A stretch of 64,000 bases of DNA, taken from assembly GCF_000970305.1 (NCBI RefSeq), contig NZ_CP009517.1, positions 3,472,001 through 3,536,000 on the forward strand, read 5' to 3'. Below are positions 1-64,000 of this stretch, piece by piece. Made by a program: the position numbers and the translations under genes. The first letter of the stretch is position 1; the number at the start of each line of letters is the position of its first letter. The notes beneath the pieces were generated by a model. It had not been told where the DNA came from and did no database searches. It saw only the letters and a list, made by a program, of their open reading frames with translations. This DNA comes from Methanosarcina barkeri 3 (GTDB lineage Archaea; Halobacteriota; Methanosarcinia; Methanosarcinales; Methanosarcinaceae).

Positions 1-960
1 TCTTAGCTTTAATAAAAACCGGAAAGTTTGAAAAATATAAAGAAAAGGAATGTAGGAAACTACAATCCTTCCTCTTGACAGCAATATGTAAAAACCTGTA
101 TATTGGAATGCTTTACTGAAGCGATATAGGACGCAAAAAAGAAAAAATATATAAACTAGTTTTATTATTTGTCCTATATCTGTCTAGAATTTTTATAATT
201 AGTCCAGATGTAAGAGGTATACTTACATTACAGCTATTCAATGGACAATAGCCTTTCTAGTCAAGAAAAATACCAGGAAGAGAGGTTAGAATATTTGCTT
301 TCCGAAGAAATTAAGTCAGTGAAGCCAGTTTTTACATTTATCAAAAATCCGGAAAATAAGGGAAGTTTAAGACTTCTGCTTTTGCTTTCCGTTTTCCTGT
401 TCGTCATTATTTCTCCCGGAGCAGCTGCTTCAAGCAATTGGGAACTTACTCCCCAAAATCCGGTTGTTGGAGATGTAATGAAGATAAGTGGAACCGGGTT
501 TGAGGGAGATACTGCGAAAGTGCTGGTAACCTTTGAAAAGGATGTGACGGTCCAGGACGGAGAATATGAGTATACGCTTGAAGATGTAGTAATCCCCTCT
601 GGCTTTGACAATAGTTTTACCGTGAAAGCGGAAGGAGCCGACGACTTAAATGTGAGAGCAAAGATGCTCTTATGGTTAACTAAAAGCGCAGAGGCAAAAG
701 ATGGCACTGCTACAGTTTCCCAGACACATGTCCCTCCAGGAAAATATAAGATCAGAATCGATGGAAAAGCAAGTGGTTCCGAGGTCAAACTCAAGATAAC
801 AGCTATGCAAGAGATAGAGGTAAATTCTGACGGAAGCCTCAGTTATGAGTATAATACTAAATCTATACCGGCAGGCGATTTTGAAGTAAAAGTTGGGGAT
901 TTTGAAAAACAGATAGAGTTACAACCCTCAGAAAACCTTGACTCGGAAACAAGTTCCTCG
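1..960. repeat. Long direct repeat, copy 1 (promoter, leader and N-terminal half of a surface gene)
   Basis: Bases 1 to about 960 recur at about 3666-4630 with only scattered differences. The repeat covers the spacer, TATA box, leader and the first ~225 codons. The two encoded N-terminal regions differ at about five residues. It begins at the window edge, so its left end is unknown. A third, more diverged copy lies at about 2340-3290. Recent duplication or gene conversion is the likely cause. Confidence 0.9.
123..180 (+). promoter_or_regulatory. TATA box framed by a perfect 10-bp inverted repeat
   Basis: The TATA element AAATATATAAAC at 145-156 lies between GATATAGGAC (123-132) and its exact reverse complement GTCCTATATC (171-180). 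The arrangement is repeated before the third surface gene (3788-3845) and eroded before the second. Symmetric arms on both sides of a TATA box suggest a dimeric regulator acting on TBP/TFB binding; that is inference. About 115 nt of conserved leader would follow. Confidence 0.6.
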
Positions 961-2103
961 GAACAGAACTTGAGTGAAGAACAAAATAATGAAAGACTGT
1001 CTTTAGAAGTTAACTCTTCGGAACAGAACTCAAGTGAAAGAAAAGGTAACGAATGCCCTGGAGATACACCTGAAGTAGACGTATATAACCGGACAGATGC
1101 TCAGGGGAACGAGTCAATAATACCTGAGACAAAAACGGAGAAAAATAGCTGGAACAATATGAAATTCATATTGTCGTACCCTTATTCCCTTCGTTCATTT
1201 TATACCGTAAATGAGAGCATAAAGTTAAGCTACGATGGGCCTACTGCTTTAGAACAGCAGAATGTGGATATATACCTTATCAAGGAGCGCAGCCCGAATT
1301 ATCTGGAAAATGAGATTTCATCTGGTATGAATGAGAGCACTATTAACCTCGAAGATATTTTAAACAATGATACGGAAGCTTATGCCAAGATACCTGCAAC
1401 CCTGAACAAAGAAGGAGACCTTACTCCCCTTACACTGGGTCCTCTTCAGGCAGGTTACTACTGGATCCTTATAACACATGCAGGAAATGAAACGGTAAAA
1501 ACCGAATCAGAAAAAGAGATCTATTTGGCAAAATATTTTGAAGTTCTCGAATATCAAATGGAAACCAGGGCTCCGGATGCCCTTCAAGAAGGCAAAAACT
1601 TAGAAGTCAACATGGATCTGAAGAATGCACCTGCAGAGAAAAATTATACTTACTGGGCTGTACTGATAAAGGATAGTGCCTATATATCATCTGAAGGTAC
1701 GAACCCAGGGTGGAGGATGACCACGGGAATCAGACCTATTGTGAACGAAGTTGACATTATCGGTAGTCTGGAAACAAGTTTAAACGGACATGAATCCGAA
1801 AATGGGAACAACGAACTTAAGAACGAAATCCAGACTATTATAGGTAAAGAGAATGGTACGATAAGCATAAGTGAGAAAAATCAGAGTAAACTTTCCCTGA
1901 AAAGCCGGGAACTTCCTCCAGGAGACTACCTCCTAGTTACGGGCGCATATGAAGATGGTGAAGGTCTTACAGGTATATTCCAGAAGAAGATAAGAGTGGT
2001 ACCCGAAAATTTACACGGATTGGGCCTGGAATCCATGTCCGGAAAATACCTTAGGGAGTATATCTTCAATGAAATTAAGAGCATCTCCGCTTACGTAGAT
2101 TAA
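295..2103 (+). CDS. Chimeric secreted surface protein (602 aa)
   Basis: Probable cell-envelope protein of unknown function. Residues ~15-45 form a signal peptide (KNPENKGSLR then a Leu/Val/Ile core ending GAAASS). Residues ~45-210 are a beta-rich domain with a PxxGDxxxIxGTGF motif like Ig-type folds, almost identical to the third paralogue at 3959. A Ser/Glu/Asn-rich linker (~212-290) leads to a second domain matching the 5085 gene (YPYS..FYT, LKNAPA, GNGTISI, TGAYE). The protein is therefore a fusion of two neighbouring gene types. An ATG exists at 241, but both paralogues are frameshifted or stopped there, whereas all three keep a TTG with a GAGGT or GAGGAG Shine-Dalgarno; I therefore start at TTG 295. 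No C-terminal membrane anchor remains. Confidence 0.8.
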   Translation: MLSEEIKSVKPVFTFIKNPENKGSLRLLLLLSVFLFVIISPGAAASSNWELTPQNPVVGDVMKISGTGFEGDTAKVLVTFEKDVTVQDGEYEYTLEDVVIPSGFDNSFTVKAEGADDLNVRAKMLLWLTKSAEAKDGTATVSQTHVPPGKYKIRIDGKASGSEVKLKITAMQEIEVNSDGSLSYEYNTKSIPAGDFEVKVGDFEKQIELQPSENLDSETSSSEQNLSEEQNNERLSLEVNSSEQNSSERKGNECPGDTPEVDVYNRTDAQGNESIIPETKTEKNSWNNMKFILSYPYSLRSFYTVNESIKLSYDGPTALEQQNVDIYLIKERSPNYLENEISSGMNESTINLEDILNNDTEAYAKIPATLNKEGDLTPLTLGPLQAGYYWILITHAGNETVKTESEKEIYLAKYFEVLEYQMETRAPDALQEGKNLEVNMDLKNAPAEKNYTYWAVLIKDSAYISSEGTNPGWRMTTGIRPIVNEVDIIGSLETSLNGHESENGNNELKNEIQTIIGKENGTISISEKNQSKLSLKSRELPPGDYLLVTGAYEDGEGLTGIFQKKIRVVPENLHGLGLESMSGKYLREYIFNEIKSISAYVD

Positions 2104-2133
2104 GTCTATTTTCTGACTCCAAAATTACACATG

Positions 2134-2276
2134 TCCAAAGACGTCAGTCCATACATTCAGACAAACTCACTAGCAGAAGTCTTAGGAAACTTTCTAAAAT
2201 TTCCCTTCTTCCTGTTAGGCTCTGCAGTAACTCTACTGATCTGATGAGGCTTGCGGTACTGAGAAAAGACAAATAG
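2134..2276 (+). pseudogene. Relic of a C-terminal membrane anchor
   Basis: After the stop of the first surface gene, this stretch aligns with the 3' end of the second one (about 3500-3632). It reads PYIQTNSLAEVLGN, then FPFFLLGSAVTLLI, then an in-frame TGA and an indel before the GLAVLRK-like end. It is a dead copy of the hydrophobic anchor, left when the upstream gene acquired a different C-terminal domain or lost its original one. Confidence 0.75.
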
Positions 2277-2457
2277 AACAGGTAAATAAACCCGGAAAAC
2301 CAAAAGAAAAATTTTTTTCCACTCTTAATGAAAACACAAAAATTCGAGAATAAAAGGAGAAGAACGTACAAAACTACAATCCTTTCCTTTTACAGCGGCA
2401 TGTAAAAACCTGTACATTGGATGCTTTACTGCAAGCAATAAGGAACACTAAAAAAGT

Positions 2458-2470
2458 AAAATATATAAAC
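2458..2470 (+). promoter_or_regulatory. TATA box of second surface gene
   Basis: AAAATATATAAAC sits at the same place in the duplicated leader as the TATA boxes before the first and third copies, about 145 nt before the TTG start at 2613. The flanking inverted-repeat arms are degraded here (about AATAAGGAAC and TGTTTATATC), so this copy may be regulated differently. Confidence 0.55.
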
Positions 2471-2612
2471 CAGTTTTATCATTTATGTTTATATCTGTCT
2501 AGAATTTTTATAAATAGTCTCCTAGTATAAGAAGCATACATATAGTACAGCTATTCAGTGGACAATAGCCTTTCTAGTCAAGAAAACATCACCAAAAAGA
2601 GAGGTCAAAAAA

Positions 2613-3632
2613 TTGCATTCCGAAGAAATTGAATCAGTAAAGCCAGTTTTTACATTCATCAAAAATCCGAAGAATAAAGGAAGTTTGAAACTCCTTTTTT
2701 TGCTTCTTATTTTCCTGTTCTTTATTATTTCTCCCGGAGCAGCTGCTTCAAGTAGCTGGGAACTTACTCCCCAAAATCCTGCTGCTGGAGATATAATTGA
2801 AATAAAAGGAACCGGTTTTGAAGGAGATAGTGCGAAAGCACTGGTAACCTTTGAAAAAGATGTAACGGTCCAGGGTGGAGAATATGAATACACGCTTGAA
2901 GATGTAGTAATCCCCTCTAGCTCCTACAATAGTTTTACTGTACAGGCAGAAGGAGTCGATGACCTGAATGTGAGAGCAAAGATGCTACTGTGGATAACTA
3001 AAAGCGCAGAGGCAAAAGACGGTACTGCCGTTGTTTCTCAGACAAATGTTCCTGGAGGAACATATGAGATCAGGATCGATGGAAAGGCAAGTAGTTCCGA
3101 GGTCAAGCTCAAGATAACAGCCATGCAAGAGGTAGAGGTAGAATCTGATGGAAGTCTCAGCTATCTATATAGTACTAAGTCTATCCCGGGAGGCGATTTT
3201 GAGGTAAATATTGGAGGCATTACAAAGCAGATAAAATTACAGTCTGCAGAAAATCTGCCTTCGGAAACAAACACTTCGGAACAGAACTTGAGTGAAGAAC
3301 AAAATAACGAAAGCCTGCCTTCAGAAACAAACCAGAATTCAAGTGAAAGAAAAGAATCTGACAGAAACTCTCGAAGATCGAGCTTGATATCCAGCTCCGA
3401 GAAGGCTATAGGAGATAATAACTCCTCAGTGAAAAGTAAAATCTCTTCGCTTATGAAAGTTAAGTCCATTCTCGAAAATTCAAAAGCATTCATATTCGAA
3501 GATATCAAGCCACACATTCAGGCAAACTCGTTAGCAGAAGTCTTAAGAAATCCTCCAAAAATTCCCTCCTTCCTGTTAGGCTTTGCAGTAACTCTACTGA
3601 TAGGGCTTGCGGTACTGAGGAAAAAGAAATAA
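2613..3632 (+). CDS. Membrane-anchored surface protein, second paralogue (339 aa)
   Basis: Second copy of the N-terminal module. A signal peptide lies at residues ~15-45 and the PAAGDIIEIKGTGF beta domain at ~45-205. A Ser/Glu/Asn linker at ~210-290 is followed by one C-terminal hydrophobic helix (SFLLGFAVTLLIGLAVL) and a KKK end, so the protein should be tethered outside the cell by its tail. The start is TTG with AGAGGT just upstream. The alternative GTG in the conserved leader runs into a stop after about 24 codons. It lacks the second domain of the first paralogue. Function unknown. Confidence 0.82.
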   Translation: MHSEEIESVKPVFTFIKNPKNKGSLKLLFLLLIFLFFIISPGAAASSSWELTPQNPAAGDIIEIKGTGFEGDSAKALVTFEKDVTVQGGEYEYTLEDVVIPSSSYNSFTVQAEGVDDLNVRAKMLLWITKSAEAKDGTAVVSQTNVPGGTYEIRIDGKASSSEVKLKITAMQEVEVESDGSLSYLYSTKSIPGGDFEVNIGGITKQIKLQSAENLPSETNTSEQNLSEEQNNESLPSETNQNSSERKESDRNSRRSSLISSSEKAIGDNNSSVKSKISSLMKVKSILENSKAFIFEDIKPHIQANSLAEVLRNPPKIPSFLLGFAVTLLIGLAVLRKKK

Positions 3633-3787
3633 AAAACGTAAATCCGGAAAACAAGACTGGAAAATTCTTAGCTTTAATAAAAACCGGAAAGTTTGAAAAA
3701 TATAAAGAAAAGGAATGTAGGAAACTACAATCCTTCCTCTTGACAGCAATATGTAAAAACCTGTATATTGGAATGCTTTACTGAAGC

Positions 3788-3845
3788 GATATAGGACGCA
3801 AAAAAGAAAAAATATATAAACTAGTTTTATTATTTGTCCTATATC
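3788..3845 (+). promoter_or_regulatory. TATA box with flanking inverted repeat, copy 2
   Basis: Same layout as at 123-180: GATATAGGAC (3788-3797), AATATATAAAC in the middle and GTCCTATATC (3836-3845). Both arms are perfectly conserved, as expected for a recent duplication. Confidence 0.6.
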
Positions 3846-3958
3846 TGTCTATAATTTTTATAATTAGTCCAGGTGTAAGAAGTATACATATAGTACAGCT
3901 ATTCAATGGACAATAGCCTTTCTAGTCAAAAACATACCAAGAGGAGAGTTTAAAGAAA

Positions 3959-4825
3959 TTGCTTCCTGAAGAGATTAAGTCAGTAAAGCCAGTTTTTACA
4001 TTTATTAAAAATCCGGAAAATAAGGGAAGTTTAAGACTTCTGTTTTTGCTTTCCGTTTTCCTGTTCGTCATTATTTCTCCCGGAGCAGCTGCTTCAAGCA
4101 ATTGGGAACTTACTCCCCAAAATCCGGTTGTTGGAGATATAATGAAGATAAGTGGAACCGGGTTTGAGGGAGATACTGCGAAAGTGCTGGTAACCTTTGA
4201 AAAGGATGTGACGGTCCAGGACGGAGAATATGAGTATACGCTTGAAGATGTAGTAATCCCCTCTGGCTTTGACAATAGTTTTACCGTGAAAGCGGAAGGA
4301 GCCGACGACTTAAATGTGAGAGCAAAGATGCTCTTATGGTTAACTAAAAGCGCAGAGGCAAAAGATGGCACTGCTACAGTTTCCCAGACACATGTCCCTC
4401 CAGGAAAATATAAGATCAGAATCGATGGAAAAGCAAGTGGTTCTGAGGTCAAACTCAAGATAACAGCTATGCAAGAGATAGAGGTAAATTCTGACGGAAG
4501 CCTCAGTTATGAGTATAATACTAAATCTATACCGGCAGGCGATTTTGAAGTAAAAGTTGGGGATCTTGAAAAACAGATAGAATTACAACCCTCAGAAAAC
4601 CTTGACTCGGAAACAAATTCCTCGGAACAGAACTCAAGTGATGGAGAAGTTGGAGGAATAACCGATAGAGTAAAAGAAGAAATAAACAGCGGAAAAAACC
4701 TTTCCAGTGTAGAAAAGAAATTTGCTGAGAGTTTCCGGGACCCGAAATCGCAGAAGATATGGATAGTAGGAATCATAGCAGTATTTATATTGTTCCTTGT
4801 TTATGTAAGGAGAAAAAAGTCATAA
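3959..4825 (+). CDS. Membrane-anchored surface protein, third paralogue (288 aa)
   Basis: The first ~225 residues are nearly identical to the first paralogue (about five substitutions). The C-terminus then diverges into a short acidic/Ser linker, a charged segment (VKEEINSGKNLSSVEKK) and one transmembrane helix (IWIVGIIAVFILFLVYV) ending RRKKS. The start is TTG with GAGGAG upstream; the ATG in the conserved leader stops after 14 codons. The same N-module is thus joined to three different C-termini in three adjacent genes. Function unknown; a surface adhesion or envelope role is inference. Confidence 0.82.
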   Translation: MLPEEIKSVKPVFTFIKNPENKGSLRLLFLLSVFLFVIISPGAAASSNWELTPQNPVVGDIMKISGTGFEGDTAKVLVTFEKDVTVQDGEYEYTLEDVVIPSGFDNSFTVKAEGADDLNVRAKMLLWLTKSAEAKDGTATVSQTHVPPGKYKIRIDGKASGSEVKLKITAMQEIEVNSDGSLSYEYNTKSIPAGDFEVKVGDLEKQIELQPSENLDSETNSSEQNSSDGEVGGITDRVKEEINSGKNLSSVEKKFAESFRDPKSQKIWIVGIIAVFILFLVYVRRKKS

Positions 4826-5084
4826 TAATGCACCTTGATGATTTTAAATACATTTGTTTTTAGAATTCTTTGAAGAGATTTCGATAAACTATAAATACAT
4901 ATTAATAGTAGACATGTATTGTAGAGAAATATATGAATGTAGATTAATTTAATTAAAAAAGAAATTCGCGGATGAAAGCTTAATAATAATGAAGTTAATT
5001 AATGAAGTAAATAATAAACAAAAGTAGAAATATATAGCAAAAATCCGGGATAAAAAAATAAATATTAATTTAGGGGTGTAACGA
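4826..5084. other. AT-rich spacer
   Basis: Very AT-rich spacer between the third and fourth surface genes. No open frame with gene-like content was seen. A Shine-Dalgarno AGGGGTG lies at 5072-5078, in front of the next gene. Confidence 0.5.
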
Positions 5085-6245
5085 TTGAAGAAAAAAATAG
5101 GAACAAGTGAAGTATACATGAGAAAATGTAAATTAACCTTCGCGGCTCTAATCTGCATTTTCGCACTTATTTCGGTATCAGCCGCGGTTTCCGAAAAAGG
5201 ACTCTGGGTTGCATCTATCGAGAAAAACGGAGATAGCGTCGTTTTTGCAAACCATTCTGACAGCCAGGAGAATGGCGGATGGATTTATCTCACCGGAGGA
5301 AAAGACATTCAGCTTCCACAACCTCTTAGCTTTAGTTACAGTGGGACAAATTGTGTGGAGAAAGCAGGAGTTGTAGTTAAAATAAACAAGGACAAAAACG
5401 AGGAACTGAGTATTACGTATCCATATTCCACACATCCGTTTTATACTGAAAAACAGACTGTGAAAATGGATTACAACGGTCCTTCAGCCTTTAAGAAGCA
5501 AGCAGTAAATATTTATCTTGTCAAAGGGCTTGGTGTGAGTTCCATGAAACAAGCTCTTGTGGATGCCAAATGCAAGAGCCTGGGTGAAATATTTAAAGAA
5601 GGTGTGAACTACAACAAGACATGCGCGACTCTGGATAAGTGCGGCGACCTGTCTAAACCTCTTACCTTCAGCTCTCTTGAGCCTGGGAGTTACGGCATCA
5701 TTGTTACACTTGCTGATAACAAAGAATCCAACGTAACGAAAGTTCTTTCAGCAACTTGCTTTGAAGTAGTTGACTATGAAATGAAAACGAAGGCTGCCAA
5801 CAATATTAAGGAAGGCGACAACCTTGATGTTGAGATGAGCCTGAAAAACGCACCTGCTAACGGAGAGTTTACATACGGTGCCCTGCTGATAAGTGAAGAG
5901 GCCTATAAAGCTGAAGTAAAAGTCGACAGCAATGGAACAATAAACGGGACCGATGTTTCCGTTAATGACTTTGACCTCAGAGACCTGGGCGTTAACTCCA
6001 CAAACTACAAGTCCAAGTTAAGCAAAAGTGAATTCACAAACGCAGTCCAGACTCTTATTGGAGAAGGCAACGGTACGATAAGCATAGGTGACAAAAACCA
6101 GGATACCCTTTCCCTGACAACCTTTGACCTCCAGCCAGGAAAATACTTCCTCTTTACAGGTGCCTATGAGCCTGGGAAAGGCCTTGCAGGCATAGACCAG
6201 CAAGAACTGACAATAGGTAAAGAAAAAACAAAAACCTCGCCATAA
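5085..6245 (+). CDS. Secreted surface protein, source of the second domain (386 aa)
   Basis: Secreted protein with an N-terminal signal peptide (CKLTFAALICIFALISVSAAV). The remainder matches the C-terminal domain of the first surface gene: ITYPYSTHPFYT, YNGPSAFKKQAVNIYLVK, LKNAPANGEFTYG, LIGEGNGTISIG and TGAYEPGKGLAG. There is no transmembrane tail, so it may be released or bound by other proteins. Start is TTG 5085 with AGGGGTG 6 nt upstream; ATG 5118 is the alternative and lacks a good Shine-Dalgarno. A clear hairpin terminator follows. Family function not recognised. Confidence 0.82.
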   Translation: MKKKIGTSEVYMRKCKLTFAALICIFALISVSAAVSEKGLWVASIEKNGDSVVFANHSDSQENGGWIYLTGGKDIQLPQPLSFSYSGTNCVEKAGVVVKINKDKNEELSITYPYSTHPFYTEKQTVKMDYNGPSAFKKQAVNIYLVKGLGVSSMKQALVDAKCKSLGEIFKEGVNYNKTCATLDKCGDLSKPLTFSSLEPGSYGIIVTLADNKESNVTKVLSATCFEVVDYEMKTKAANNIKEGDNLDVEMSLKNAPANGEFTYGALLISEEAYKAEVKVDSNGTINGTDVSVNDFDLRDLGVNSTNYKSKLSKSEFTNAVQTLIGEGNGTISIGDKNQDTLSLTTFDLQPGKYFLFTGAYEPGKGLAGIDQQELTIGKEKTKTSP

Positions 6246-6391
6246 CGTATCAGGACTCAGAAACTGACAGAAATCCCGGATTCAGAAAACAGATTTTGAG
6301 CCGGACCTGATCAGTGTCGAGGATAAAAGGTTAAAGCCGAAAGGCTGAAACTCTAAAAAACAGTAAGAAATAGAAAGACTCAATGCTTGAA

Positions 6392-6426
6392 AAGGCGGAT
6401 TTCTTTATAGAACCGCCTTCTTTTTT
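6392..6426 (+). terminator. Hairpin terminator after surface-gene array
   Basis: AAGGCGG and CCGCCTT form a 7-bp GC-rich stem around an AT loop, followed by a run of T. It lies about 150 nt after the stop of the fourth surface gene. Confidence 0.7.
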
Positions 6427-6471
6427 GATTTTTGTGTTTTGGTTTTCCTCTGTAAAATTATAAAATATTCA

Positions 6472-6552
6472 GTCAATGGTTCTAAATCACTCAATAGTTA
6501 CTTTGGTCAATAGTTCTAAAACGCCTAATAGTTATTTCGGTCAATGATTTCT
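6472..6552. repeat. 34-bp imperfect tandem repeat
   Basis: Units starting GTCAATGGTTCTAAA, GTCAATAGTTCTAAA and GTCAATGATTTCTC occur at a 34-bp period (6472, 6506, 6540), between the terminator and the next minus-strand gene. Confidence 0.55.
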
Positions 6553-6831
6553 CATATTTATTTGCAGTATAGAATCTATTGATATAGTCATCAGCGACAG
6601 AAAAACACTATTGAGAAGATAACTAGAAAAAGAAAAACTGTTATTGGGAAAAAACTGTTATTGGAAAAAGCCATTAAGCTTATTCCAAAACTTAAAATTA
6701 TTTCTTAAGATTCAACGCTCCAAATAATTAACTAAACTTTTTATCATGGAAAATTTATTATTCAAATTTCGGGTTTGAGAACAAAATCGGTTTTGCACAA
6801 GCTCATTAGTGGGTTTTTTGGAACTATCAGT

Positions 6832-7191
6832 TTATTCTCTTAGATGCCGCAGTAAACCCGAAATAAAATGGAGCAAAATTCCGGTAAAAGTCAGACCCGA
6901 CCCTATAATTGTTAGAATTACCATTAAAACCGTCGGCTTGAAGGCAAGAATTCCGTCAAGATAGAAAGTCCGTAATAAACCGAGGCCTATATACAACCCA
7001 CCTGAGCAGAGAACAAAACCTGGAAGGGCAAACCAGTATAAGGAATTAAACTCCGTTTTTAGGTAATTGTTAAATCGAATAGTCAGGTTGCGCTTAAAGG
7101 GACTGATAGTCAAACCGTTTACATTATAGAACTGGATAATATTTTTAAACGTAAGGTAACCTCCAGACCAATAGATCCCACTACTATTCAC
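6832..7191 (-). CDS. Small membrane protein, possible glycosyltransferase tail (119 aa)
   Basis: Two hydrophobic stretches occur at residues ~52-75 (FALPGFVLCSGGLYIGLGLL) and ~85-112 (TVLMVILTIIGSGLTFTGILLHFI). The GIPG-like entry, Gly-rich first helix and xxIGxxLxxTGILL second helix resemble the C-terminal membrane part of archaeal family-2 glycosyltransferases. No catalytic domain precedes it, and the upstream 900 bases hold no recognisable remainder. It may be a truncated tail or an orphan small membrane protein. Confidence 0.45.
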   Translation of the reverse strand: MNSSGIYWSGGYLTFKNIIQFYNVNGLTISPFKRNLTIRFNNYLKTEFNSLYWFALPGFVLCSGGLYIGLGLLRTFYLDGILAFKPTVLMVILTIIGSGLTFTGILLHFISGLLRHLRE

Positions 7192-8094
7192 ATAGCCGGA
7201 CTAATTTTCTTGGATAAGGAAGCTTTAAAATATAAATACTTTTCTAAAAACTCAGAAATAAATAAATTGTAGGCTTAAGAGTTTATATAAGAATTTCTCT
7301 TTTTTCACAAGCTCAAAATTTGATTATTCTTTGTACAGGCACTGATTGAAATCAAGGTACTACTAAGTAAAGAAATTCTTATCACATTCCACTGCTATCT
7401 TCATAGTTGAATCAGAAGGTTGGCATTTAAACGGGAAAAGGTTCGAACAGGATCATGTCTTTTGAGCATGTAATAAAACGTGAGCAGATATGTTAATTTC
7501 TTGGCTGACTCTTGGTTTCTAACATTATTTTAGGATTATTGGTATTTTATATCAGTCTGAGTCAGTCGCAATTTAATTAGTTAACAGTTCCTGCTTTTAA
7601 TCCTGCTTAAACCACAAGGATATTGTAATCAACTGGTATAATGTACTCTTACTCACTCTAATTTTTGATATTTAAAGGACGATCTCCTGGCACCACATTC
7701 TTTTATTAACCAATTTGACCTGTGATATTCTCGTTCCTCACATCTTTATTTAAAAAATTAAATATTTGCATTTAGATTTTATAGAAGGCCAAATTTTCTT
7801 ATTTAGTTTTGGAATTTATAAAAAGTTTAAAACAAGAATTAGATTTCGGAGGGAAGAATAATAGAGGCCAGAACAAGAGAAATCACTTGAATTTTCAGGA
7901 TCAATTAAATAACTTAAGATTTTCTGTTGACTTAAAAGATAAATTTAAAAAATAAAAATTAGAGTTTTCAAATTTAAGTACTGCTATCTTTAGTTAATGA
8001 CCTTAGAATCTACCCGTAATCAGGAATATGCTATAATCCTGGCTGCCAGAGTATAGTCAGGAATGTGTTATGTTTCTGGCGGTCTGGATCTGAT
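7192..8094. other. 900-bp gene-free AT-rich stretch
   Basis: No open frame with coding character on either strand, no tRNA-like cloverleaf and no tandem array was seen. Confidence 0.5.
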
Positions 8095-8982
8095 TCATGT
8101 GAAAAGCAGGCGTGGAAAATCCATATTCTTTTTCTGGAATCCAGCAGCATTTTTATGTCCACCGCCGCCATAGCGTTGAGCAATTTCAGCACAATCTGGG
8201 GAGTCGGGATTCCCTGAATCGGACCTTAAGCTGAATACCACCATATCCTCTATGGCCTGCCACATGATAGCAATGTCATACTCAGGCTTTTTGTAGATAA
8301 ATTCTCCAAGTTCGGAGATGCTCCCGGTAGTGTTTACAAGTCTTGCCTTCCAGTTATGAAAAACGCAGTCTACCCCACGGTCAAAAGCTTTCTGAATCTT
8401 GTAACTTTGAGATTCAAGAAGTAATTCACCAATTGATATCATTTTATTTACGGTATCCTCATATTTCGAACCAAGAAGCACAGACCATACGGCATCGTCA
8501 GGGGTTTTCACCATCAGACTGAAGCCTGCAGTGAAAGCCTTTGTCTCAACATATTCAAACTTCCACAGGTCTTTATCTCCAATATAGGCAACAGTTACAG
8601 GAAGTGAAGTAGATCCTGGATGCGTAAACTCCCATGTAAGTACACAGGCTGCCTTTTCAAGGGACCGAATTCCCGTAATACTGCTCGAACTCCACAGCTC
8701 CGGAAACTTCTCCACAGCGGTCTTATGATGATCGATCCATATCAGTTTAGACCCACAAGCTTTTACGAATTCATCCATTTTATCGCTTGTAAAATCAACA
8801 AGCCATACTTCTTCAGCTGCCTTTATTTCGTCCTCACTCCATGACTCTTTGCCATAATTTATAGGAACAAACTTTATGTCAAATTCATTCCGGTCATAGG
8901 AATTACCAGCAATAGCGGCTGCACAACATCCGTCGTTGTCGTCATGGTGATAAACCAAAATCGTACGTTTATTATCTATCAT
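8095..8982 (-). CDS. DHH-family phosphoesterase (295 aa)
   Basis: Cytoplasmic DHH/DHHA1-type phosphoesterase, a superfamily of metal-dependent nucleases and oligonucleotide or cyclic-dinucleotide phosphodiesterases. The N-terminal motif VYHHDDNDGCCAAAI resembles the HxDxDG metal site; VDFTSDKMDEF and IDHHKT carry further metal ligands (the DHH triad is seen in IDHH). A C-terminal RYGGGGHKNAAGF segment is the typical DHHA1 substrate-binding Gly-rich loop. Start set at ATG 8982 with CGGAG 8 nt upstream rather than the ATG eight codons earlier. Exact substrate cannot be told from sequence. Confidence 0.85.
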   Translation of the reverse strand: MIDNKRTILVYHHDDNDGCCAAAIAGNSYDRNEFDIKFVPINYGKESWSEDEIKAAEEVWLVDFTSDKMDEFVKACGSKLIWIDHHKTAVEKFPELWSSSSITGIRSLEKAACVLTWEFTHPGSTSLPVTVAYIGDKDLWKFEYVETKAFTAGFSLMVKTPDDAVWSVLLGSKYEDTVNKMISIGELLLESQSYKIQKAFDRGVDCVFHNWKARLVNTTGSISELGEFIYKKPEYDIAIMWQAIEDMVVFSLRSDSGNPDSPDCAEIAQRYGGGGHKNAAGFQKKNMDFPRLLFT

Positions 8983-9243
8983 TTTCGATTCTCCGTTAGT
9001 TAACATGATTTTTTATGTTTTCTGCTGAAATGTAACTTCAAGATGTATTTAAAGAAAACCCGGTGTGAAAAATATCAACCCGGTGTTAATATGCAAATAA
9101 AAATATATTTTAAATTACATAATCGAGATAAGTATGGTACAAGCCAAAAAAGAGAATAAAATCGAGTGAAAAACGGAGACACTAAAACCCATACAAGCTT
9201 GGCGTATGATTTATGAGATCTTCCGGACAATAGAGGCGACATA

Positions 9244-9369
9244 ATGGAGGGAAGCAACAAAATGAAGGAGTACTGTAATATTTGTGGCCGGGAACTGCTG
9301 GAGGATATGCTTGTTGTTGATACAGCCGGGATTGAAACCAATAAAGTTCAAGGATGTTCACTGAAGTGA
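9244..9369 (+). CDS. CxxC miniprotein (41 aa)
   Basis: Short open frame on the opposite strand to its neighbours. It encodes a MKEYCNICGREL start typical of a zinc-ribbon knuckle, and one more Cys near the end (VQGCSLK). An internal ATG at 9262 gives a 35-aa form. Methanosarcina genomes carry many such tiny zinc-ribbon proteins. Only one CxxC pair is present, so stable metal binding would need a partner or dimer. Moderate to low confidence because of its length. Confidence 0.4.
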   Translation: MEGSNKMKEYCNICGRELLEDMLVVDTAGIETNKVQGCSLK

Positions 9370-9394
9370 CAAAAATAAAAAAAGAGAGAGCAGG

Positions 9395-10444
9395 TCAGTA
9401 GTCGATCTGTTCTGTTTCTTTTATCTTTTCCTTGAACAGCGTATATGCCCACAGCTGGTAGATAATAACTATGGGTACAAATACCAATGCTCCTCCAAGC
9501 ATGATGCTCAGGGTCATGTGGCTTGATGCTGCTTCAAAGATATCTATGCCGTAATCAGGAGAAATAGATGACTTAAGCATATAAGGATAAATGCTTGCAA
9601 GTCCGCTTTCAACAATGAAAAGAAGAGTCAGGAGATTACTGCAAAAGGCCGGAAACCCCCTTCCCTTTTTTGCAAAGAACATCGAAAGGACAGCTCCCAC
9701 TACAGCAAGAACTGGCAATAAATACAGAGCTGGCGTGGCTGAATAGTTGGTTGTGAAACCTTCTATACCCACAAAAGAATATACTAGATATATCAGAGAC
9801 AGTATAAATACAATAAGAGTGCTCTTCTTTGCCAGGTTACCTGCTTTTGCAGCTATGGCTCCTTCTGTCTTGACATTGATCCAGAGCGCACCTGAAGTAA
9901 CACTCATAAACACAAACAGGACACCACCTATCAACGCATATGGGCTGAAGAGTCCAGGAAGGGTACCTGTATAAACTCCTCCTGAAGCGATTTCGAGTCC
10001 CTTGAAGAAGTTCGCAAATGCAACTCCCAAAACCAGAGAAATCAGCAGGCTTCCAACGAACCATCCCCAAGCAAAGGCTTTCTGTATCTGGGGATTCTCG
10101 TCCTTGTGAAGATATTCCACCGAAACGCCCCTTGCAATTAATCCGATAAGCAGTAACATCATAGGAAGATAAAGGAAAGTAAACATCTTCGAAAACACCA
10201 GAGGAAATGCAGCAAACGTTCCACCTGCAGCCAGAATGAGCCATACCTCATTGCCGCCCCAGAAGGGACCAACAGAGCTCTGGATTTGTGTTCTCTGCAC
10301 CTCATCTGTGGCAATAAAAGGCAACAGAAGACCTGCTCCGAGGGAAAACGAGTCTGCAATGAAGTAAACTCCCCATATAACACACCACAGGAAGAACCAG
10401 ATTACAGCAAGCATATCATGGGTAAGGAAATCAAACATTTTCAC
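9395..10444 (-). CDS. cydB: Cytochrome bd oxidase subunit II
   Basis: Membrane subunit II of cytochrome bd quinol-type oxidase, which reduces O2 to water with no proton pumping. The 349-aa protein begins MKMFDFLTHDMLAVIWFFLWCVIWGVYFIADSF, with multiple hydrophobic helices and the conserved NEVWLILAAGGTFAAFPLVF segment after helix 2. Its start overlaps the cydA stop by 4 nt (ATGA type), so the two are translationally coupled in a cydAB operon. In a methanogen the electron donor would have to be methanophenazine or another membrane carrier; this is inference. Confidence 0.93.
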   Translation of the reverse strand: MKMFDFLTHDMLAVIWFFLWCVIWGVYFIADSFSLGAGLLLPFIATDEVQRTQIQSSVGPFWGGNEVWLILAAGGTFAAFPLVFSKMFTFLYLPMMLLLIGLIARGVSVEYLHKDENPQIQKAFAWGWFVGSLLISLVLGVAFANFFKGLEIASGGVYTGTLPGLFSPYALIGGVLFVFMSVTSGALWINVKTEGAIAAKAGNLAKKSTLIVFILSLIYLVYSFVGIEGFTTNYSATPALYLLPVLAVVGAVLSMFFAKKGRGFPAFCSNLLTLLFIVESGLASIYPYMLKSSISPDYGIDIFEAASSHMTLSIMLGGALVFVPIVIIYQLWAYTLFKEKIKETEQIDY

Positions 10445-11757
10445 TCAGCTCCTGTCGCGTTAACTACAGTTTTCTTTATGAGGTATATCTCAAAGACCAT
10501 CAGGATCAGATAGAATGTGCTTATAAGGGCAACACTTAGCAATACATCTGATATGGGAACCGATGAGATACCATTTGCTGTCTTTAATAGACCATATACC
10601 AGCCACGGTTGCCTCCCTACCTCAGCTACGATCCAGCCAGCAGTGATGGCAATATACGGAAGAGGGATAGACCATATCAGCAACTTTAGATACTTGTCTG
10701 ATGTGTACAATTTGCCTGACTTTTGAAGATATAAGCCTAAAAGAGCCTCTACGATAAACAAAGACCCAAGAATTGTCATCAGTCTGAAGCTCCAGAATAT
10801 CATTCCTACAGGTGGTAATTCATCCTGATGTAGCTGATTAAGTCCTGTTATTTTTCCGCTGAAACTTCCTGTATACAGGAAACTTGCAAGACCTGGAATT
10901 CCCAGCAACTGAACACTATTGGAACCAGTACTTGAATCAGGTACCTGTATCAGGTACATGGGCACTTTTGAACCTGTTTCCCATATTGCATCCATTGCCG
11001 CTCCTTTAGCAGGCTGAAGTTCAGTAACATATTGCGCATAACCATGGCCAAGAACTGGAAGCATGACTGCAGTAGCTAATGCTATGGTAACTGCTATGCT
11101 GAAAGACTTCTTGAATACTTTACTGTTGTTTCCTTTAAGGAAATGATATGCACAAATTCCCATGATCAGGAACGCTGTCAACAGGTAAGCTGAAAGCAAA
11201 GTGTGTACCAGCATGTACCATACATAGCCGTTTGTAATAAGAGCAAAGAAATCTGTCATAACGACTTTGCTTCCGTCAGCAGCCATCTCATAGCCGACTG
11301 GATTCTGCATAAAACCGTTAGCAGTAATAATCCATAATGAAGATATGTTAGTTCCCAGAGCAACCATCCACATGGAAAATGTCTTTAGTTTCTGACGGTT
11401 GCGGTCCAGGAATATCCATGCACCAAAGAAAGTACCTTCAAGGAAGAAAGCCAGTAATGCTTCCACAGCTAAAGGCGGTCCAAAAACATCTCCCATGAAT
11501 TCCGCATAGGCACCCCAATTTGTCCCAAACTGGAAAGTCAGTGTAAGACCTGATACCAGACCTACTGCAAAGTTTATCTTGAATACCCTACCCCAGAAAT
11601 CGGCCATCTTTCGCCAGGTTTCATCTTTGTTCCTGTAGTACATTGTTTCCATGCTTGCCACTAACAGTGCAAGTCCCAGTGTTAGTGGAACGAATATGAA
11701 ATGGAATGCAGCTGTTATAGCAAACTGAAGCCGACTTAATAAAAGTAACTCAACCAT
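10441..11757 (-). CDS. cydA: Cytochrome bd oxidase subunit I
   Basis: Haem-bearing subunit I of cytochrome bd oxidase (438 aa, the short-Q-loop length). His19 in RLQFAITAAFHF corresponds to the haem b595 ligand. FFLEGTFFGAWIFLDRN, the IITANGFMQNPVGY loop and the GRQPW motif are all diagnostic. Start ATG follows a GAGGG Shine-Dalgarno. A Fur/PerR-like gene lies 234 nt upstream on the same strand, suggesting oxidative-stress or metal control. A short diverged copy of this gene's 5' end is found at about 14340-14382. Confidence 0.95.
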   Translation of the reverse strand: MVELLLLSRLQFAITAAFHFIFVPLTLGLALLVASMETMYYRNKDETWRKMADFWGRVFKINFAVGLVSGLTLTFQFGTNWGAYAEFMGDVFGPPLAVEALLAFFLEGTFFGAWIFLDRNRQKLKTFSMWMVALGTNISSLWIITANGFMQNPVGYEMAADGSKVVMTDFFALITNGYVWYMLVHTLLSAYLLTAFLIMGICAYHFLKGNNSKVFKKSFSIAVTIALATAVMLPVLGHGYAQYVTELQPAKGAAMDAIWETGSKVPMYLIQVPDSSTGSNSVQLLGIPGLASFLYTGSFSGKITGLNQLHQDELPPVGMIFWSFRLMTILGSLFIVEALLGLYLQKSGKLYTSDKYLKLLIWSIPLPYIAITAGWIVAEVGRQPWLVYGLLKTANGISSVPISDVLLSVALISTFYLILMVFEIYLIKKTVVNATGAE

Positions 11758-11991
11758 TCATTATCCCTCGTTTTACCTCGTGCTATTACTTACAGCACAG
11801 GATCATATTTGCGCTGAAGCAAGACGATGTTCTTCTGTCCTCAACTTGCAGTTAATCTTCATGCTTAATCTCATCATTGAGAACCTGAAGCATAATGCTG
11901 TATGCCACAGGATCTTTAACTTTAACCTTCTGGAGAATATACCACTATATACCAGGACAACATACTGTTTTTCTTTGATATTCTGCTCAAT

Positions 11992-12576
11992 TTATGTATT
12001 CTCCTCAGACTTTTTAGATTCCTTAGACTCCATAAGTTCCTTAGACTCCATAGATTCCTTAGACTCCATAGATTCCTTAGACTCCATAGATTCCTTAGAC
12101 TCCATAGATTCCTTAGACTCCATAGATTCCTTAGACTCCATAGATTCCTTAGACTCCATAGATTCCTTAGACTCCATAGATTCCTTACATTTTTTACAGA
12201 CACCATAAAAGTTAGTGCTGGTTGAAACAATAGTAAATCCTTCTATTTCCTCAGCTATCTTCATTGAGTAGTCCAATAATTGTTCCGAATTGAAATCCTC
12301 CATACTTCCGCATTCCCTGCAGATTAGATGGTGATGAGGAATGAAATTCGCTTCAAATCTTGAGACTCCTTTTACATTCACCTCCTCCAGTAACCCTTTC
12401 TCCGTAAGGAATTTGAGATTTTTATATACGGTAGCCTTGCTTATACGCGTCAGTTTTTGTCTAACCCCATCATAAACTTCATCTACAGTGGGATGACCAT
12501 CGTGTTCACGCAGGAAAGCAAGTATTTCAACTCTCTGATTTGTGTATTTCATGCCAGCTTTGTCTGTGGGCTTCAT
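11992..12576 (-). CDS. Fur/PerR-type regulator with hexapeptide-repeat tail
   Basis: Metal- or peroxide-sensing repressor. A winged helix occupies residues ~1-80 (KYTNQRVEILAFL..HPTVDEVY, RISKATVYKNLKFL), followed by HHHLICRECGSMEDF and CKKC, the usual regulatory and structural zinc Cys pairs. The Fur fold ends near residue ~135. The last ~60 residues are a pure (SMESKE)n repeat, encoded by nine 18-bp units, ending KKSEENT. Such a tail is not part of the family. Start ATG has AGGTGG 7 nt upstream. Location ahead of cydAB suggests it controls them. Confidence 0.88.
   Translation of the reverse strand: MKPTDKAGMKYTNQRVEILAFLREHDGHPTVDEVYDGVRQKLTRISKATVYKNLKFLTEKGLLEEVNVKGVSRFEANFIPHHHLICRECGSMEDFNSEQLLDYSMKIAEEIEGFTIVSTSTNFYGVCKKCKESMESKESMESKESMESKESMESKESMESKESMESKESMESKESMESKELMESKESKKSEENT
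12017..12190. repeat. 18-bp minisatellite inside the Fur-like gene
   Basis: Nine near-perfect copies of TAGATTCCTTAGACTCCA (plus-strand reading) in frame, giving (SMESKE)n. Units are almost identical at DNA level, which implies recent expansion. Copy number can change in steps of six residues without frameshift. Confidence 0.95.
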
Positions 12577-13045
12577 TGCCGTCCACCTAAACTATCTGTG
12601 AAAGCAGATTTACCTAGATATATATGATATCCATTACTAAATGATATTTATTATTATTTAACAATTACTATCAATGACTTTATTTCTTTACTTAGAGAAG
12701 TCTTGCAACTATATTATTTTCCTAAAGTTGTAGCCTGAAGTTTCCCCACTAAAAGTACAGTTAAAGAGCAGTAGTTTTGGACAGAACCTGCTAGGACAAG
12801 TAGCTTTGGACAGAACCTGCTAGGGCAAGTAGCTTTGGACAGAACCTGCTAGGACAAGTAGCTTTGGACAGAACTTGCTAGAGCAAAATTGTACAATCTT
12901 TTAAGTAAAATTCACAATTGTTTGCAACATTAATTGGAAAAGAAATCTAAATTTCATTGTACATTTGGATACAACGGTCTCAAATTTGTACGATTTACCT
13001 ATATTATTTACTAATAAACTTCTGAACTAACCTGCATCCCTGTAC
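12577..13045. other. Spacer upstream of the Fur-like gene
   Basis: Nearly 470 bp without a gene. AT-rich sequence next to the Fur-like start could hold its promoter, for example ATATATATGAT-like sequence near 12615-12630. The middle is occupied by the 29-bp tandem array listed separately. Confidence 0.5.
12771..12886. repeat. 29-bp tandem repeat, four copies
   Basis: Units begin at 12771, 12800, 12829 and 12858, with consensus GTAGCTTTGGACAGAACC followed by TGCTAGGACAA. They differ by one to three bases each. The array sits between the aRF1 paralogue stop and the Fur-like gene. Confidence 0.9.
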
Positions 13046-14299
13046 TTACCCTAACACTCCTGTACTATATCTAAGGACTGCAGCAATGCCTCCAAAGGCT
13101 ATAATAAGTTGAGAACCTTCGTCAAAATCCGTTGATATAAAAGCAATTCTTGCATTGCCTTTATCAGCGAGTTCCGAGAATTCACTAACGATATCAATAA
13201 CATCCATGACTTCAAGTGCAGAACCACATTCAGGACAATTTCCTGCAACAGGAACAGCTTCATCTGGTTTCCATTTTCTTGTCAGTTTATTCTCATATCC
13301 GCAAACACTGCATTTGAGAGTTACTCTTTCAGATCGCAGGTTTTCAGAAAATAAAAGCACATCAACTGCCTTTATTTCAAGGTTCACCCGTACATTATCT
13401 TCTCCATAAGATATTTTACCAGACTCAGTAGCAAGCTCTTTAAAAAACAGTTCCATGTCTTTCTTTTGCTTAATTAAGTCAATACCCTGGAGAGTGTCCT
13501 CTGCTGCATTTATTAATTCAGAAAAACCCGATTCGTCCGTATACCCCGTATCGAACAATCCAAGAACCTTTTTCTGAAGCTCATAATGTAGAAATCCACC
13601 TTCACCGAACTCTTCTTTAGTTGGAGAATGCCCTCCTATAAGAATGCCTTTAAGTTCAGCTGGCTCCACTTCAAGAAATGCCTCATTTGCAGCATCTCCG
13701 ATTCTTTTGTAGAAATCATGAATAGCAATGCGTCTGAGCTGTTCAAAGCGATGTGCACTCTGACCTCCTTTTCTTTGTTTGCCAGGGACAGTAGAGTGGA
13801 GATGCTTAATAACTTCAGTTTGCCTACCTACGAGCGTTCCGATTGTTGCTTCTCTTAAATCCAGAAGTATAAGTCCATAAGTACTGCACTCTCTGAGCAT
13901 TTTCTCAAGGGGCTCAAGATAAAAAACGGAATCACAGTGATATATGTAATCTACAACAGGTTCCGGAGGAATAATAACTTCATTTACCATGCCTGTCCTG
14001 TTAGTTCCGGTATCGACAGGCCCTGCAAAATAAACTATCCCGTTTTCTGGTACTTTGTTAAGCGATCTTAACTTTGCCAACAGAAAATCAAGTGTTCCCT
14101 GTACGTTATTGCCGGTAAGTTTAGACTTAATGTCCGAAGACTGCTCATGCTCTTCTCTCAAATGATTTGCAACATCTGAAATCTGTATATCAGAAGGAAT
14201 ATAAAGGGAAATTAATTCTATGCTCTTTCCACCTTTATTTCTCAGGATCTCAAGCTTCTTTTTTAATACATATTTTTCATACGTACAGTATTCAGCCGT
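13046..14299 (-). CDS. Divergent aRF1 (class I release factor) paralogue, start codon lost or non-canonical
   Basis: Archaeal peptide chain release factor 1 family. Seen: the GGQ peptidyl-hydrolysis motif (GKQRKGGQSAHRFEQLR), a YxCxxxF motif (YHCDSVF), and a C-terminal zinc-ribbon insert (CSVCGYEN..CPECG). NIKS, the stop-codon-reading motif, is changed to DIKS. The frame is open from 14317, and the N-terminal aRF1 helix (YEKYVLKKKLEILRNKGG, ELISLYIPSD) is readable. No ATG, GTG or TTG precedes it. At the expected start (14297-14299) stands ACG, 8 nt after AGGAGG. The only usual start is TTG 14161, which would remove about 46 N-terminal residues. From ACG the protein is 417 aa, the normal aRF1 length. 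It could be a fresh pseudogene, a non-AUG-started gene, or a truncated protein. Confidence 0.8.
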   Translation of the reverse strand, partial: TAEYCTYEKYVLKKKLEILRNKGGKSIELISLYIPSDIQISDVANHLREEHEQSSDIKSKLTGNNVQGTLDFLLAKLRSLNKVPENGIVYFAGPVDTGTNRTGMVNEVIIPPEPVVDYIYHCDSVFYLEPLEKMLRECSTYGLILLDLREATIGTLVGRQTEVIKHLHSTVPGKQRKGGQSAHRFEQLRRIAIHDFYKRIGDAANEAFLEVEPAELKGILIGGHSPTKEEFGEGGFLHYELQKKVLGLFDTGYTDESGFSELINAAEDTLQGIDLIKQKKDMELFFKELATESGKISYGEDNVRVNLEIKAVDVLLFSENLRSERVTLKCSVCGYENKLTRKWKPDEAVPVAGNCPECGSALEVMDVIDIVSEFSELADKGNARIAFISTDFDEGSQLIIAFGGIAAVLRYSTGVLG

Positions 14300-14382
14300 T
14301 CCGACTTCCTCCTTTTCTCATAAGCATGCAACTTAGTTGTTATGGCAAACTGAGGTCGAATTAATAACAGTAATTCAACCAT
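14263..14382 (-). pseudogene. Relic of cydA 5' end running into the aRF1 paralogue
   Basis: A 39-codon frame starts MVELLLLIRPQFAIT, matching the first 15 codons of the intact cydA (MVELLLLSRLQFAIT) at 13 of 15 residues and clearly at DNA level. Similarity ends abruptly after that. The frame then passes through the AGGAGG and N-terminal region of the aRF1 paralogue in another frame and stops at TAA 14263-14265. It is a truncated second cydA, so this junction marks a past rearrangement. Confidence 0.8.
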
Positions 14383-14872
14383 TTTTACCCCTTAATTTTA
14401 TTTGCACCAGGCAGTTATTACGACAAGGAAAACACTGACAATTGTAAAGACCACCGACAATTACCATATCTACATAGATTTATATTTATTAGAGTAAATT
14501 TGCAAGTACACAATGACTTTGCACATAAAAATCATGAAAAGAACAGAGTTCATGGACATAATATATCCATGAACCATTGCACACGATCAATATTTGCACC
14601 GGAGCAAGTCGAGATCTTCCTTCAAAGCCTCACTGTTCTGGCGCCCGTTTTTGTTGATCCGTCAGTTTTGTCTTGGTGGTATAAGCTCATTCGCTCTGAT
14701 CCGTTCGTTTTAGTCTGTTCTCTAATTTTTTGTGGGGTTACAACCTATAATTATTCCCAAACTTATTTAAAATAAATTATATGAAAAATTGGTTCTGAAC
14801 AAATAATATTTTCAGGTAAAATGTTTTATTAGTAAACAACATTAAAATATTAATTATGACTATAAATTTTTC
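14383..14872. other. Spacer with diverged copy of the cydA upstream region
   Basis: Part of this spacer (about 14580-14625: GATCAATATTTGCACCGG, AGCAAGTCGA) aligns with the region just upstream of the intact cydA (about 11806-11845: GATCATATTTGCGCTG, AGCAAGACGA). It therefore extends the cydA duplication beyond the coding relic. The remaining bases are AT-rich with no gene seen. Confidence 0.55.
14548..14574. promoter_or_regulatory. 9-bp perfect inverted repeat upstream of the cydA relic
   Basis: GTTCATGGA (14548-14556) and TCCATGAAC (14566-14574) are perfect arms around a 9-bp AT spacer. It could be an operator for the relic/aRF1 transcript or an RNA hairpin. Confidence 0.4.
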
Positions 14873-15434
14873 TTATTTCAATGAATCATTTTCATATTTT
14901 CTACAATTGAACCTTGTGTGATTTTCTTCTGTTGACGAAAAGTAGTGTATACCAGCTATGATCGCAATGACTATTGCGATATAACTGCAACCGTAAACGT
15001 ACCGTGAATACCAGATGTGATATCCCTAACGTTAGCATGGCTGTTAAAATGCCCATAACCTGTGAATTTTTTTGGAATTATATCTCCTACGAATGCAAAA
15101 GATAGCGACATAAGTATAGCCCCTCCGATACCTTGTAAAACACGAGCGGCTATAAGCATGTTAATAGAAGATGATAATCCACAAACTAATGATGCAGTTG
15201 TAAAAATTACAACTCCGCCTAAATATAGCCATCTTCCCCAAACATATATCCAATGCGTCCACTCCCCACAACAAGGGTAGTTATTGACAATAAGTAGCTA
15301 AGGACAATTCATTGAACACTTGAAAAATTTGGATTTAACTCCTTCGCTATCATGGGCAATCCGACAGCAACTATGTTTGTATCAATGGAGGGCATCAGAG
15401 TAGCCAAAGAGAGCCCGCTTAAGCTTTCTTTCAA
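14873..15434 (-). pseudogene. Decayed MFS (DHA2-type) drug transporter
   Basis: Remnant of a 14-helix drug/proton antiporter. Readable pieces in order are ESLSGLSLATLMPSIDTNI (first helix), ELNPNFSSVQ then a TGA where Trp is expected then IVLSYLLSITTLVVGSGRIG, then after a frameshift a GVVIFTTASLVCGL stretch and RVLQGIGGAILMSLSFAFV with GDIIPKKFTG. Another frameshift and a large internal deletion lead to a last helix (YIAIVIAIIAGIHYF). At least two frameshifts and one stop make it non-functional. A TTG (15434) overlapping the ferredoxin stop was probably its start. Confidence 0.85.
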
Positions 15435-15715
15435 TGTTTTAATTTGCTCAAAATCCAGTACTTGAAACTCAATTTCCAATTATTTCTTTTACTCTCGGCA
15501 CTAATAGTTATAGCATCCCTCGGACATATACGAATACAACGGAGGCAGCCAGTGCATTTATTGGATTGTATCAATATTTTATCGCTTTCTCTTTGATATA
15601 CTCCACGTGGACATTTTTTAATGCAGGAACTACAATCTATACATTGGTCAAAGTCAATGCAGACATTAATTTTTGAGGATAGGGTTTCTACTGTCAGATA
15701 ATTACCTCTATGGAG
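15431..15715 (-). pseudogene. 2x[4Fe-4S] ferredoxin domain without a start codon
   Basis: An open frame carries two perfect ferredoxin motifs, CIDCSSCIKKCP and CTGCLRCIRICP. No ATG, GTG or TTG lies between the upstream TAA (15716-15718) and the first Cys. The same TAA would end the upstream O-methyltransferase relic (reading ..TVATKIVN then stop), so the ancestor may have been a methyltransferase-ferredoxin fusion interrupted by this stop. All eight cluster cysteines survive, so the decay is recent. Confidence 0.65.
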
Positions 15716-16020
15716 TTAGTTAACTATTTTTGTAGCTACAGTAAGTCCGTCTCCAATGGTAAATATTGTGCTTTCCATTTTGGACTATTAACAATCATTT
15801 CATTAGATTTGTAAATAGGCGCTATGAACTCTTCTTACCATTGATTAATTTCAAACTCATTTATTACTGGAAATAACGTGTCTTCCGCAAGTAGAAGACT
15901 ACCTGGTCTTAAAATACGGACAGAATCATTAAATAATGGATACAGTTTTTTGTTGCCAATATCCTGGATATTATGTCAGATTTAATTATTGAGCATAATC
16001 TTGGCAGCTTCTAATCAATA
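15716..16020 (-). pseudogene. Decayed O-methyltransferase (SAM-dependent, family-3 type)
   Basis: Fragments in shifting frames read DIGNKKLYPLFNDSVRILRPG, SLLLAEDTLFPVI, an in-frame stop after EINQW, then SPKWKAQYLP and, in another frame, LPIGDGLTVATKI. The RPGGxLLAxD strand and the terminal P-x-GDGLxVAxK signature are typical of caffeoyl-CoA/catechol-like O-methyltransferases. The N-terminal SAM-binding part is missing. Confidence 0.7.
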
Positions 16021-16064
16021 TACAACGATTTTAAGTTCATTGGATTACCAAAACTAAATTTTCA

Positions 16065-16078
16065 TGACACTAGTGTCA
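16065..16078. promoter_or_regulatory. 14-bp perfect palindrome TGACACTAGTGTCA
   Basis: The palindrome lies between the MarR-type gene and the start of the decayed methyltransferase cluster, where an operator would be expected. Partial matches (ACTAGTGTTA near 16856 and CGACACTAGT near 16148) occur nearby. MarR proteins bind dyads of this size; the link is inference. Confidence 0.5.
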
Positions 16079-16152
16079 AGTCAATCATCAAGGATTTAAT
16101 GATCCCTAATAACTTCACTAGATTTATACGACATTTTATGTTTGACTCGACA

Positions 16153-16623
16153 CTAGTTCTTCCTGTTCGATAAGTAGTTAAGTAATTGATCTAAACTTTT
16201 TGATAGATTGTCTATAGATTCCTCATCCATTTTTTCTAAAACTTCATTAAGAAGGTTTTTACCAACCTGGTTATGTATACTTTCAATAAGTCTTCTACCT
16301 TCATTTGTAAGAGCTACTCGACTGACTCTTAAATCACTCTTATCCTTAATTTTTTCAACTAAACCTTTTTTTTCCAGTCGTTTGATTCTTTCTGATAAAG
16401 TATTTGGAGCATTGCCTATGTTGCTGGCGATTTCTCCTACACTCGGTAATTGAGTTTCATTGGAAACGTTTAGTTCCAACTCATCTAATTCTATAAGTAA
16501 ATGGAATTGCTCCAAACTCAAATTAGATTGTTGAGCAATTTCGTGCCATTTCAGTTCCATTATTTTATTTATAGAATCCCAATTCTCAATTATTTTCAGT
16601 GCTTTGAATTCACGTGTTTCCAT
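16153..16623 (-). CDS. MarR-family transcriptional regulator (156 aa)
   Basis: Winged-helix repressor of the MarR type, usually a dimer that senses small aromatic or electrophilic compounds. The HTH is at residues ~55-95 (SVGEIASNIGNAPNTLSERIKRLEKKGLVEKI) and the wing at KSDLRVSRVALTNEGRRLI, followed by a dimerisation helix. Start ATG has GGGGTG upstream. It is intact although the adjacent methyltransferase/ferredoxin/efflux genes on the same strand are broken, so its original local targets are probably gone. Candidate operators are the 21-bp array just upstream and the palindrome downstream. Confidence 0.88.
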   Translation of the reverse strand: METREFKALKIIENWDSINKIMELKWHEIAQQSNLSLEQFHLLIELDELELNVSNETQLPSVGEIASNIGNAPNTLSERIKRLEKKGLVEKIKDKSDLRVSRVALTNEGRRLIESIHNQVGKNLLNEVLEKMDEESIDNLSKSLDQLLNYLSNRKN

Positions 16624-16642
16624 CTCTTTTCACCCCACAATA

Positions 16643-16722
16643 GATCGTTACACGATTATATCGTCATAAGATACAAATATGTCGTTACAAGACATAAATA
16701 CGTCGTTATGAGATATAAATAT
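16643..16722. repeat. 21-bp imperfect tandem array upstream of the MarR gene
   Basis: Three units, at 16660-16680, 16681-16701 and 16702-16722, follow a pattern of roughly GTCGTTAYRAGAYATAAATA, preceded by a partial unit. They overlap the expected promoter of the MarR gene and could be an operator array or a repeated TATA region. Confidence 0.65.
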
Positions 16723-16870
16723 CTAAGTTATTAGAAATAACCAATAGTTTCAGAGAATGAAGAGTAATACAAAACAGTGAAGAAGTGCAGATGTTTTCGA
16801 TTATTTACTTTAGTAAACATGTCCTGTTAAGCACGACAGCCTATAACTAGTGTTAAAAATTTGACGTTGA

Positions 16871-16974
16871 ATTTCAATCTTTATCAAATTTTCAAGTTAA
16901 TTACAATAAGCAAGCAGCGATTATTATAATAACAAGGAAATAGTTTCAATCTCTATTAAGTTTTCAAGTTAACT
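16871..16974 (+). repeat. Two CRISPR-repeat-like 32-bp direct repeats
   Basis: Repeat 1 at 16871-16902 and repeat 2 at 16943-16974 share TTTCAATCT, then TAT, AA and TTTTCAAGTTAA at fixed spacing. They match at 27 of 32 positions, and all differences are transitions. They are separated by 40 unique bases. The GTTTCAATC start and sizes resemble one CRISPR repeat-spacer-repeat unit, but no cas gene or further unit is present. Confidence 0.4.
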
Positions 16975-17018
16975 GAGATTTACCTGCATTTCAAGATCAT
17001 TACAAGAAGGCATAAACC

Positions 17019-17216
17019 ATGAAGATAAGAACTGTATTTAGAACTATACTTAGAACTATATTAGACATATCAATTTTATGTATAATCGGTATATGTCTTT
17101 TTTCCATTGTTGCACTTAGCGAAAATCCAGAAAATCAACTGACTTGTGCTTTATTAGTCGGCTTGTGTTTTGCAATTGTGTATATTCTTTGGGGTGCAGT
17201 GGAAAAACTCAAATGA
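17019..17216 (+). CDS. Small two-helix membrane protein (65 aa)
   Basis: A basic N-terminus (MKIRTVFRTILRTIL) is followed by two hydrophobic helices (ISILCIIGICLFSIVAL and ALLVGLCFAIVYILWGAV) joined by a short SENPENQL loop, ending in KLK. No family recognised. The Shine-Dalgarno is weak (GAAGG about 10 nt upstream). It stands alone between the CRISPR-like pair and surface-gene relics. Confidence 0.45.
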   Translation: MKIRTVFRTILRTILDISILCIIGICLFSIVALSENPENQLTCALLVGLCFAIVYILWGAVEKLK

Positions 17217-17389
17217 TAGGACAATTGAGCTGATCGTTTGCAAATTTCAGAAAATACAATGTACAGGAAACCTCAATAGGCTCAAAGGCACAGAAAATTG
17301 ATGTTGATAGCAAAGGGAAAATTTTAAAATTATTTTCCCGGTTGGAAGTTCATTTTTTGGCTACAATATACCTTTACTCAAGGTTTTCA

Positions 17390-17640
17390 TGTTCTTTTCT
17401 TTTGCATTCCTTAATGTCAAGCTGACACTATATTTTCCTGGTCCATTAAGTATGTACACAACTTTTAGTTGTTAAGCACATGTTGTCCCCAAAGTTTCAG
17501 TTCCACCAGGTTGCGTTTTCTGAACTGCCAGTTAATAGCCAATAAACTGAACTAAGAGGTGCAAAACCTCCACTGATATTGCTACTGAAATTAGCTACTG
17601 GAAGTTGATTCAGGATCTGGGATGATAGCAAGCCCTCCAG
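17390..17640 (-). pseudogene. Decayed PKD-domain fragment
   Basis: Minus-strand reading gives YLNGPGKYSVSLTLRNAK, the terminal strands of a PKD domain, with stops and frame changes around it. It lies just downstream of the intact PKD surface gene and is probably a lost extra domain or neighbouring gene. Confidence 0.55.
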
Positions 17641-17675
17641 GAGAGAACTCGAGATTCACTTGGGTTGAACAGTAA

Positions 17676-17710
17676 GCTAAAAAAGAAGAAATGAGGAAAT
17701 CCTCATTCTT
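17676..17710 (-). terminator. Hairpin terminator of the TolB/PKD surface gene
   Basis: AATGAGG (17690-17696) and CCTCATT (17701-17707) form a 7-bp stem with a 4-nt loop; reading on the minus strand it is followed by a T-rich tract. It starts about 14 nt after the stop codon. Confidence 0.7.
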
Positions 17711-17720
17711 TTTCGAATTC

Positions 17721-19175
17721 TTACTTCACTGTAATGTATCCAGAAACTGTTTTAGTAGCGCTTCCATTTGAATTTTTAACTGTCAAGCTAATAGTATATT
17801 TTCCAGATTTACTGTATGTATGTCCTGGGTTCTTAGAGGTTGAATACGTTCCATCTCCAAAACTCCACTTCCATGAAGTTGGGCTGTTGGTACTTTTATC
17901 AGTGAATTGGACTTTCAAAGGCCTTTTTCCTGAAGTTGGAGATGCAGTGAAAGAAGCTGCAGGAGCTTTTACAGGAGCTGCAACGTTTATATAACTAGAT
18001 TTAGTTACAGTATTACTTCCTGCAGCATTCTTTACTGTTAAGCTCACAGTGTATTTTCCTGCTTTAGTATACTTGTGAGTTGGATTCTTGACTGTTGAAG
18101 TGCTTTTGTCACCAAAGTTCCAATTATAAGAGTATACATCTGTGCTTTTGTCAGTAAACTTCACAGTCAAAGGATATTTTCCAGAGGTGGGAGACGCAGT
18201 AAAAGCAGCAACTGGAAGGTAACTGATAGTACCCATATAAATATCCGGCTTTCCATTTCGATAATCTGTCCATACGATTTTGTTACCATAGACAGCTGGA
18301 TTAACCTGATCTGATTTAACAGTAGCATGCGTTTGTTGATGGGTTTTAAGGTCGTATGCATATATGTCCCAGTTCCCGTTGCGATTATCCTGCCATACTA
18401 TATTATTACCATAAATCGCAGGATTAGATGCTGTTCCATGATTGGTTATCTGAGTTTCCTTCTTAGTGGAAAGATCATACATATAAATATCCCAGTTTCC
18501 ATTGCGATTATCATCCCAAACTACCTTATTGCCATATATATCGACATTGTGTGCTGTTCCGCTTTCTGTAAACCAAATATCCCTAGAAGTAGAAAGATCA
18601 TACACACAGGCATCATAGCCGAAATTATTATCATTATAACAAATGTAAGCGATTTTTTTATTATAGATCGCAGGTTCCCAAAATCCCATTCCAAATAAAT
18701 CGCTCTGATGAGTTTTGAGATCATATGTGGCTATTTTTGAATCTAGTACATCTGGCATAACATAATCCCATGCTATCAAATTTCCATAAATAGCAGGCTC
18801 TCCGACATCAAACGGAGGATTAGAATGTAATAGAGTCTTTTTTTGAGTAGAGAGATCATATACGTAAACATCAGTGCCATTGCTAATATACACGAGTTTA
18901 TTACCATAGACAACAGGTTCAGTCTGTTTTAGATTGCCTGTAATATGAGTTTCTTTTTTCGTTGAAAGATCATATGCATAAATAGCGGAATTTCCATTGC
19001 TTGTGTCCTCCCAAACTATTTTATTTCCATAAATGTCAGGATTGGCTGCTGTTCCATGTGTGGTAATTCGAGTTTCAGTAATAGATGCTAAAGCTGTGGA
19101 TGAAAGAACAATTAATAACAAAACCAGAAGTGTAGATGATAAAACTGCTGAACGCAATTTTTTGTTAGTTTTCAT
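17721..19175 (-). CDS. Secreted beta-propeller plus PKD surface protein (484 aa)
   Basis: Exported envelope protein. A signal peptide occupies residues 1-31 (VLLLIVLSSTALAS). Residues ~35-325 contain about seven repeats of the type (D/A)IYGNKIVW..N(G)N..IYxYDLSTKKET, a TolB-like beta-propeller. Two PKD domains follow (~325-402 with NWNFGDKST and ~405-484 with KWSFGDGTYST), each ending KYTxSLTVKN. It has no membrane anchor. Start ATG has AAGGAGT upstream. Methanosarcina S-layer-associated proteins often have this architecture; a ligand is not predictable. Its PKD cassettes share long stretches of DNA with the gene at 55223. Confidence 0.85.
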   Translation of the reverse strand: MKTNKKLRSAVLSSTLLVLLLIVLSSTALASITETRITTHGTAANPDIYGNKIVWEDTSNGNSAIYAYDLSTKKETHITGNLKQTEPVVYGNKLVYISNGTDVYVYDLSTQKKTLLHSNPPFDVGEPAIYGNLIAWDYVMPDVLDSKIATYDLKTHQSDLFGMGFWEPAIYNKKIAYICYNDNNFGYDACVYDLSTSRDIWFTESGTAHNVDIYGNKVVWDDNRNGNWDIYMYDLSTKKETQITNHGTASNPAIYGNNIVWQDNRNGNWDIYAYDLKTHQQTHATVKSDQVNPAVYGNKIVWTDYRNGKPDIYMGTISYLPVAAFTASPTSGKYPLTVKFTDKSTDVYSYNWNFGDKSTSTVKNPTHKYTKAGKYTVSLTVKNAAGSNTVTKSSYINVAAPVKAPAASFTASPTSGKRPLKVQFTDKSTNSPTSWKWSFGDGTYSTSKNPGHTYSKSGKYTISLTVKNSNGSATKTVSGYITVK

Positions 19176-19201
19176 TGCTCTACTCCTTAATCTTTTATCT
19201 A

Positions 19202-19440
19202 TTATATAAAAAGTATTAATATTTTTAACGTAATTACATTCTTAATCTTTTCTATTTGACTCTTATTTTTTATAAAAATTATATAATTAAATAATTTAAT
19301 TATAAAGTGTATAGAATAAATACAAAAAAAGACGATTAGTGAAATGTTGTTGACATATTTCAATAAATGTGCAAAGATTTTGCTTACTACATTCATTAAT
19401 TTTGAGTGGAAGTTTATTCAGATAACTATTGTAATAATAT
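19202..19440. other. AT-rich promoter region of the surface gene
   Basis: Very AT-rich spacer upstream of the TolB/PKD gene. A short minus-strand open frame here has no conserved features and is not called. Confidence 0.4.
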
Positions 19441-19630
19441 TCTAAAGTTTCAAATGAACATTAAAGTCCATTATTAACTCTTTACTCAATCCAGAAATAG
19501 AAAAATTTTCAACAGATTCCAAACGTGCAGAAATATTTAATTCATATATACCCACCATCATTCGTCTGCCTTCTAACGAAAGTAGGCTTTGAACCTTCAA
19601 TAGATAAAGAAAAAACAAAAAAATAAAATA

Positions 19631-19702
19631 AGCCTCGGGCGGGATTTGAACCCGCGACCTCGTCCTTACCAAGGACGCGCTATACCCCTAAGCCACCAAG
19701 GC
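19631..19702 (-). tRNA. tRNA-Thr (GGT anticodon)
   Basis: A full cloverleaf can be folded on the minus strand. The acceptor stem is GCCTTGG with CCGAGGC plus a U discriminator. The D arm contains GGCTTAGGGGTATAGC. The anticodon stem CGTCC/GGACG has loop TTGGTAA, giving anticodon GGT, and the T arm carries GGTTCAAATCC. Threonine codon ACC is read. CCA is not encoded. No intron. Confidence 0.95.
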
Positions 19703-19897
19703 ACTGATGCTCAAAGAGCATCTCCAAAATATCACAGCAGAGATATAAAGCTTTCGACTGGAAGCAGAAATAGGTGCGATTTTCCTATAACTGCTGGAAA
19801 ATTTACGAGTTTATTTTAAATAAATTGGAAAAATTTGCTTCAAAAAAGCTATATTATTCCAATTTCATCGCTTAATTTGTCTTTCCCGAAACCTCTT

Positions 19898-20410
19898 TTA
19901 TAAATTCCAGCGCTCATCAATCGGGAAACGCTCGTTAATCCACATGAGGATGTGGTTGTTATGGACTATCTTATAGGAACGTGAAAGGACAGGTATGCCA
20001 TTGAAGGTTGGTTCCCCTTCAAGAATTTCAAGTTCGCCCATGTCGCGTCTGGTTTCAAGGTTATGGCTGCGCAGAATCCGGCCAATCGGGATGTCAGCCC
20101 GCATGAGTTGTTCCCGCATGGTATCAGGCATGCGCTCCAGGGGGGATAGAGACCTTGCGTGCACAAAGGTCGTGCCTCCTGCAGAGAGCCGGACTACTCT
20201 ATCGTTTACTTTACTGCCTTCTTCCACATCCAGAAGAGAAGCAATCGTTTTGTCAGCCTTAACGGTGTACTGAGACTCGGTTGTTACACTTACCGGCTTT
20301 CGGGTCATTATTTCCAGCAGAAAGGTCACTGAGCCGTCGGTTCCGCAGCAGACTCGCAGGCAGGTGGGAATCTCAAAGCTCTTCAGTTTTTCCAGAAAAT
20401 CGCCACTCAA
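19898..20410 (-). CDS. Chorismate lyase-like protein (DUF98 type, 170 aa)
   Basis: Resembles the archaeal DUF98/chorismate pyruvate-lyase fold. Known relatives split chorismate into 4-hydroxybenzoate and pyruvate or bind similar ligands. Seen: LRVCCGTDGSVTFLLEIMTRKPVSV, then VNDRVVRL, RSLSPLERMPDTMREQLMRADIPIGRIL and a final VLSRSYKIVHNNHILMWINERFPI, which matches the lyase C-terminal R-Y-I strand pattern. Start is TTG 20410 with GAGGT upstream. In Methanosarcina it could feed an aromatic precursor pathway; this is inference. Confidence 0.7.
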   Translation of the reverse strand: MSGDFLEKLKSFEIPTCLRVCCGTDGSVTFLLEIMTRKPVSVTTESQYTVKADKTIASLLDVEEGSKVNDRVVRLSAGGTTFVHARSLSPLERMPDTMREQLMRADIPIGRILRSHNLETRRDMGELEILEGEPTFNGIPVLSRSYKIVHNNHILMWINERFPIDERWNL

Positions 20411-20477
20411 AAAAATACCTCAAGGTGGGGGTGTTAGGTAGAAAAAGTTTCAAAATAAGATTAAGTCGTCAGGAGTT

Positions 20478-20792
20478 TTACTCCCCACTGACTTCTTTCT
20501 TAGCATTTTTTACTCGTTCTTTTGCTGTGTATCCGGTAGCCTTATACAGGAAATCCCGGAAGGCTTTATTGGTCTGCATGACAGTTTGGTCATCAGTCAC
20601 AGTTTTGTCAGAAACCGTGTCTACAGAAAGCATTTTATTCTCAATCCAGACTTTTATATTTGACATAGCTCCATAGGAGGTCTCAAGGGTTCCTTCGTTT
20701 CTAGAGATTTCTCCGGGGAAACATTCCGTCATTACAGAGTAAATCCTGTCAATATCAGGCTTAAAACCGCGCTTCAATTTATACTGCTGCAT
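20478..20792 (-). CDS. Small conserved protein (104 aa)
   Basis: Compact alpha/beta protein: MQQYKLKRGFKPDIDRIYSVM, then IKVWIENKMLSVDTVSDKTV, then FRDFLYKATGYTAKERVKNAKK. It resembles a small family found only in Methanosarcina and relatives (DUF5611-like, from memory). Start set at ATG 20792 with GAGGA 6 nt upstream, not the earlier ATG at 20819. It lies about 70 nt upstream of the DUF98 gene and may be co-transcribed. Function unknown. Confidence 0.65.
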   Translation of the reverse strand: MQQYKLKRGFKPDIDRIYSVMTECFPGEISRNEGTLETSYGAMSNIKVWIENKMLSVDTVSDKTVTDDQTVMQTNKAFRDFLYKATGYTAKERVKNAKKEVSGE

Positions 20793-20819
20793 TGCTATCC
20801 TCTTATAAGAGATATTCAT

Positions 20820-21650
20820 CTCAGATAAAGTTTGCTAGAATCGGTTTGCTTAGAACCTTTCCCTTGTATTTTTCCTCACTTTCCATAATTTTAATTATAT
20901 ATTAGTATACTTCTTTACATTTAGCACATTATTACATCCAGTAATCCAGCATATCGTTACATTCAGTTATCCAGTACATTGTTACATCCATTTTATTTCA
21001 TAATACCAAATGCATTATATCAAGTAAGGGAAAGGATACGGTTTTCCATATGATATCTCTAACTATTCAGTTCTGATCATATTTAACATTGGCCATTAAT
21101 TTAACATGAAGTTGAGTAATTTCACAAATCAGTCCAGAATAAGCCCCTGAACATGGATTCTTCTATTTTTCTTTATCACGTCCTTTTTTATCTATATATG
21201 TTCTGCTTTATCTAAGTTTATGTATAATTTTGCAGTTTTATGTTTATTTTGCTTTCAATAATTCAGATTAGAATATAGAACTTTAACTGATCTTCTTGAG
21301 TTATATAGTATAATTTTGTTTTAGCATAGCTTTACAAATTAAATATTCTACTCAAAATAGATAATATTCGCAAGAATCAATCATAAATATGATTATATCT
21401 ATCATAAGTTGATACGAAAAAGATATGACTAATTGCCTGATATATCTGAAGATTCAATTTGATTTACCTTATCCTTTACATTAACAATGCGCAAACAAAA
21501 AACTTGTCCACTTGACTAAACCTGCTTCTTTTGGTTGAAGCTAACTTAAACTGACAGAGGCTACAAGTAGAAAAAACAAGAAGGAAAAATAAATAAGAAG
21601 GAAAAACAAGAAGGAAAAATAAGAAGGAAAAATAAGAAGGTGACCCCAGG
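20820..21650. other. 830-bp spacer
   Basis: No gene seen. Repeated ATT/ACA-rich text near 20930-21000 contains loosely repeated CATTxxATCCAGT phrases. At 21570-21640 there is a purine-rich AAGAAGGAAAAATAAG array ending in the Shine-Dalgarno of the next gene. Confidence 0.5.
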
Positions 21651-21959
21651 ATGCATAAGACACTTAATCTGGAAGAGTTAATTACCTCAAAGCAACTTGA
21701 AAAGGAAAAAGAGACAGAACGCGGGGATCTAAAAATTGAAGAACTGTACGACCTAATAATTCCCCCAGGTACGGTTGTATCTATTATTTACGATATTGTT
21801 GAAGAGTTCGGGCTTGAACCTGTTACCAGGAAGATATTCGTAGGCGTAGCAAACAGTGAAGAAAGAGAACTCCTGGTTCTCCGTGGCCCTCTGGAGAAAG
21901 TTCAGGCTGCTGAAAAATTCCTCTACGAAGAAATGGAAGCCTGGATAAAAAATCAGTAA
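21651..21959 (+). CDS. Small conserved acidic protein (102 aa)
   Basis: Soluble, acidic protein. An N-terminal Lys/Glu-rich helix (LEELITSKQLEKEKE) is followed by an alpha/beta part (IEELYDLIIPPGTVVSIIYDIV, VTRKIFVGV, ERELLVLRGPLEKVQAAEKFLYEEM). The ending looks like a small ferredoxin-like fold. No named family recognised. Start ATG has AAGGTGA upstream, at the end of a purine repeat. It stands alone on the plus strand. Confidence 0.6.
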   Translation: MHKTLNLEELITSKQLEKEKETERGDLKIEELYDLIIPPGTVVSIIYDIVEEFGLEPVTRKIFVGVANSEERELLVLRGPLEKVQAAEKFLYEEMEAWIKNQ

Positions 21960-22205
21960 CTAATTAAACGCCCTCAATCGACTAGATTTTACAAATAATC
22001 CAGCAAGTTTTCTCAATCCGGTTAAGTCTCTTCTGGTCAGTACTTGAAGAAAAATAAAATTCCGGATTGAAAAAAACAATGAAAATTATTCTTTTTTTGA
22101 CGAAAATATAAAATGTAAAAATTTTAAAGGTATAAACTTTAAAGGTATAAACTTTAAAGAGAAATGACATCAAAAAGGGAATAAAAGATGTAAAGGCGTT
22201 AAAAA

Positions 22206-22289
22206 GGAAAGAAATTAAAAGGAAAGAAATTAAAAGGAAAGAAATTAAAAGGAAAGAAATTAAAAGGAAAGAAATTAAAAGGAAAGAAG
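22206..22289. repeat. 15-bp tandem repeat GGAAAGAAATTAAAA
   Basis: Five perfect copies plus a partial one lie directly after the stop of the methanogenesis marker gene (22306, minus strand). Confidence 0.95.
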
Positions 22290-22305
22290 GGTCGGAAGGT
22301 TCCGA

Positions 22306-23286
22306 TTATTCAGAACAGATACCTGTAATGCTTTCCTTTGATAAATCAAATACCGTAACTCTATCTGTTTTATCATACATATCGAGTTTTGAGCCAGCCT
22401 CGATTTTTCCGATAATAGCCGCTGTAAGTCCGGCTTCTTCAAAAACCTTTCTGCATTCTTCGGCCTTTTCCGGATCTGCAGTAAACACATAACCTGTTCC
22501 GGGATGCACTTTTAGCCACTGTTCAAAATCCACATTGTCAGGTCTCGGGACTTTTTCGAGGTCTACGGCTGCACCAACTCCGCTTGTTTCACAGAGCATG
22601 CCAAGCGTCCCTATAAGTCCTGGGTTGCTGATGTCTTTTCCTGCTGTAGCAAGTTTTCTTTTCGCAATTTCCTGGGTCACAAGATAGCTTTTCCTGATTA
22701 CTGCAGGGTCTTTAAAAGAAGTCGTATCCCAGCTATAAGAAGAGTTTGGCCCTATTTTTCCGTCCATATCGTAAGCTGCAATGACCAGGTCTCCAGGCCG
22801 GGCAGTATCGCTCCGGATTACGCAGTCTTTCTTCACTATCCCGATAATAGCGACGGAAATAGAGTTATAATCGGTATCAGGATGGACGTGCCCACCTACA
22901 ACCGGAACTCCGAATTTCCTGACTCCTTCAGCCAGTCCTTCCATCAGTTCCTTACAGGCTTTCTCGGAATTTGAAGACGCAATATCTACCATAGCAAGAG
23001 GCTTTCCCCCCATTGCTGCGATGTCGTTTATATTAACAACTACAGCCCCATAGCCTGCCCACCAGGGACTTGCATCCAGTATCCTTCCCCAGATCCCATC
23101 TGCTGCAAAGAGGATAACATCATCTCCTCCTATATCTATAACTGCTGCATCGTCTCCAAAATCAACAATCGCGTTCTTGTACTCCGGACGAACGGCTTCG
23201 AAAACTGAAACGATGTCCTCAATCTGTTTTTTTCGGGTAACCCCTTCGAAGTTCTTTATCCCTTCTGCAAGTTTTTCTAGGTTCAA
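22306..23286 (-). CDS. Methanogenesis marker protein 2 (AIR synthase-related)
   Basis: PurM/ThiL/HypE/SelD superfamily protein of 326 aa, the length of methanogenesis marker 2, found in essentially all methanogens. Seen: IVDFGDDAAVIDI (nucleotide-binding acidic loop), WAGYGAVVVNINDIAAMGGKPLAMVDI, VVGGHVHPDTDYNSISVAIIG, and the C-terminal PGLIGTLGMLCETSGVGA loop. The superfamily makes phosphorylated or ATP-activated intermediates. A role in coenzyme or cofactor assembly for methanogenesis is likely but unproven. Start is TTG 23286 with AAGGAAG upstream. Confidence 0.88.
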   Translation of the reverse strand: MNLEKLAEGIKNFEGVTRKKQIEDIVSVFEAVRPEYKNAIVDFGDDAAVIDIGGDDVILFAADGIWGRILDASPWWAGYGAVVVNINDIAAMGGKPLAMVDIASSNSEKACKELMEGLAEGVRKFGVPVVGGHVHPDTDYNSISVAIIGIVKKDCVIRSDTARPGDLVIAAYDMDGKIGPNSSYSWDTTSFKDPAVIRKSYLVTQEIAKRKLATAGKDISNPGLIGTLGMLCETSGVGAAVDLEKVPRPDNVDFEQWLKVHPGTGYVFTADPEKAEECRKVFEEAGLTAAIIGKIEAGSKLDMYDKTDRVTVFDLSKESITGICSE

Positions 23287-23339
23287 TGTCAGGCTTCCTT
23301 TTGTTTTTAAAATTTATACAAATATTTCAATTATAGATA

Positions 23340-23672
23340 CGAATATTAACAGTACAAGTGTAAGTGGTAGTAGTATAATACGGATATTAACAGTACAAGT
23401 GCGAGTAATCAGTAGTATAAATACGAGTACTTCAATAGTATAAACACGAATATTTCAGCAGTGTGAATACGAGTTAATCAATAACACAAATATGAAAGCA
23501 TGTAATCAATACTACAAATATGAAAGCATGTAATCAATACTACAAATATGAAAGCATGTAATAATACAGATAATATTACCAATAAGCTATTCATGTAAGT
23601 AATATAGATAACATACCAGTAAGCTATGAATGAAAATAATATAGATAACATTACCAGTATGCTATCAATAAA
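23340..23672. repeat. Complex tandem repeats upstream of the marker 2 gene
   Basis: Three kinds of repeat follow one another. First come loose AGTAGTATAA/TACGAGTA phrases (23350-23470). Next is a 28-bp unit ACAAATATGAAAGCATG with TAATCAATACT (copies at 23486, 23514 and 23542). Last is a ~37-bp unit with AATATAGATAACA and TACCAGTAAGCTAT (three copies to 23672). They fill the spacer between divergent genes, including any promoter of the marker 2 gene. Confidence 0.8.
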
Positions 23673-23876
23673 CTTAAACAGATTACGAAATTTCTCTTAT
23701 GAAAGAATCTTGAGATATTTCCGTGAGTACCTATTCTTTTATCCTTTATCTTTTTTATTCTTTGTTTCATAGAGAAGAAGCGACAGCTTTTTATTAAGTA
23801 ATTCAATCTTATTAAGGCCCTAATATAAGTATGGACATATAAAAATTCCATACTATTAAAAAAAGGAGTGAAAAAA

Positions 23877-24053
23877 ATGGTAGCAAAAGTTAATGCCGAA
23901 GTTTGTACAGGCTGTGGATCCTGTGTAGATGAATGCCCAGCAGCCGCAATTTCTCTCAGTGACGATGATATTGCAGTTGTGGATGAAAGTGAATGCCTGG
24001 ACTGCGGTGCATGCGAAGATGCCTGCCCGAACAATGCAATCACAATCGAGTAA
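23877..24053 (+). CDS. 2x[4Fe-4S] ferredoxin (58 aa)
   Basis: Small clostridial-type ferredoxin: [21 protein letters not shown], then [22 protein letters not shown]. Two complete CxxCxxCxxxCP motifs each bind one [4Fe-4S] cluster. Strongly acidic. It is a low-potential electron carrier able to serve Ech hydrogenase, CO dehydrogenase or nitrogenase. Start is ATG 23877 with GGAG 8 nt upstream. It converges on the nifB-type gene. A short hairpin at 24104-24119 may end its transcript. Confidence 0.92.
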
Positions 24054-24103
24054 TTATTATAAATGCAATATTAAGTGTGTTTTTTAAAATAAATCTGAGA
24101 AGT

Positions 24104-24125
24104 GGAGTACTCTTACTCCGACTTT
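24104..24125 (+). terminator. Possible hairpin terminator after the ferredoxin
   Basis: GGAGTA and TACTCC form a 6-bp stem with a CTCT loop, followed by GACTTTTC. The T tract is short, so confidence is moderate. Confidence 0.45.
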
Positions 24126-24187
24126 TCAGGTTTTGGTCGAGAATTTTTTTCAGGCTTTTAAGCCAGAACTCTTATTTGAACTCTTAA

Positions 24188-24245
24188 TTAAAGCATTAAT
24201 TAAAGCATTAATTAAAGCATTAATTAAAGCATTAATTAAAAATTT
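24188..24245. repeat. 12-bp tandem repeat ATTAATTAAAGC
   Basis: Five near-perfect copies lie between the convergent ferredoxin and nifB-type genes. Confidence 0.9.
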
Positions 24246-24315
24246 TTAATTTAAGAACTAAAAATTACTGATGTTATTGAAGAAGTAATTGATAGTTCTG
24301 GAATTCCTGCTCTTT

Positions 24316-25281
24316 TCAAGCTTTCTCCTTCCCATTTTCCTTAAGGACTTTTCTTGCTCTTTCGACGTCCTCTTTTGTCTGGATTTTTATGAGCTTTCTG
24401 CGTTCTTCGCTCATCTGCGACATGTCCTGAGAAAGGAGACCATAAGCATCAGCTCTACACTGCCTGCAGTGGCGCATCTGCAGGACGTAAGGTTCACACG
24501 TCTGTTGAACAGCTTTTCTTTCTTCTGCTGTAGGAGGCTCAATGTTTGCAAAAGCTCCCTGATTAATAAGGGGCATGATATTCATTATATATACCCCGAG
24601 TTCGTTGAGTTTTCTGGCAATCTCAACTACATGTTTATCATTAATACCCGGGATAAGAACGGTATTTACCTTGACAACAATACCTGCATCAACAGCAGCT
24701 TTAACACCCTCAAGCTGGTTCTTTACCTGGATTCTTGAACCTTCGATTCCCCTGTAGACCTTTCCGTGATAAACTATATGGTCCACGATTTTTGCCTGAA
24801 TTTCTGGGTCTATCGCATTTATTGTTACTGTTAACGTAGAAACTCCTACACGCAGAATGTCCTCCAGCTTTTCGGGAAGCAGGAGACCGTTTGTACTCAT
24901 ACAGAGAGTGAGTTCAGGAAACTCATTTTTTATTAGTTCAAAAGTCTCAAAAGTCTCTTTATTAGCCAGAGGGTCACCCGGACCTGCAATTCCGACAACC
25001 TTGATAAAAGGATATTCTGTCAAAACCTGCCTTGTCTTCTCAAGAGCTTCCTGTGGAGTAAGAACCTTACTCGTAACCCCTGGGCGGCTCTCGTTTACGC
25101 AGTCAAATTCCCGGACGCAGAAATTACACTGGATGTTACATGAAGGAGCCACAGCCAGGTGAATTCTCCCGTACTTATGCTGGGCTTTCCTATCGTAGCA
25201 GGGGTGTTCGGCAATTTTTCTCAGGAGCCCTTCTTCAAATTCAGGGCTGTTTATATCATTTATAGGATTGTCTTCTGGCAA
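24316..25281 (-). CDS. nifB: NifB-type radical SAM FeMo-cofactor maturase
   Basis: Radical SAM enzyme that fuses [4Fe-4S] clusters into the carbide-containing NifB-co precursor of nitrogenase cofactors. Seen: HPCYDRKAQHKYGRIHLAVA and PSCNIQCNFCVREFDCVNES (the CxxxCxxC SAM cluster and the NifB-specific CVNESRPGVTS stretch), VVGIAGPGDPLAN, STNGLLLP, and a C-terminal CRQCRADA pair. It is 321 aa, the short archaeal form without a NifX domain. Start is TTG 25281 with GGAGGA 8 nt upstream. Unlinked here to the nitrogenase fragment 38 kb away. Confidence 0.92.
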   Translation of the reverse strand: MPEDNPINDINSPEFEEGLLRKIAEHPCYDRKAQHKYGRIHLAVAPSCNIQCNFCVREFDCVNESRPGVTSKVLTPQEALEKTRQVLTEYPFIKVVGIAGPGDPLANKETFETFELIKNEFPELTLCMSTNGLLLPEKLEDILRVGVSTLTVTINAIDPEIQAKIVDHIVYHGKVYRGIEGSRIQVKNQLEGVKAAVDAGIVVKVNTVLIPGINDKHVVEIARKLNELGVYIMNIMPLINQGAFANIEPPTAEERKAVQQTCEPYVLQMRHCRQCRADAYGLLSQDMSQMSEERRKLIKIQTKEDVERARKVLKENGKEKA

Positions 25282-25570
25282 ATATGTTCTCCTCCGTTCA
25301 GAGTTTAGAAGTACAGCAGAACCTCAGTGCAGGGGGATTTCAGGATGTCTAACCAATCTATTGATACACCCCTTGATATATATTGTGAATTTATCTGGAA
25401 TCCGGAGAATTTATAGAAGCTCCTCCGAGTTCCTACAATTTTAAATTTGAATAGTATTAAAATCTCTTTAATTATATAAAAGTTCAGCGCGATATAGTAA
25501 GCTTTAAATGAATTTATTTATGTTCGGTATATTATCTCTTAAAAATCCTGAATAAAATGAAATTAATTAT

Positions 25571-25631
25571 TAAATGTTGTCAGACAAACATTGTCAAACA
25601 CTAAATGTTGTCAGACAAACATTGTCAAACT
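25571..25631. repeat. 31-bp direct repeat with internal dyad
   Basis: Two copies of TAAATGTTGTCAGACAAACA with ATTGTCAAACA, the first at 25571 and the second at 25602. Each contains the perfect dyad TTGTCAGACAA. They sit directly after the queD stop and may act as hairpins. Confidence 0.75.
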
Positions 25632-25634
25632 TGA

Positions 25635-25988
25635 TTATTCCGAAAAATTATCCATTTCGCACCATTTTCCTTCCCCTTCCCAGACCTTTACCTGTAGCGG
25701 AAAACCAAATCTTTCGAGGAGTCGGGAGTGAATGTGCTGGCATAGGTGCTCGGAACTTGGAAATTCGAGGATTTCATTTAACAGAGTATGATCATATTCT
25801 TCAAGGGTTTCTTTAATTCCCTTTTTCAGGTCATAAAAATCGATAACCATTCCACTTTCCCTGACCTCCCCTTCTACAAGGACCTCAATTTTATATGTAT
25901 GACCGTGTACTCTTCCGCATTTTCCGTGTCCAGGAAGGTAATGGGCACTATCAATATAGTCAATGACTCCCAATCTCATTTTTGTCAT
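25635..25988 (-). CDS. queD: 6-carboxytetrahydropterin synthase (QueD-like)
   Basis: T-fold enzyme of the 6-pyruvoyl-tetrahydropterin synthase family. In the 7-deazaguanine pathway it converts dihydroneopterin triphosphate to 6-carboxytetrahydropterin. Seen: SAHYLPGHGKCGRVHGHTY (three zinc-binding His and the catalytic Cys), GMVIDFYDLK, EYDHTLLNE and the C-terminal WEGEGKW. Start at ATG 25988 with GGAG upstream (117 aa) rather than the earlier in-frame codon at 26036. Last gene of a queC-DUF366-queE-queD set. Confidence 0.9.
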   Translation of the reverse strand: MTKMRLGVIDYIDSAHYLPGHGKCGRVHGHTYKIEVLVEGEVRESGMVIDFYDLKKGIKETLEEYDHTLLNEILEFPSSEHLCQHIHSRLLERFGFPLQVKVWEGEGKWCEMDNFSE

Positions 25989-26069
25989 CTGGTATACTCC
26001 GTTTTCAATAAATGTTTTTTTCAATAATTTATTCATATTTCAATGTGTTTTTGTTCGCTCTAGTTCCGA

Positions 26070-26846
26070 TTATAAACAACCCCACATCCTGTGGGTCTGA
26101 GGGATAACTCGTGTGTCTATAATCTCAAGCAGGCTTTTCTGAAGTTGCATAATATTCTGTACGGATGCCTGTATAGATCCAGAAGGTCTCAGATTCGTTA
26201 CGTCACGTCCAATAGGGGTTTCAGGCTGAAGTATCACACAGGATACGTAGGGAACTATAGCTTCTACAGCTGAAGTTACAACTTCTAATTCCGTACTGTT
26301 ATCTACAACAATCTTGCAAAAGCAATCTCTTGAATGGTTTTTTCTCAGAAGCCTGAAGCACTCTACTGTATTTTCCATATGGGTTTCCCGGGCTTCAGAC
26401 CCTATATCCCGGAGTGATGCCGGAAGTTTGAAATCTCCGGACACATAAGTAACCTTTTCAGTAAGCTTTCTGGCCTGCTCAGGCAAAGTCATATTGGATT
26501 CAAGATAAAGTGGCAAGGCCAGATTCAACGTTTCTATGAAATCTGCATGCATGAGAGGTTCTCCCCCTGTCAGGGAGACTGAATGTAGCTTATTGAAAGG
26601 ATGCAGCATAACTTCCAGCTGGCCGACACTTACAGGGTTTTTGATCTTCTCAAAACTTCCACTCCCTTCCACCTGCTCATAATCACAGGTTCCGGGGTTT
26701 GCAAAGTCAGTATCACAGTAATTGCAATTGAGATTGCAGCCGGAAAAGCGGACAAAAGCCTGCCTTACTCCAACATATGGGCCCTCACCCTGCACAGAAC
26801 AGAAGACCTCCCTTATAGGAGCAGAAATAAAGTCAGAAGTCGTCAT
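26070..26846 (-). CDS. queE: 7-carboxy-7-deazaguanine synthase (QueE)
   Basis: Radical SAM enzyme making 7-carboxy-7-deazaguanine. Seen: IREVFCSVQGEGPYVGVRQAF, FSGCNLNCNYCDTD (CxxxCxxC cluster), SLTGGEPLMH, VSGDFKLP and QPETPIGRDV, ending QTHRMWGCL. It is 258 aa, slightly longer than bacterial QueE. Its start overlaps the DUF366 stop by one base, so they are co-translated. Confidence 0.93.
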   Translation of the reverse strand: MTTSDFISAPIREVFCSVQGEGPYVGVRQAFVRFSGCNLNCNYCDTDFANPGTCDYEQVEGSGSFEKIKNPVSVGQLEVMLHPFNKLHSVSLTGGEPLMHADFIETLNLALPLYLESNMTLPEQARKLTEKVTYVSGDFKLPASLRDIGSEARETHMENTVECFRLLRKNHSRDCFCKIVVDNSTELEVVTSAVEAIVPYVSCVILQPETPIGRDVTNLRPSGSIQASVQNIMQLQKSLLEIIDTRVIPQTHRMWGCL

Positions 26847-27406
26847 TATATAATCCCCAGAGGCCTGGACTTTCTCAGATCCTTTTCTATATCCTCAAAT
26901 TCACGGACATAGGCTTTTCCTACTGCCTGCATAAAGTTTGCAACCTGTTTGTCTTCTCCGATCCCTGCATCTTTCAGATTTCCGTACACATTGTGAGATA
27001 CATTAATACCGAAGTGGATTTTTTGTGAAACCGCAGAGGTACTGGCAATAGAGACTGTCAGTTTCTTACCATTCAGGAAAAGGTCATCTCCTTCCCGGGT
27101 TGTGTGCACTCCGAAATCTGAAAGGTACTCTCTTACAAGAGCTGTGAAAAAACGTTGCCGTGCATATATAAGTTTCAGGTCTGTAGAGTCAAAATGTTCG
27201 ATAATGAAACTTACCATATCTTCAGACCAGATCGATTCATTTGCCCTTCGGTCTTCCAGGTCGATCATGTGTTCAATTTTTACGTCGCAGGCCCCTCTGA
27301 AAACTACAACCGAATCTTCCTGAACTCCAAAACTATTGTAGGCCCAGAGAGAAGAAATCTGGCTCCCATCATAATCAAATTTCTCAGGTAAAACAATGCA
27401 TTTCAT
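26846..27406 (-). CDS. DUF366 family protein in the archaeosine cluster
   Basis: 186-aa archaeal protein matching what I recall of DUF366: MKCIVLPEKFDYDGSQISSLWAYN, GACDVKIEHMIDLEDRRA, IWSEDMVSFIIEHFD, and SQKIHFGINVSHNVYGNL. The exact biochemical role is not established to my knowledge. Tight overlap with queE and proximity to queC and queD suggest a step or helper in preQ0/archaeosine metabolism. Confidence 0.8.
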   Translation of the reverse strand: MKCIVLPEKFDYDGSQISSLWAYNSFGVQEDSVVVFRGACDVKIEHMIDLEDRRANESIWSEDMVSFIIEHFDSTDLKLIYARQRFFTALVREYLSDFGVHTTREGDDLFLNGKKLTVSIASTSAVSQKIHFGINVSHNVYGNLKDAGIGEDKQVANFMQAVGKAYVREFEDIEKDLRKSRPLGII

Positions 27407-27409
27407 AGA

Positions 27410-27555
27410 ACTATCTCTGCAAGTTTTTCTGCAAGTTTTTCTGCAGGCTTCTTCTTAATTCTTTCTTAATGTACTTTGTTGGCTGACATCTGTCTAATAT
27501 TACTGATTATTACTGATTATTACTGATTACTACTGATTACTACTGATTATTACTA
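27410..27555. other. Repeat-bearing spacer in the que operon
   Basis: Contains a run of TACTGATTAT decamers (27504-27555) just downstream of the queC stop (27578), and a doubled TTTTTCTGCA phrase near 27422. No gene seen. Confidence 0.55.
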
Positions 27556-27577
27556 ATTCCAGGTGTTTCTTTTCGGC

Positions 27578-28279
27578 TCAAATTCCAAGTCTCTCCAGAA
27601 GAGGATCTTTTACACCTGTATTTTTAAACGCACGTGCCCTGCGCACGCAGCTTTCGCATTCCCCGCAGGGGATATCTCCTCCATGATAGCAGCTCCAGCT
27701 ATACTCAAGCGGAGCTTTTGCTTCCAGAGCTCTTCTGACGATTTCGGTTTTTCCAAGTTCAATTAGAGGAGCGAATATCTTTACCCCGTTCTGGGTGGAG
27801 TAGGAAAAAGCCCTGTCCATTGCCTGTACGTATGCAAGGGAATTGTCAGGGAAAGTGCCTGCCTCTTCTCCGTTAAAGCCCACTACGATGTAATCACATT
27901 TCCTGCTTTCGGCAAAGCTCCCTGAGATATTGAGCATTACTCCGTTTCTGTTAGGTACCCAGACAGCTTTTGCTGAAGCGTCTGTAATTTCTGAAGGAGC
28001 CGTTTCACCAATGTCCTCAAACGATAAAGCTGGGACTTCAACATCCCTGTTAACGAGAGAAGTAGATGTTATTTCTGAAAGCCAGTCCAGTTTTATAACC
28101 CTGTGCTCAATTTCGAAGTATTCACATACCTTTCGTGAGTACTCAATTTCTCTCTCTCTGGCTCTCTGCCCATAATCAAAGGTAATAGCCATCTCAATGC
28201 CAAAATCTTCCGCTGCGATTGCGAGCGCCGCAACTGAATCAAGCCCGCTGCTCAGGAGGGTTATAGCTTTCATTTTCAC
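27578..28279 (-). CDS. queC: 7-cyano-7-deazaguanine (preQ0) synthase QueC
   Basis: ATP-dependent amidoligase producing preQ0 from 7-carboxy-7-deazaguanine, the precursor of archaeosine at tRNA position 15. Seen: the PP-loop [44 protein letters not shown], and the C-terminal zinc site [20 protein letters not shown]. Normal length (about 233 aa). Starts at GTG 28279 or ATG 28273. First gene of the operon. Confidence 0.94.
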
Positions 28280-28851
28280 TCACTAATTAACTTTATTTTA
28301 ACTCAAGAGTCTAAATATCTGATTAAACCACTTTTTAAACTCAACAGGAAATTTAACTAATTATTTTAGACTTAACAGGAAATTTAACTAATTATTTTAA
28401 ACTCAATAGGAACTAAAATCATCTTTTAAACTTAAGAGGCAATTTCTTGAACTTGTAATTGCAAAATTATCCAGGTTCATTGAATCAGGAGTATAAAGAC
28501 GTATTCTTCCAGGACTCTCTAGATACTCTTCAGGGATTATTTCAATAATACCAGCAACTCGTATTTAAAAGTAGCTGTCCTCTTAATGAGATTTAGGGCT
28601 CAACCTATGGATTTGTACTGATTTAGACTCATTCCGTGCTAGTGTGAAGGTGTTCTGAGTGCAGGTGTAAAAGCAGTTTCCGTTAAAGTTTAATCTTAAG
28701 TTCTCTCAACTTCGATAAAGAATCTTATTATAAATCCTATTTTAAAATTTAAACCCTTGAATAAGACTCTAAAAACCTGTTTTACCAAATTATTTTTAGC
28801 AAACAGCACTATATATTGAATAAGGAAAGTTAATCGAAGAGGTGGGAATAC
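28280..28851. other. 570-bp divergent spacer
   Basis: Lies between queC (minus) and the phosphoesterase (plus). Bases 28335-28440 hold loosely repeated phrases AACTCAACAGGAAATTTAACTAATTA. No other feature seen. Confidence 0.5.
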
Positions 28852-29352
28852 TTGATTGGAATTATTTCGGACTCACACGATAACATAAACGCTATCCAGA
28901 AAGCGGTAGAGTTGTTCAATGGAAAAAATGTAAAAGCCGTGCTGCACGCTGGAGATCTCGTTTCTCCGTTTACTGCTAGAGCCTTTAGGGAACTGGAGTC
29001 AAAATTTTATTTTGTGTTCGGAAATAACGATGGCGATAAAGTAACACTTACTAAGCGGTTTGAAGAAATTGGAGCTACTTCCTGCGGGGATTTTGGAGAT
29101 CTGACAATTGACGGACTGCATATTGCCCTTCTCCATGGGACAAATGAGACTCTTGTCAAAGCGCTTGCCAAATCAGGTGAGTTTGATGTGGTAGTCCGAG
29201 GTCATACCCATGAACCAGGTGTCAAAATCATTGAAGGAGTTCCTGTAATAAATCCAGGAGAAGCCTCAGGCGTGCTTTCAGAAAAGTCAACGGTTGCCAT
29301 TCTTGAGATCTCAAACCTTAACATTGAAATAATGCAGCTTGAACTTGACTAA
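28852..29352 (+). CDS. YfcE/MJ0936-type metallophosphodiesterase (166 aa)
   Basis: Calcineurin-like phosphoesterase. Metal-binding motifs are IISDSHDN (DxH), HAGDLVS (GD), VFGNNDGD (GNND), LLHGTN and VRGHTHEPG (GHTH). Length matches the small YfcE family, which cleaves phosphodiesters in vitro. Start is TTG 28852 with GAGGTG 7 nt upstream. Confidence 0.9.
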   Translation: MIGIISDSHDNINAIQKAVELFNGKNVKAVLHAGDLVSPFTARAFRELESKFYFVFGNNDGDKVTLTKRFEEIGATSCGDFGDLTIDGLHIALLHGTNETLVKALAKSGEFDVVVRGHTHEPGVKIIEGVPVINPGEASGVLSEKSTVAILEISNLNIEIMQLELD

Positions 29353-29593
29353 TTTTGTTCCTTTCTTATTTTTTAGCATAATGAGTTTTATTGATATTAT
29401 TTGGCATTTTTTGGCGTTCTTTAGTATTTTTCAGGCAAATTAAACCCGATTCTCTGGAAATAATATCGGAAATTATATTAGCTTCCTTGACTTTTCCATT
29501 TCAACAAGCTTTGAAGCAGCTTCTCATTAAAAATTCTAAGCTCATAAAGATTGTATCTAAAAATTAGATCTCTCATTTAAGGTTGTAATAGCC

Positions 29594-30007
29594 ATGGAAG
29601 CAGCAGTAAAGGAACCTACAGACTCTTTACCAGGCAAGGTAAATGAAATAAAAAAAACTTCCGGAAAAAAGAAAAGTATCCTCATTTTTGCCTGCTCTGG
29701 CCTTTCTAACACAGGAAAACTTACAATGCAGGCAGCATCAGCTCTTGCTTTCAGGAGACCTGACCTGTACAGGGCTGCAGCTGCTCATAAAGGAGTTGAT
29801 GCAGTTGAAGATGCCTTATCAGACGGGTTTAAGATTCTTGTCCTGGACGGCTGCTCGGACCGCTGCGCCACAAAAAAGCTCGAAGAAAGTGGGTTGAAAG
29901 CCGACGTATATATGATGGTCACTGAACTCGGGATTGAAAAAACAATGCCTTCGGATGTGAAGCCAGAATATGTAGAGAAAATTGTCAGAGCTATAAAAGA
30001 AGCCTGA
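29594..30007 (+). CDS. DGC-motif putative zinc-binding protein (137 aa)
   Basis: Carries IFACSGLSNTGKLTMQAASALAF, an early Cys, and VLDGCSDRCATKKLEESGL, the DGC signature with a second Cys. Family members often stand next to thioredoxin, selenoprotein or metal genes. The predicted role is thiol/metal chemistry, unproven. A second paralogue (47080) occurs in this window next to a thioredoxin-like gene. Start ATG. Confidence 0.8.
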   Translation: MEAAVKEPTDSLPGKVNEIKKTSGKKKSILIFACSGLSNTGKLTMQAASALAFRRPDLYRAAAAHKGVDAVEDALSDGFKILVLDGCSDRCATKKLEESGLKADVYMMVTELGIEKTMPSDVKPEYVEKIVRAIKEA

Positions 30008-30049
30008 CTCCAACCTCCCAACATTACTTTTAACTCCTTGTTTAGAGTA

Positions 30050-30751
30050 TTAGTATCCTCGCCTTAGAATAGCTATAAGTTCATCAGCATGAGGCATTCT
30101 TTCTTTAATTTTTGCGCAGACCGAATTGATATCATAATCGAGGCGCAGGTACTCTACTTCTCCATTTTCGGTATCAAAAACTGCACAGCTTGCTCTGGGA
30201 TCTCCGTTTCTAGGCTGTCCGACTGAACCCGGATTTATAATTGTCAGGTTTCCGAGCTTCCTGTTCATGGGGATATGAGAATGCCCGACAATAAGAAATC
30301 CTGTTTCCACAGGCTCTGCTGCTTCATTTATCATATTTTGGATTTCGTCATCCTGGGTTTCAGGTTTTATGTACTCGAACATCGAGCGCGGGCTTGCATG
30401 AGTCAGGTAGAGACTTTTCCCATCAATTTCTTCTTTTATAACGAGTGGTAATTTCTGAAGATATTCTATTTCGGGTCTGTTAAGGATTTTCCAGGTATAT
30501 TCCCTGGTTGCAATTGAAAGATGCTTATATTTGTACCCGCACTGGCAGTCCACCTTGAAAGCAACTGCATTGTCGTGGTTTCCTCTTATTACAGGAATTC
30601 CTTTCATACGCATAAGGTCAACACATTTGTCTGGATCAGGCCCATAGTCAACAATATCTCCGAGACAGATAACTCTATCATGAGAAACTTTTAGAACAGT
30701 CTCTAAAGCTTCATAATTTGCATGGATGTCGGCAATCAGCAGAATTCTCAT
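30050..30751 (-). CDS. Metallophosphoesterase (233 aa)
   Basis: Calcineurin-type phosphoesterase of the diadenosine-tetraphosphatase-like group. Motifs are LLIADIHANYEAL, ICLGDIVDYGPDP, IRGNHDNAV, LTHASP, IVGHSHIPM and NPGSVGQPRNGDPRASC. The last motif and length are typical of the archaeal/bacterial predicted phosphodiesterases. Start chosen at ATG 30751 (MRILLIADIH), because the earlier in-frame codons at 30799 add a Lys/Arg tail with no Shine-Dalgarno. Confidence 0.9.
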   Translation of the reverse strand: MRILLIADIHANYEALETVLKVSHDRVICLGDIVDYGPDPDKCVDLMRMKGIPVIRGNHDNAVAFKVDCQCGYKYKHLSIATREYTWKILNRPEIEYLQKLPLVIKEEIDGKSLYLTHASPRSMFEYIKPETQDDEIQNMINEAAEPVETGFLIVGHSHIPMNRKLGNLTIINPGSVGQPRNGDPRASCAVFDTENGEVEYLRLDYDINSVCAKIKERMPHADELIAILRRGY

Positions 30752-30814
30752 ATTTTCCCTTTTTCCCTTAGATTTCCGTACTTGTTTCCTTTCTTCCATT
30801 GTTTGTTTTTTATT

Positions 30815-30925
30815 TCCCTTTGTTTTTATCTCCCTTTATTTTTTATTTCCCTTTGTTTTATCTCCCTTTATTTTTTATTTCCCTTTGTTTTTATCTCCCT
30901 TTATTTTTTATTTTTTCTATTTTTC
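30815..30925. repeat. Pyrimidine-rich tandem repeat, ~31 bp
   Basis: Repeating TTTTATTTCCCTTTG with TTTTATCTCCCTTTA units upstream of the minus-strand phosphoesterase and downstream of the hydantoinase-type gene. Open frames through it are low-complexity artefacts. Confidence 0.85.
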
Positions 30926-30949
30926 TCTTTAGATTCTACGTTTTATCCC

Positions 30950-32878
30950 TCAAACATGTAGTCCGCGTATGCCTATTCCCATTATCAGTAAATTGGTTTC
31001 CATAGGTGGATGATTCCACCCATCAGGCGAAATCGTCCTTTTATCAATGGAAATTTCGACCTGATTTTCACTAAGGCCGCAGCCTCGCATGTAATCCGCA
31101 ACAAGCTTTTTCCCAAGTGTGGTTGCAGTATCAAGGGCTTCCGGATATGTATCGAATTTCAGCCTGCTGCCAGGGGCAAAGACCAGGAAATACTTATCTG
31201 GAGACATGAGACTAGCTGGACGTATTAGAATTTCAACTCTTTTAATGCCTTTTCCCACAAGGGCTCCAACTGCATTTCCTACCTCAGCGTGCTCGGGAAC
31301 GAGAATTTCCGCATCAATAATTTTCGTTAACTCTTCCCTATATGCCCGGACAGGTCCTCCAAGCAACACAACCGGAATGTCCAGTTTGAATTTGGCAGGA
31401 TAGTTTCCATCCAGGATTTTTGCAATGGATGTGTATGGAACGCCTGCAAGAATATAAGACAACAGATGAAGTGCCATATTCCTTGCAACCCTCTTTTTTA
31501 CGGCAGTGCAAAACTCTCCTGGGGTCATGCGCATAAGTCTTGCAAGCCTTTCTGCGCCTATCCTGGAAGCTTCGGCATTCCAGGCTGTATACTCTCCCAG
31601 TACATGCAAAGCATCAGTAGGGGTAAAGCCAATTGCCTGTACGAGGCGTTTTCTGGTAAGGGAATCTAATGTCTGAGGATAGACATCTTTTCGGATAAGT
31701 GCGTTGATTTCAGTTACCGAAACAGGCTCTTCCCCGATGACCTCCAGTACCTCGGCTTCAGCTCTGCTCAGTTCTCCGGTAGGGTAGCCGGATCTTACAA
31801 AAAACTTTGTTGGCTGAATGTTTTCTCCAAGATCTTCTCTGGCATGCATAGGCGTTCTTTTGAGGTTGTTCAAGAAATCAGGATACTTTACCGCAGCTAC
31901 TGCCAGAGGAATGACTCGCCTGGGACCAAGGAAGAGTTCCCTGTTAACGGTCCAGATATGGCTGTCCCCACCTGTAGCCGTCGTCTCCATCCTTATTGCC
32001 CTGACACGGGTCTTCCAGCCTCCTACAACGGCTCCTTCGTCGCTCAGGTCGGGAACGCCCATACAGATTGAGGAGATGTCAGTGCTTGTGCCACCTACGT
32101 CCACAACTGCGCAGGTCTTGAGCCCTGAAAGGTAAGAAGCTCCTACAAGGCTTGCTGCAGGGCCTGAAAAGATAGTTTCAATGGGTTTTTTCAGGGCATC
32201 TTTTATTCCCACTACCGAACCATCGCATTTGAGCATAAGTAGCCGTGCGTTAATCCCACGCTTCGTGATATCTGAAATAATGGACTTCACAAACTGCCTT
32301 GTTATAGGGATGAGCTGGGCATTGAGAAAAGCCGTTACAGCCCTTTCGTAAGCTCCCAGTTCCTGGGAAAGCTCATGGCCGCAGACCGCAGGCAGCCCCG
32401 TAAGTTCAAGAATCAAGTCTCTGGCCTTGATTTCATGTTCAGGATTTCTTGTGCTAAAATAGGACGATATTGCAAAAGCTGAAACCTTATCCTTGACCCG
32501 CAGAGCAAACTTCTCGATAGCTTCAAGGTCAAGGGCAGCAACCTCTTCTCCATTGTGGTTATGCCCGCCTGCAGCAAAAAGTACATGTTCTGCCGGTAAT
32601 TCTTTTTCGACCGGATGGTCTCCTATAAGGATAAGGGCTACAGGAAAACCTGTGCCTTCAAGAATTGTATTGGTTGAAAGGGTCGTTGAGACCGAAACCA
32701 GCTTTACGTTTTCGAGATATTCGGGATTGAGTCCATCAATCACGTTTTTGATGCCTTCAAGGGGGTCGGGATAGGTGGTAAGTGCTTTATTTGAATCTAC
32801 AATTTTTCCATCCGAATCCCCTACAAGCGCCGCATCGGTATAAGTACCTCCGGCATCAATCCCAAGGCTATAATGCAT
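30950..32878 (-). CDS. Hydantoinase/oxoprolinase-type ATPase (642 aa)
   Basis: Member of the hydantoinase A / 5-oxoprolinase alpha family, with an ASKHA fold: GIDAGGTYTDAALV (phosphate 1), VVDVGGTSTDI (phosphate 2) and VVLLGGPVRAY near the end. Relatives use ATP to open cyclic amides; substrate here unknown. No partner beta subunit gene lies beside it. Many methanogens carry such a single-gene form. Start at ATG 32878 (MHYSLGIDAGG) with AAGGAG upstream, not the codon at 32923. Confidence 0.85.
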   Translation of the reverse strand: MHYSLGIDAGGTYTDAALVGDSDGKIVDSNKALTTYPDPLEGIKNVIDGLNPEYLENVKLVSVSTTLSTNTILEGTGFPVALILIGDHPVEKELPAEHVLFAAGGHNHNGEEVAALDLEAIEKFALRVKDKVSAFAISSYFSTRNPEHEIKARDLILELTGLPAVCGHELSQELGAYERAVTAFLNAQLIPITRQFVKSIISDITKRGINARLLMLKCDGSVVGIKDALKKPIETIFSGPAASLVGASYLSGLKTCAVVDVGGTSTDISSICMGVPDLSDEGAVVGGWKTRVRAIRMETTATGGDSHIWTVNRELFLGPRRVIPLAVAAVKYPDFLNNLKRTPMHAREDLGENIQPTKFFVRSGYPTGELSRAEAEVLEVIGEEPVSVTEINALIRKDVYPQTLDSLTRKRLVQAIGFTPTDALHVLGEYTAWNAEASRIGAERLARLMRMTPGEFCTAVKKRVARNMALHLLSYILAGVPYTSIAKILDGNYPAKFKLDIPVVLLGGPVRAYREELTKIIDAEILVPEHAEVGNAVGALVGKGIKRVEILIRPASLMSPDKYFLVFAPGSRLKFDTYPEALDTATTLGKKLVADYMRGCGLSENQVEISIDKRTISPDGWNHPPMETNLLIMGIGIRGLHV

Positions 32879-33143
32879 GTTGAAAATTGCTCCTTTTTTC
32901 TTTTTTTGAAGTGGTTTTAACAAATGTTTTATAATTTTTACATTCGCTCGCCAGAATAAAAGAGTTTAGAAATTAAGAATTGATATAATAAAGCAGTGTA
33001 ATCTTAGAACAATAATATTTGAAATTAATGAATATATATAGTTATTTCAGGATAATTTGAAATGACTAGAAATGACAACTTTCTGTAGAAATACAATATG
33101 ATAGCTTTTTAACTAGATAACAAACAAAAAGGACCTTGGTAAT

Positions 33144-33845
33144 ATGACTTCTGCAAAATCTACCCAAAATGCTACTCCTCATCTTCCTGAGGACTATGAT
33201 TCTCGGATTTCCGGAGTTCTCCCTTTTTACTCCTGCTTTCATCAGGAAACCATTAATTTCGTCAAATCCTTGCCATCCACCCCAAAAATCTGGCTAGATA
33301 CCGGATGCGGAACAGGATCTCTGGTTAATAAGGCAATTGAAGAATTTCCGGCTACAAAGTTTCTTTTACTTGATCCCTCAGAAGGTATGCTAAATCAGGC
33401 AAGGAAAAAACTATCATCCTGCCCTGCTGACAGGCTGGAATTCCTGAAAGCTTCCTCTTCCCAGGAGTTTTCTCAAGAATTGGAAGAAAAGCCGGATGTT
33501 ATAACTGCAATACAGTGTCATCATTATCTTACCCGCGAAGGCAGGATCAGGGCGACTGGTGTGTGTTATAATCTTCTAAAAGAAGGTGGGATTTATATCA
33601 CATTTGAGAATATCAGGCCGCTAACCGAAGAAGGCATTACTTTAGGAAAACAATACTGGCACAATTTCCAGTTAGCTCACGGCAGGACTGAAGAAGAAAT
33701 AAAGGAACATCTGGAGCGCTTTGATACCGAATATTTTCCAATAACTGTTGAAGAACACCTTGAGCTTTTAAGAGAAACAGGATTCAGAACCGTGGAACTA
33801 TTCTGGTATTCTTACATGCAGGCTGGTTTTTACTGCATCAAATAA
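33144..33845 (+). CDS. Class I SAM methyltransferase (233 aa)
   Basis: Rossmann-fold methyltransferase: IWLDTGCGTGSLVNKAIEEF (SAM motif I), KFLLLDPSEGMLNQARKKL (acidic loop), VITAIQCHHYL (motif IV), LLKEGGIYITFENI (motif V). Substrate unknown. Start is ATG 33144, about 11 nt after an AAGGA. Confidence 0.85.
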   Translation: MTSAKSTQNATPHLPEDYDSRISGVLPFYSCFHQETINFVKSLPSTPKIWLDTGCGTGSLVNKAIEEFPATKFLLLDPSEGMLNQARKKLSSCPADRLEFLKASSSQEFSQELEEKPDVITAIQCHHYLTREGRIRATGVCYNLLKEGGIYITFENIRPLTEEGITLGKQYWHNFQLAHGRTEEEIKEHLERFDTEYFPITVEEHLELLRETGFRTVELFWYSYMQAGFYCIK

Positions 33846-34054
33846 GTTAGTTGTCATTATCCTTATTTTGTTTCTTATTTTTTGATTACACGATTTAAAA
33901 TCACATCAATAAGCTGACAAATTCAATCTTACTTATAGACAAAATAATTTTTTTATTAATGAAATGATATTAATATTGATTCTACATCTGTTTTTGTGAT
34001 GAAAAATAGAATAAACAGAATATTCATTTCAAATATATTTTGGCGGTAAATTAT
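33846..34054. other. AT-rich spacer
   Basis: Spacer between two plus-strand genes with GGCGGT (34042-34047) as Shine-Dalgarno for the next start. Nothing else seen. Confidence 0.4.
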
Positions 34055-34417
34055 ATGGAAGATTTAATAATTTATTTACTAATTGGTGCTGCAGCAGGTA
34101 TTTTAAGCGGACTATTTGGAATTGGTGGTGGAGTTATAATTATTCCTGCACTAGTTGTTTTACAGGGATTTTCTCAAATAAAAGCCCAAGGAACTTCTCT
34201 AGTTGCACTGCTTCCGCCTGTTGGCATACTTGCATTTCTTGAGTATTATAAAAGAGGACACACCGATTTATATGCGGGTATAATTATTTGTATTGCTATG
34301 GTTATTGGTGCTAAGTTCGGAGCACAATTTGCAAATATGCTCCCGGTAGATGTACTAAGAAAGGCTTTTGGTATATTTGTTATTTTAATAGGAATAAAGA
34401 CCTTTTTGGGAAAATAA
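34055..34417 (+). CDS. Half-length TauE/SafE-type membrane protein (121 aa)
   Basis: One TauE/SafE repeat: YLLIGAAAGILSGLFGIGGGVIIIPALV (Gly-rich signature), then QIKAQGTSLVALLPPVGILAFLEYY, LYAGIIICIAMVIGAKFGAQFA and a last helix ending FLGK. Full TauE proteins are about 250 aa with two such halves. This gene ends cleanly after one, so it would have to dimerise. Family members export sulfite, sulfoacetate or similar anions. Start at ATG 34055 with GGCGGT upstream. Confidence 0.82.
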   Translation: MEDLIIYLLIGAAAGILSGLFGIGGGVIIIPALVVLQGFSQIKAQGTSLVALLPPVGILAFLEYYKRGHTDLYAGIIICIAMVIGAKFGAQFANMLPVDVLRKAFGIFVILIGIKTFLGK

Positions 34418-34749
34418 TAATTCTACCCCTAAGGATGTAAATGTTACTCAGTTATTCAAAATCAGTCTATTGGCTGTAATTTCAACGTAAATCTAAAAAA
34501 TAAGCTAAAAAGTCTGAGTGAAAATCCTAAGTCTGAATAAAGGATTAAAATAGAATTATACTCTCAATACATATCAGAAAATCTAAAATATAATTACAGA
34601 GAATCAGTGTCTCTGAAATATGCGCTTGAAATTTATCGGTATCTCTAAAATATGAGTTTGAAACTCGTCAGGGTCTCTGAAACATGCTCTTGATATTCGT
34701 AGGAGTCTCTAAAGCTTTTCAGTTACACAAACTCCTTAAAAAAATGAAA
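34418..34749. other. Spacer with repeated phrase
   Basis: Contains three loosely repeated phrases of the type GTCTCTGAAATATG..TTGAAATT (about 34608-34700) downstream of the minus-strand helicase. No gene seen. Confidence 0.5.
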
Positions 34750-36525
34750 TTAATACGAAGAATATTTTTTCTTCGTAGTTCGTGTATCTCTTGTGTAACC
34801 TGTGCTGTTCGTACTTCGAGAATCGCTGTGAGAGTCATTCCGTGAGTCATTTCGAGAGTAACTCCGAGAATCACTCCGAGAATCGCTTCGAGCGCCATTG
34901 CGAGTGCCGCCGCGAGATTCACCAGCACTCTTTGAACTTCGGCCCTTTGATTTCTGGGCAAGCTCTATAAAGGGTTTTCGACCTCTCTTTTTGTCTTTGA
35001 AGATTTCAAGTAGGGCTGAAGCCTGGGCAAAAGGTACAGTTACGAAGGAGAAGTGCGGGAAAATTTCTGCATCCTTTACTTTCAGGTCGCTTTCTCCAGT
35101 TTCTTCCTGTATAAACTCGCACAGCTTCTCAGGGGTCATGCCGTCAGCTTTCCCCATTGCTATGAAAAGCCTGGTCTTACCTTTCCGATCGACATATGAA
35201 CTTCCGGAGATCTCTGCATACATGCTTTCGTCGAACATTTCCTTAAAAGAGTACTTCAGGAGGGCGGCCAGAATCTTTTCGGCCGGGTACTCTTCAAGAA
35301 GCTTTTCACTCATCTCAAGGCAGTCGCCATAGTCTTCGGTTTTTATAGTCTCTTCGAGTTCGGTTTTTACTCTTGCCCTTTTGGCTTTTATTACATCTTT
35401 GATCTCGGGAATTCGGCCTTTTCTCATTTCGGACTTTGAAGTCTTTTTTATGTAGGTAAGCCGCCTGTACTCCGTAGATGTAACGAAAGTAATCGCAGTT
35501 CCCTGCTTTCCTGCTCGACCGGTTCTTCCTATCCTGTGTACGTAGGACTCAGGGTCCTGAGGCAGGGAATAGTTGATTACGTGGGTCAGGTCCATGATAT
35601 CAATACCTCGGGCTGCAACGTCGGTTGCTACGAGAATATTTATTTTTTGTTTTCTGAACCTGTTCAGGATCTTTTCTCTTTCATTCTGGGAAAGGTCGCC
35701 GTGAAGGGCATCGGCTGCATATCCCCGGTCTCCAAGCTTCTGGGAAAGCTGAGCGGTATCGGTTTTTGTTCTGCAGAATACAAGCCCGTAGAATTCGTCT
35801 TCGATATCGATAATCCTGCACAAGGCTTCGAATTTGTCGCTTTCCTTGACTTCAAAATAAATCTGCTCGGTCAGGTTTACATCAAGATCTTCTTTCTCAA
35901 TGGCAACATGCTCATAGTTCTTCATATACTTCTTGATGATGCCAAGGATTGGCTTTGGCATTGTAGCTGAAAAGAAAAGCATTCGCTTATCAGGCCCAGT
36001 TGCCTTTAGAATTTCCTTAATATCGTCAATAAAGCCCATATTGAGCATTTCATCGGCTTCGTCCAGCACAAAGTACATGATGTCCTCAAGGTTCAAGCTC
36101 TTCCGCTCAAGGTGATCGATGACCCTTCCTGGGGTTCCCACGACAATATCAACTCCACTTTTCAGCATTCTGAGTTGCTGGGTCATGGACTGTCCGCCAT
36201 AAATCGGGACTATATGCAGCTTTTTGTCCCCTTTCAGGGAGTTGAGCTCTTCTGAGACCTGGATTGCCAGTTCTCGAGTAGGAGTCAGGACTATAGCCTG
36301 CACCCTTCCTGATTTCTCCGGAATTTTTTCTATAATGGGAGCTCCGAAAGCCGTTGTTTTCCCGGTTCCGGTCTGAGCCTGCCCTATGATATCACATTCT
36401 CCTTTCAAAAAAAGCGGGATAACCTTTTCCTGAATTGGGGTTGGTTCTTCAAACCCTTTCTTTTTAAGAGCTTTTAATGTACTGTCTGAAAGCCCTAATG
36501 CCTTAAATTTTGCTAATTTTTCCAT
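34750..36525 (-). CDS. deaD: DEAD-box RNA helicase with RNA-binding domain and Ser/Arg tail
   Basis: Cold-shock DEAD-box helicase (591 aa). Motifs: FKALGLSDSTLKALKKKGF and PTPIQ (Q motif), AQTGTGKT (Walker A), PTRELAIQ, VLDEADEM, FFSATMP, ATDVAARGID and HRIGRTGRAG. Residues ~455-530 look like a DbpA-type RNA-binding domain. The last ~60 residues are a repetitive Ser/Arg/Asp/Asn tail (SDSRSDSRSYSRNDSRND), probably disordered and RNA-binding. It unwinds RNA in ribosome assembly or mRNA turnover. It is encoded alone. Confidence 0.93.
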   Translation of the reverse strand: MEKLAKFKALGLSDSTLKALKKKGFEEPTPIQEKVIPLFLKGECDIIGQAQTGTGKTTAFGAPIIEKIPEKSGRVQAIVLTPTRELAIQVSEELNSLKGDKKLHIVPIYGGQSMTQQLRMLKSGVDIVVGTPGRVIDHLERKSLNLEDIMYFVLDEADEMLNMGFIDDIKEILKATGPDKRMLFFSATMPKPILGIIKKYMKNYEHVAIEKEDLDVNLTEQIYFEVKESDKFEALCRIIDIEDEFYGLVFCRTKTDTAQLSQKLGDRGYAADALHGDLSQNEREKILNRFRKQKINILVATDVAARGIDIMDLTHVINYSLPQDPESYVHRIGRTGRAGKQGTAITFVTSTEYRRLTYIKKTSKSEMRKGRIPEIKDVIKAKRARVKTELEETIKTEDYGDCLEMSEKLLEEYPAEKILAALLKYSFKEMFDESMYAEISGSSYVDRKGKTRLFIAMGKADGMTPEKLCEFIQEETGESDLKVKDAEIFPHFSFVTVPFAQASALLEIFKDKKRGRKPFIELAQKSKGRSSKSAGESRGGTRNGARSDSRSDSRSYSRNDSRNDSHSDSRSTNSTGYTRDTRTTKKKYSSY

Positions 36526-37025
36526 GTACTCACTCTAATGTTAATATTTTTTACAGATCGCTCAATTTGCAGGTCTGCTGCTGACATACTCTGCCGCATA
36601 CCCGGCAGTATCCTTTGCGGAAGAGGCCATTTATTGAAACCAGTACATGATACCAGCTAAAAACAGGTAAACACGCCGAATAAATGGTTGCTATTTCCCG
36701 GGAATGCGAGAAGGTGCCTAGGACCAGGGAAATTCACAACCGAGATACATAAAACTTATACAGCAAAAGTTCGATTTTCTTGGATAAGTTCCGGACGCTT
36801 TTTTGAGTTCTTCCCTGTGATACAGGCAGACGGAGTTATTAGATTAAATAATACCAGGTTAGATAACCTTTGACTTGAATAATTACAGTTACCCTGTTAC
36901 CAATTCCTGTATATAACCCTTTGCAACTCCTCTAACGAAGTCTTTAATAATAAAGCTTTCTATCATCCGGAAAAGCCCTTAAGCCAGATGGCATCGATTT
37001 TCAGGAAAACCAATTATAAGCCAGT
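36526..37025. other. Upstream region of the helicase gene
   Basis: About 500 bp without a gene. A long leader for the helicase mRNA is possible, as known for cold-regulated archaeal deaD genes, but no specific element was identified. Confidence 0.4.
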
Positions 37026-37203
37026 AGTTACAACACAAGCATATGAAGCAATTAAAATGAGTATATGCAGCAATTACAATACAGGCATATGAAGCAATTA
37101 CAATACAGGCATATGAAGCAATTACAATACAGGCATATGAAGCAATTACAATACAGGCATATGAAGCAATTACAATACAGGCATATGAAGCAATTGCAGT
37201 ATA
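37026..37203. repeat. 24-bp tandem repeat
   Basis: Five exact copies with unit AGCAATTACAATACAGGCAT plus ATGA at 24-bp spacing (AGGCATATGAA at 37083, 37107, 37131, 37155 and 37179), flanked by degenerate units. Confidence 0.92.
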
Positions 37204-37300
37204 GACAGGAGTTACAGACTCAATAGAGTGCTTAGAATCGCAATCAATGCCTGGAAATTATATCCGGTGCTTGAGGTCATAAAATGAGGCTTTAGATAGG

Positions 37301-37382
37301 AATTTTAAGATAGGAATTTTAAGATAGGAATTTTAAGATAGGAATTTTAAGATAGGAATTTTAAGATAGGAATTTTGATAGG
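37301..37382. repeat. 14-bp tandem repeat GATAGGAATTTTAA
   Basis: About six copies lie immediately downstream (3') of the minus-strand gene ending at 37414. Confidence 0.9.
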
Positions 37383-37413
37383 ACTAAGAAATGTTGAGAA
37401 AATACCTGCCTAT

Positions 37414-37857
37414 TTAGTAATACCATCCATGAGAACAAACTTCATCGGTCAACATTTCTTTAAGGAGGTTCAACCTGTCTATTGAGTTCCGGATCTGTTC
37501 GGGCTTGTCAAGTACTTCTTCACACCCGGTTTCTTCCTGTATTGTTGTGATCCTCAGAAGTTCGGCAAAATTAACGCACTCGTCCAGAAAGCTGTTGAAC
37601 AGCTTGCGGGCCTTTATAAGGCCATCCGAGGTTCTGAAGTCGGGCTGAACGGTTTTTTCGTACTCTGCCCTATGTTTCATCTCGGAGACCAGAAAACGTG
37701 ACTCAACATAATCCTTTGCGTTTAGAAGATCACCGAGCTTCCTGAGATCAGTCCCTATATGCTGAGTAAAGTAAGCAATCTCAAAAGCCCACTGCTTATC
37801 AAAGTTAGTTTCCGGGCCTAGATTGGAAAAAGGAATTTTACTAGTCAGCCAGTTCAT
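37414..37857 (-). CDS. Conserved helical protein of unknown function (147 aa)
   Basis: Soluble, mostly alpha-helical: FDKQWAFEIAYFTQHIGTDLRKLGDLLNAKDYVESRFLVSEMKHRAEYEKTV by content, then LIKARKLFNSFLDECVNFAELL and IRNSIDRLNLLKEML. It reads as a four-helix bundle. No family recognised. An ATG start with AAGGAG-like sequence upstream (rev-comp of CTCCTTTTT) supports translation. Confidence 0.6.
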   Translation of the reverse strand: MNWLTSKIPFSNLGPETNFDKQWAFEIAYFTQHIGTDLRKLGDLLNAKDYVESRFLVSEMKHRAEYEKTVQPDFRTSDGLIKARKLFNSFLDECVNFAELLRITTIQEETGCEEVLDKPEQIRNSIDRLNLLKEMLTDEVCSHGWYY

Positions 37858-38225
37858 CTCCTTTTTATTTTGCCTTTTTTCGTTATTAATATGTAAAAGG
37901 AAAGAATAAAAGCTTAACTAAATTCTCTGGCTATATGGTGTATTTTCTATATGTTTTCTGGACTTTTCTTTGGAAGTACTCCACATAGCACATGTATTAT
38001 AGAGTTTGTCCTCAGTAAGCTCAGGGCTTCTTTCTTAATCAGCTTATACACTGCTTTTTCATTCTCTGCGCATTTTTCCAGAAAAACTATCTTTTTACTC
38101 TCTCGTAACATCTTTTAATAAGTTTAGCGCCGCTCGCCATTCCCGAAATTTAGCTCCTGGCACAGATAGGGATATGTTTTAATATTGTCATGTTGATTTT
38201 TTTCTTGAAAATGGGGATGGGTAAA

Positions 38226-38762
38226 ATGCAACTGGAATACAGTGTAAGAGAAGCCGAACTTTCGGATCTTCATAAAATCATGGTGCTTTATAAGGCTGTT
38301 GCAACCCGATCGGGTGGAATTGCAAGGCAAGCCGATGAGGTCACTGAAACTTATGTCCGAAATTTCATCGAGAGATGCCATGAAACAGGAATTATTCTGA
38401 CAATTGAAAATCCTTTAAATCCTGAAATCTTGATAGCTGAAGTTCATACCTGCAGCCCGGGTATAAAGGTTTTTTCACATCTTTTCAGCGACCTTACAAT
38501 AGTTGTGCATCCGGACTATCAGGGTAAAGGTATAGGGTCATTGCTCTTTCGAGCTTTGTTTAAAGAAATAGAATTAAAACATCCTGAGATCATCAGAGTT
38601 GAACTCATCGCAAAGGAAAGCAACCAAAAAGCCATAAGGCTTTACAAGAAATTTGGTTTCAAGGCTGAAGGAAAGCTTGAAAAACGGATTTCAGGCAAAA
38701 CTGGAGAACTGGAAGCAGACATTCCTATGGCCTGGATCAGGAAGGAATGGCAGTTGCTTTAA
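38226..38762 (+). CDS. GNAT-family N-acetyltransferase (178 aa)
   Basis: GCN5-related acetyltransferase: YSVREAELSDLHKIMVLYKAVA at the N-terminus, LTIVVHPDYQGKGIGSLLFRALF (acetyl-CoA motif Q/RxxGxG/A), and NQKAIRLYKKFGFKAEGKLEKRI at the end. Substrate unknown. Start at ATG 38226 (MQLEYSVREAE) after GGGATGGG, rather than ATG 38190, which adds a hydrophobic non-family leader. Confidence 0.88.
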   Translation: MQLEYSVREAELSDLHKIMVLYKAVATRSGGIARQADEVTETYVRNFIERCHETGIILTIENPLNPEILIAEVHTCSPGIKVFSHLFSDLTIVVHPDYQGKGIGSLLFRALFKEIELKHPEIIRVELIAKESNQKAIRLYKKFGFKAEGKLEKRISGKTGELEADIPMAWIRKEWQLL

Positions 38763-38849
38763 GGGAAACAAAAGAAACTAAGCTTCATAAGAGTTGTTTG
38801 TCATTTTTTCCTATTTAAAACTTAATTAAAGTAAATTTTTGAGAATATC

Positions 38850-39028
38850 ATGTCTAACAGCAAGAGCAAGGAATTGATTGCAATCACTTCTTCAGTCCTT
38901 ATGATCTGCGAGTTTTATATCGATGTCCACTCGCAGAGAGCTCTTTTACCCACGGGACCAGTAAACAAAAAATTGCCAAGTCCATTGACACAGCTACATT
39001 CATAGCAGCTGGTTATCAGATTAAATAA
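38850..39028 (+). pseudogene. Short frameshifted gene of unknown function
   Basis: ATG 38850 opens MSNSKSKELIAITSSVLMICEF, then YIDVHSQRALLPTGPVNKK, and stops at HS. One base shift in the A7 run near 38971 would continue as IAKSIDTATFIAAGYQIK to a stop at 39026-39028. This looks like a small gene with a homopolymer indel, or a 3' gene fragment. Confidence 0.35.
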
Positions 39029-39226
39029 AGAGAAAAATAGAATCAAGAGAAAACAGAAAACAAGAGAAGAATAACTTTTCTACTAAAATGGCTTTGAGGA
39101 ATTCCTTGGAAGGATTCCCTTAACTGCCAAATTTAGACCGGAGAACATTCAGTATTGTTTTTCAGGTAAAAAGTTTAAAAAATTGAAAAGCAGTATCAAA
39201 AAAGAATTAATTTAAAAATTAAGTTC

Positions 39227-39634
39227 TCATTTTGAAGACGCTGCTTTTGGAGTTTCTGCTTTTGGAGCTTTTGGAGTTTCTGCTTTTGGCTTGTCCACTA
39301 TTGGAACCGCTACCTTAATAAATTCCTTAGCACCAGTCTTTGCTCTTTCGTTAGAGATTGATATACAATCTTTTGGGCATCCATTAACGCATTCAGTGCA
39401 CATAATGCATCTAAATACATTGAGTTCCCATGTTTTGTCGGCCTTAGTAACTGTTATTGCGTCAGGTGGACATTTCTTTTGGCATAGTCCGCAGAGAATA
39501 CAGTTCTCAGGATTAAAAACAATTCTTCCTTTGAACTCCTTAAAAGGTGCCCTTACCTCGAAGGGGTAAAGTCTGGTAGCAGGTTTACGAGAAACATTTG
39601 CTAGTACAAGGTTTAACATGCCCATTAATATCAC
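39227..39634 (-). CDS. echF: Ech hydrogenase polyferredoxin subunit EchF
   Basis: Electron-transfer subunit of the membrane Ech [NiFe] hydrogenase: CILCGLCQKKCPPDA and CIMCTECVNGCPKDC bind two [4Fe-4S] clusters that pass electrons from ferredoxin to EchC. The 135-aa protein ends in a Lys/Pro/Ala/Glu tail (KPKAETPKAPKAETPKAASSK-like) encoded by a DNA repeat. Last gene of echABCDEF. Confidence 0.93.
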   Translation of the reverse strand: MILMGMLNLVLANVSRKPATRLYPFEVRAPFKEFKGRIVFNPENCILCGLCQKKCPPDAITVTKADKTWELNVFRCIMCTECVNGCPKDCISISNERAKTGAKEFIKVAVPIVDKPKAETPKAPKAETPKAASSK

Positions 39635-39642
39635 CCTTCTTA

Positions 39643-40719
39643 TTATCTTTCAGTGCAGCTAATGCAAGGATCTATAGTAAGTACAACTATAGGCACATCA
39701 GCGAGTTTGACTCCTGGTAACATAAGTAACAGTGAAGGTATGTTTGCAAAGGTAGGTGTCCTTACTTTAAGTCTTTCCAGATTTTTAGTACCATTACCTT
39801 TCACATAGTATACAACTTCACCTCTGGGCTGCTCTGTTCTCATAATCGCTTCTCCAGTAGGGAAGCCTTTTACACGTGTTGCAATCTCACCGTCAGGCAG
39901 CTTGGAGATTGCGTTTCTTACAATAGTAATAGAGTTATATAACTCAGTGATTCTTACTTTAGTTCTGGCGTAACAATCTCCATCCTTTTCAACAGCTGTC
40001 TTAAAACCGAGATCCTTGTAGATATCCCAATCTGATGTCTCTCTCACGTCAATAGCATTTCCGCTTCCTCTAAGTGTAGGACCAGCTGTTCCAGCTTCGT
40101 ATGCGAGCTGTTTCGGCATTGTAGCTAATCCCACAAGTCTTTGCTTAACTGTGTAATTGTTTACGAATACTTTTTCAATATTTTTAATCTCGGGTTCCAG
40201 TGAATCACACATTTTCAAAAGCATATCAATATGTTCTTTTGTCAGATCGTTGGTAACTCCTCCAACTTTAGATATTGAATGTATGACTCTGTTTCCACAG
40301 ATCCTCTCCGCTACATCCAGTACTTCCTCTCTGTACTTCCAGCATTCATAAAATAGGCTTTCAAACCCAAAACCATCAGCAAACAGGCCAAGCCAGAGAA
40401 GGTGACTGTGAAGTCTGTTAAGTTCACCAACTATTACTCTTATATACTGCGCTCTTTCGGGAATTTCGGTATCAAATAGTTTTTCGACTGCCCGTGTATA
40501 AGTTATACCATGGAGAGCGCTGCATATTCCGCATATTCTTTCACAAATATAGGTGGTTTGATTATAGTCTTTCGTGTCTATGAACTTCTCAAGTCCTCTA
40601 TGAACGTAGCCCAGTGAGGGAAGTACTCCAACAACAACATCGTTGTCAATTTCGAGTTTTAACGAAACTGGTTCGGGTAAAACGGGATGCTGAGGACCAA
40701 AAGGTATTACGGTTGTCAT
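39643..40719 (-). CDS. echE: Ech hydrogenase large (NiFe) subunit EchE
   Basis: Catalytic subunit (358 aa). The two Ni-Fe Cys pairs are present: RICGICSALHG and DPCISCTER. The protein ends right after DPCISCTER, so there is no C-terminal peptide to be cleaved by a maturation protease, as in other Ech-type enzymes. It catalyses reversible H+ reduction with ferredoxin electrons. Nine bases separate it from echF. Confidence 0.96.
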   Translation of the reverse strand: MTTVIPFGPQHPVLPEPVSLKLEIDNDVVVGVLPSLGYVHRGLEKFIDTKDYNQTTYICERICGICSALHGITYTRAVEKLFDTEIPERAQYIRVIVGELNRLHSHLLWLGLFADGFGFESLFYECWKYREEVLDVAERICGNRVIHSISKVGGVTNDLTKEHIDMLLKMCDSLEPEIKNIEKVFVNNYTVKQRLVGLATMPKQLAYEAGTAGPTLRGSGNAIDVRETSDWDIYKDLGFKTAVEKDGDCYARTKVRITELYNSITIVRNAISKLPDGEIATRVKGFPTGEAIMRTEQPRGEVVYYVKGNGTKNLERLKVRTPTFANIPSLLLMLPGVKLADVPIVVLTIDPCISCTER

Positions 40720-40741
40720 GTGATTCTCCTCTCAAGTTGCT

Positions 40742-41095
40742 TTAGGCTAAGGGAGCTTTTGGACTGTTTGGTGTCAGGTAAAGGTGACCCTTATAATCTA
40801 TTGCTAAACCTTCGAAAGTTAATCCGAAAAGATCCTGGTACTCGTTTTCGATCAAAAGCGCACATAAATAAATGCCTGAAACGCTCTTGGGTTTCTCACC
40901 TGGTTTCACAAAGTATCTTAAATTCTTTAACTTATTATCTTTCTCAAAGATATATATAAATTCATGGCCTTCGTTAGCTTTCAGGCATATCATAGTAGAA
41001 TATCGATAGCCATCGCTTTTTAAACCCTCAACTGCTTTTAGCAGTTCACCGCTGCCTTTTATCTCTGTTATATTTTGAATCACATTATCAAGCAT
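40742..41095 (-). CDS. echD: Ech hydrogenase subunit EchD (NuoC-like)
   Basis: Small 117-aa subunit related to the 30-kDa complex I subunit: EHGHEFIYIF-like EGHEFIYIFEKDNKLKNL, then YLCALLIENEYQDLFGLTFEGL. The ELF/EYQDLFG region is the family signature. Start ATG with GAGGTG upstream overlaps the echC end by 8 nt. Confidence 0.92.
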   Translation of the reverse strand: MLDNVIQNITEIKGSGELLKAVEGLKSDGYRYSTMICLKANEGHEFIYIFEKDNKLKNLRYFVKPGEKPKSVSGIYLCALLIENEYQDLFGLTFEGLAIDYKGHLYLTPNSPKAPLA

Positions 41096-41558
41096 TTGAT
41101 GGCACCTCGTTTCCTTTCAATTTTACTTCTTTTCCTTTGATATTCCCTTTCTTTTTATTTTCAAGTATTGAAAGCGCTGCTACTACGCCGTCAAGTATGG
41201 CTTCAGGCCTTGGGCAGCATCCGGGAACATATGCATCTACAGGTATAACCTGGTCTACTCCCCCTACTACATTATAGCAGTCATGGAATATCCCACCTGT
41301 AGATGCACAGGCGCCTACAGCTAGAACAACTTTTGGATCAGGAATCTGATTATAGAGATTTTTAAGCACATTTACGTTCTTATAATTCACCGAGCCTGTA
41401 ACCACCATTATATCAGCTTGCTTCGGAGTACCGATGTTCAAAACACCGAATCTTTCAGCATCATATAAAGGAGTAAGACAGGCCACTACTTCAATATCGC
41501 AGCCATTGCAACTGTTCACGTTTACATGTATAATCCATGGGGATTTTGCCAAACTCAT
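41088..41558 (-). CDS. echC: Ech hydrogenase small subunit EchC
   Basis: NuoB-like [4Fe-4S] subunit (156 aa): VNSCNGCDIEVVACLTPLYDAERFGV, VGACASTGGIF and VPGCCPRPEAILDG supply the proximal-cluster Cys ligands (CxxC...C...C). It forms the catalytic core with EchE. Confidence 0.95.
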   Translation of the reverse strand: MSLAKSPWIIHVNVNSCNGCDIEVVACLTPLYDAERFGVLNIGTPKQADIMVVTGSVNYKNVNVLKNLYNQIPDPKVVLAVGACASTGGIFHDCYNVVGGVDQVIPVDAYVPGCCPRPEAILDGVVAALSILENKKKGNIKGKEVKLKGNEVPSNA

Positions 41559-41571
41559 AAGTGTCCCTCTT

Positions 41572-42441
41572 TTAAGCTAATTGGACTCCGCTAACGTACA
41601 GGAATGCTATGTTCACGATCGAAATAATTAGCAGGACTGACCAACTCAGTTTGAGCATCCACTGCCAGTATACTCTTGCGGTAATATTGTCTATGACAAT
41701 TATAAGCAAGTAAGCAATGATACCTAAAAGCACACCTATTATTGGGTTTGATGCCCAAAATAAGAATATGAGTCCTGTTAAAAACACATATTCATAGAAG
41801 TGTGCAATCTCAATAGTGGCAAACCCTGGCCCTCCATATTCGGTCGTCATACCTTTAACCAGCTCCTGGTGACCATGGTGAGATGTTGAATAGTCAAAGG
41901 GTGACTTTTTCAGTTTAATATTCAGAACAACTATCATTGCTATGAATATAAGAGGTGTATACACTAGCAGAGGGGATGACGCATCTACCACCGCAGATAG
42001 TTTGAAAGTGCCGGTAAGCAGGTAGATTGCAAGAGCATATAATATCAAAACTGGTTCATAAGACAATATAGCCATTATTTCCCTTGAACTTCCTATTCTA
42101 GCATATGGAGAACCAGTGCTCATTCCTCCTACAATTAGAGCTATCGAAGCTACTGTATAGACGAATATTATCATCAAGAAGTCTTGTTTGAAAACTAACA
42201 TTAAGAGGCTCAGAACTATAAAGACAAGGTACACGACTACGTAAAAGTTTTGCGATGGATTTACAACCATGTTGTCTTTGCTAAGGAGTTTCTTAACGTC
42301 GTAATATGGCTGCAAAAGAGGAGGGCCTACTCTACCCTGCAATCTTGCAGTAATTTTTCGGTCAATTCCTGAAGCTATACAGCCGATAATAGGAGCACCA
42401 ATTAAAACAAGAACAGCTAATAGAATGTCGTTCGTATTCAT
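41572..42441 (-). CDS. echB: Ech hydrogenase membrane subunit EchB
   Basis: NuoH/HyfC-like eight-helix membrane subunit (289 aa): RKITARLQGRVGPPLLQPYYDVKKLL is the conserved first loop. The GMTTEYGGPGFATIEIAHFYEY segment also matches. It anchors the soluble arm and lies at the junction to the ion-translocating subunit. Overlaps the echA stop by 4 nt. Confidence 0.95.
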   Translation of the reverse strand: MNTNDILLAVLVLIGAPIIGCIASGIDRKITARLQGRVGPPLLQPYYDVKKLLSKDNMVVNPSQNFYVVVYLVFIVLSLLMLVFKQDFLMIIFVYTVASIALIVGGMSTGSPYARIGSSREIMAILSYEPVLILYALAIYLLTGTFKLSAVVDASSPLLVYTPLIFIAMIVVLNIKLKKSPFDYSTSHHGHQELVKGMTTEYGGPGFATIEIAHFYEYVFLTGLIFLFWASNPIIGVLLGIIAYLLIIVIDNITARVYWQWMLKLSWSVLLIISIVNIAFLYVSGVQLA

Positions 42442-44354
42442 AATCCTACCCCTGCTAACGCAATTACAATAAGAATTATAGATATTGCGTATCCGAGCGT
42501 TGTAAGTTTACTTTCTCCAAAAGTGTTCTGGAGATAGATGTTGGAGACGCTGCTTTTTTCGTAACTGCAAAGTCCGTTTCTGAACATTAATCTATCCTTT
42601 TCAAGGTTGTTTTCCCCACACATGTAATAGCTGGATGTACGAGGAGTAAACATGTTTTTGGTAGCTAGATAGATCAGAACTGCCAGAGCAAGCACTACGA
42701 ATATTGCTGCATAAGCAAATGCCCCTATTTCAGAGGTAAATTGTCCAGCCTGTCCTGAGATAACAGGAGCGGTTTTGAGCAGAATTTCGACCTGAGGTTT
42801 AATGAAGTAGTTGTATATCGAGAATACAAAAATACTTGTAACTACAATGGCTAGTCCAAGGAAGGACAATGGGAAATAAGTCTCCGGTTTTTTATGCGGA
42901 ACTGCATTTTTGTCCATGCTGGATGACAGAATTGTTCCAAGCCACTTAGCATAATAAACTGTAGTGAGTGCACTTCCGAGGATGAGAAATACTATTACAA
43001 CAGGGTTGCTTGAAGCAGCTTCCATTGACACCCACTTTGTGAGCAGTACTCCGAAAGGAGGCAAGAGCATGGAAACCATTCCCAGAGCTGCAAGAGTAGT
43101 GAGAAGGGGAGCCTTGTTTATTAGTCCTGACATGTCTTCGATATCTCTACTTCCTATGGTGTGCTCAATTTCACCTGTGCACAGGAAGAGGAGAGCCTTT
43201 GATATGGCGTGGAACAGGATAAGCATAATCGCAGCAGCTACAGCCAGAGGTGTGCCTATTCCAGCGCTTGCGATAATTAGTCCCAGGTTTGCAATAGTTG
43301 AATACGCTAGCACTCTTTTAGCATTTCTTTGAGATAAGGCTAAAGCTGAACACATAACGAAAGTAAAGCTACCATAAACTGCAATAGCTGTTCCGAGGCT
43401 CGAACCCGCAAAAGCTGGTACAAGTTTGACAACTAAAAACACACCTGCATTCACCATTGTGCTTGAGTGCAGTAAGGCAGAAACCGGGGTTGGAGCTACC
43501 ATTGCGCCTAAGAGCCAGCTCTGGAAAGGCATCTGAGCAGATTTCGCAAAGCCTCCGATACAGAGTAAAGCAACAGGAAGAGCTACAGCGGCCATTGCTG
43601 CTGCATCAGTTCCAGCATAAGTTCCAATCCCAGAAAGAGTAATTATTTCATATTTAGTAGCAAGAAGAATTATGCCTATGGATAAAGCAATTCCACCAAC
43701 CAGGTTTAAAGCAAGAGCCCTGAAACCGTTATTTATTCCTTCCTCATCCATGTTATATGAAATCAACACGAAAGAACACAGAGTTGTTAGCTCCCAGAAA
43801 AGGAACAGCCATCCCAGTGTGTCAGCCATTACCAGACCATTCATGGCTGCCAGGAAAAAACTCATTGTAAAGTAGAAAGTTTTTTGTCTGTGTAGGTGTC
43901 TGTGTTCTTCATATTCATCCATATAACCGGTTGCAAATAATATAATCGCAGTACCGACTATATTAACAATTAATATCATTATCTGAGAAAATTGGTCAAT
44001 ATTAAAAGAAGCACCTTCAGCACCTGGAACATTGGTAAAGGTGTAAGCAAATAAAGCTGCCGAAACAATTCCTAGTCCGAGTGTAGGCCAGTTTTTATAT
44101 TTTGCTGACACCGCAAGAATAAATAGTATTACCAGTACTTCAAGTATGAGAACAATGTTTTCAAACATTGCGAAATTTGGTTCACCAATCTGAACTACTC
44201 CAGTACCATCCAATACTAAATTAACTGATAAAGCTACTCCTATTATGAAAAAAGCCCAAGCCAGGTACTTATATAGCGATTTAGGAAGGGCTACAAATAA
44301 TAACGAAAACAGTATGGGTACTATAATTAATAGCATAACGGTGTTTTCTATCAT
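42438..44354 (-). CDS. echA: Ech hydrogenase antiporter-like subunit EchA
   Basis: NuoL/MrpA-like membrane subunit (638 aa, about 16 helices) that moves H+ or Na+ when H2 is produced. Seen: LGWLFLFWELTTLCSFVLI (helix 5 Glu), QMPFQSWLLGAMVAPTPVSALLHSSTMVNAGVFL (the classic PxxxWLPxAMxAPTPVSALLHSATMVxAG signature) and ALLFLCTGEIEHTIGSRDIEDM. First gene of the operon; two GGAGGA copies lie upstream of the ATG. Confidence 0.96.
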   Translation of the reverse strand: MIENTVMLLIIVPILFSLLFVALPKSLYKYLAWAFFIIGVALSVNLVLDGTGVVQIGEPNFAMFENIVLILEVLVILFILAVSAKYKNWPTLGLGIVSAALFAYTFTNVPGAEGASFNIDQFSQIMILIVNIVGTAIILFATGYMDEYEEHRHLHRQKTFYFTMSFFLAAMNGLVMADTLGWLFLFWELTTLCSFVLISYNMDEEGINNGFRALALNLVGGIALSIGIILLATKYEIITLSGIGTYAGTDAAAMAAVALPVALLCIGGFAKSAQMPFQSWLLGAMVAPTPVSALLHSSTMVNAGVFLVVKLVPAFAGSSLGTAIAVYGSFTFVMCSALALSQRNAKRVLAYSTIANLGLIIASAGIGTPLAVAAAIMLILFHAISKALLFLCTGEIEHTIGSRDIEDMSGLINKAPLLTTLAALGMVSMLLPPFGVLLTKWVSMEAASSNPVVIVFLILGSALTTVYYAKWLGTILSSSMDKNAVPHKKPETYFPLSFLGLAIVVTSIFVFSIYNYFIKPQVEILLKTAPVISGQAGQFTSEIGAFAYAAIFVVLALAVLIYLATKNMFTPRTSSYYMCGENNLEKDRLMFRNGLCSYEKSSVSNIYLQNTFGESKLTTLGYAISIILIVIALAGVGL

Positions 44355-44669
44355 ACAGCGTATCCTCCGATCTATTAATCCTCCGATCCGTTTATTGTCT
44401 GACTATAATGCTGGAACTTACGCAACTGAAAAAACAGAATCCAATATCAGGACGTTTTATAACCTGAATGTTATTGTAACCTGGTTTTTATATTGCCAAA
44501 TGACTTATTATATTGATTTCCCAGTCCAACTGCGCAATTCCTGAGTGTATAAGAATATGGACTAATATTCCACAAATATTATAGTATTCTTATATCAAAA
44601 TCACAAGAAATAATAATATGTGAATAATGTCGATATAAATTCGACATGTTGCCAATTCTTAATATTACA
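44355..44669. other. Upstream region of the ech operon
   Basis: Two copies of CCTCCGATC (44369 and 44382 region) and TATA-like sequences on the minus strand (GGCAATATAAAAACC at 44483-44497; GTTATAAAACG near 44453) could form the ech promoter. No gene seen. Confidence 0.45.
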
Positions 44670-44763
44670 AAGGCATATTTAAAGATAGTGATTTTCTTTT
44701 TACTTTTATATTACTAACAAGAATAATGGACAAAATAGCCCCCAATTGTTGTTTATTCTTGTT
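44670..44763 (+). ncRNA. Candidate small RNA 1 (promoter-like block plus hairpin)
   Basis: AAAGGCATATTTAAAG resembles an archaeal BRE-TATA pair. It is followed by the shared AGTGATTTT..TTTACTTTTAT segment. About 45 nt on, AACAAGAATAA (44716-44726) pairs with TTATTCTTGTT (44753-44763), an 11-bp perfect stem enclosing a CCCCC-containing loop. No protein frame. Prediction only. Confidence 0.35.
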
Positions 44764-44820
44764 TACATTTCTCGTTATGTAATACTGCTGAGTAACAACA
44801 GGTACTATTAAATGATTTTA

Positions 44821-44837
44821 GTACTACTAAGTAGTAC
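44821..44837. promoter_or_regulatory. 17-bp perfect palindrome GTACTACTAAGTAGTAC
   Basis: Arms GTACTACT and AGTAGTAC around one A. It lies about 25 nt before the second promoter-like block, a plausible operator position. Confidence 0.45.
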
Positions 44838-44851
44838 AAATTAGCATGAAC

Positions 44852-44950
44852 AAAGCTATATTTAAACATACTGATTTTAATTTACTTTTATACTGCTCCT
44901 GAAACTCATTTTTAAATAGCCTGTAAAAGTTACAGTTTTAAATAAAAATG
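44852..44950 (+). ncRNA. Candidate small RNA 2 (promoter-like block plus nested hairpin)
   Basis: AAAGCTATATTTAAAC (BRE-TATA-like) is followed by ACTGATTTTAATTTACTTTTAT. Then a nested structure appears: outer arms CATTTTTA (44907-44914) and TAAAAATG (44943-44950), inner hairpin CTGTAA-AAG-TTACAG (44921-44935). Same block order as candidate 1. No protein frame. Prediction only. Confidence 0.38.
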
Positions 44951-45000
44951 TAAAAATTAATGGCAAATAATATTATTAGATTACTACAATAATTAATATA

Positions 45001-45110
45001 ACAAGGTGATATTTAAGTAAAGTGATTTTAACTTTATATTTATAATAATGATGAATATGAATAACATAGTAAATTTGTTATACATTTATAATATTTTGAA
45101 TAGACCAGAA
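45001..45110 (+). ncRNA. Candidate small RNA 3 (promoter-like block plus short hairpin)
   Basis: CAAGGTGATATTTAAG is followed by AGTGATTTTAACTTTATATT, matching the two blocks to the left. A short hairpin ATAACA..TGTTAT follows near 45064-45082. This is the weakest of the three. Confidence 0.28.
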
Positions 45111-45260
45111 AATCATTGATTTCCCCAGGAAATAAAAAAATTGATTTTGGAATCGAAGCACTAGTTAACAAATAGAGTAAGAAGACAAGAAGAAGGAAAA
45201 GTCTCGGCTTTATACAGCTTATCCCTACTTATCTCAATGTTTGATTAAGGTTCATACTGG

Positions 45261-46232
45261 TTATAAAAGGATATTGAATAGATATCCCGTAAAGATTATC
45301 GAAATTGCCACAATTGAGACAAAAATCGATATTAGCTCATTTTTAAGCACTTTTTTAAGGATGATCATTTCAGGCAGGGAAACAGCTGTAACGGACATAA
45401 GGAACGCAAGAGAAGTTCCTATAGGAAGACCTTTCCCAATCAGGCTTTCTATGATAGGAATCATTGCCATAACATTTGAGTACAATGGAACTCCGATCAG
45501 GACGGCAATCGGAACTGCAAACAGGTTGTCTTTACCTGCATATTTTTCCAAAATACCTTCAGGTGCATATCCGTGGAAAATACCTCCTATGCTAACGCCT
45601 ATAATTACATAGATCCATACCCTTCCCACAATGTCTTTTACATTTTCAAATGCAGTGTTTACTCGTTCCTTTACAGTCAGCTCCTCGGGTTTTGTAGTCT
45701 GCTGCCCTACTTTTATCTTATAAACAAAGTCCTCCACGTACCTTTCCAGCTTCATAATACCAATCAGATAACCCCCAATAACTCCCAGTACAACTCCTGA
45801 TACAATATAGATCACTGTTGCTTTAAGGCCGAGAGTTGCCCAGAGAGCAGCAACTGCGGCTTCATTTACGAGAGGAGAAGTTATCAGGAAGGAAAAAGTA
45901 ACTCCAAGAGGTACGCCTGCTTCTACAAACCCTATAAAAATCGGAACTGAAGAACACGAACAAAAAGGAGTTACTGTTCCGAGGAGAGACGCAAAAAAGT
46001 AATACTTAATCCCTTTTTTATTTCCAAGCACCTTCCTGGTTCTTTCGGGCGTAATATAGGTCCTGAGATAAGAAATGAAAAAAATCATCACTGCAAGCAG
46101 CAAGAAAATTTTCATTACATCGTAAATAATAAAGTTAACACTAGCTGCAAGGTGCGTGTCACGTGCAATCCCGAAAACGTCGTATGTTAGCTTGTCTGCA
46201 ATCCATTGAAGAGGATAAAATATATCTACCAT
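45261..46232 (-). CDS. DUF318/ArsP-type permease (323 aa)
   Basis: Membrane permease with about eight helices. The signature ASLLGTVTPFCSCSSVPIFIGFVEAGVPLGVTFSFLITSPLVNEAA contains the CSCSS motif of ArsP-like efflux permeases. The second half repeats IIGVSIGGIFHGYAPEG and GVPLYSNVMAMIPIIESLIGKG. Relatives export organoarsenicals or other thiol-reactive compounds. Proximity to a thioredoxin-like and a DGC protein supports a role in metalloid or thiol stress; this is inference. SD AAGGAACT. Confidence 0.85.
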   Translation of the reverse strand: MVDIFYPLQWIADKLTYDVFGIARDTHLAASVNFIIYDVMKIFLLLAVMIFFISYLRTYITPERTRKVLGNKKGIKYYFFASLLGTVTPFCSCSSVPIFIGFVEAGVPLGVTFSFLITSPLVNEAAVAALWATLGLKATVIYIVSGVVLGVIGGYLIGIMKLERYVEDFVYKIKVGQQTTKPEELTVKERVNTAFENVKDIVGRVWIYVIIGVSIGGIFHGYAPEGILEKYAGKDNLFAVPIAVLIGVPLYSNVMAMIPIIESLIGKGLPIGTSLAFLMSVTAVSLPEMIILKKVLKNELISIFVSIVAISIIFTGYLFNILL

Positions 46233-46345
46233 TTTGAGTTCCTTCTTCCAGTTATTCTCACTCTTTTCGTAATTTTCACTTCATAGTATATCAATGCATG
46301 TTTATATGATTACTAAAAGATATAAGTTTGTCGCTCTAAATAAAT

Positions 46346-46402
<57 letters not shown>

Positions 46403-46647
46403 TGAAATGATAATACCTGAACTAAAGTGAAATTAGATTGAGACACTTTCACACCGATATTCAAAGCCAGTGTAATTAAAGGTTTAATTATACATCTAAT
46501 AAACCAGCAAGGTAATCTTTATGAGCATACTGGCACGAAAACACCAATAGAGAGTTCAAGTGTGTTTAACACTGCTTTCTGAAACTTGACTGAAGGCTCA
46601 AATCTCATCAGAGCTGAATTTAAATTCAATAATTGAAGGCTTCAAGT

Positions 46648-46800
46648 ATGGTCAAATGTTCTATTTGTGGGAAGGATGAAAGTTCGCTGCTTAGAGTAAA
46701 GCACAGGAAACTTGGCACTGTAAAGCTCTGTTTCGAATGCTGGGAAGTCGAAAACAGCAATAAGAATCTTCATCTTTCATGTGGTGGATGCGATTGCTGA
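46648..46800 (+). CDS. Cys-rich miniprotein (50 aa)
   Basis: MVKCSICGKDESSLLRVKHRKLG, then VKLCFECWEVE, then LHLSCGGCDC. Seven cysteines in CxxC, CxxC and CGGCDC groups indicate one zinc knuckle plus a terminal redox- or metal-binding CGGCDC tail. Start ATG with GAAGG upstream. It is divergent from its neighbours and suggests a small metal or thiol handling protein. Not in a family I know. Confidence 0.6.
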   Translation: MVKCSICGKDESSLLRVKHRKLGTVKLCFECWEVENSNKNLHLSCGGCDC

Positions 46801-47079
46801 AAATGAATCTATTCTTACATCCTGTAGTTTAAATCCCACTTTTCTTCACTCTATTTTTTCCTTCGGAGTCCTACTTGCTTTTTTCCTTCTATGAGAAGTC
46901 AGCCACTAAAATCGATTAAGAATTAATATCAAAAAGTTTTAGTGACAAAAATCGGCCGTAAAAAGCTAAAAACCCTGTAAACAAGCTTAAATATCTATTA
47001 ATGGTTTTGTGCAGAGCGATTTTGTATAGGTTTAAAGGAAATAGATTCGAATTAAAAGGTAAAAGATTAAAACGGAAGA

Positions 47080-47472
47080 TCACTCTGATTGAAGGATCTC
47101 CATGACTTTCCTGAGAGTGTCTGCTACTTCCTGGTCTTCAAGATCTCTTTTCTTGCTTTTTTTGATTCCGAACTCGGAAATTACGATCTGTCTATCAGGT
47201 TTAAACCCTGCAAGCTCAAGTGTCTTGCTGGCACAGTTCAAAGGACAACCATCAATTGTAATAATACGATCAGAAGCTTCTGCAGACTTCATAAGTCCTG
47301 GCGCTCTTGCACCTATTCCGGCAGTACACATCAGGTTTCCTATCCCCTGCTTTTCGAGTTCGATTGCGACTCTGTTTGAGAGCTGGCCTATATTTGCTGC
47401 TCCAGCACAAGGAAAAATTGCCACGTTTGCCGAACCACATGCACATTTTGTTTCTTCTGGCATATTTTTCAC
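47080..47472 (-). CDS. DGC-motif protein, second copy (130 aa)
   Basis: Paralogue of the 29594 gene: CACGSANVAIFPCAGAANIGQLSNRVAIEL, CTAGIGARAPGLMKSA and TIDGCPLNCASKTLELAGF (DGC motif plus second Cys). The extra N-terminal CAC and the CTAGIGA motif fit the longer zinc-binding version. It is on the same strand as the thioredoxin-like gene 110 nt upstream, so they may be co-expressed. GTG 47472 or ATG 47463 start. Confidence 0.82.
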   Translation of the reverse strand: MKNMPEETKCACGSANVAIFPCAGAANIGQLSNRVAIELEKQGIGNLMCTAGIGARAPGLMKSAEASDRIITIDGCPLNCASKTLELAGFKPDRQIVISEFGIKKSKKRDLEDQEVADTLRKVMEILQSE

Positions 47473-47579
47473 ACTGACCTTGGATTTATCATAAAGTGAT
47501 TGTAATCTTGAGTTTATCTTAAGTTAACTATAATTTTACTTTCCAGTTCTGGGCTAATACTTCAATCATTTTAATAAAT

Positions 47580-47813
47580 TTATTTTTTAATCCACTTTTT
47601 GATCTCATCGACACTTGGAACTTTACCTGCGGCTTTAACGTCTCCGTCAACTACAAGAGCAGGAGTGACCATGACCCCATATCCCAGAATTTTATCGAAA
47701 TCTTCTACCTTGATGATTTCAGCATCTACACCTGTTTCCTTTACAGCTTTCTCAACAATTTCTTTTGTTTTGTTGCACTTTGAACATCCTGTACCAAGTA
47801 TTTCGATTTTCAT
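47580..47813 (-). CDS. Thioredoxin-like redox-active disulfide protein (77 aa)
   Basis: MTH895-type small thioredoxin fold: MKIEILGTGCSKCNKTKEIVEKAV with CSKC active site, VMVTPALVVDGDVKAAGKVPS (cis-Pro loop), IKKWIKK end. It reduces disulfides in methanogens, often next to DUF318 permeases. Start at ATG 47813 with GAGGTG upstream; the 47849 codon adds an artefactual leader. A repeated-operator region lies directly upstream. Confidence 0.9.
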   Translation of the reverse strand: MKIEILGTGCSKCNKTKEIVEKAVKETGVDAEIIKVEDFDKILGYGVMVTPALVVDGDVKAAGKVPSVDEIKKWIKK

Positions 47814-47827
47814 CGTATTCACCTCAA

Positions 47828-47950
47828 CATTCTCTATTTCAAATAACATTCTCTATTTCAAATGACATTCCCTATTTCAAATAACATTCTCTATTTCAAA
47901 TGACATTTTCTATTTCAAATGACATTTTCTATTTCAAATATATTTGAAAT
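47828..47950. promoter_or_regulatory. 19-bp repeat array ending in a 20-bp palindrome (possible operator array)
   Basis: Six copies of roughly AACATTCTCTATTTCAAAT are followed by the perfect palindrome ATTTCAAATATATTTGAAAT at 47931-47950, and then another ATTTCAAAATAATTTGAA. Every unit contributes the half-site ATTTCAAAT. The array lies between the thioredoxin-like start and its promoter. ArsR/SmtB-type operators have this look; the regulator is not in the window. Confidence 0.65.
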
Positions 47951-48066
47951 AACCTATATAAAATTTCCTATTTCAAAATAATTTGAATTAAGTTTCAACC
48001 GGGTCAGCATTTAAATTAAACTCAAAGAAAGTCAAAATCAATTTATTCATATATATCTGGCAATCT

Positions 48067-48423
48067 TTGAAGAACATGGTTGAAATAAAACCCGAATGCA
48101 TTTCCAGGAAAAGGTTCTTTACGTATACTATTTTCCTGTTTATCCTTGCAGGTATTTTCGAGATAGGTGGATACCTTATATGGTTGTGGCTACGTGAAGA
48201 CAGAGGACTGATTTTTGCATTTTCAGGGGCAATCATCTTATTTTTATATGGAATCGTACCCACTTTTCAGCGCTTTTACTTCCATAGAATATATGCAACT
48301 CATGGTGGTATTTTTGTTGTTATGTCCTCTTATAAGCTGAATTTTTGACAAAATTCCTCCGATACCCATGATCTTACAGGCTCCCTGGTTATTCTTATTG
48401 GAGTATCAATCATTTACTGCTAG
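48067..48423 (+). pseudogene. Broken YnfA/UPF0060 membrane protein, copy 1
   Basis: Reads FLFILAGIFEIGGYLIWLWLRED, FAFSGAIILFLYGIVPTFQ and RIYATHGGIFVVMSS well, then a frameshift and stop. In other frames the remainder continues as LIS-stop-IFDK (a TGA at 48338-48340 where Trp is expected) and DLTGSLVILIGVSIIYC. The usual YnfA length is about 108 aa. Confidence 0.75.
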
Positions 48424-48443
48424 CTAAGAGGGGATGATAATAA

Positions 48444-48771
48444 ATGATTGACTCTGCAGTATCTCTTGTTCTGTTTTTTCTGACTGCCCTTTTTGAAATA
48501 AGAAGAGGCTATCTTGTTTGGTTATGATTAAGGGAAAATAAAGGAGCAGTGCTCGGGCTTCTCGGAGGACTGACGTTAGCAGTTTGGGATATTTCCAACT
48601 TTTCAGCCGGCACATTTTGGTAGGGTTTATACTGCTTATGGAGGAATCTTTATTGTTTTATCCCTGATCTGGGGAGTTCTGATGGACAAGAAAAACCCAG
48701 ACAAATATGAAATAATAGGTGCATTGATCGCACTTGCAGGTGTGCTGATAATGTTCTACATCCCTCGTTGA
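48444..48771 (+). pseudogene. Broken YnfA/UPF0060 membrane protein, copy 2
   Basis: Starts MIDSAVSLVLFFLTALFEI, RRGYLVWL, then TGA (48525-48527) in place of Trp, LRENKGAVLGLLGGL, a frameshift, and RVYTAYGGIFIVLSLIWGVL then DKYEIIGALIALAGVLIMFYI. A tandem dead copy of the same gene as copy 1. Confidence 0.8.
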
Positions 48772-49027
48772 CAGGTCAGTATTAAGAACAAATAGAGGAT
48801 AAACAGGGAAGGAGAGAAATTATAGAAAGTTACAGAAAAAGAAAAGGAGTTTTAGGAAAAAAATAGGGAAAAACAAAGAGAAAAAAGTTTAACAAATAAT
48901 TAAACCTGGCAGAAATATTTGTTATGAAAATATATTTATAGATAAGCGTTCTGCTTGAAGCCCTGTATAATTCTATTCTCATTTTGAGTAAATATAACTT
49001 CTATACTATATAGGGAGAGAAATATCC

Positions 49028-49963
49028 ATGCTTCAAATATTCAAATCAACAGATTCCGGACTGGTAACTCTTGATCAGGTTGAAGACGGTACATGGATTA
49101 ATCTTACAAATCCGATAGAGCAGGAAATTCTCTCTATATCAGAAAGTCTGAATATTCCAGTTGAACACCTCAAAGCTGCACTCGATGAAGAAGAACGTTC
49201 CAGAATTGAAGTAGATGAAGGCTGTACTGTCGTATTAATAGATATACCCGTACCGAACACGAACTTGCAGGATGGAGGAATTTATTATACAATTCCCCTT
49301 GGGATTATAATTACCGACAGAAATATCGTTACCGTTTCCCTTCAGGAGAATTATGTTATTAGTAGCTTTATTGAAAGGAGAATAAAATCCTTTTATACAT
49401 TCAAAAAAACACGGTTTCTTTTACAGATCCTGTATAAAAACTCAAAGTTATATCTTCAGTATCTCAGGCGCATTGATAAAGCAAGCGATAAAATTGAATC
49501 CAAATTACATAAGTCTCTGAAGAACGAGGAATTAATTCAGCTTCTCGGACTGGAAAAAAGCCTGGTATATTTCTCTACATCTTTAAAAAGCAATGAAATA
49601 GTCCTTGAGAAAATTCTTAGGTCTACTCCTGTCAAAATGTATCCTGAAGACACGGATCTCCTTGAGGATGTTATTGTCGAAAACAAGCAAGCAATTGAAA
49701 TGGCAAATATCTATAGCAATATCCTGACCGGAACGATGGACGCATATGCTTCGGTTATTTCCAATAACTTAAATATTGTTATGAAATTCCTTACTTCAGC
49801 TACAATCGTCTTATCAGTCCCAACAATGGTTGCCAGTTTCTTTGGGATGAACGTTGACGTCCCCTTCGAGAATAATCCTCATGCATTTGTAATTATTTTC
49901 ATAATATCGTTAGTTTTCTCGACTATCCTGGCTTTCACAATGGTAAGAAAACAACTATTCTAA
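49028..49963 (+). CDS. corA: CorA-family Mg2+/Co2+ transporter (311 aa)
   Basis: Divalent cation channel: large acidic N-terminal cytoplasmic domain, long helix (~150-245), then two terminal transmembrane helices with the GMN filter (FFGMNVDVPF) between them and NNPHAF loop. SD GGGAG upstream of ATG 49028. Downstream lies a symmetrical hairpin terminator. Confidence 0.93.
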   Translation: MLQIFKSTDSGLVTLDQVEDGTWINLTNPIEQEILSISESLNIPVEHLKAALDEEERSRIEVDEGCTVVLIDIPVPNTNLQDGGIYYTIPLGIIITDRNIVTVSLQENYVISSFIERRIKSFYTFKKTRFLLQILYKNSKLYLQYLRRIDKASDKIESKLHKSLKNEELIQLLGLEKSLVYFSTSLKSNEIVLEKILRSTPVKMYPEDTDLLEDVIVENKQAIEMANIYSNILTGTMDAYASVISNNLNIVMKFLTSATIVLSVPTMVASFFGMNVDVPFENNPHAFVIIFIISLVFSTILAFTMVRKQLF

Positions 49964-50172
49964 AGCAACTGCTTTAAGAAAAAACTATTCTAAGAAAAAA
50001 AGATTCTAAAAATACATTGGAAACATCAATTTTCAAAACAAATCTCTCCCTAAGTACCCGGATAAAAATACGTTCTCTCTTCAGAATTTTTTTGTTTGTT
50101 GACCCTACTTGAAATTCTTGAGTGTAGCTTCCTGCGAAAAAATACAATCTATGTAGGTGAAATAAAAAGATA

Positions 50173-50201
50173 AAAAAGTCAGAGAATCTCTCTAACTTTT
50201 T
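50173..50201. terminator. Bidirectional hairpin terminator
   Basis: AAAAAGT-C-AGAGA, loop ATC, TCTCT-A-ACTTTTT. It is symmetrical, with T-runs on both strands, and lies between corA (plus) and amt (minus), which converge here. Confidence 0.75.
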
Positions 50202-50275
50202 AGGTTAACTGATAACCAACTTTTCAAATTAACTAATAACCAATTTTTTAGGTTAACTAAATAAAAATGTTTACC

Positions 50276-51493
50276 TCAGTGAATAGTATCGTAGGCACAT
50301 TCTCCATGCATAGAGATATCCAGGCCTATAAGCTGATCTTCATCCGTAACCCTGACCGGAGTTACCAAGTTTATTAACATCAGCATAATGTAGGTAAACA
50401 CAAATGCATAGACTGAAGTAGCGGCAACAACCACAACTTCTTTAATAAAGAATGCTGTGCCGCCGTTAAGCAGGCCATCTGCTCCTGCCGGGTTTATAGC
50501 CGTCGAGGCAAAGATTCCAAGTAGAATTGTTCCGGTAACGCCACCAATTCCATGTACACCCCATACATCAAGAGCATCATCCCATTCCATCTTGTTTTTA
50601 AGATGTACGGCAAAATAACAGACAACTGATCCGAGGATTCCCATTAATGCAGCCACAGGTAAAGAAACAAGACCTGCTGCCGGAGTAATGGTTGCAAGGC
50701 CTGCAACTGCACCTGTCATAAGCCCTACGAACTTTGGTTTTCTTTCCTTATACCATTCTATTGTCATCCAGGTGATTGCTGCAAAAGAGGCTGCAATGTC
50801 GCTATTCAGGAATGCAAGTGAGGTAATTCCATCTACATTGAGTTCGCTTCCAGCGTTAAAGCCGTACCATCCAAACCACAGAAGAGCAGTACCTATAGCC
50901 ATTAACGGAATATTGTTTGGCTTTGTTATTTTGTTGTACTTTCTTGAGCCTACATAAAAAACAGAAGCAAGAGCTGCAAAGCCGGCTGTAGCATGGACAA
51001 CGATTCCGCCTGCAAAATCAAGAACTCCCATTTGTGCAAGCAGACCGCCTCCCCAGACCATATGGACAAAAGGATAGTAAACAAAAAGCTGCCAGAGAAC
51101 AAGGAAAATAAAATAAGCCTTAAAAGTAACCCGGTTTGCAAATGCTCCCGTAATCAGAGCCGGAGTTATAATTGCAAACATCATCTGGTAAGCTACGAAT
51201 ACAATTTCCGGGAACCCCATATCTTTGAATATTGTGGTTGGAGCAATTCCATGCAAAAACATTTTGTCCAGGTTTCCGATAATTGCACCTTCTCCCCCGC
51301 TAAAGCACAGGGAATAACCTATGAAAAACCATAAAATAGTTGTCAATCCCATCGAGACAAAGCTTTGCATCATAATTCCTAAAATATTCCGCTTACAGGA
51401 AAGTCCTCCGTAAAAGAATGCCAGACCAGGGGTCATTAGCATCACAAGACTTGTCGCAAGCAGCATAAAGCCTGTAGAACCGGTATTTAACAT
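50276..51493 (-). CDS. amt: Ammonium transporter Amt, distal copy (405 aa)
   Basis: Eleven-helix ammonium channel: LVMLMTPGLAFFYGGL, MMFAIITPALITGAFANRV, DFAGGIVVHATAGFAALA (first pore His) and DVWGVHGIGGVTGTILLGIFAS (second pore His). Third in line after glnK and another amt, but 276 nt from the latter, with its own spacer. The two paralogues share the core but differ in loops. Confidence 0.94.
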   Translation of the reverse strand: MLNTGSTGFMLLATSLVMLMTPGLAFFYGGLSCKRNILGIMMQSFVSMGLTTILWFFIGYSLCFSGGEGAIIGNLDKMFLHGIAPTTIFKDMGFPEIVFVAYQMMFAIITPALITGAFANRVTFKAYFIFLVLWQLFVYYPFVHMVWGGGLLAQMGVLDFAGGIVVHATAGFAALASVFYVGSRKYNKITKPNNIPLMAIGTALLWFGWYGFNAGSELNVDGITSLAFLNSDIAASFAAITWMTIEWYKERKPKFVGLMTGAVAGLATITPAAGLVSLPVAALMGILGSVVCYFAVHLKNKMEWDDALDVWGVHGIGGVTGTILLGIFASTAINPAGADGLLNGGTAFFIKEVVVVAATSVYAFVFTYIMLMLINLVTPVRVTDEDQLIGLDISMHGECAYDTIH

Positions 51494-51769
51494 CTTATCA
51501 TCCCATCTATATTTATACGATAACTAGGAAATCTCAAACGTCTTACCTTTTTCCTATGTTATCATACATAACCATTTCTACCCCTCCGTGTTATACGAAA
51601 TATGTTTTAAGAGATTTCCGGGATAGATACTGTTAAGATGGAGTTTCTTAAAAGGAAAATTCAATGAAAATCGAAAATTAGAAAAGTACAGGTAAACTCT
51701 TACCTGTACTCAAATCCGTAATCAAATCCATAATCAAATCCGTAATCAAATCCGTAATCAAATCTGTAC
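51494..51769. other. Spacer between the two amt genes
   Basis: Probably the distal amt promoter. Contains the 12-bp array listed separately and no gene. Confidence 0.4.
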
Positions 51770-51770
51770 T
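51707..51770. repeat. 12-bp tandem repeat ATCCGTAATCAA
   Basis: About five copies (one with CATAATC) right after the stop of the proximal amt gene. Confidence 0.9.
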
Positions 51771-52963
51771 TAAACGTTATATGCAATTTCACCATGCTGC
51801 GTTTTGTCAAGTCCGATGTTTTCTTCGCTTTCGGTGACTTTAAGCCCTATAGTCCTGTTGAGTATGAATCCGATAAGGAGAGTACCAACAGCTGCATAAA
51901 CAATCGTGATAACAACGCCTTGAAGCTGGATTAACATCTGGCTGGTGTTTCCAAGCAGGAGACCAGTTCCTCCTACGCTTGCAAATACACCTACCAGAAG
52001 TGCACCTACTATTCCTCCTACTCCATGTACTCCAAAGGCATCCAGCGAATCATCATATCCGAACCTTTCTTTGAGTCCTACAGCTTTGTAGCACACAAAA
52101 CTTGTGATCATGCCTATAGGAATTGCTGCCATTGGCGTAACAAAACCCGCACATGGAGTTATTGCAACAAGTCCTGCTAGAACACCCGTTGCAAATCCCA
52201 GGGCAGTCGGATATCCAAAGTGACGCCATTCAAGTGCCATCCAGACAAAACCTGCAGCTGCTGGAGCTATAAGCGTCGTAATAAATGCAAGTGCTGCGAT
52301 CTCATTTGCAGCAAGAGCTGAACCTGCGTTGAACCCAAACCATCCGAACCAGAGAAGGCCACCTCCAAGGAGCGTCAGAGTAACATTGTGTGGTTTTAAC
52401 GGGTCTACTCCAAAACCACGTCTCTTGCCGATGTAGGTCAGAATTGCAAGCGAAGAGACACCTGAAGTTATATGAACAACTGTACCACCTGCAAAGTCTA
52501 GAGCTTCTCCGGTAAGGAATCCACCACCCCAGACCCAGTGGCAGACAGGTGCGTATACAATGAGTCCCCAGAGGGCAATGAACGCAATATAAGATTTAAA
52601 CTTAACACGTCCTACAATTGCACCTGAAATCAGAGCAGGTGTAATTATTGCAAACATTCCCTGAAATGCAATGAATGCATAAGTCGGAATTGTGCCAGTT
52701 ACTGAGTATGCATCAATTCCTCTCAGGAATGCATGCCCAAGGCCACCAACAAACCAGTTGCCATCTGCAAATGCAAGCGAGTAACCTATCAATACCCATT
52801 CCAGAGCCATGACACCCATTGCAACAAATGAATGCATCATACTGCTAAGAACATTTTTACGCTGGACCAATCCGCCATAGAATAACGCAAGCCCAGGAAG
52901 CATTAGTAATACAAGTGCGGCTGAGATTAATACCCATACCGTGTCTGCTCCTTCGATAGCCAT
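51770..52963 (-). CDS. amt: Ammonium transporter Amt, glnK-linked copy (397 aa)
   Basis: Ammonium channel, as for the distal copy: LLMLPGLALFYGGLVQRKNVLSSMMHS, DFAGGTVVHITSGVSSLAILTYI (pore His) and DAFGVHGVGGIVGALLVGVFAS (second pore His). It begins 32 nt after glnK on the same strand, the classic glnK-amt pair in which GlnK plugs the channel when nitrogen is plentiful. Confidence 0.95.
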   Translation of the reverse strand: MAIEGADTVWVLISAALVLLMLPGLALFYGGLVQRKNVLSSMMHSFVAMGVMALEWVLIGYSLAFADGNWFVGGLGHAFLRGIDAYSVTGTIPTYAFIAFQGMFAIITPALISGAIVGRVKFKSYIAFIALWGLIVYAPVCHWVWGGGFLTGEALDFAGGTVVHITSGVSSLAILTYIGKRRGFGVDPLKPHNVTLTLLGGGLLWFGWFGFNAGSALAANEIAALAFITTLIAPAAAGFVWMALEWRHFGYPTALGFATGVLAGLVAITPCAGFVTPMAAIPIGMITSFVCYKAVGLKERFGYDDSLDAFGVHGVGGIVGALLVGVFASVGGTGLLLGNTSQMLIQLQGVVITIVYAAVGTLLIGFILNRTIGLKVTESEENIGLDKTQHGEIAYNV

Positions 52964-52995
52964 ATTTATCTCCTCATAAAGCGCTATTTATCTAT

Positions 52996-53340
52996 TCATA
53001 GAGCGTTAGGTCCAGTTTCGTTAGTGCGAATCCTTATTACATCCTCTAAAGGAAGCACAAATATCTTGCCACTTCCGATGTAACCGTCATTTCCTTTTGC
53101 TCCGGTGTTTATTGCTTCAATAACCGATTGCAGGAAATGATCTTCCACAGCAATTTCGATCTTGACTTTTTCAAGAAGATTTGCCTCATGTTCAGTTGCC
53201 CTGTAAATCTCCAGATGCCCTTTTTGTGCACCATAACCGGCGACCGATGATACGGTTAGTCTATTAACCTCAAGTTTCTGAAGTTCTCTTTTGACTGCAT
53301 CGAGTCTTTCCGGCCTTATCATTGCGATTATGTACTTCAT
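52996..53340 (-). CDS. glnK: PII signal protein GlnK
   Basis: Trimeric PII protein sensing ATP/ADP and 2-oxoglutarate (114 aa from ATG 53340, which has GGTGGT upstream). Seen: MKYIIAMIRPERLDAVKREL, GYGAQKGHLEIYRATEH (T-loop with Gln39 and Lys40), VEDHFLQSVIEAI and DGYIGSGKIFVLPLEDVIRIRTNE (B- and C-loop). Position 51, the uridylylated Tyr of bacteria, is His here, so that modification cannot occur. First gene of glnK-amt. Confidence 0.95.
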   Translation of the reverse strand: MKYIIAMIRPERLDAVKRELQKLEVNRLTVSSVAGYGAQKGHLEIYRATEHEANLLEKVKIEIAVEDHFLQSVIEAINTGAKGNDGYIGSGKIFVLPLEDVIRIRTNETGPNAL

Positions 53341-53376
53341 CACGACCACCAATAGGTATCTTGTATCCGATATCAT

Positions 53377-53606
53377 TGTATTTAAAGTTGCCTATTGAAG
53401 TACTGGATATTTAAATAGTTCTTTCAAAAAAAGTTAAAATAAACGAGTTTTTCTTCAACTAGGGAGCCCAATGTTGGTTTATCTGCTATCGACGTTGTTA
53501 CCGTACATTAAAAATAGAAGTCCTGAGTATCTGGTGTTAGTTTACTTCCCTGTTTTCAAATATTTCTGTCAGAGAGCTTTTATTCAGTGAAAGCAAATTT
53601 AGAGGT
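53377..53606. other. Divergent spacer between glnK and the methyltransferase
   Basis: Expected to carry the glnK promoter and a nitrogen-repressor operator. AT-rich, but no clear palindrome was seen. Confidence 0.35.
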
Positions 53607-54488
53607 ATGTTCAGAGAAATTGGAAGTGTAAAAAACGAGGCTGATGAGATTGCCCTGCAAATTATTTCCCTATTCAGGGAAAGTATCAGTGAAATTTGCC
53701 TGAATGAACCTGAATCCGTATCAGATTATTTCAAACCTGAATATTCTCATTATATTGTAGTTCATAATCCCCTAAATATCCGTTTTTCCGAGAAAAGAGA
53801 GGAATGGAACATGCGTTTTTGCAGAGATGTCGGAGTTTCAGTTGTTGAGCATATCGTAACTGAAACTGACAGCGTTTACGTAAAAGGGCTCATGGCAGTT
53901 AATGGATCAAAAATCTATGCTATCCTTCCTTTTATGACAATAGATGCAGAAAAAGCAAAGATGGCAACATTTCCTAAAGACCGCATGGCACGTGTACGGA
54001 CGAAAGTGATTCCTTCCGTGCTTCCTGACATAAAAGGAGAAACAATTCTTGATATCGGCAGCGGCTTTGGAAGCCTTACCATAGAGCTTGCAAAAAACAA
54101 CCCTGATTCGAAAGTTTACGGAATCGATCTTCATGATTCTCTTACAGGCCAGTCGCAGATGAATGCCGATGTCCTTGGCGTGCCGAATGTAAAATTCAGA
54201 ACCGGAAGCGCCTATTCCCTTCCTTTTGAAGCCGGTTCGGTGGATGTAGCTACCTGCTTTTTAATGCTTCACCACCTTGAAGACATCAAATTCGCCCTGT
54301 TCGAGATCAAGAGAGTGCTTAAAAACGGAGGCATGTTGGCAGCAGTTGAACCACTTGCAGATCACCATCACCACGGCCCTCAACTCTCGGAAGCTGGATG
54401 GCAAGGGCTTTTTGAAGATGTCGGCTTCGCAGTAGAGGTTGAGAGCCAGGAAGGGGCAGCAATCCTGAAAGCTGTAAAAAGAGAATAA
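53607..54488 (+). CDS. SAM-dependent methyltransferase (293 aa)
   Basis: N-terminal helical part (~1-125) and a Rossmann methyltransferase: ETILDIGSGFGSLTIELAKN (motif I), KVYGIDLHD, SVDVATCFLMLHHLED and VLKNGGMLAAVEPLADHHHHG. Substrate unknown. GAGGT touches the ATG directly, so the start is unsure. Opposite strand to glnK. Confidence 0.85.
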   Translation: MFREIGSVKNEADEIALQIISLFRESISEICLNEPESVSDYFKPEYSHYIVVHNPLNIRFSEKREEWNMRFCRDVGVSVVEHIVTETDSVYVKGLMAVNGSKIYAILPFMTIDAEKAKMATFPKDRMARVRTKVIPSVLPDIKGETILDIGSGFGSLTIELAKNNPDSKVYGIDLHDSLTGQSQMNADVLGVPNVKFRTGSAYSLPFEAGSVDVATCFLMLHHLEDIKFALFEIKRVLKNGGMLAAVEPLADHHHHGPQLSEAGWQGLFEDVGFAVEVESQEGAAILKAVKRE

Positions 54489-55222
54489 ATCTCACAAAAA
54501 ACAAAACTCACAGAATGAGAATAAATCCTATAAAAAGAGAACAAAATGCAGACCTTGCTGAGAACTTATCGTCAAACAAAAACTCAGTTACGTGATGAAG
54601 GCAGACAATAGCTGGATTAACCAGTAAAGCTATCTGAAGCACAAAAAACAGAAGAAAGTAATGAAAGGGAGACCTGATCAAAACAGCTAATGGAATCTGG
54701 TTAATAGAGTCTAGTTAATGGAATCTGGTTAATAGAGTCTAGTTAATGGAATCTGGTTAATAGAGTCTAGTTAATGGAATCTGGTTAATAGAGTCTAGTT
54801 AATGGAATCTGGTTAATAGAGTCTAGTTAATGGAATCTGGTTAATAGAGTCTAGTTAATGGAATCTTTTGTATCTAATACCCGAGCCTTCGGTTGTCTGG
54901 AGAATTTATCTGCATTCTGGATTTATAGGCTGAAGTGTAAAACCCGTTAAATCTCTAGATTTGATTGAGCATATATCCCCTGAGATTCCAGAATTAAAAA
55001 TTTTCCTTTTTGAATAGAAAATGAGAAAATGCATAAACAGGCAGTTAATATTCAAAGCTTAATCCAGGAAAATAGCAGGTTAGACATTAAGTTCCTGAGT
55101 TACAGAAACAAAAAAGGAAAAGAGGAAATGGTGGAAGTTTTGTAATTTTATTTTCAATTTTTTAATAATAAATCCCACACTCCCAAGCTTGATCTTTTAC
55201 TTTTTCCAATTTAAGTACTGGC
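54489..55222. other. 730-bp spacer with minisatellite
   Basis: Apart from the 28-bp array listed separately, the spacer is AT-rich with no gene seen. The stretch at 55130-55205 lies just after the stop of the minus-strand surface gene and contains T-rich tracts. Confidence 0.4.
54687..54866. repeat. 28-bp tandem repeat, about six copies
   Basis: Unit TAATGGAATCTGGTTAATAG plus AGTCTAGT. Copies are perfect. The array is about 200 nt after the methyltransferase stop. Confidence 0.95.
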
Positions 55223-57568
55223 TTACTTAACTGTGATATAACTTGTCTTTTTTACCGTGTTGCTACCAGCAGTATTCTTTACTGTTAAGCTCACAGTGTA
55301 TTTTCCTGCTTTAGTATACTTATGCGTTGGATTATGAGCTGTTGAAGTGCTTTTGTCACCAAAATTCCAGTACCAGGAAGTAGGTGATCCTGTGCTTTTA
55401 TCAGTGAACTTCACATTCAAAGGATGTTTTCCAGTGGTCGGCGATGCAGAAAAAGCAGCAACAGGTTTTGTTACAGTTACAACACTTATATAACTGGATT
55501 TTGTTGCTGTACTACTGCCCACTGCATTCTTTACTGTTAAGCTGATAGTGTATTTTCCTGCTTTAGTATACTTGTGCGTTGGATTATGGGCTGTTGAATA
55601 CGTTCCATCTCCGAAACTCCATTTCCAGGAAGTGGGACTATTTGCACTCTTATCAGTAAACTTTACTGTTAATGGTACTTTTCCTGAAGTAGGGGATGCA
55701 GAAAAAGCAGCAACAGGTTTTGTCACAGTTACAACGTTTACGTAATTGGATTTTGTTGCAGTATTACTGCCCACTGCATTCTTTACTGTTAAGCTCACAG
55801 TATACTTTCCTGCTTTACTATATGCGTGTACAGGATTTTTAACTGTTGAAGTATTTCCATCTCCAAAGCTCCATTTCCATGAAGTTGGTGTGCCTGTACT
55901 CTTATCCGTAAAACTGACCTTGAGTGGAGCATTTCCTGAAATAGGGGATGCAGAGAAGGCAGCAGTAGGGGTTTTGAATAGCTTGTTTCCGCTAATTACA
56001 ACGTTCTTAATATTTTTTACGAAAATTCCGGAAGAGGTCCTGGATGTATCTACGTTTATTAAAGTATTATTTTGTATATTTACAGCACCATTTTTGAAAG
56101 AATTTCCATCTATATAAATTCCTTCCAGTCCCAGATTTTCAAAAGTGTTTTTGGAAATATCCGAGTTTACTCCATCTATCAGGAACTTCTGATTCACTCC
56201 TTGATAGGAAAGATTTTTAAAAGTGTTATTACTAATTATTATACTCCTAAAACTTCCTTTATTTGGAAAATCAATCCCGTAAGTTCCTTTATTTTGAATA
56301 TTATTTCTAATTATAAGCTTACTATCGATTCCATTTCCTCCCTTATACATGTCACCTGTCATACCATTAAATGTGTTATTTTCGTAAACGTGCACTCCAT
56401 CTTTTAAGCTGCCGCGTTTAAATATCCCTCCATATCCGCCATAGATTTTATTATCAGAAAAAGTAGACTGTTGTGTTCCATCTGCAAACGCATAATGCTT
56501 TAGAAGTTGCGGGTAGATCTTATTTCCAGTTACTACAAAATTAATAACAACGGCATGAGCATCAACTACATTAGCACCAGTAACCTCAGCCCCTATCAGA
56601 GTGTTATTGGAAATAAAAACATCTCGATCTAAAGATTTGCGTTCATCTGAATTGCCTGTAATAGCATGCCTGCAGTTCTCTATGTGATTATTGGATATAT
56701 TTATAAAAGCCGAACCGCTAGCCACATTTATACCATATCCGCAGTTAGCGTGTAGTGAATTATAAATTTCATTGTTATTGACACTCACATTAAAACAGGA
56801 ATATAAACAAAGATCACCAAATCCACTGTTATTGAGCCAGGAATTTGTGACCGAGCTATCCTTACAATACTGCAGAACAAGTCCGTGATGAATCGTTGAA
56901 CTGCCCGTATCCTCTATTCTTATATTTTTTATATGTATTTGAATAGGCCTGTATACTTCAACCTGTACAGTCTCGGACAATTTGTAATCTCTAAGAAGTG
57001 GTTGATTTAAAGTGACAACATTTCCATTTACAGCTTTAACAGCATACATTTCACCTGTCATTTGATCAGGATAGTCCAGAGGACACCACTGAACGTTTTT
57101 CCAGATCTTAACCAGGTCATTCTTGCGAACCTGGGAAGCATCGGTTAATACAATTTTAGATGAACCTTTTTTAGCATTAGCAGACAGAGTTGTATTTGCA
57201 GCAATTGATCCATTGAAGAAAATCTCTCTATTCACTTCTTGAGCCATTCCTCTATCCGGAGTCTGGATGTGAAGGGTTACTTTTCCTTCGCCTATTATAT
57301 TCAGACTTTTATTTGTTTGATATATTTCTTCCGGGAGATAATAGTCCTCTCCGTAGATAGTTATCGTATCTCCGCTTTTTGAGTAATTCAACGCTGCCTG
57401 AATGCAAGCTGAATCGTTTTCATAATCAGGTGTATGAAAATAACCCGGTTCAACTGGGCCAGCTTCTTTGTCAATCACTATATTTGCTGCCAAAGCTGCA
57501 GAGCTACTTAATGCAAGAAAAAAAAGAGTTAGAATAAATATTGTCATAAGAGTTTTCAAGTTTTTCAT
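55223..57568 (-). CDS. Secreted beta-helix protein with three PKD domains (781 aa)
   Basis: Signal peptide 1-27 (FILTLFFLALSSSAALA). Residues ~30-540 are a NosD/pectate-lyase-like right-handed beta-helix with many N-x-I/V-S-N-N-x repeats (for example ISNNHIENCRHAI, ISNNTFKNLSYQG). Three PKD domains follow (~540-620, 625-700, 705-781), each with W-x-FGD and KYTxSLTVKN. No anchor. Likely a surface or extracellular polysaccharide-interacting protein. PKD units are nearly the same DNA as those of the 17721 gene. SD AGGAGA. Confidence 0.87.
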   Translation of the reverse strand: MKNLKTLMTIFILTLFFLALSSSAALAANIVIDKEAGPVEPGYFHTPDYENDSACIQAALNYSKSGDTITIYGEDYYLPEEIYQTNKSLNIIGEGKVTLHIQTPDRGMAQEVNREIFFNGSIAANTTLSANAKKGSSKIVLTDASQVRKNDLVKIWKNVQWCPLDYPDQMTGEMYAVKAVNGNVVTLNQPLLRDYKLSETVQVEVYRPIQIHIKNIRIEDTGSSTIHHGLVLQYCKDSSVTNSWLNNSGFGDLCLYSCFNVSVNNNEIYNSLHANCGYGINVASGSAFINISNNHIENCRHAITGNSDERKSLDRDVFISNNTLIGAEVTGANVVDAHAVVINFVVTGNKIYPQLLKHYAFADGTQQSTFSDNKIYGGYGGIFKRGSLKDGVHVYENNTFNGMTGDMYKGGNGIDSKLIIRNNIQNKGTYGIDFPNKGSFRSIIISNNTFKNLSYQGVNQKFLIDGVNSDISKNTFENLGLEGIYIDGNSFKNGAVNIQNNTLINVDTSRTSSGIFVKNIKNVVISGNKLFKTPTAAFSASPISGNAPLKVSFTDKSTGTPTSWKWSFGDGNTSTVKNPVHAYSKAGKYTVSLTVKNAVGSNTATKSNYVNVVTVTKPVAAFSASPTSGKVPLTVKFTDKSANSPTSWKWSFGDGTYSTAHNPTHKYTKAGKYTISLTVKNAVGSSTATKSSYISVVTVTKPVAAFSASPTTGKHPLNVKFTDKSTGSPTSWYWNFGDKSTSTAHNPTHKYTKAGKYTVSLTVKNTAGSNTVKKTSYITVK

Positions 57569-58201
57569 TAGAGTTTTCTCCTAAAACTGTTTAACTTAGA
57601 TCATGCCTTAAAATCAAATTTGGTTTTATAACCGGGATAAGACTTGCATACTTGAACTAAAAACAATAGCATTAAACCGCTAAATGTCCAAAGTGCAAAT
57701 TCAAACCATGATGCTTAATGTGTTTGATTTAACACATCGAGTACGTAAATCAAATAGATACCTTAAAGTCAATGCATACCTGAATTTCAGAAAAATTCAT
57801 GGTCTGAATTTAACATTGCCCATTATTCAGCTGCAGGAATGATTTGAATTTTAAAACAGCCTCTGAGAGTTGTTTTAAAAATAATGAGTATACAATTGAA
57901 TAAAGGGCAATAATTACCATAAATGCATAATAAATGCATATTACAAATATATAAACCAAAAATTTCCGAAATTCAGTTAACGTTGGCTTTCAGAAGGGAA
58001 GTGCCCTATAAACTTATGTAAATATATAAAATCAGATAGATTAAGATTCTGATCTAAGATCATTGACGTCTGGAAAATTCAGGTATACGTCTTTGGAATT
58101 AAGGAAAGGACTACGAATGACGTAATACTAAGTGTTAATATCCAGTAATTATAGTTCTTAACGTAGACTACTACATGTATTAGGTCCTGTATCCTTTTAT
58201 A
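57569..58201. other. Spacer upstream of the beta-helix gene
   Basis: About 630 bp, AT-rich, without a clear gene. It may include the left end of the IS630-type relic, but terminal inverted repeats could not be identified. Confidence 0.4.
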
Positions 58202-58625
58202 GTGGGAAAGGAACAAATTGTCATTGATCGAAAGGTAACTCTTAATGAACTTAACTCCTTGATTACTCATGAAAAAAACTCTAGAGTGCTTAAAAAACGT
58301 TATTTTGTCAAATTCAGATATTTAGGAGATTCTATTAAAAAAGCTGCTATTAAAACTCGAGTTACTAAGAAAACAGGATATCATTGGCAGGAAGATTGGA
58401 ACAAAGGCGGTTACACCTCTTTAATGCCACAATTTTGTGGAGGAAGAAAATCTAAACTTACCGATGAACAAATGATAGAATTAAGAAATTACTGAATGAG
58501 ACGGATTATTGAACTACTAGAGAAATTTTTGGAATTAATAAAGGAAAAACACGATGTAGAATATTCACAAAAACAAATAGGGGTAATATTACATAATTTT
58601 AATATGTATTATTATGAAATCTATT
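58202..58625 (+). pseudogene. IS630-type transposase fragment
   Basis: N-terminal HTH part reads FRYLGDSIKKAAIKTRVTKKTGYHWQEDWNKGGYTSLMPQF and GGRKSKLTDEQMIELRN. It then loses frame twice; the remainder continues as LNETDY-stop-TTREI (TGA in place of Trp at 58510-58512) and IKEKHDVEYSQKQIGVILHNFNM. The DDE catalytic domain is absent. Dead insertion sequence. Confidence 0.75.
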
Positions 58626-58673
58626 CTAAGTAGGGTTTACATACGTGAACTGAAAAACAGTAACAGTAAGTCG

Positions 58674-59579
58674 TTATGTGCCTAAAGCAATCTCATGCAT
58701 TTGTGTAGTTGTAGTTTCGTTTATAACGTGAGACGTTTTATTTTCATAATAATCAAAAGCATACTGACTACCCAATACATCAAGACTGTCGTTTTCACCT
58801 AGCTTCTGCCCCAGAATAGCCTTGACTTTTACATAGCCAGTGTCATTAACTTTTGCTGCTAGAAGATTGTTATACCAACCAAAGTATTCTCTAGGCCACT
58901 CTGTTGGGTCGTTATTTGCGTTCAAATAGACAAAGAAAAGTATGTTTTCTTCTTCTTTTAGATTGTCACTTAAATAGACATAGGTATCATATGTAGGATA
59001 AGAGGCATATTTAGTGTATTTTCCATAAGGCACCGAAGAAACATTAGAAACATTTTCAACAGGGAATATCATCGGGCTTCCATTATTTATGGGATCAAAA
59101 ACATCGAAATTATCTGCAACAAAGCTAGTAATATAATCAATATCTTTGAGTCGGGTTTTGTTTGTTTTGAATCCGAGCATGTGGCCTTTCTCGGTTTCTG
59201 CAATGAAAGTTATCCAGTTCCCTGAATCTATCTCTTTATTGTCAAAAATTTCAGTCATGTTTCTGAAATAAGGGCCTTTGTGGTATTGCTCAGACCAATT
59301 AAAGGTTTTATGAATTAACTTCTGGGTAAAATAAGGATCTTTTTGTGCAGGAGGAGTAAAAAACCTGCCTTCCTTAGATGCAGGGATAGGAACCATTATT
59401 ACGGTCATCCCCTGTACTTCTCTTCCAGAAAGGCCAGTCACTTTGACGGAATAAAGACATTGATATCTTTGACCATCGTTTCTCCAATCTACCTCATTCA
59501 TGTAAATGCCGTGGACAAATAGACCCATGACTAGAAGAATCAAAAATATGGGAATGAGTAGAAGATTTCTTTTTCTCAA
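58674..59579 (-). CDS. Membrane-anchored extracellular protein of unknown function (301 aa)
   Basis: N-terminal helix (RKRNLLLIPIFLILLVMGLFVHGIYM) anchors a ~270-aa outside domain rich in Asn/Tyr (DWRNDGQRYQCLYSVKVTGLSGREVQGMTVIMVPIPAS, FGWYNNLLAAKV). No family recognised. TTG 59579 has AGGTGG 6 nt upstream; the ATG at 59639 has none, so I take the TTG. Several N-x-S/T sites suggest glycosylation. Confidence 0.6.
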   Translation of the reverse strand: MRKRNLLLIPIFLILLVMGLFVHGIYMNEVDWRNDGQRYQCLYSVKVTGLSGREVQGMTVIMVPIPASKEGRFFTPPAQKDPYFTQKLIHKTFNWSEQYHKGPYFRNMTEIFDNKEIDSGNWITFIAETEKGHMLGFKTNKTRLKDIDYITSFVADNFDVFDPINNGSPMIFPVENVSNVSSVPYGKYTKYASYPTYDTYVYLSDNLKEEENILFFVYLNANNDPTEWPREYFGWYNNLLAAKVNDTGYVKVKAILGQKLGENDSLDVLGSQYAFDYYENKTSHVINETTTTQMHEIALGT

Positions 59580-59927
59580 GCTTATCCCACCTTGTATTTT
59601 TAAGTAGCTGGATGAAATGTGTTCTTCACTATAATTCATATATAGGGACTTGTTTGCGTTACTAAACCTGTCTCCAGACAGCCTGTCTACAGCTGATATT
59701 CGATCTAGTAGTGTAACTGCTTAATATCAAAGGTGCTTAAAAAATAGAATGAAAACTGTTTTTCAGCTCATAAGTGGGATAGAACACATGTTTCAATTTC
59801 CAATATCTGCTTTTAACTCTTTATGTATTTCTGTTAGACCTGCATTATATTGTGCTGTCTCAAGCAAAACTTTAGCCGTTATGACTGTGTAGTAGTCGTG
59901 TTAAAGTTGTTTGGATGATTGTTAATG

Positions 59928-60055
59928 AAGGACGGGAACTTACAGTTATTGTGTACGCACCTGAGTAAAATTGTTTTACTTTGAGATAAAAACCTTAAAT
60001 TTATTGTTTTGCTGAAGTTGACAGGGATTAGCCCTTCTTTTTTCCTCAAGAGGCT
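59928..60055. repeat. ~130-bp dispersed intergenic repeat, copy 1
   Basis: Shares AAGGACGG, ACTTAC, ATTGTG, GCACCTGA and TAAAATT, then TTGCTGAAGTT / TTGTTGAAGTT, in the same order with 62749-62893. Diverged but clearly related. Lies 3' of the beta-propeller gene. Confidence 0.6.
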
Positions 60056-60115
60056 GAAAACAAACACACAAAAAGACATTATGCCTTTCAGCTGTCTGGC
60101 AATCCAAGCCCTGTA

Positions 60116-61414
60116 TCACTTCTTGCTAAACTTCCACCCTCCATAAAGACAGATCAAGCCTCCCAATAAACTAAAATCTGGAGTAGAGTTATTTTTGCTC
60201 GATTCATTTTCACCTGGACTGCTGCTATTATCAGATTCAGAATTATTTTTTGAATTATTAAATTCGACAGCTTTTTTTTCTTCAGATGATGATAAGTTAG
60301 TTTTTTCAACTCCTGAACTTTCAGTTGCATTGGAAATTACTTTTGTGCTTTGACCAGTCATATTAGAATCATTAAAACCCCCAAAGGCAACTTCAATAGG
60401 ATATTTTCCTACGTTCACTGTATCTGTAACATTGTTTGTAGCTGTGTCAATTACAGAGACAGTGTGGCTTGCATAATTTACCACATATATCTTTGTTCCA
60501 TCTGGAGTGACTTCGATTCCACAAGGTGCCTTTCCTACAGGTACAGTGGCTGTAACCTTGTTTGTGACTGTATCTATTATATTAACAGCACCTGTACGTG
60601 AATCGGGATCAGGAAACTGCATCACGGTTACATATACCTTTTTCCCATCTGGGCTGACTGCAACTCCGTGAGGAGTGTCTCCTACATTCACTGTGGCTGT
60701 AACCTTATTTGTGGCTGTGTTAATTATCGAAACAGTAGCTGGGGGGTCATAGTAAATATTGGAGTTCATCACATATGCCTTTGTTCCGTCCGGACTGAAT
60801 GCAACTTCAAGTGAGTTGTTTCCTGTATGTATTGTGGCTGCAACAGCGTTTGTGGCTGTGTCAATTACAGAGACTGTACCTGTAAAGTTAGTTGAGTCAC
60901 CGCCAGAATTCGTCACATACGCCTTTTTCCCATCCGGGCTGACTGCAACTCCGCGAGGAAAGTTTCCTACATCTACTGTGGCTGTAACATTAGTTGTTGC
61001 CGTGTCAATTACAGAAACAGTGTTGTTGCTGAAACTTGTCACATATGCTTTTTTCCCATCCGGGCTGACTGCAATTCTTTGAGGATAGGTTCCTACTTTC
61101 ACTGTGTCTATAACCTTATTTTTGGCAGTGTCAATTATAGAAACAGTGTTGCTACCTGCATTCACCACATATGCCTTATTCCCATCTGGACTGACTGCAA
61201 CTCCAGTAGGATGGTCTCCTACATCTACTGTGGCTGTAACCTTATTTGTGGTTATGTCAATTACAGAAATATTATTGCTGTGATGGTTAGAAACATATGC
61301 AAATGGCGATGCACCTGCTACACCAGCTAATATTAAAATCGTAAGTGAAGTTATTCCCAAAACTCTTATGAGAGTATGCTCTCGATTTATTTTATCACAT
61401 GTTATTTCTTCCAT
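60116..61414 (-). CDS. YVTN-type beta-propeller surface protein with C-terminal sorting-like tail
   Basis: Secreted seven-bladed propeller: signal/anchor helix (VLGITSLTILILAGVAGASPF), then repeats VSVIDTATNxVTATVxVGxxPxGVAVSPDGKKAYV. A Ser/Asn/Glu linker (~360-410) precedes the tail STPDFSLLGGLICLYGGWKFSKK. The same tail ends the next gene. YVTN repeats bind or scaffold surface partners. Start at ATG 61414 just after GGGGTT; the TTG at 61426 is the alternative. Confidence 0.85.
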   Translation of the reverse strand: MEEITCDKINREHTLIRVLGITSLTILILAGVAGASPFAYVSNHHSNNISVIDITTNKVTATVDVGDHPTGVAVSPDGNKAYVVNAGSNTVSIIDTAKNKVIDTVKVGTYPQRIAVSPDGKKAYVTSFSNNTVSVIDTATTNVTATVDVGNFPRGVAVSPDGKKAYVTNSGGDSTNFTGTVSVIDTATNAVAATIHTGNNSLEVAFSPDGTKAYVMNSNIYYDPPATVSIINTATNKVTATVNVGDTPHGVAVSPDGKKVYVTVMQFPDPDSRTGAVNIIDTVTNKVTATVPVGKAPCGIEVTPDGTKIYVVNYASHTVSVIDTATNNVTDTVNVGKYPIEVAFGGFNDSNMTGQSTKVISNATESSGVEKTNLSSSEEKKAVEFNNSKNNSESDNSSSPGENESSKNNSTPDFSLLGGLICLYGGWKFSKK

Positions 61415-61426
61415 TTTAAACCCCAA

Positions 61427-61642
61427 CTTATGGATTCATTAAAAAGCAACAACATCAGCGACTCTCTCCTGAATTTTGTTTATACCAGCACATAAAAATT
61501 GAAGAATTTAAATCCCTCATGATGTGCAGTGTTTCGATATATCGTGTTTCTTAAGTTTGTACATCAGACTTGAGAGACAATAGATCATTTTGAGAGACAA
61601 TAGATCATTAATACTAATACTTCAGGTTCTTCAAGTCTCACA
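61427..61642. other. Spacer between two tail-sharing surface genes
   Basis: Includes a doubled phrase TTTTGAGAGACAATAGATCATT (about 61568-61612, partly repeated). No gene. Confidence 0.5.
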
Positions 61643-62317
61643 TTACTTTTTCTTGAGTTTCCATCCCCCATAAAGGCAGGTCAAGTTCCCTAATAATCCG
61701 AAACCTGGAGTAGAGTTATTTTTGCTCGAGTCATTTTCACTTGGGTTACTATCATTATCAGATTCAGAATTATTACTGCTTGAATTATTGGGTTTCTCAT
61801 TATTCTCTTCTTTAGATGTAGACAAATTAGTCTGTTTAACAGCTGGAGTCACTTCGTCTACTGGCACAACAAGATCTTCACGCATAAACACCAAAGGAAC
61901 TTCTTTAATCCCTATAGAGCTCGCTTTTGAGTCAAATATATGGTATATTTCGCCCATGAAAGGTTCTTCAACCGTTTTATTAACAGCTACTTTGAGAACG
62001 CCATCAAAGGTATAACCATAATTTGTAACAGGTCCATTTGGATACATATACTCCGACATTTCCGAATTACTTTCACTATATATTTTATCAAGCTTATCAA
62101 GCCATTTTTCTCTCTCTTCCGAAGATCCAAATGAAGGTATACTCCCATAAGCTGCAATAAAATTAGGATCATTTTTCAATTTATCAAGAGTTTCTGGACC
62201 AAAGGAAAGATCCTTTTTAGTCGCATTTTCTTGTGCACTTGCAGCTGGTATCAACGCAATACTAGCCAGTAGCATTACTAACAAAAATATGCCTGTTCCA
62301 CTTTTATTACACTTCAT
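61643..62317 (-). CDS. Secreted protein with the same C-terminal tail (224 aa)
   Basis: Signal peptide (IFLLVMLLASIALIPAASAQ), then a ~125-aa domain (LDKLKNDPNFIAAYGSIPSFGSSEEREKWLDKLDKIYSES, YGYTFDGVLKVAVNKTVEEPFMGEIYHIFDSKASSIGI), an Asn/Ser/Glu-rich linker, and STPGFGLLGNLTCLYGGWKLKKK. The tail matches the YVTN neighbour. Start ATG with AAGGAGG. Same orientation and probably same export/anchoring system as the neighbour. Confidence 0.8.
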   Translation of the reverse strand: MKCNKSGTGIFLLVMLLASIALIPAASAQENATKKDLSFGPETLDKLKNDPNFIAAYGSIPSFGSSEEREKWLDKLDKIYSESNSEMSEYMYPNGPVTNYGYTFDGVLKVAVNKTVEEPFMGEIYHIFDSKASSIGIKEVPLVFMREDLVVPVDEVTPAVKQTNLSTSKEENNEKPNNSSSNNSESDNDSNPSENDSSKNNSTPGFGLLGNLTCLYGGWKLKKK

Positions 62318-62748
62318 ATTTATCCTCCTTACTACCCCAGGAGGCAGAATCAGGCAAGCTTAAATATTCGCACAGATAAACATGATAACTGCCTCTCGGG
62401 GCTTATCTTATGGAGTTTGGATGACTTGGAAGGTACTTTCAAACTCCATAAACTTCCCTTACTTAACTCCTTATAACTTTTCCGGCCAATTTCTCTAACT
62501 GTATGATTCTTAAACAAATTTCAAGTTTGAGTTACTTATTAACATTTTGATTATTTAGTAATTTGGTCATAAATTATTTATTTGAGTATATGTCTTAACT
62601 CATATTCAAAGATAAGTATAAAAGATAGCATTATTCAATCTTAGTGTATAAAAGTCTTATTTAAGTTAATAACTAAAAAATATAGACTTATTAATCTATA
62701 AATTATCCAACTCTGACTATATACCGGTGTAATCAATTAAAAATTTCA

Positions 62749-62893
62749 AAGGACGGAGACTTACTATATTGTGCATGCACCTGAATAAAATTTTTTTAAC
62801 ATCTAGAATCTAAAAAATTTAGATTTATCTTTTTGTTGAAGTTTACGGGCTGTATCTAGCTACTAAAATGAAGGAGATTTAGATCTTCTTTTT
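62749..62893. repeat. ~145-bp dispersed intergenic repeat, copy 2
   Basis: Diverged counterpart of 59928-60055, here in the gene-free region upstream of the second tail-sharing gene. May mark a lost third gene of this array. Confidence 0.55.
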
Positions 62894-62951
62894 TCCAAAA
62901 ACACCGAACTTGCAGATGAAAAATTTTCTGCAATTAAATTTAATATTGAGT

Positions 62952-63031
62952 CTATCCAAAAACCGTCATAATATCAAAATGGCAGTTTTAGTGTTGCTGT
63001 TCATAGTGGATTAGATAATGTTTTTGGATAG
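62952..63031. mobile_element. 80-bp MITE-like element with 12-bp inverted repeats
   Basis: CTATCCAAAAAC (62952-62963) and its exact reverse complement GTTTTTGGATAG (63020-63031) bound an internal segment of 56 bp with no coding capacity. A target duplication is not obvious. It could be a miniature IS derivative or an RNA hairpin. Confidence 0.45.
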
Positions 63032-63279
63032 GTTTATTTGATATCTTAAGACCTCAGTAATGAAAACACTTTCAAAAGATTATAGCAAACTTGAAAATCT
63101 GGCCTTATCCGAAGGTTATTGATTTAACCTAGAAAAAAGATGAAAAGCCATTAAGTGTTTAGCGTAGTAGTCGTTCACGCTTCAGAAAAAACTGCGAGAA
63201 AAGAAACCAAAGCAGAGAACCACTACAATAATTATAGTCCTTAACTTAAGTATTTGCTTTTACTTTATAAGCACGAAAG

Positions 63280-63325
63280 ACACGGAAAGCATGGAAGAAT
63301 TGTGTCCCTGCTTCCTCTATTCCGT
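63280..63325 (-). terminator. Hairpin downstream of the nitrogenase gene
   Basis: ACACGGAA (63280-63287) and TTCCGTGT (63318-63325) are perfect arms, extendable with one bulge (GAAAGACACGGAA / TTCCGTGTTTTC). It lies about 107 nt after the nitrogenase stop on its strand and may end that transcript. Confidence 0.45.
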
Positions 63326-63431
63326 GTTTTCTGTACTTCCTGTGATAAAACTTCATTGAGATTGGTAAAGAAATTTTGAAGAGGGACGAAGAAATTTTGG
63401 CCTATGAATATAGAATCACCGGTTTTTCTAC

Positions 63432-64000
63432 TCATCGTATTCCTTCCACACACTCTTCTTTTCCCTTTCCGGCATGTACTGTCGGTTCTGCCTGTACCGG
63501 TGCGGTGAAAGTATCGGTAGCTTCCAGAATTGCATTAGTGATTCTGTCCAGGAATTCCATAGCTCCCCTATATCCTACAGTAAGAATGCGCTGTGCACCG
63601 ACTCTGTCATGTATTGGCAAGCCGACCCTTACAAGAGGGATGTTCCGGGCTTTTGCAATGTATCTCCCGTTGGAATTTCCTATCAGGATTTCAGGATTAC
63701 ATTGGCTGACTGCATCGTTAAGAGTGTCAAAATCAATTCCGTTCAAAACCACAGGTTCAAATTCAGGGTTTATTTTTTCAACTATTTGCCTGACTTTTGC
63801 TTCAAAATCCCTGCTTTTACTTCCTGTAGCTACCAAAACCGGGTTCATCCCGAGTTCCAGCATGAAAGTTGTGAGGCTGAATACAAAATCAGGGTCTCCA
63901 TAAATCGCAGCTTTTACCCCGTACAGGTACTTGTGCACATCAACCATAGCATCAAGGAGCCTGCCTCTTTCTTGCAGGTATTTTACAGGAATCGGACAGC
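63432..64000 (-). CDS. Nitrogenase component 1 beta-type subunit, C-terminal part (runs off the edge)
   Basis: 189 codons in frame to the window edge. Seen: CPIPVKYLQERGRLLDAM, VDVHKYLYGVKAAIYGDPDFVFSLTTFMLEL, EILIGNSNGRYIAKARNIPLVRVGLPIHDR and a GYRGAMEFLDRITNAIL end. The RGRLxDAMxDxHxYxxGxxxAIxGDPD pattern is that of NifK/VnfK/AnfK, with NifN as a more distant choice. P-cluster cysteines would lie outside the window. No nifE or nifN follows downstream, so it ends its operon; this may favour AnfK (anf operons end with K) or NifN, and cannot be settled here. Confidence 0.85.
   Translation of the reverse strand, partial: CPIPVKYLQERGRLLDAMVDVHKYLYGVKAAIYGDPDFVFSLTTFMLELGMNPVLVATGSKSRDFEAKVRQIVEKINPEFEPVVLNGIDFDTLNDAVSQCNPEILIGNSNGRYIAKARNIPLVRVGLPIHDRVGAQRILTVGYRGAMEFLDRITNAILEATDTFTAPVQAEPTVHAGKGKEECVEGIR

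What the first reader, a model, noticed from the sequence alone, without database searches (positions are those of the whole stretch)
13046..14320. aRF1 paralogue with ACG where its start codon should be
The whole aRF1 frame, including the N-terminal domain, is open back to the stop at 14318-14320, but has no ATG, GTG or TTG before residue 47. At the place where a normal aRF1 would begin there is an AGGAGG, 8 nt, then ACG GCT GAA; one base change (ATG to ACG) explains it. GGQ and YxCxxxF are intact, while NIKS has become DIKS. Methanosarcina reads UAG as pyrrolysine in some genes, and second aRF1 copies are known in the genus, so a release factor with altered stop recognition and low or non-AUG expression is biologically interesting. 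Alternatives are a very young pseudogene or an N-truncated protein from TTG 14161.
Basis: partly seen in the sequence, partly recalled or inferred. Interest (0 to 1): 0.78.

Follow-up and report, generated by a model that had tools for sequence, protein, structure and literature searches.

The report
Release-factor gene conserved with ACG start
A spare copy of the archaeal protein that ends translation has ACG where its start codon should be in four related methane-making archaea, yet natural selection still protects the protein, so the cell very probably starts making it at a codon textbooks do not count as a start.

Summary
The - strand frame 14299-13046 is a full-length aRF1/eRF1-type release factor (557 bits; cut-off 234.7), with ACG at 14299-14297, AGGAGG 8 nt upstream, and no ATG/GTG/TTG before codon 47.

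It is neither a sequencing error nor a young pseudogene. The same ACG stands in four species: the window's, M. spelaei, M. vacuolata Z-761 and M. barkeri MS (the last two named by identical plasmids). They form one supported clade; ten other orthologues have ATG, or GTG once. Selection did not relax after the change: dN/dS is 0.21 in the ACG clade and 0.23 elsewhere, and omega = 1 is rejected by 2dlnL = 110. Codons 2-20, upstream of every canonical start, are also constrained (0.07, P about 0.01), but this subset was chosen after seeing the data. The best explanation is initiation at ACG aided by the strong SD; no expression data exist here.

DIKS is not special: NIKS is degenerate across the aRF1-2 family, whose codon-reading domain is relaxed (0.44) while the GGQ domain is not (0.11).

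A control of 251 orthologue pairs found another non-canonical start: a DUF255-type gene with CTG in 24 of 29 Methanosarcina, never ATG.

The parts
13046..14299 (-). aRF1-2 coding frame from ACG to TAA, 417 codons plus stop
   Evidence: TIGR03676 557 bits, cut-off 234.7; Pfam eRF1_1, eRF1_2 and eRF1_3 all over cut-off; dN/dS 0.19-0.21 in the ACG clade
14297..14299 (-). ACG at the start-codon position
   Evidence: ACG in 4 species, ATG in 9 and GTG in 1 of the 14 orthologues used
14308..14313 (-). Shine-Dalgarno AGGAGG, 8 nt from ACG; same spacing as in most ATG relatives
   Evidence: anti-SD CCTCCT in own genome
14318..14320 (-). in-frame stop TGA that bounds the frame upstream
14159..14161 (-). 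TTG, codon 47, first canonical start codon in frame; no SD; an ordinary Leu codon in all four ACG species
14123..14134 (-). DIKS, replacing NIKS (stop-codon recognition loop)
13760..13768 (-). GGQ motif, peptidyl-tRNA hydrolysis
   Evidence: present in all 14 orthologues
13895..14296 (-). N domain (codons 2-135), relaxed in the family, omega 0.44
13490..13894 (-). M domain (codons 136-270), constrained, omega 0.11
14335..14392 (-). remnant of the 5' end of cydA lying upstream of the SD in the ACG clade only
   Evidence: blastn 83% over 59 nt, E 8e-13; in all four ACG species, not upstream of the ATG copies of G004 or M. acetivorans
14292..14321 (-). out-of-frame mini-ORF ATG AGA AAA GGA GGA AGT CGG AAC GGC TGA spanning the SD and ACG
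9395..12576 (-). downstream neighbours fur (11992-12576), cydA (10441-11757), cydB (9395-10444)
   Evidence: also near aRF1-2 in several relatives including M. acetivorans

Best explanation
This is a working gene for the second archaeal release factor of Methanosarcina (aRF1-2). Its start changed once from ATG to ACG in the common ancestor of the M. barkeri / M. vacuolata / M. spelaei group and has stayed ACG since. Shown: the ACG is conserved in four species, and the protein has stayed under undiminished purifying selection. Inferred: the strong AGGAGG 8 nt upstream places the 30S subunit on ACG, the initiator tRNA pairs through two of three bases, and methionine is inserted, at a lower rate than at AUG. 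Inferred, less sure (about 0.35): the product keeps a working GGQ hydrolase but reads stop codons poorly or not at all, so it acts as a low-level release or ribosome-rescue factor beside the main aRF1, for which a weak start would be tolerable or useful.
For: ACG with SD at the same place in four species that form one clade (ultrafast bootstrap 95-100). Species named by 100% plasmid identity: M. barkeri MS, M. vacuolata Z-761; M. spelaei by record title. Branch model: omega 0.23 background, 0.13 stem, 0.21 ACG clade, no difference (P 0.57); omega = 1 in the ACG clade rejected, 2dlnL 110. Codons 2-20, upstream of any canonical start: omega 0.07, P 0.007-0.009. Codons 2-46 evolve at the same omega in the ACG clade as in the ATG lineages (0.49 and 0.47, P 0.95). 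ACG is the only one-base neighbour of ATG shared by all four between the upstream stop and codon 13. Real decay looks different: G004 keeps a broken relic beside cydA and G022 only the first 80 codons. Precedent in the genus: a DUF255-type gene with SD GGAGGG and CTG (24) or TTG (5), never ATG, in 29 orthologues.
Against: No transcript, ribosome-profiling or N-terminal peptide data were available. aIF1 disfavours non-canonical starts in Sulfolobus (reported in PMC8211752 and PMC6237735), UUG failed as a start in a haloarchaeal reporter (PMC4574771), and ACG is not a listed start of NCBI table 11 (own knowledge). Codons 2-46 as a block are not significantly below omega = 1 in the ACG clade (P 0.11-0.15), and the 2-20 subset was chosen after seeing the data. 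Selection on the protein does not by itself locate the start.
Confidence: 0.64

Rival explanations
1. An N-truncated protein of 371 residues starting at TTG 14161 (codon 47), without the first part of the codon-recognition domain.
For: TTG 47 is the first canonical start and is present in all four ACG species; codons 2-46 as a block are only weakly constrained (omega 0.44-0.49).
Against: No SD before TTG 47; it is an ordinary conserved Leu codon. Codons 2-20 are constrained (omega 0.07). No indel or stop in codons 2-46 in any of four lineages. The SD stays where it serves ACG. Omega of 2-46 equals that of the ATG-started relatives.
Confidence: 0.12
2. Initiation in frame or by coupling at another place: the upstream mini-ORF ATG (-22) with re-initiation at ACG, or, in M. 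vacuolata and M. barkeri MS, an in-frame ATG at -21 whose third codon is UAG and could be read as pyrrolysine (ATG AGA TAG GAG GAA GTC GAA ACG).
For: ATG 20-22 nt upstream is present in all 15 orthologues looked at; in M. vacuolata and M. barkeri MS it is in frame and separated only by UAG; PylS is present in all four ACG species.
Against: In the window and M. spelaei the ATG is out of frame by one base, so this cannot explain the shared ACG. No SD stands before this ATG. The mini-ORF differs between species (MRKGGSRNG or MR).
Confidence: 0.11
3. A pseudogene that lost its start codon and is decaying.
For: Non-canonical start; aRF1-2 is absent from about half of the genus and is a relic in G004 and G022.
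Against: Open frame in four species at synonymous divergence up to 0.33; omega 0.21 with omega = 1 rejected by 2dlnL 110; no change in omega after the ACG event.
Confidence: 0.04
4. C-to-U editing of the transcript turns ACG into AUG.
For: Such editing restores AUG starts in plant organelles (own knowledge); an intact gene with ACG is what it would look like in DNA.
Against: No mRNA C-to-U editing is known to me in archaea; ordinary near-cognate initiation needs no new machinery, and a DUF255-type gene in the genus starts at CTG, which editing of C-to-U type would turn into TTG, not AUG.
Confidence: 0.03
5. -1 frameshift from the cydA-derived leader ORF (ATG 14382) into the aRF1 frame.
For: In the window this leader ORF is open across the ACG (39 codons).
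Against: Its ATG is lost in M. spelaei and M. vacuolata, and the leader ends at -63 in M. barkeri MS; the frame relation is not conserved.
Confidence: 0.02

Closest known systems
aRF1-2 of Methanosarcina (second aRF1 homologue; Alkalaeva et al. 2009, as reported in PMC2943090 and PMC2933860)
   Same: Orthologous gene family: intact GGQ, degenerate stop-recognition domain. The tested second copy had no release activity on any stop codon (reported).
   Different: The start codon is ACG in this clade. One review says only one homologue is found in M. barkeri (PMC2933860), another says M. barkeri has two (PMC2943090). A copy without a canonical start could explain the discrepancy (inference).
Canonical archaeal aRF1 (aRF1-1) of the same genome
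   Same: Same three-domain family, 67% identical protein.
   Different: aRF1-1 has ATG, invariant NIKS and an N domain at omega 0.04 against 0.44 in aRF1-2.
Genes with non-canonical starts that limit their own product, such as E. coli infC (AUU) (own knowledge)
   Same: A translation factor gene with a rare start codon and strong SD.
   Different: Codon is ACG; no regulation has been shown here.
Class I factors with relaxed codon reading used for ribosome rescue, such as pelota/Dom34 in archaea
   Same: eRF1-type central and C-terminal domains.
   Different: aRF1-2 keeps GGQ, and its pelota match is far below that family's cut-off (48 against 178 bits).

Membership tests
aRF1/eRF1 class I release factor (TIGR03676) | whole-protein score over the curated cut-off | tested here: met
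   557 bits against 234.7
aRF1/eRF1 class I release factor (TIGR03676) | GGQ motif | tested here: met
   GGQ in all 14 orthologues
aRF1/eRF1 class I release factor (TIGR03676) | NIKS stop-recognition motif | tested here: not met
   DIKS here; variable in the aRF1-2 family. Family membership rests on the whole-protein model; omnipotent stop reading is not claimed
aRF1/eRF1 class I release factor (TIGR03676) | peptide release at stop codons | not testable with these tools
   Literature reports no activity for the second Methanosarcina copy (PMC2943090, PMC2933860)
aRF1-2 orthologue group of Methanosarcina | groups with the second copies, not with aRF1-1 | tested here: met
   FastTree support 0.999-1.0 for the aRF1-2 group; 80-95% identity against 66-69% to aRF1-1
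Gene with a non-canonical start codon | no ATG/GTG/TTG where orthologues start, with conservation reaching to that codon | tested here: met
   codons 2-20 omega 0.07
Gene with a non-canonical start codon | ribosomes start at that codon | not testable with these tools
   needs N-terminal proteomics or initiation profiling
Pseudogene | relaxed selection or further disruptions | tested here: not met
   omega 0.21, no stops or frameshifts in four species
Pelota/Dom34 | score over the pelota cut-off | tested here: not met
   48.1 against 177.65 bits

The most novel reading that the evidence does not exclude
The ACG is kept as a device, not merely tolerated. Output of this second release factor is set by a deliberately poor start, so its level follows the stringency of initiation. 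In the M. barkeri / M. vacuolata branch it may also follow how often UAG is read as pyrrolysine, through the in-frame ATG AGA TAG just upstream. That would be an archaeal counterpart of the self-limiting start of infC and the recoded stop of prfB.
Probability: 0.1. Interest if true: 0.82.

Novelty: new variant of a known kind. Interest (0 to 1): 0.58.

Why it matters
Gene finders allow only ATG, GTG and TTG (and, rarely, CTG, ATT, ATC or ATA) in archaea, so a gene like this is called truncated, pseudo or absent. That may be why reviews disagree on whether M. barkeri has a second release factor. If ACG is confirmed as the start, it would be, to my knowledge, an unusual case of an evolutionarily stable ACG initiator in an archaeon, in a genetically tractable genus, with ATG-bearing sister species as natural controls. 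It also offers a place to ask what the second release factor of pyrrolysine-using methanogens does, since that paralogue keeps its hydrolase motif and loses constraint on its stop-reading domain. The CTG-started DUF255-type gene suggests that strong-SD, non-canonical initiation may be wider in Methanosarcina.

Tried and rejected
Sequencing error: rejected by four species. Frameshift from the cydA-derived leader: its ATG is lost in two species and the frames differ. Translational coupling to a conserved leader peptide: no conserved peptide in the ACG clade. DIKS as a mark of special stop reading: NIKS is variable in the whole family. Conservation of the ACG triplet alone as proof: not claimed, since a neutral triplet could stay unchanged over this tree; the argument rests on dN/dS and on the lack of reversion. 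A functional link to cytochrome bd through co-occurrence: only suggestive (9 of 13 genomes with aRF1-2 have cydA against 5 of 18 without; one-sided Fisher P 0.027, not corrected for relatedness). Structure prediction was not run because family membership was already beyond doubt.

Full report
WHAT IS THERE. On the - strand the frame from the stop TGA 14320-14318 to TAA 13048-13046 is open. It reads GAA AAG GAG GAA GTC GGA ACG GCT GAA TAC..., with AGGAGG at 14313-14308 and ACG at 14299-14297, 8 nt apart. The first ATG/GTG/TTG in frame is TTG 14161, codon 47. The product is a complete aRF1-type factor: TIGR03676 557 bits against a cut-off of 234.7, and all three eRF1 domains over cut-off in Pfam. 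The genome has a second, canonical aRF1 (G000:C1:4522430-4523647), 67% identical.

RELATIVES. All 31 Methanosarcina genomes held were searched. Thirteen carry the second copy (aRF1-2), one of them in two pieces. At the start position ACG stands in four: the window; M. spelaei (L007/L036); G030; and G003. G003 is M. barkeri MS and G030 is M. vacuolata Z-761, judged by 100% identity of their small contigs to the plasmids of those strains, with equal lengths. Of the ten other orthologues used in the alignment, nine have ATG and one GTG. In the gene tree the four ACG genes form one clade, so one change explains them. This excludes a sequencing error and a change private to this genome.

SELECTION. 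Pairwise NG86 over the gene gives omega 0.17-0.19 for the more distant ACG pairs and 0.34 for the closest pair, with dS up to 0.33. A codon-model analysis (own GY94/F3x4 code) gives 0.23 for the ATG lineages, 0.13 for the stem and 0.21 within the ACG clade. The three do not differ (P 0.57), and omega = 1 in the ACG clade is worse by 2dlnL = 110. The protein is therefore made and needed in the ACG species. Reversion to ATG is one transition away and did not happen in any of the four lineages, which suggests that ACG costs little or is preferred (inference).

WHERE DOES TRANSLATION START. Codons 2-20 lie before any canonical start; in the ACG clade their omega is 0.07 (P 0.007-0.009). That subset was chosen after inspection. 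Codons 2-46 as a block are not significantly below 1 (0.44-0.49, P 0.11-0.15), but they behave exactly as in ATG-started relatives (0.47; P for a difference 0.95), which is what is expected if they are still translated. TTG 47 has no SD and is an ordinary Leu codon. Between the upstream stop and codon 13, ACG is the only triplet shared by all four that is one base from ATG. The SD is kept in all four, weakened to AGGGGG in M. barkeri MS. ACG initiation is therefore the best reading. It remains an inference from evolution, not an observation of translation.

THE UPSTREAM REGION. In the ACG clade only, the stretch about 36-93 nt upstream of ACG is a remnant of the 5' end of cydA (83% over 59 nt to the window's own cydA). 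Its ATG survives in the window and in M. barkeri MS but not in M. spelaei or M. vacuolata, and the resulting frames differ, so no leader peptide or frameshift is conserved. An ATG 20-22 nt before the start is present in all orthologues looked at. In M. vacuolata and M. barkeri MS a one-base deletion puts it in frame with aRF1-2 through a single UAG: ATG AGA TAG GAG GAA GTC GAA ACG. As these organisms encode PylS, reading that UAG as pyrrolysine would give an alternative start, but it cannot explain the window and M. spelaei.

CONTROL FOR CHANCE. To see how often conserved coding sequence lacks a canonical start, 400 kb of the window's genome was compared with 400 kb of M. barkeri MS. Of 251 real coding pairs, the long upstream extensions with a coding signature were aRF1-2 and a DUF255/YyaL-like protein of about 700 residues (32 codons; differences by codon position 1, 1, 8). 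A LeuA/AksA-like synthase was a further possible case. The names DUF255/YyaL and LeuA/AksA are my reading of the sequences; they were not checked against a family library. Across the genus the DUF255-type gene has GGAGGGATT-NNN followed by CTG in 24 and TTG in 5 of 29 readable orthologues, never ATG. In one TTG case the codon before is a stop, which fixes the start at that position. So lack of a canonical start is rare, but aRF1-2 is not alone, and CTG initiation with a strong SD looks conserved in the genus.

WHAT THE PROTEIN MAY DO. In aRF1-1 the N domain is the tightest part (omega 0.04). In aRF1-2 it is the loosest (0.44, against 0.11 for the GGQ domain and 0.21 for the C domain); a common omega for N and M domains is rejected (2dlnL 116). 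NIKS varies widely in aRF1-2, the Cys and Phe of YxCxxxF are each lost once, and GGQ never varies. This fits reports that the second Methanosarcina factor shows no release activity at any stop codon (PMC2943090, PMC2933860, both citing Alkalaeva et al. 2009, a paper not held). A release or rescue factor that no longer reads stop codons strictly is a reasonable guess, not shown. Reviews disagree on whether M. barkeri has the second copy: PMC2933860 says one, PMC2943090 says two. A gene without a canonical start could be the cause (inference).

CONTEXT. fur-cydA-cydB lies next to aRF1-2 in the ACG clade, in M. acetivorans and in another relative, and near it in G006. G001 is taken to be M. acetivorans from its genome size (own knowledge). 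In G004, sister to the ACG clade, a broken aRF1-2 relic sits near cydA while an intact ATG copy lies elsewhere. aRF1-2 and cydA co-occur more than expected (P 0.027, not corrected for relatedness).

VERDICT. The gene is real, selected, and most likely started at ACG. It is a new variant (start codon) of a known paralogue, worth a direct test by N-terminal proteomics.

Noticed in passing
L164 and orthologues L165-L193 (G000:C1:about 3677208, - strand; outside the window): DUF255/YyaL-like protein of about 700 residues with SD GGAGGG and CTG (24) or TTG (5), never ATG, at the start in 29 Methanosarcina orthologues: a second conserved non-canonical start.
   Followed up: partly
L194 and orthologues L195-L223 (G000:C1:about 3607081, + strand; outside the window): LeuA/AksA-like synthase: GAGGG followed by ATT (ATA or GTA) TTA TTC conserved in 30 species, with no ATG; start codon unclear.
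   Followed up: partly
L008 and L011, 21 nt before the ACG: In M. vacuolata Z-761 and M. barkeri MS an ATG is in frame with aRF1-2, interrupted only by UAG as third codon (ATG AGA TAG ...), a possible pyrrolysine-dependent alternative start.
   Followed up: partly
14292-14321 and same place in relatives: Mini-ORF M(R/K/G)xGGS(W/R)(N/D)G* overlapping the aRF1-2 start is present in most species with the 22-nt spacing, ending at a TGA that overlaps the start.
   Followed up: no
9395-14392: aRF1-2 next to fur-cydA-cydB in several Methanosarcina, with a cydA 5' remnant upstream of aRF1-2 in the ACG clade; traces of a local rearrangement.
   Followed up: partly
L123 4024-4375 and L122 5431-5667: True aRF1-2 relics: frameshifted and deleted near cydA in G004, first 80 codons only in G022.
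   Followed up: yes
12770-12885: Tandem 29-nt repeats (AGTAGCTTTGGACAGAACCTGCTAGGACA) just downstream of aRF1-2.
   Followed up: no
11992-12230: The Fur gene of the window has a long C-terminal run of KESMES repeats; Fur of relatives is shorter (136-175 residues against 194).
   Followed up: no
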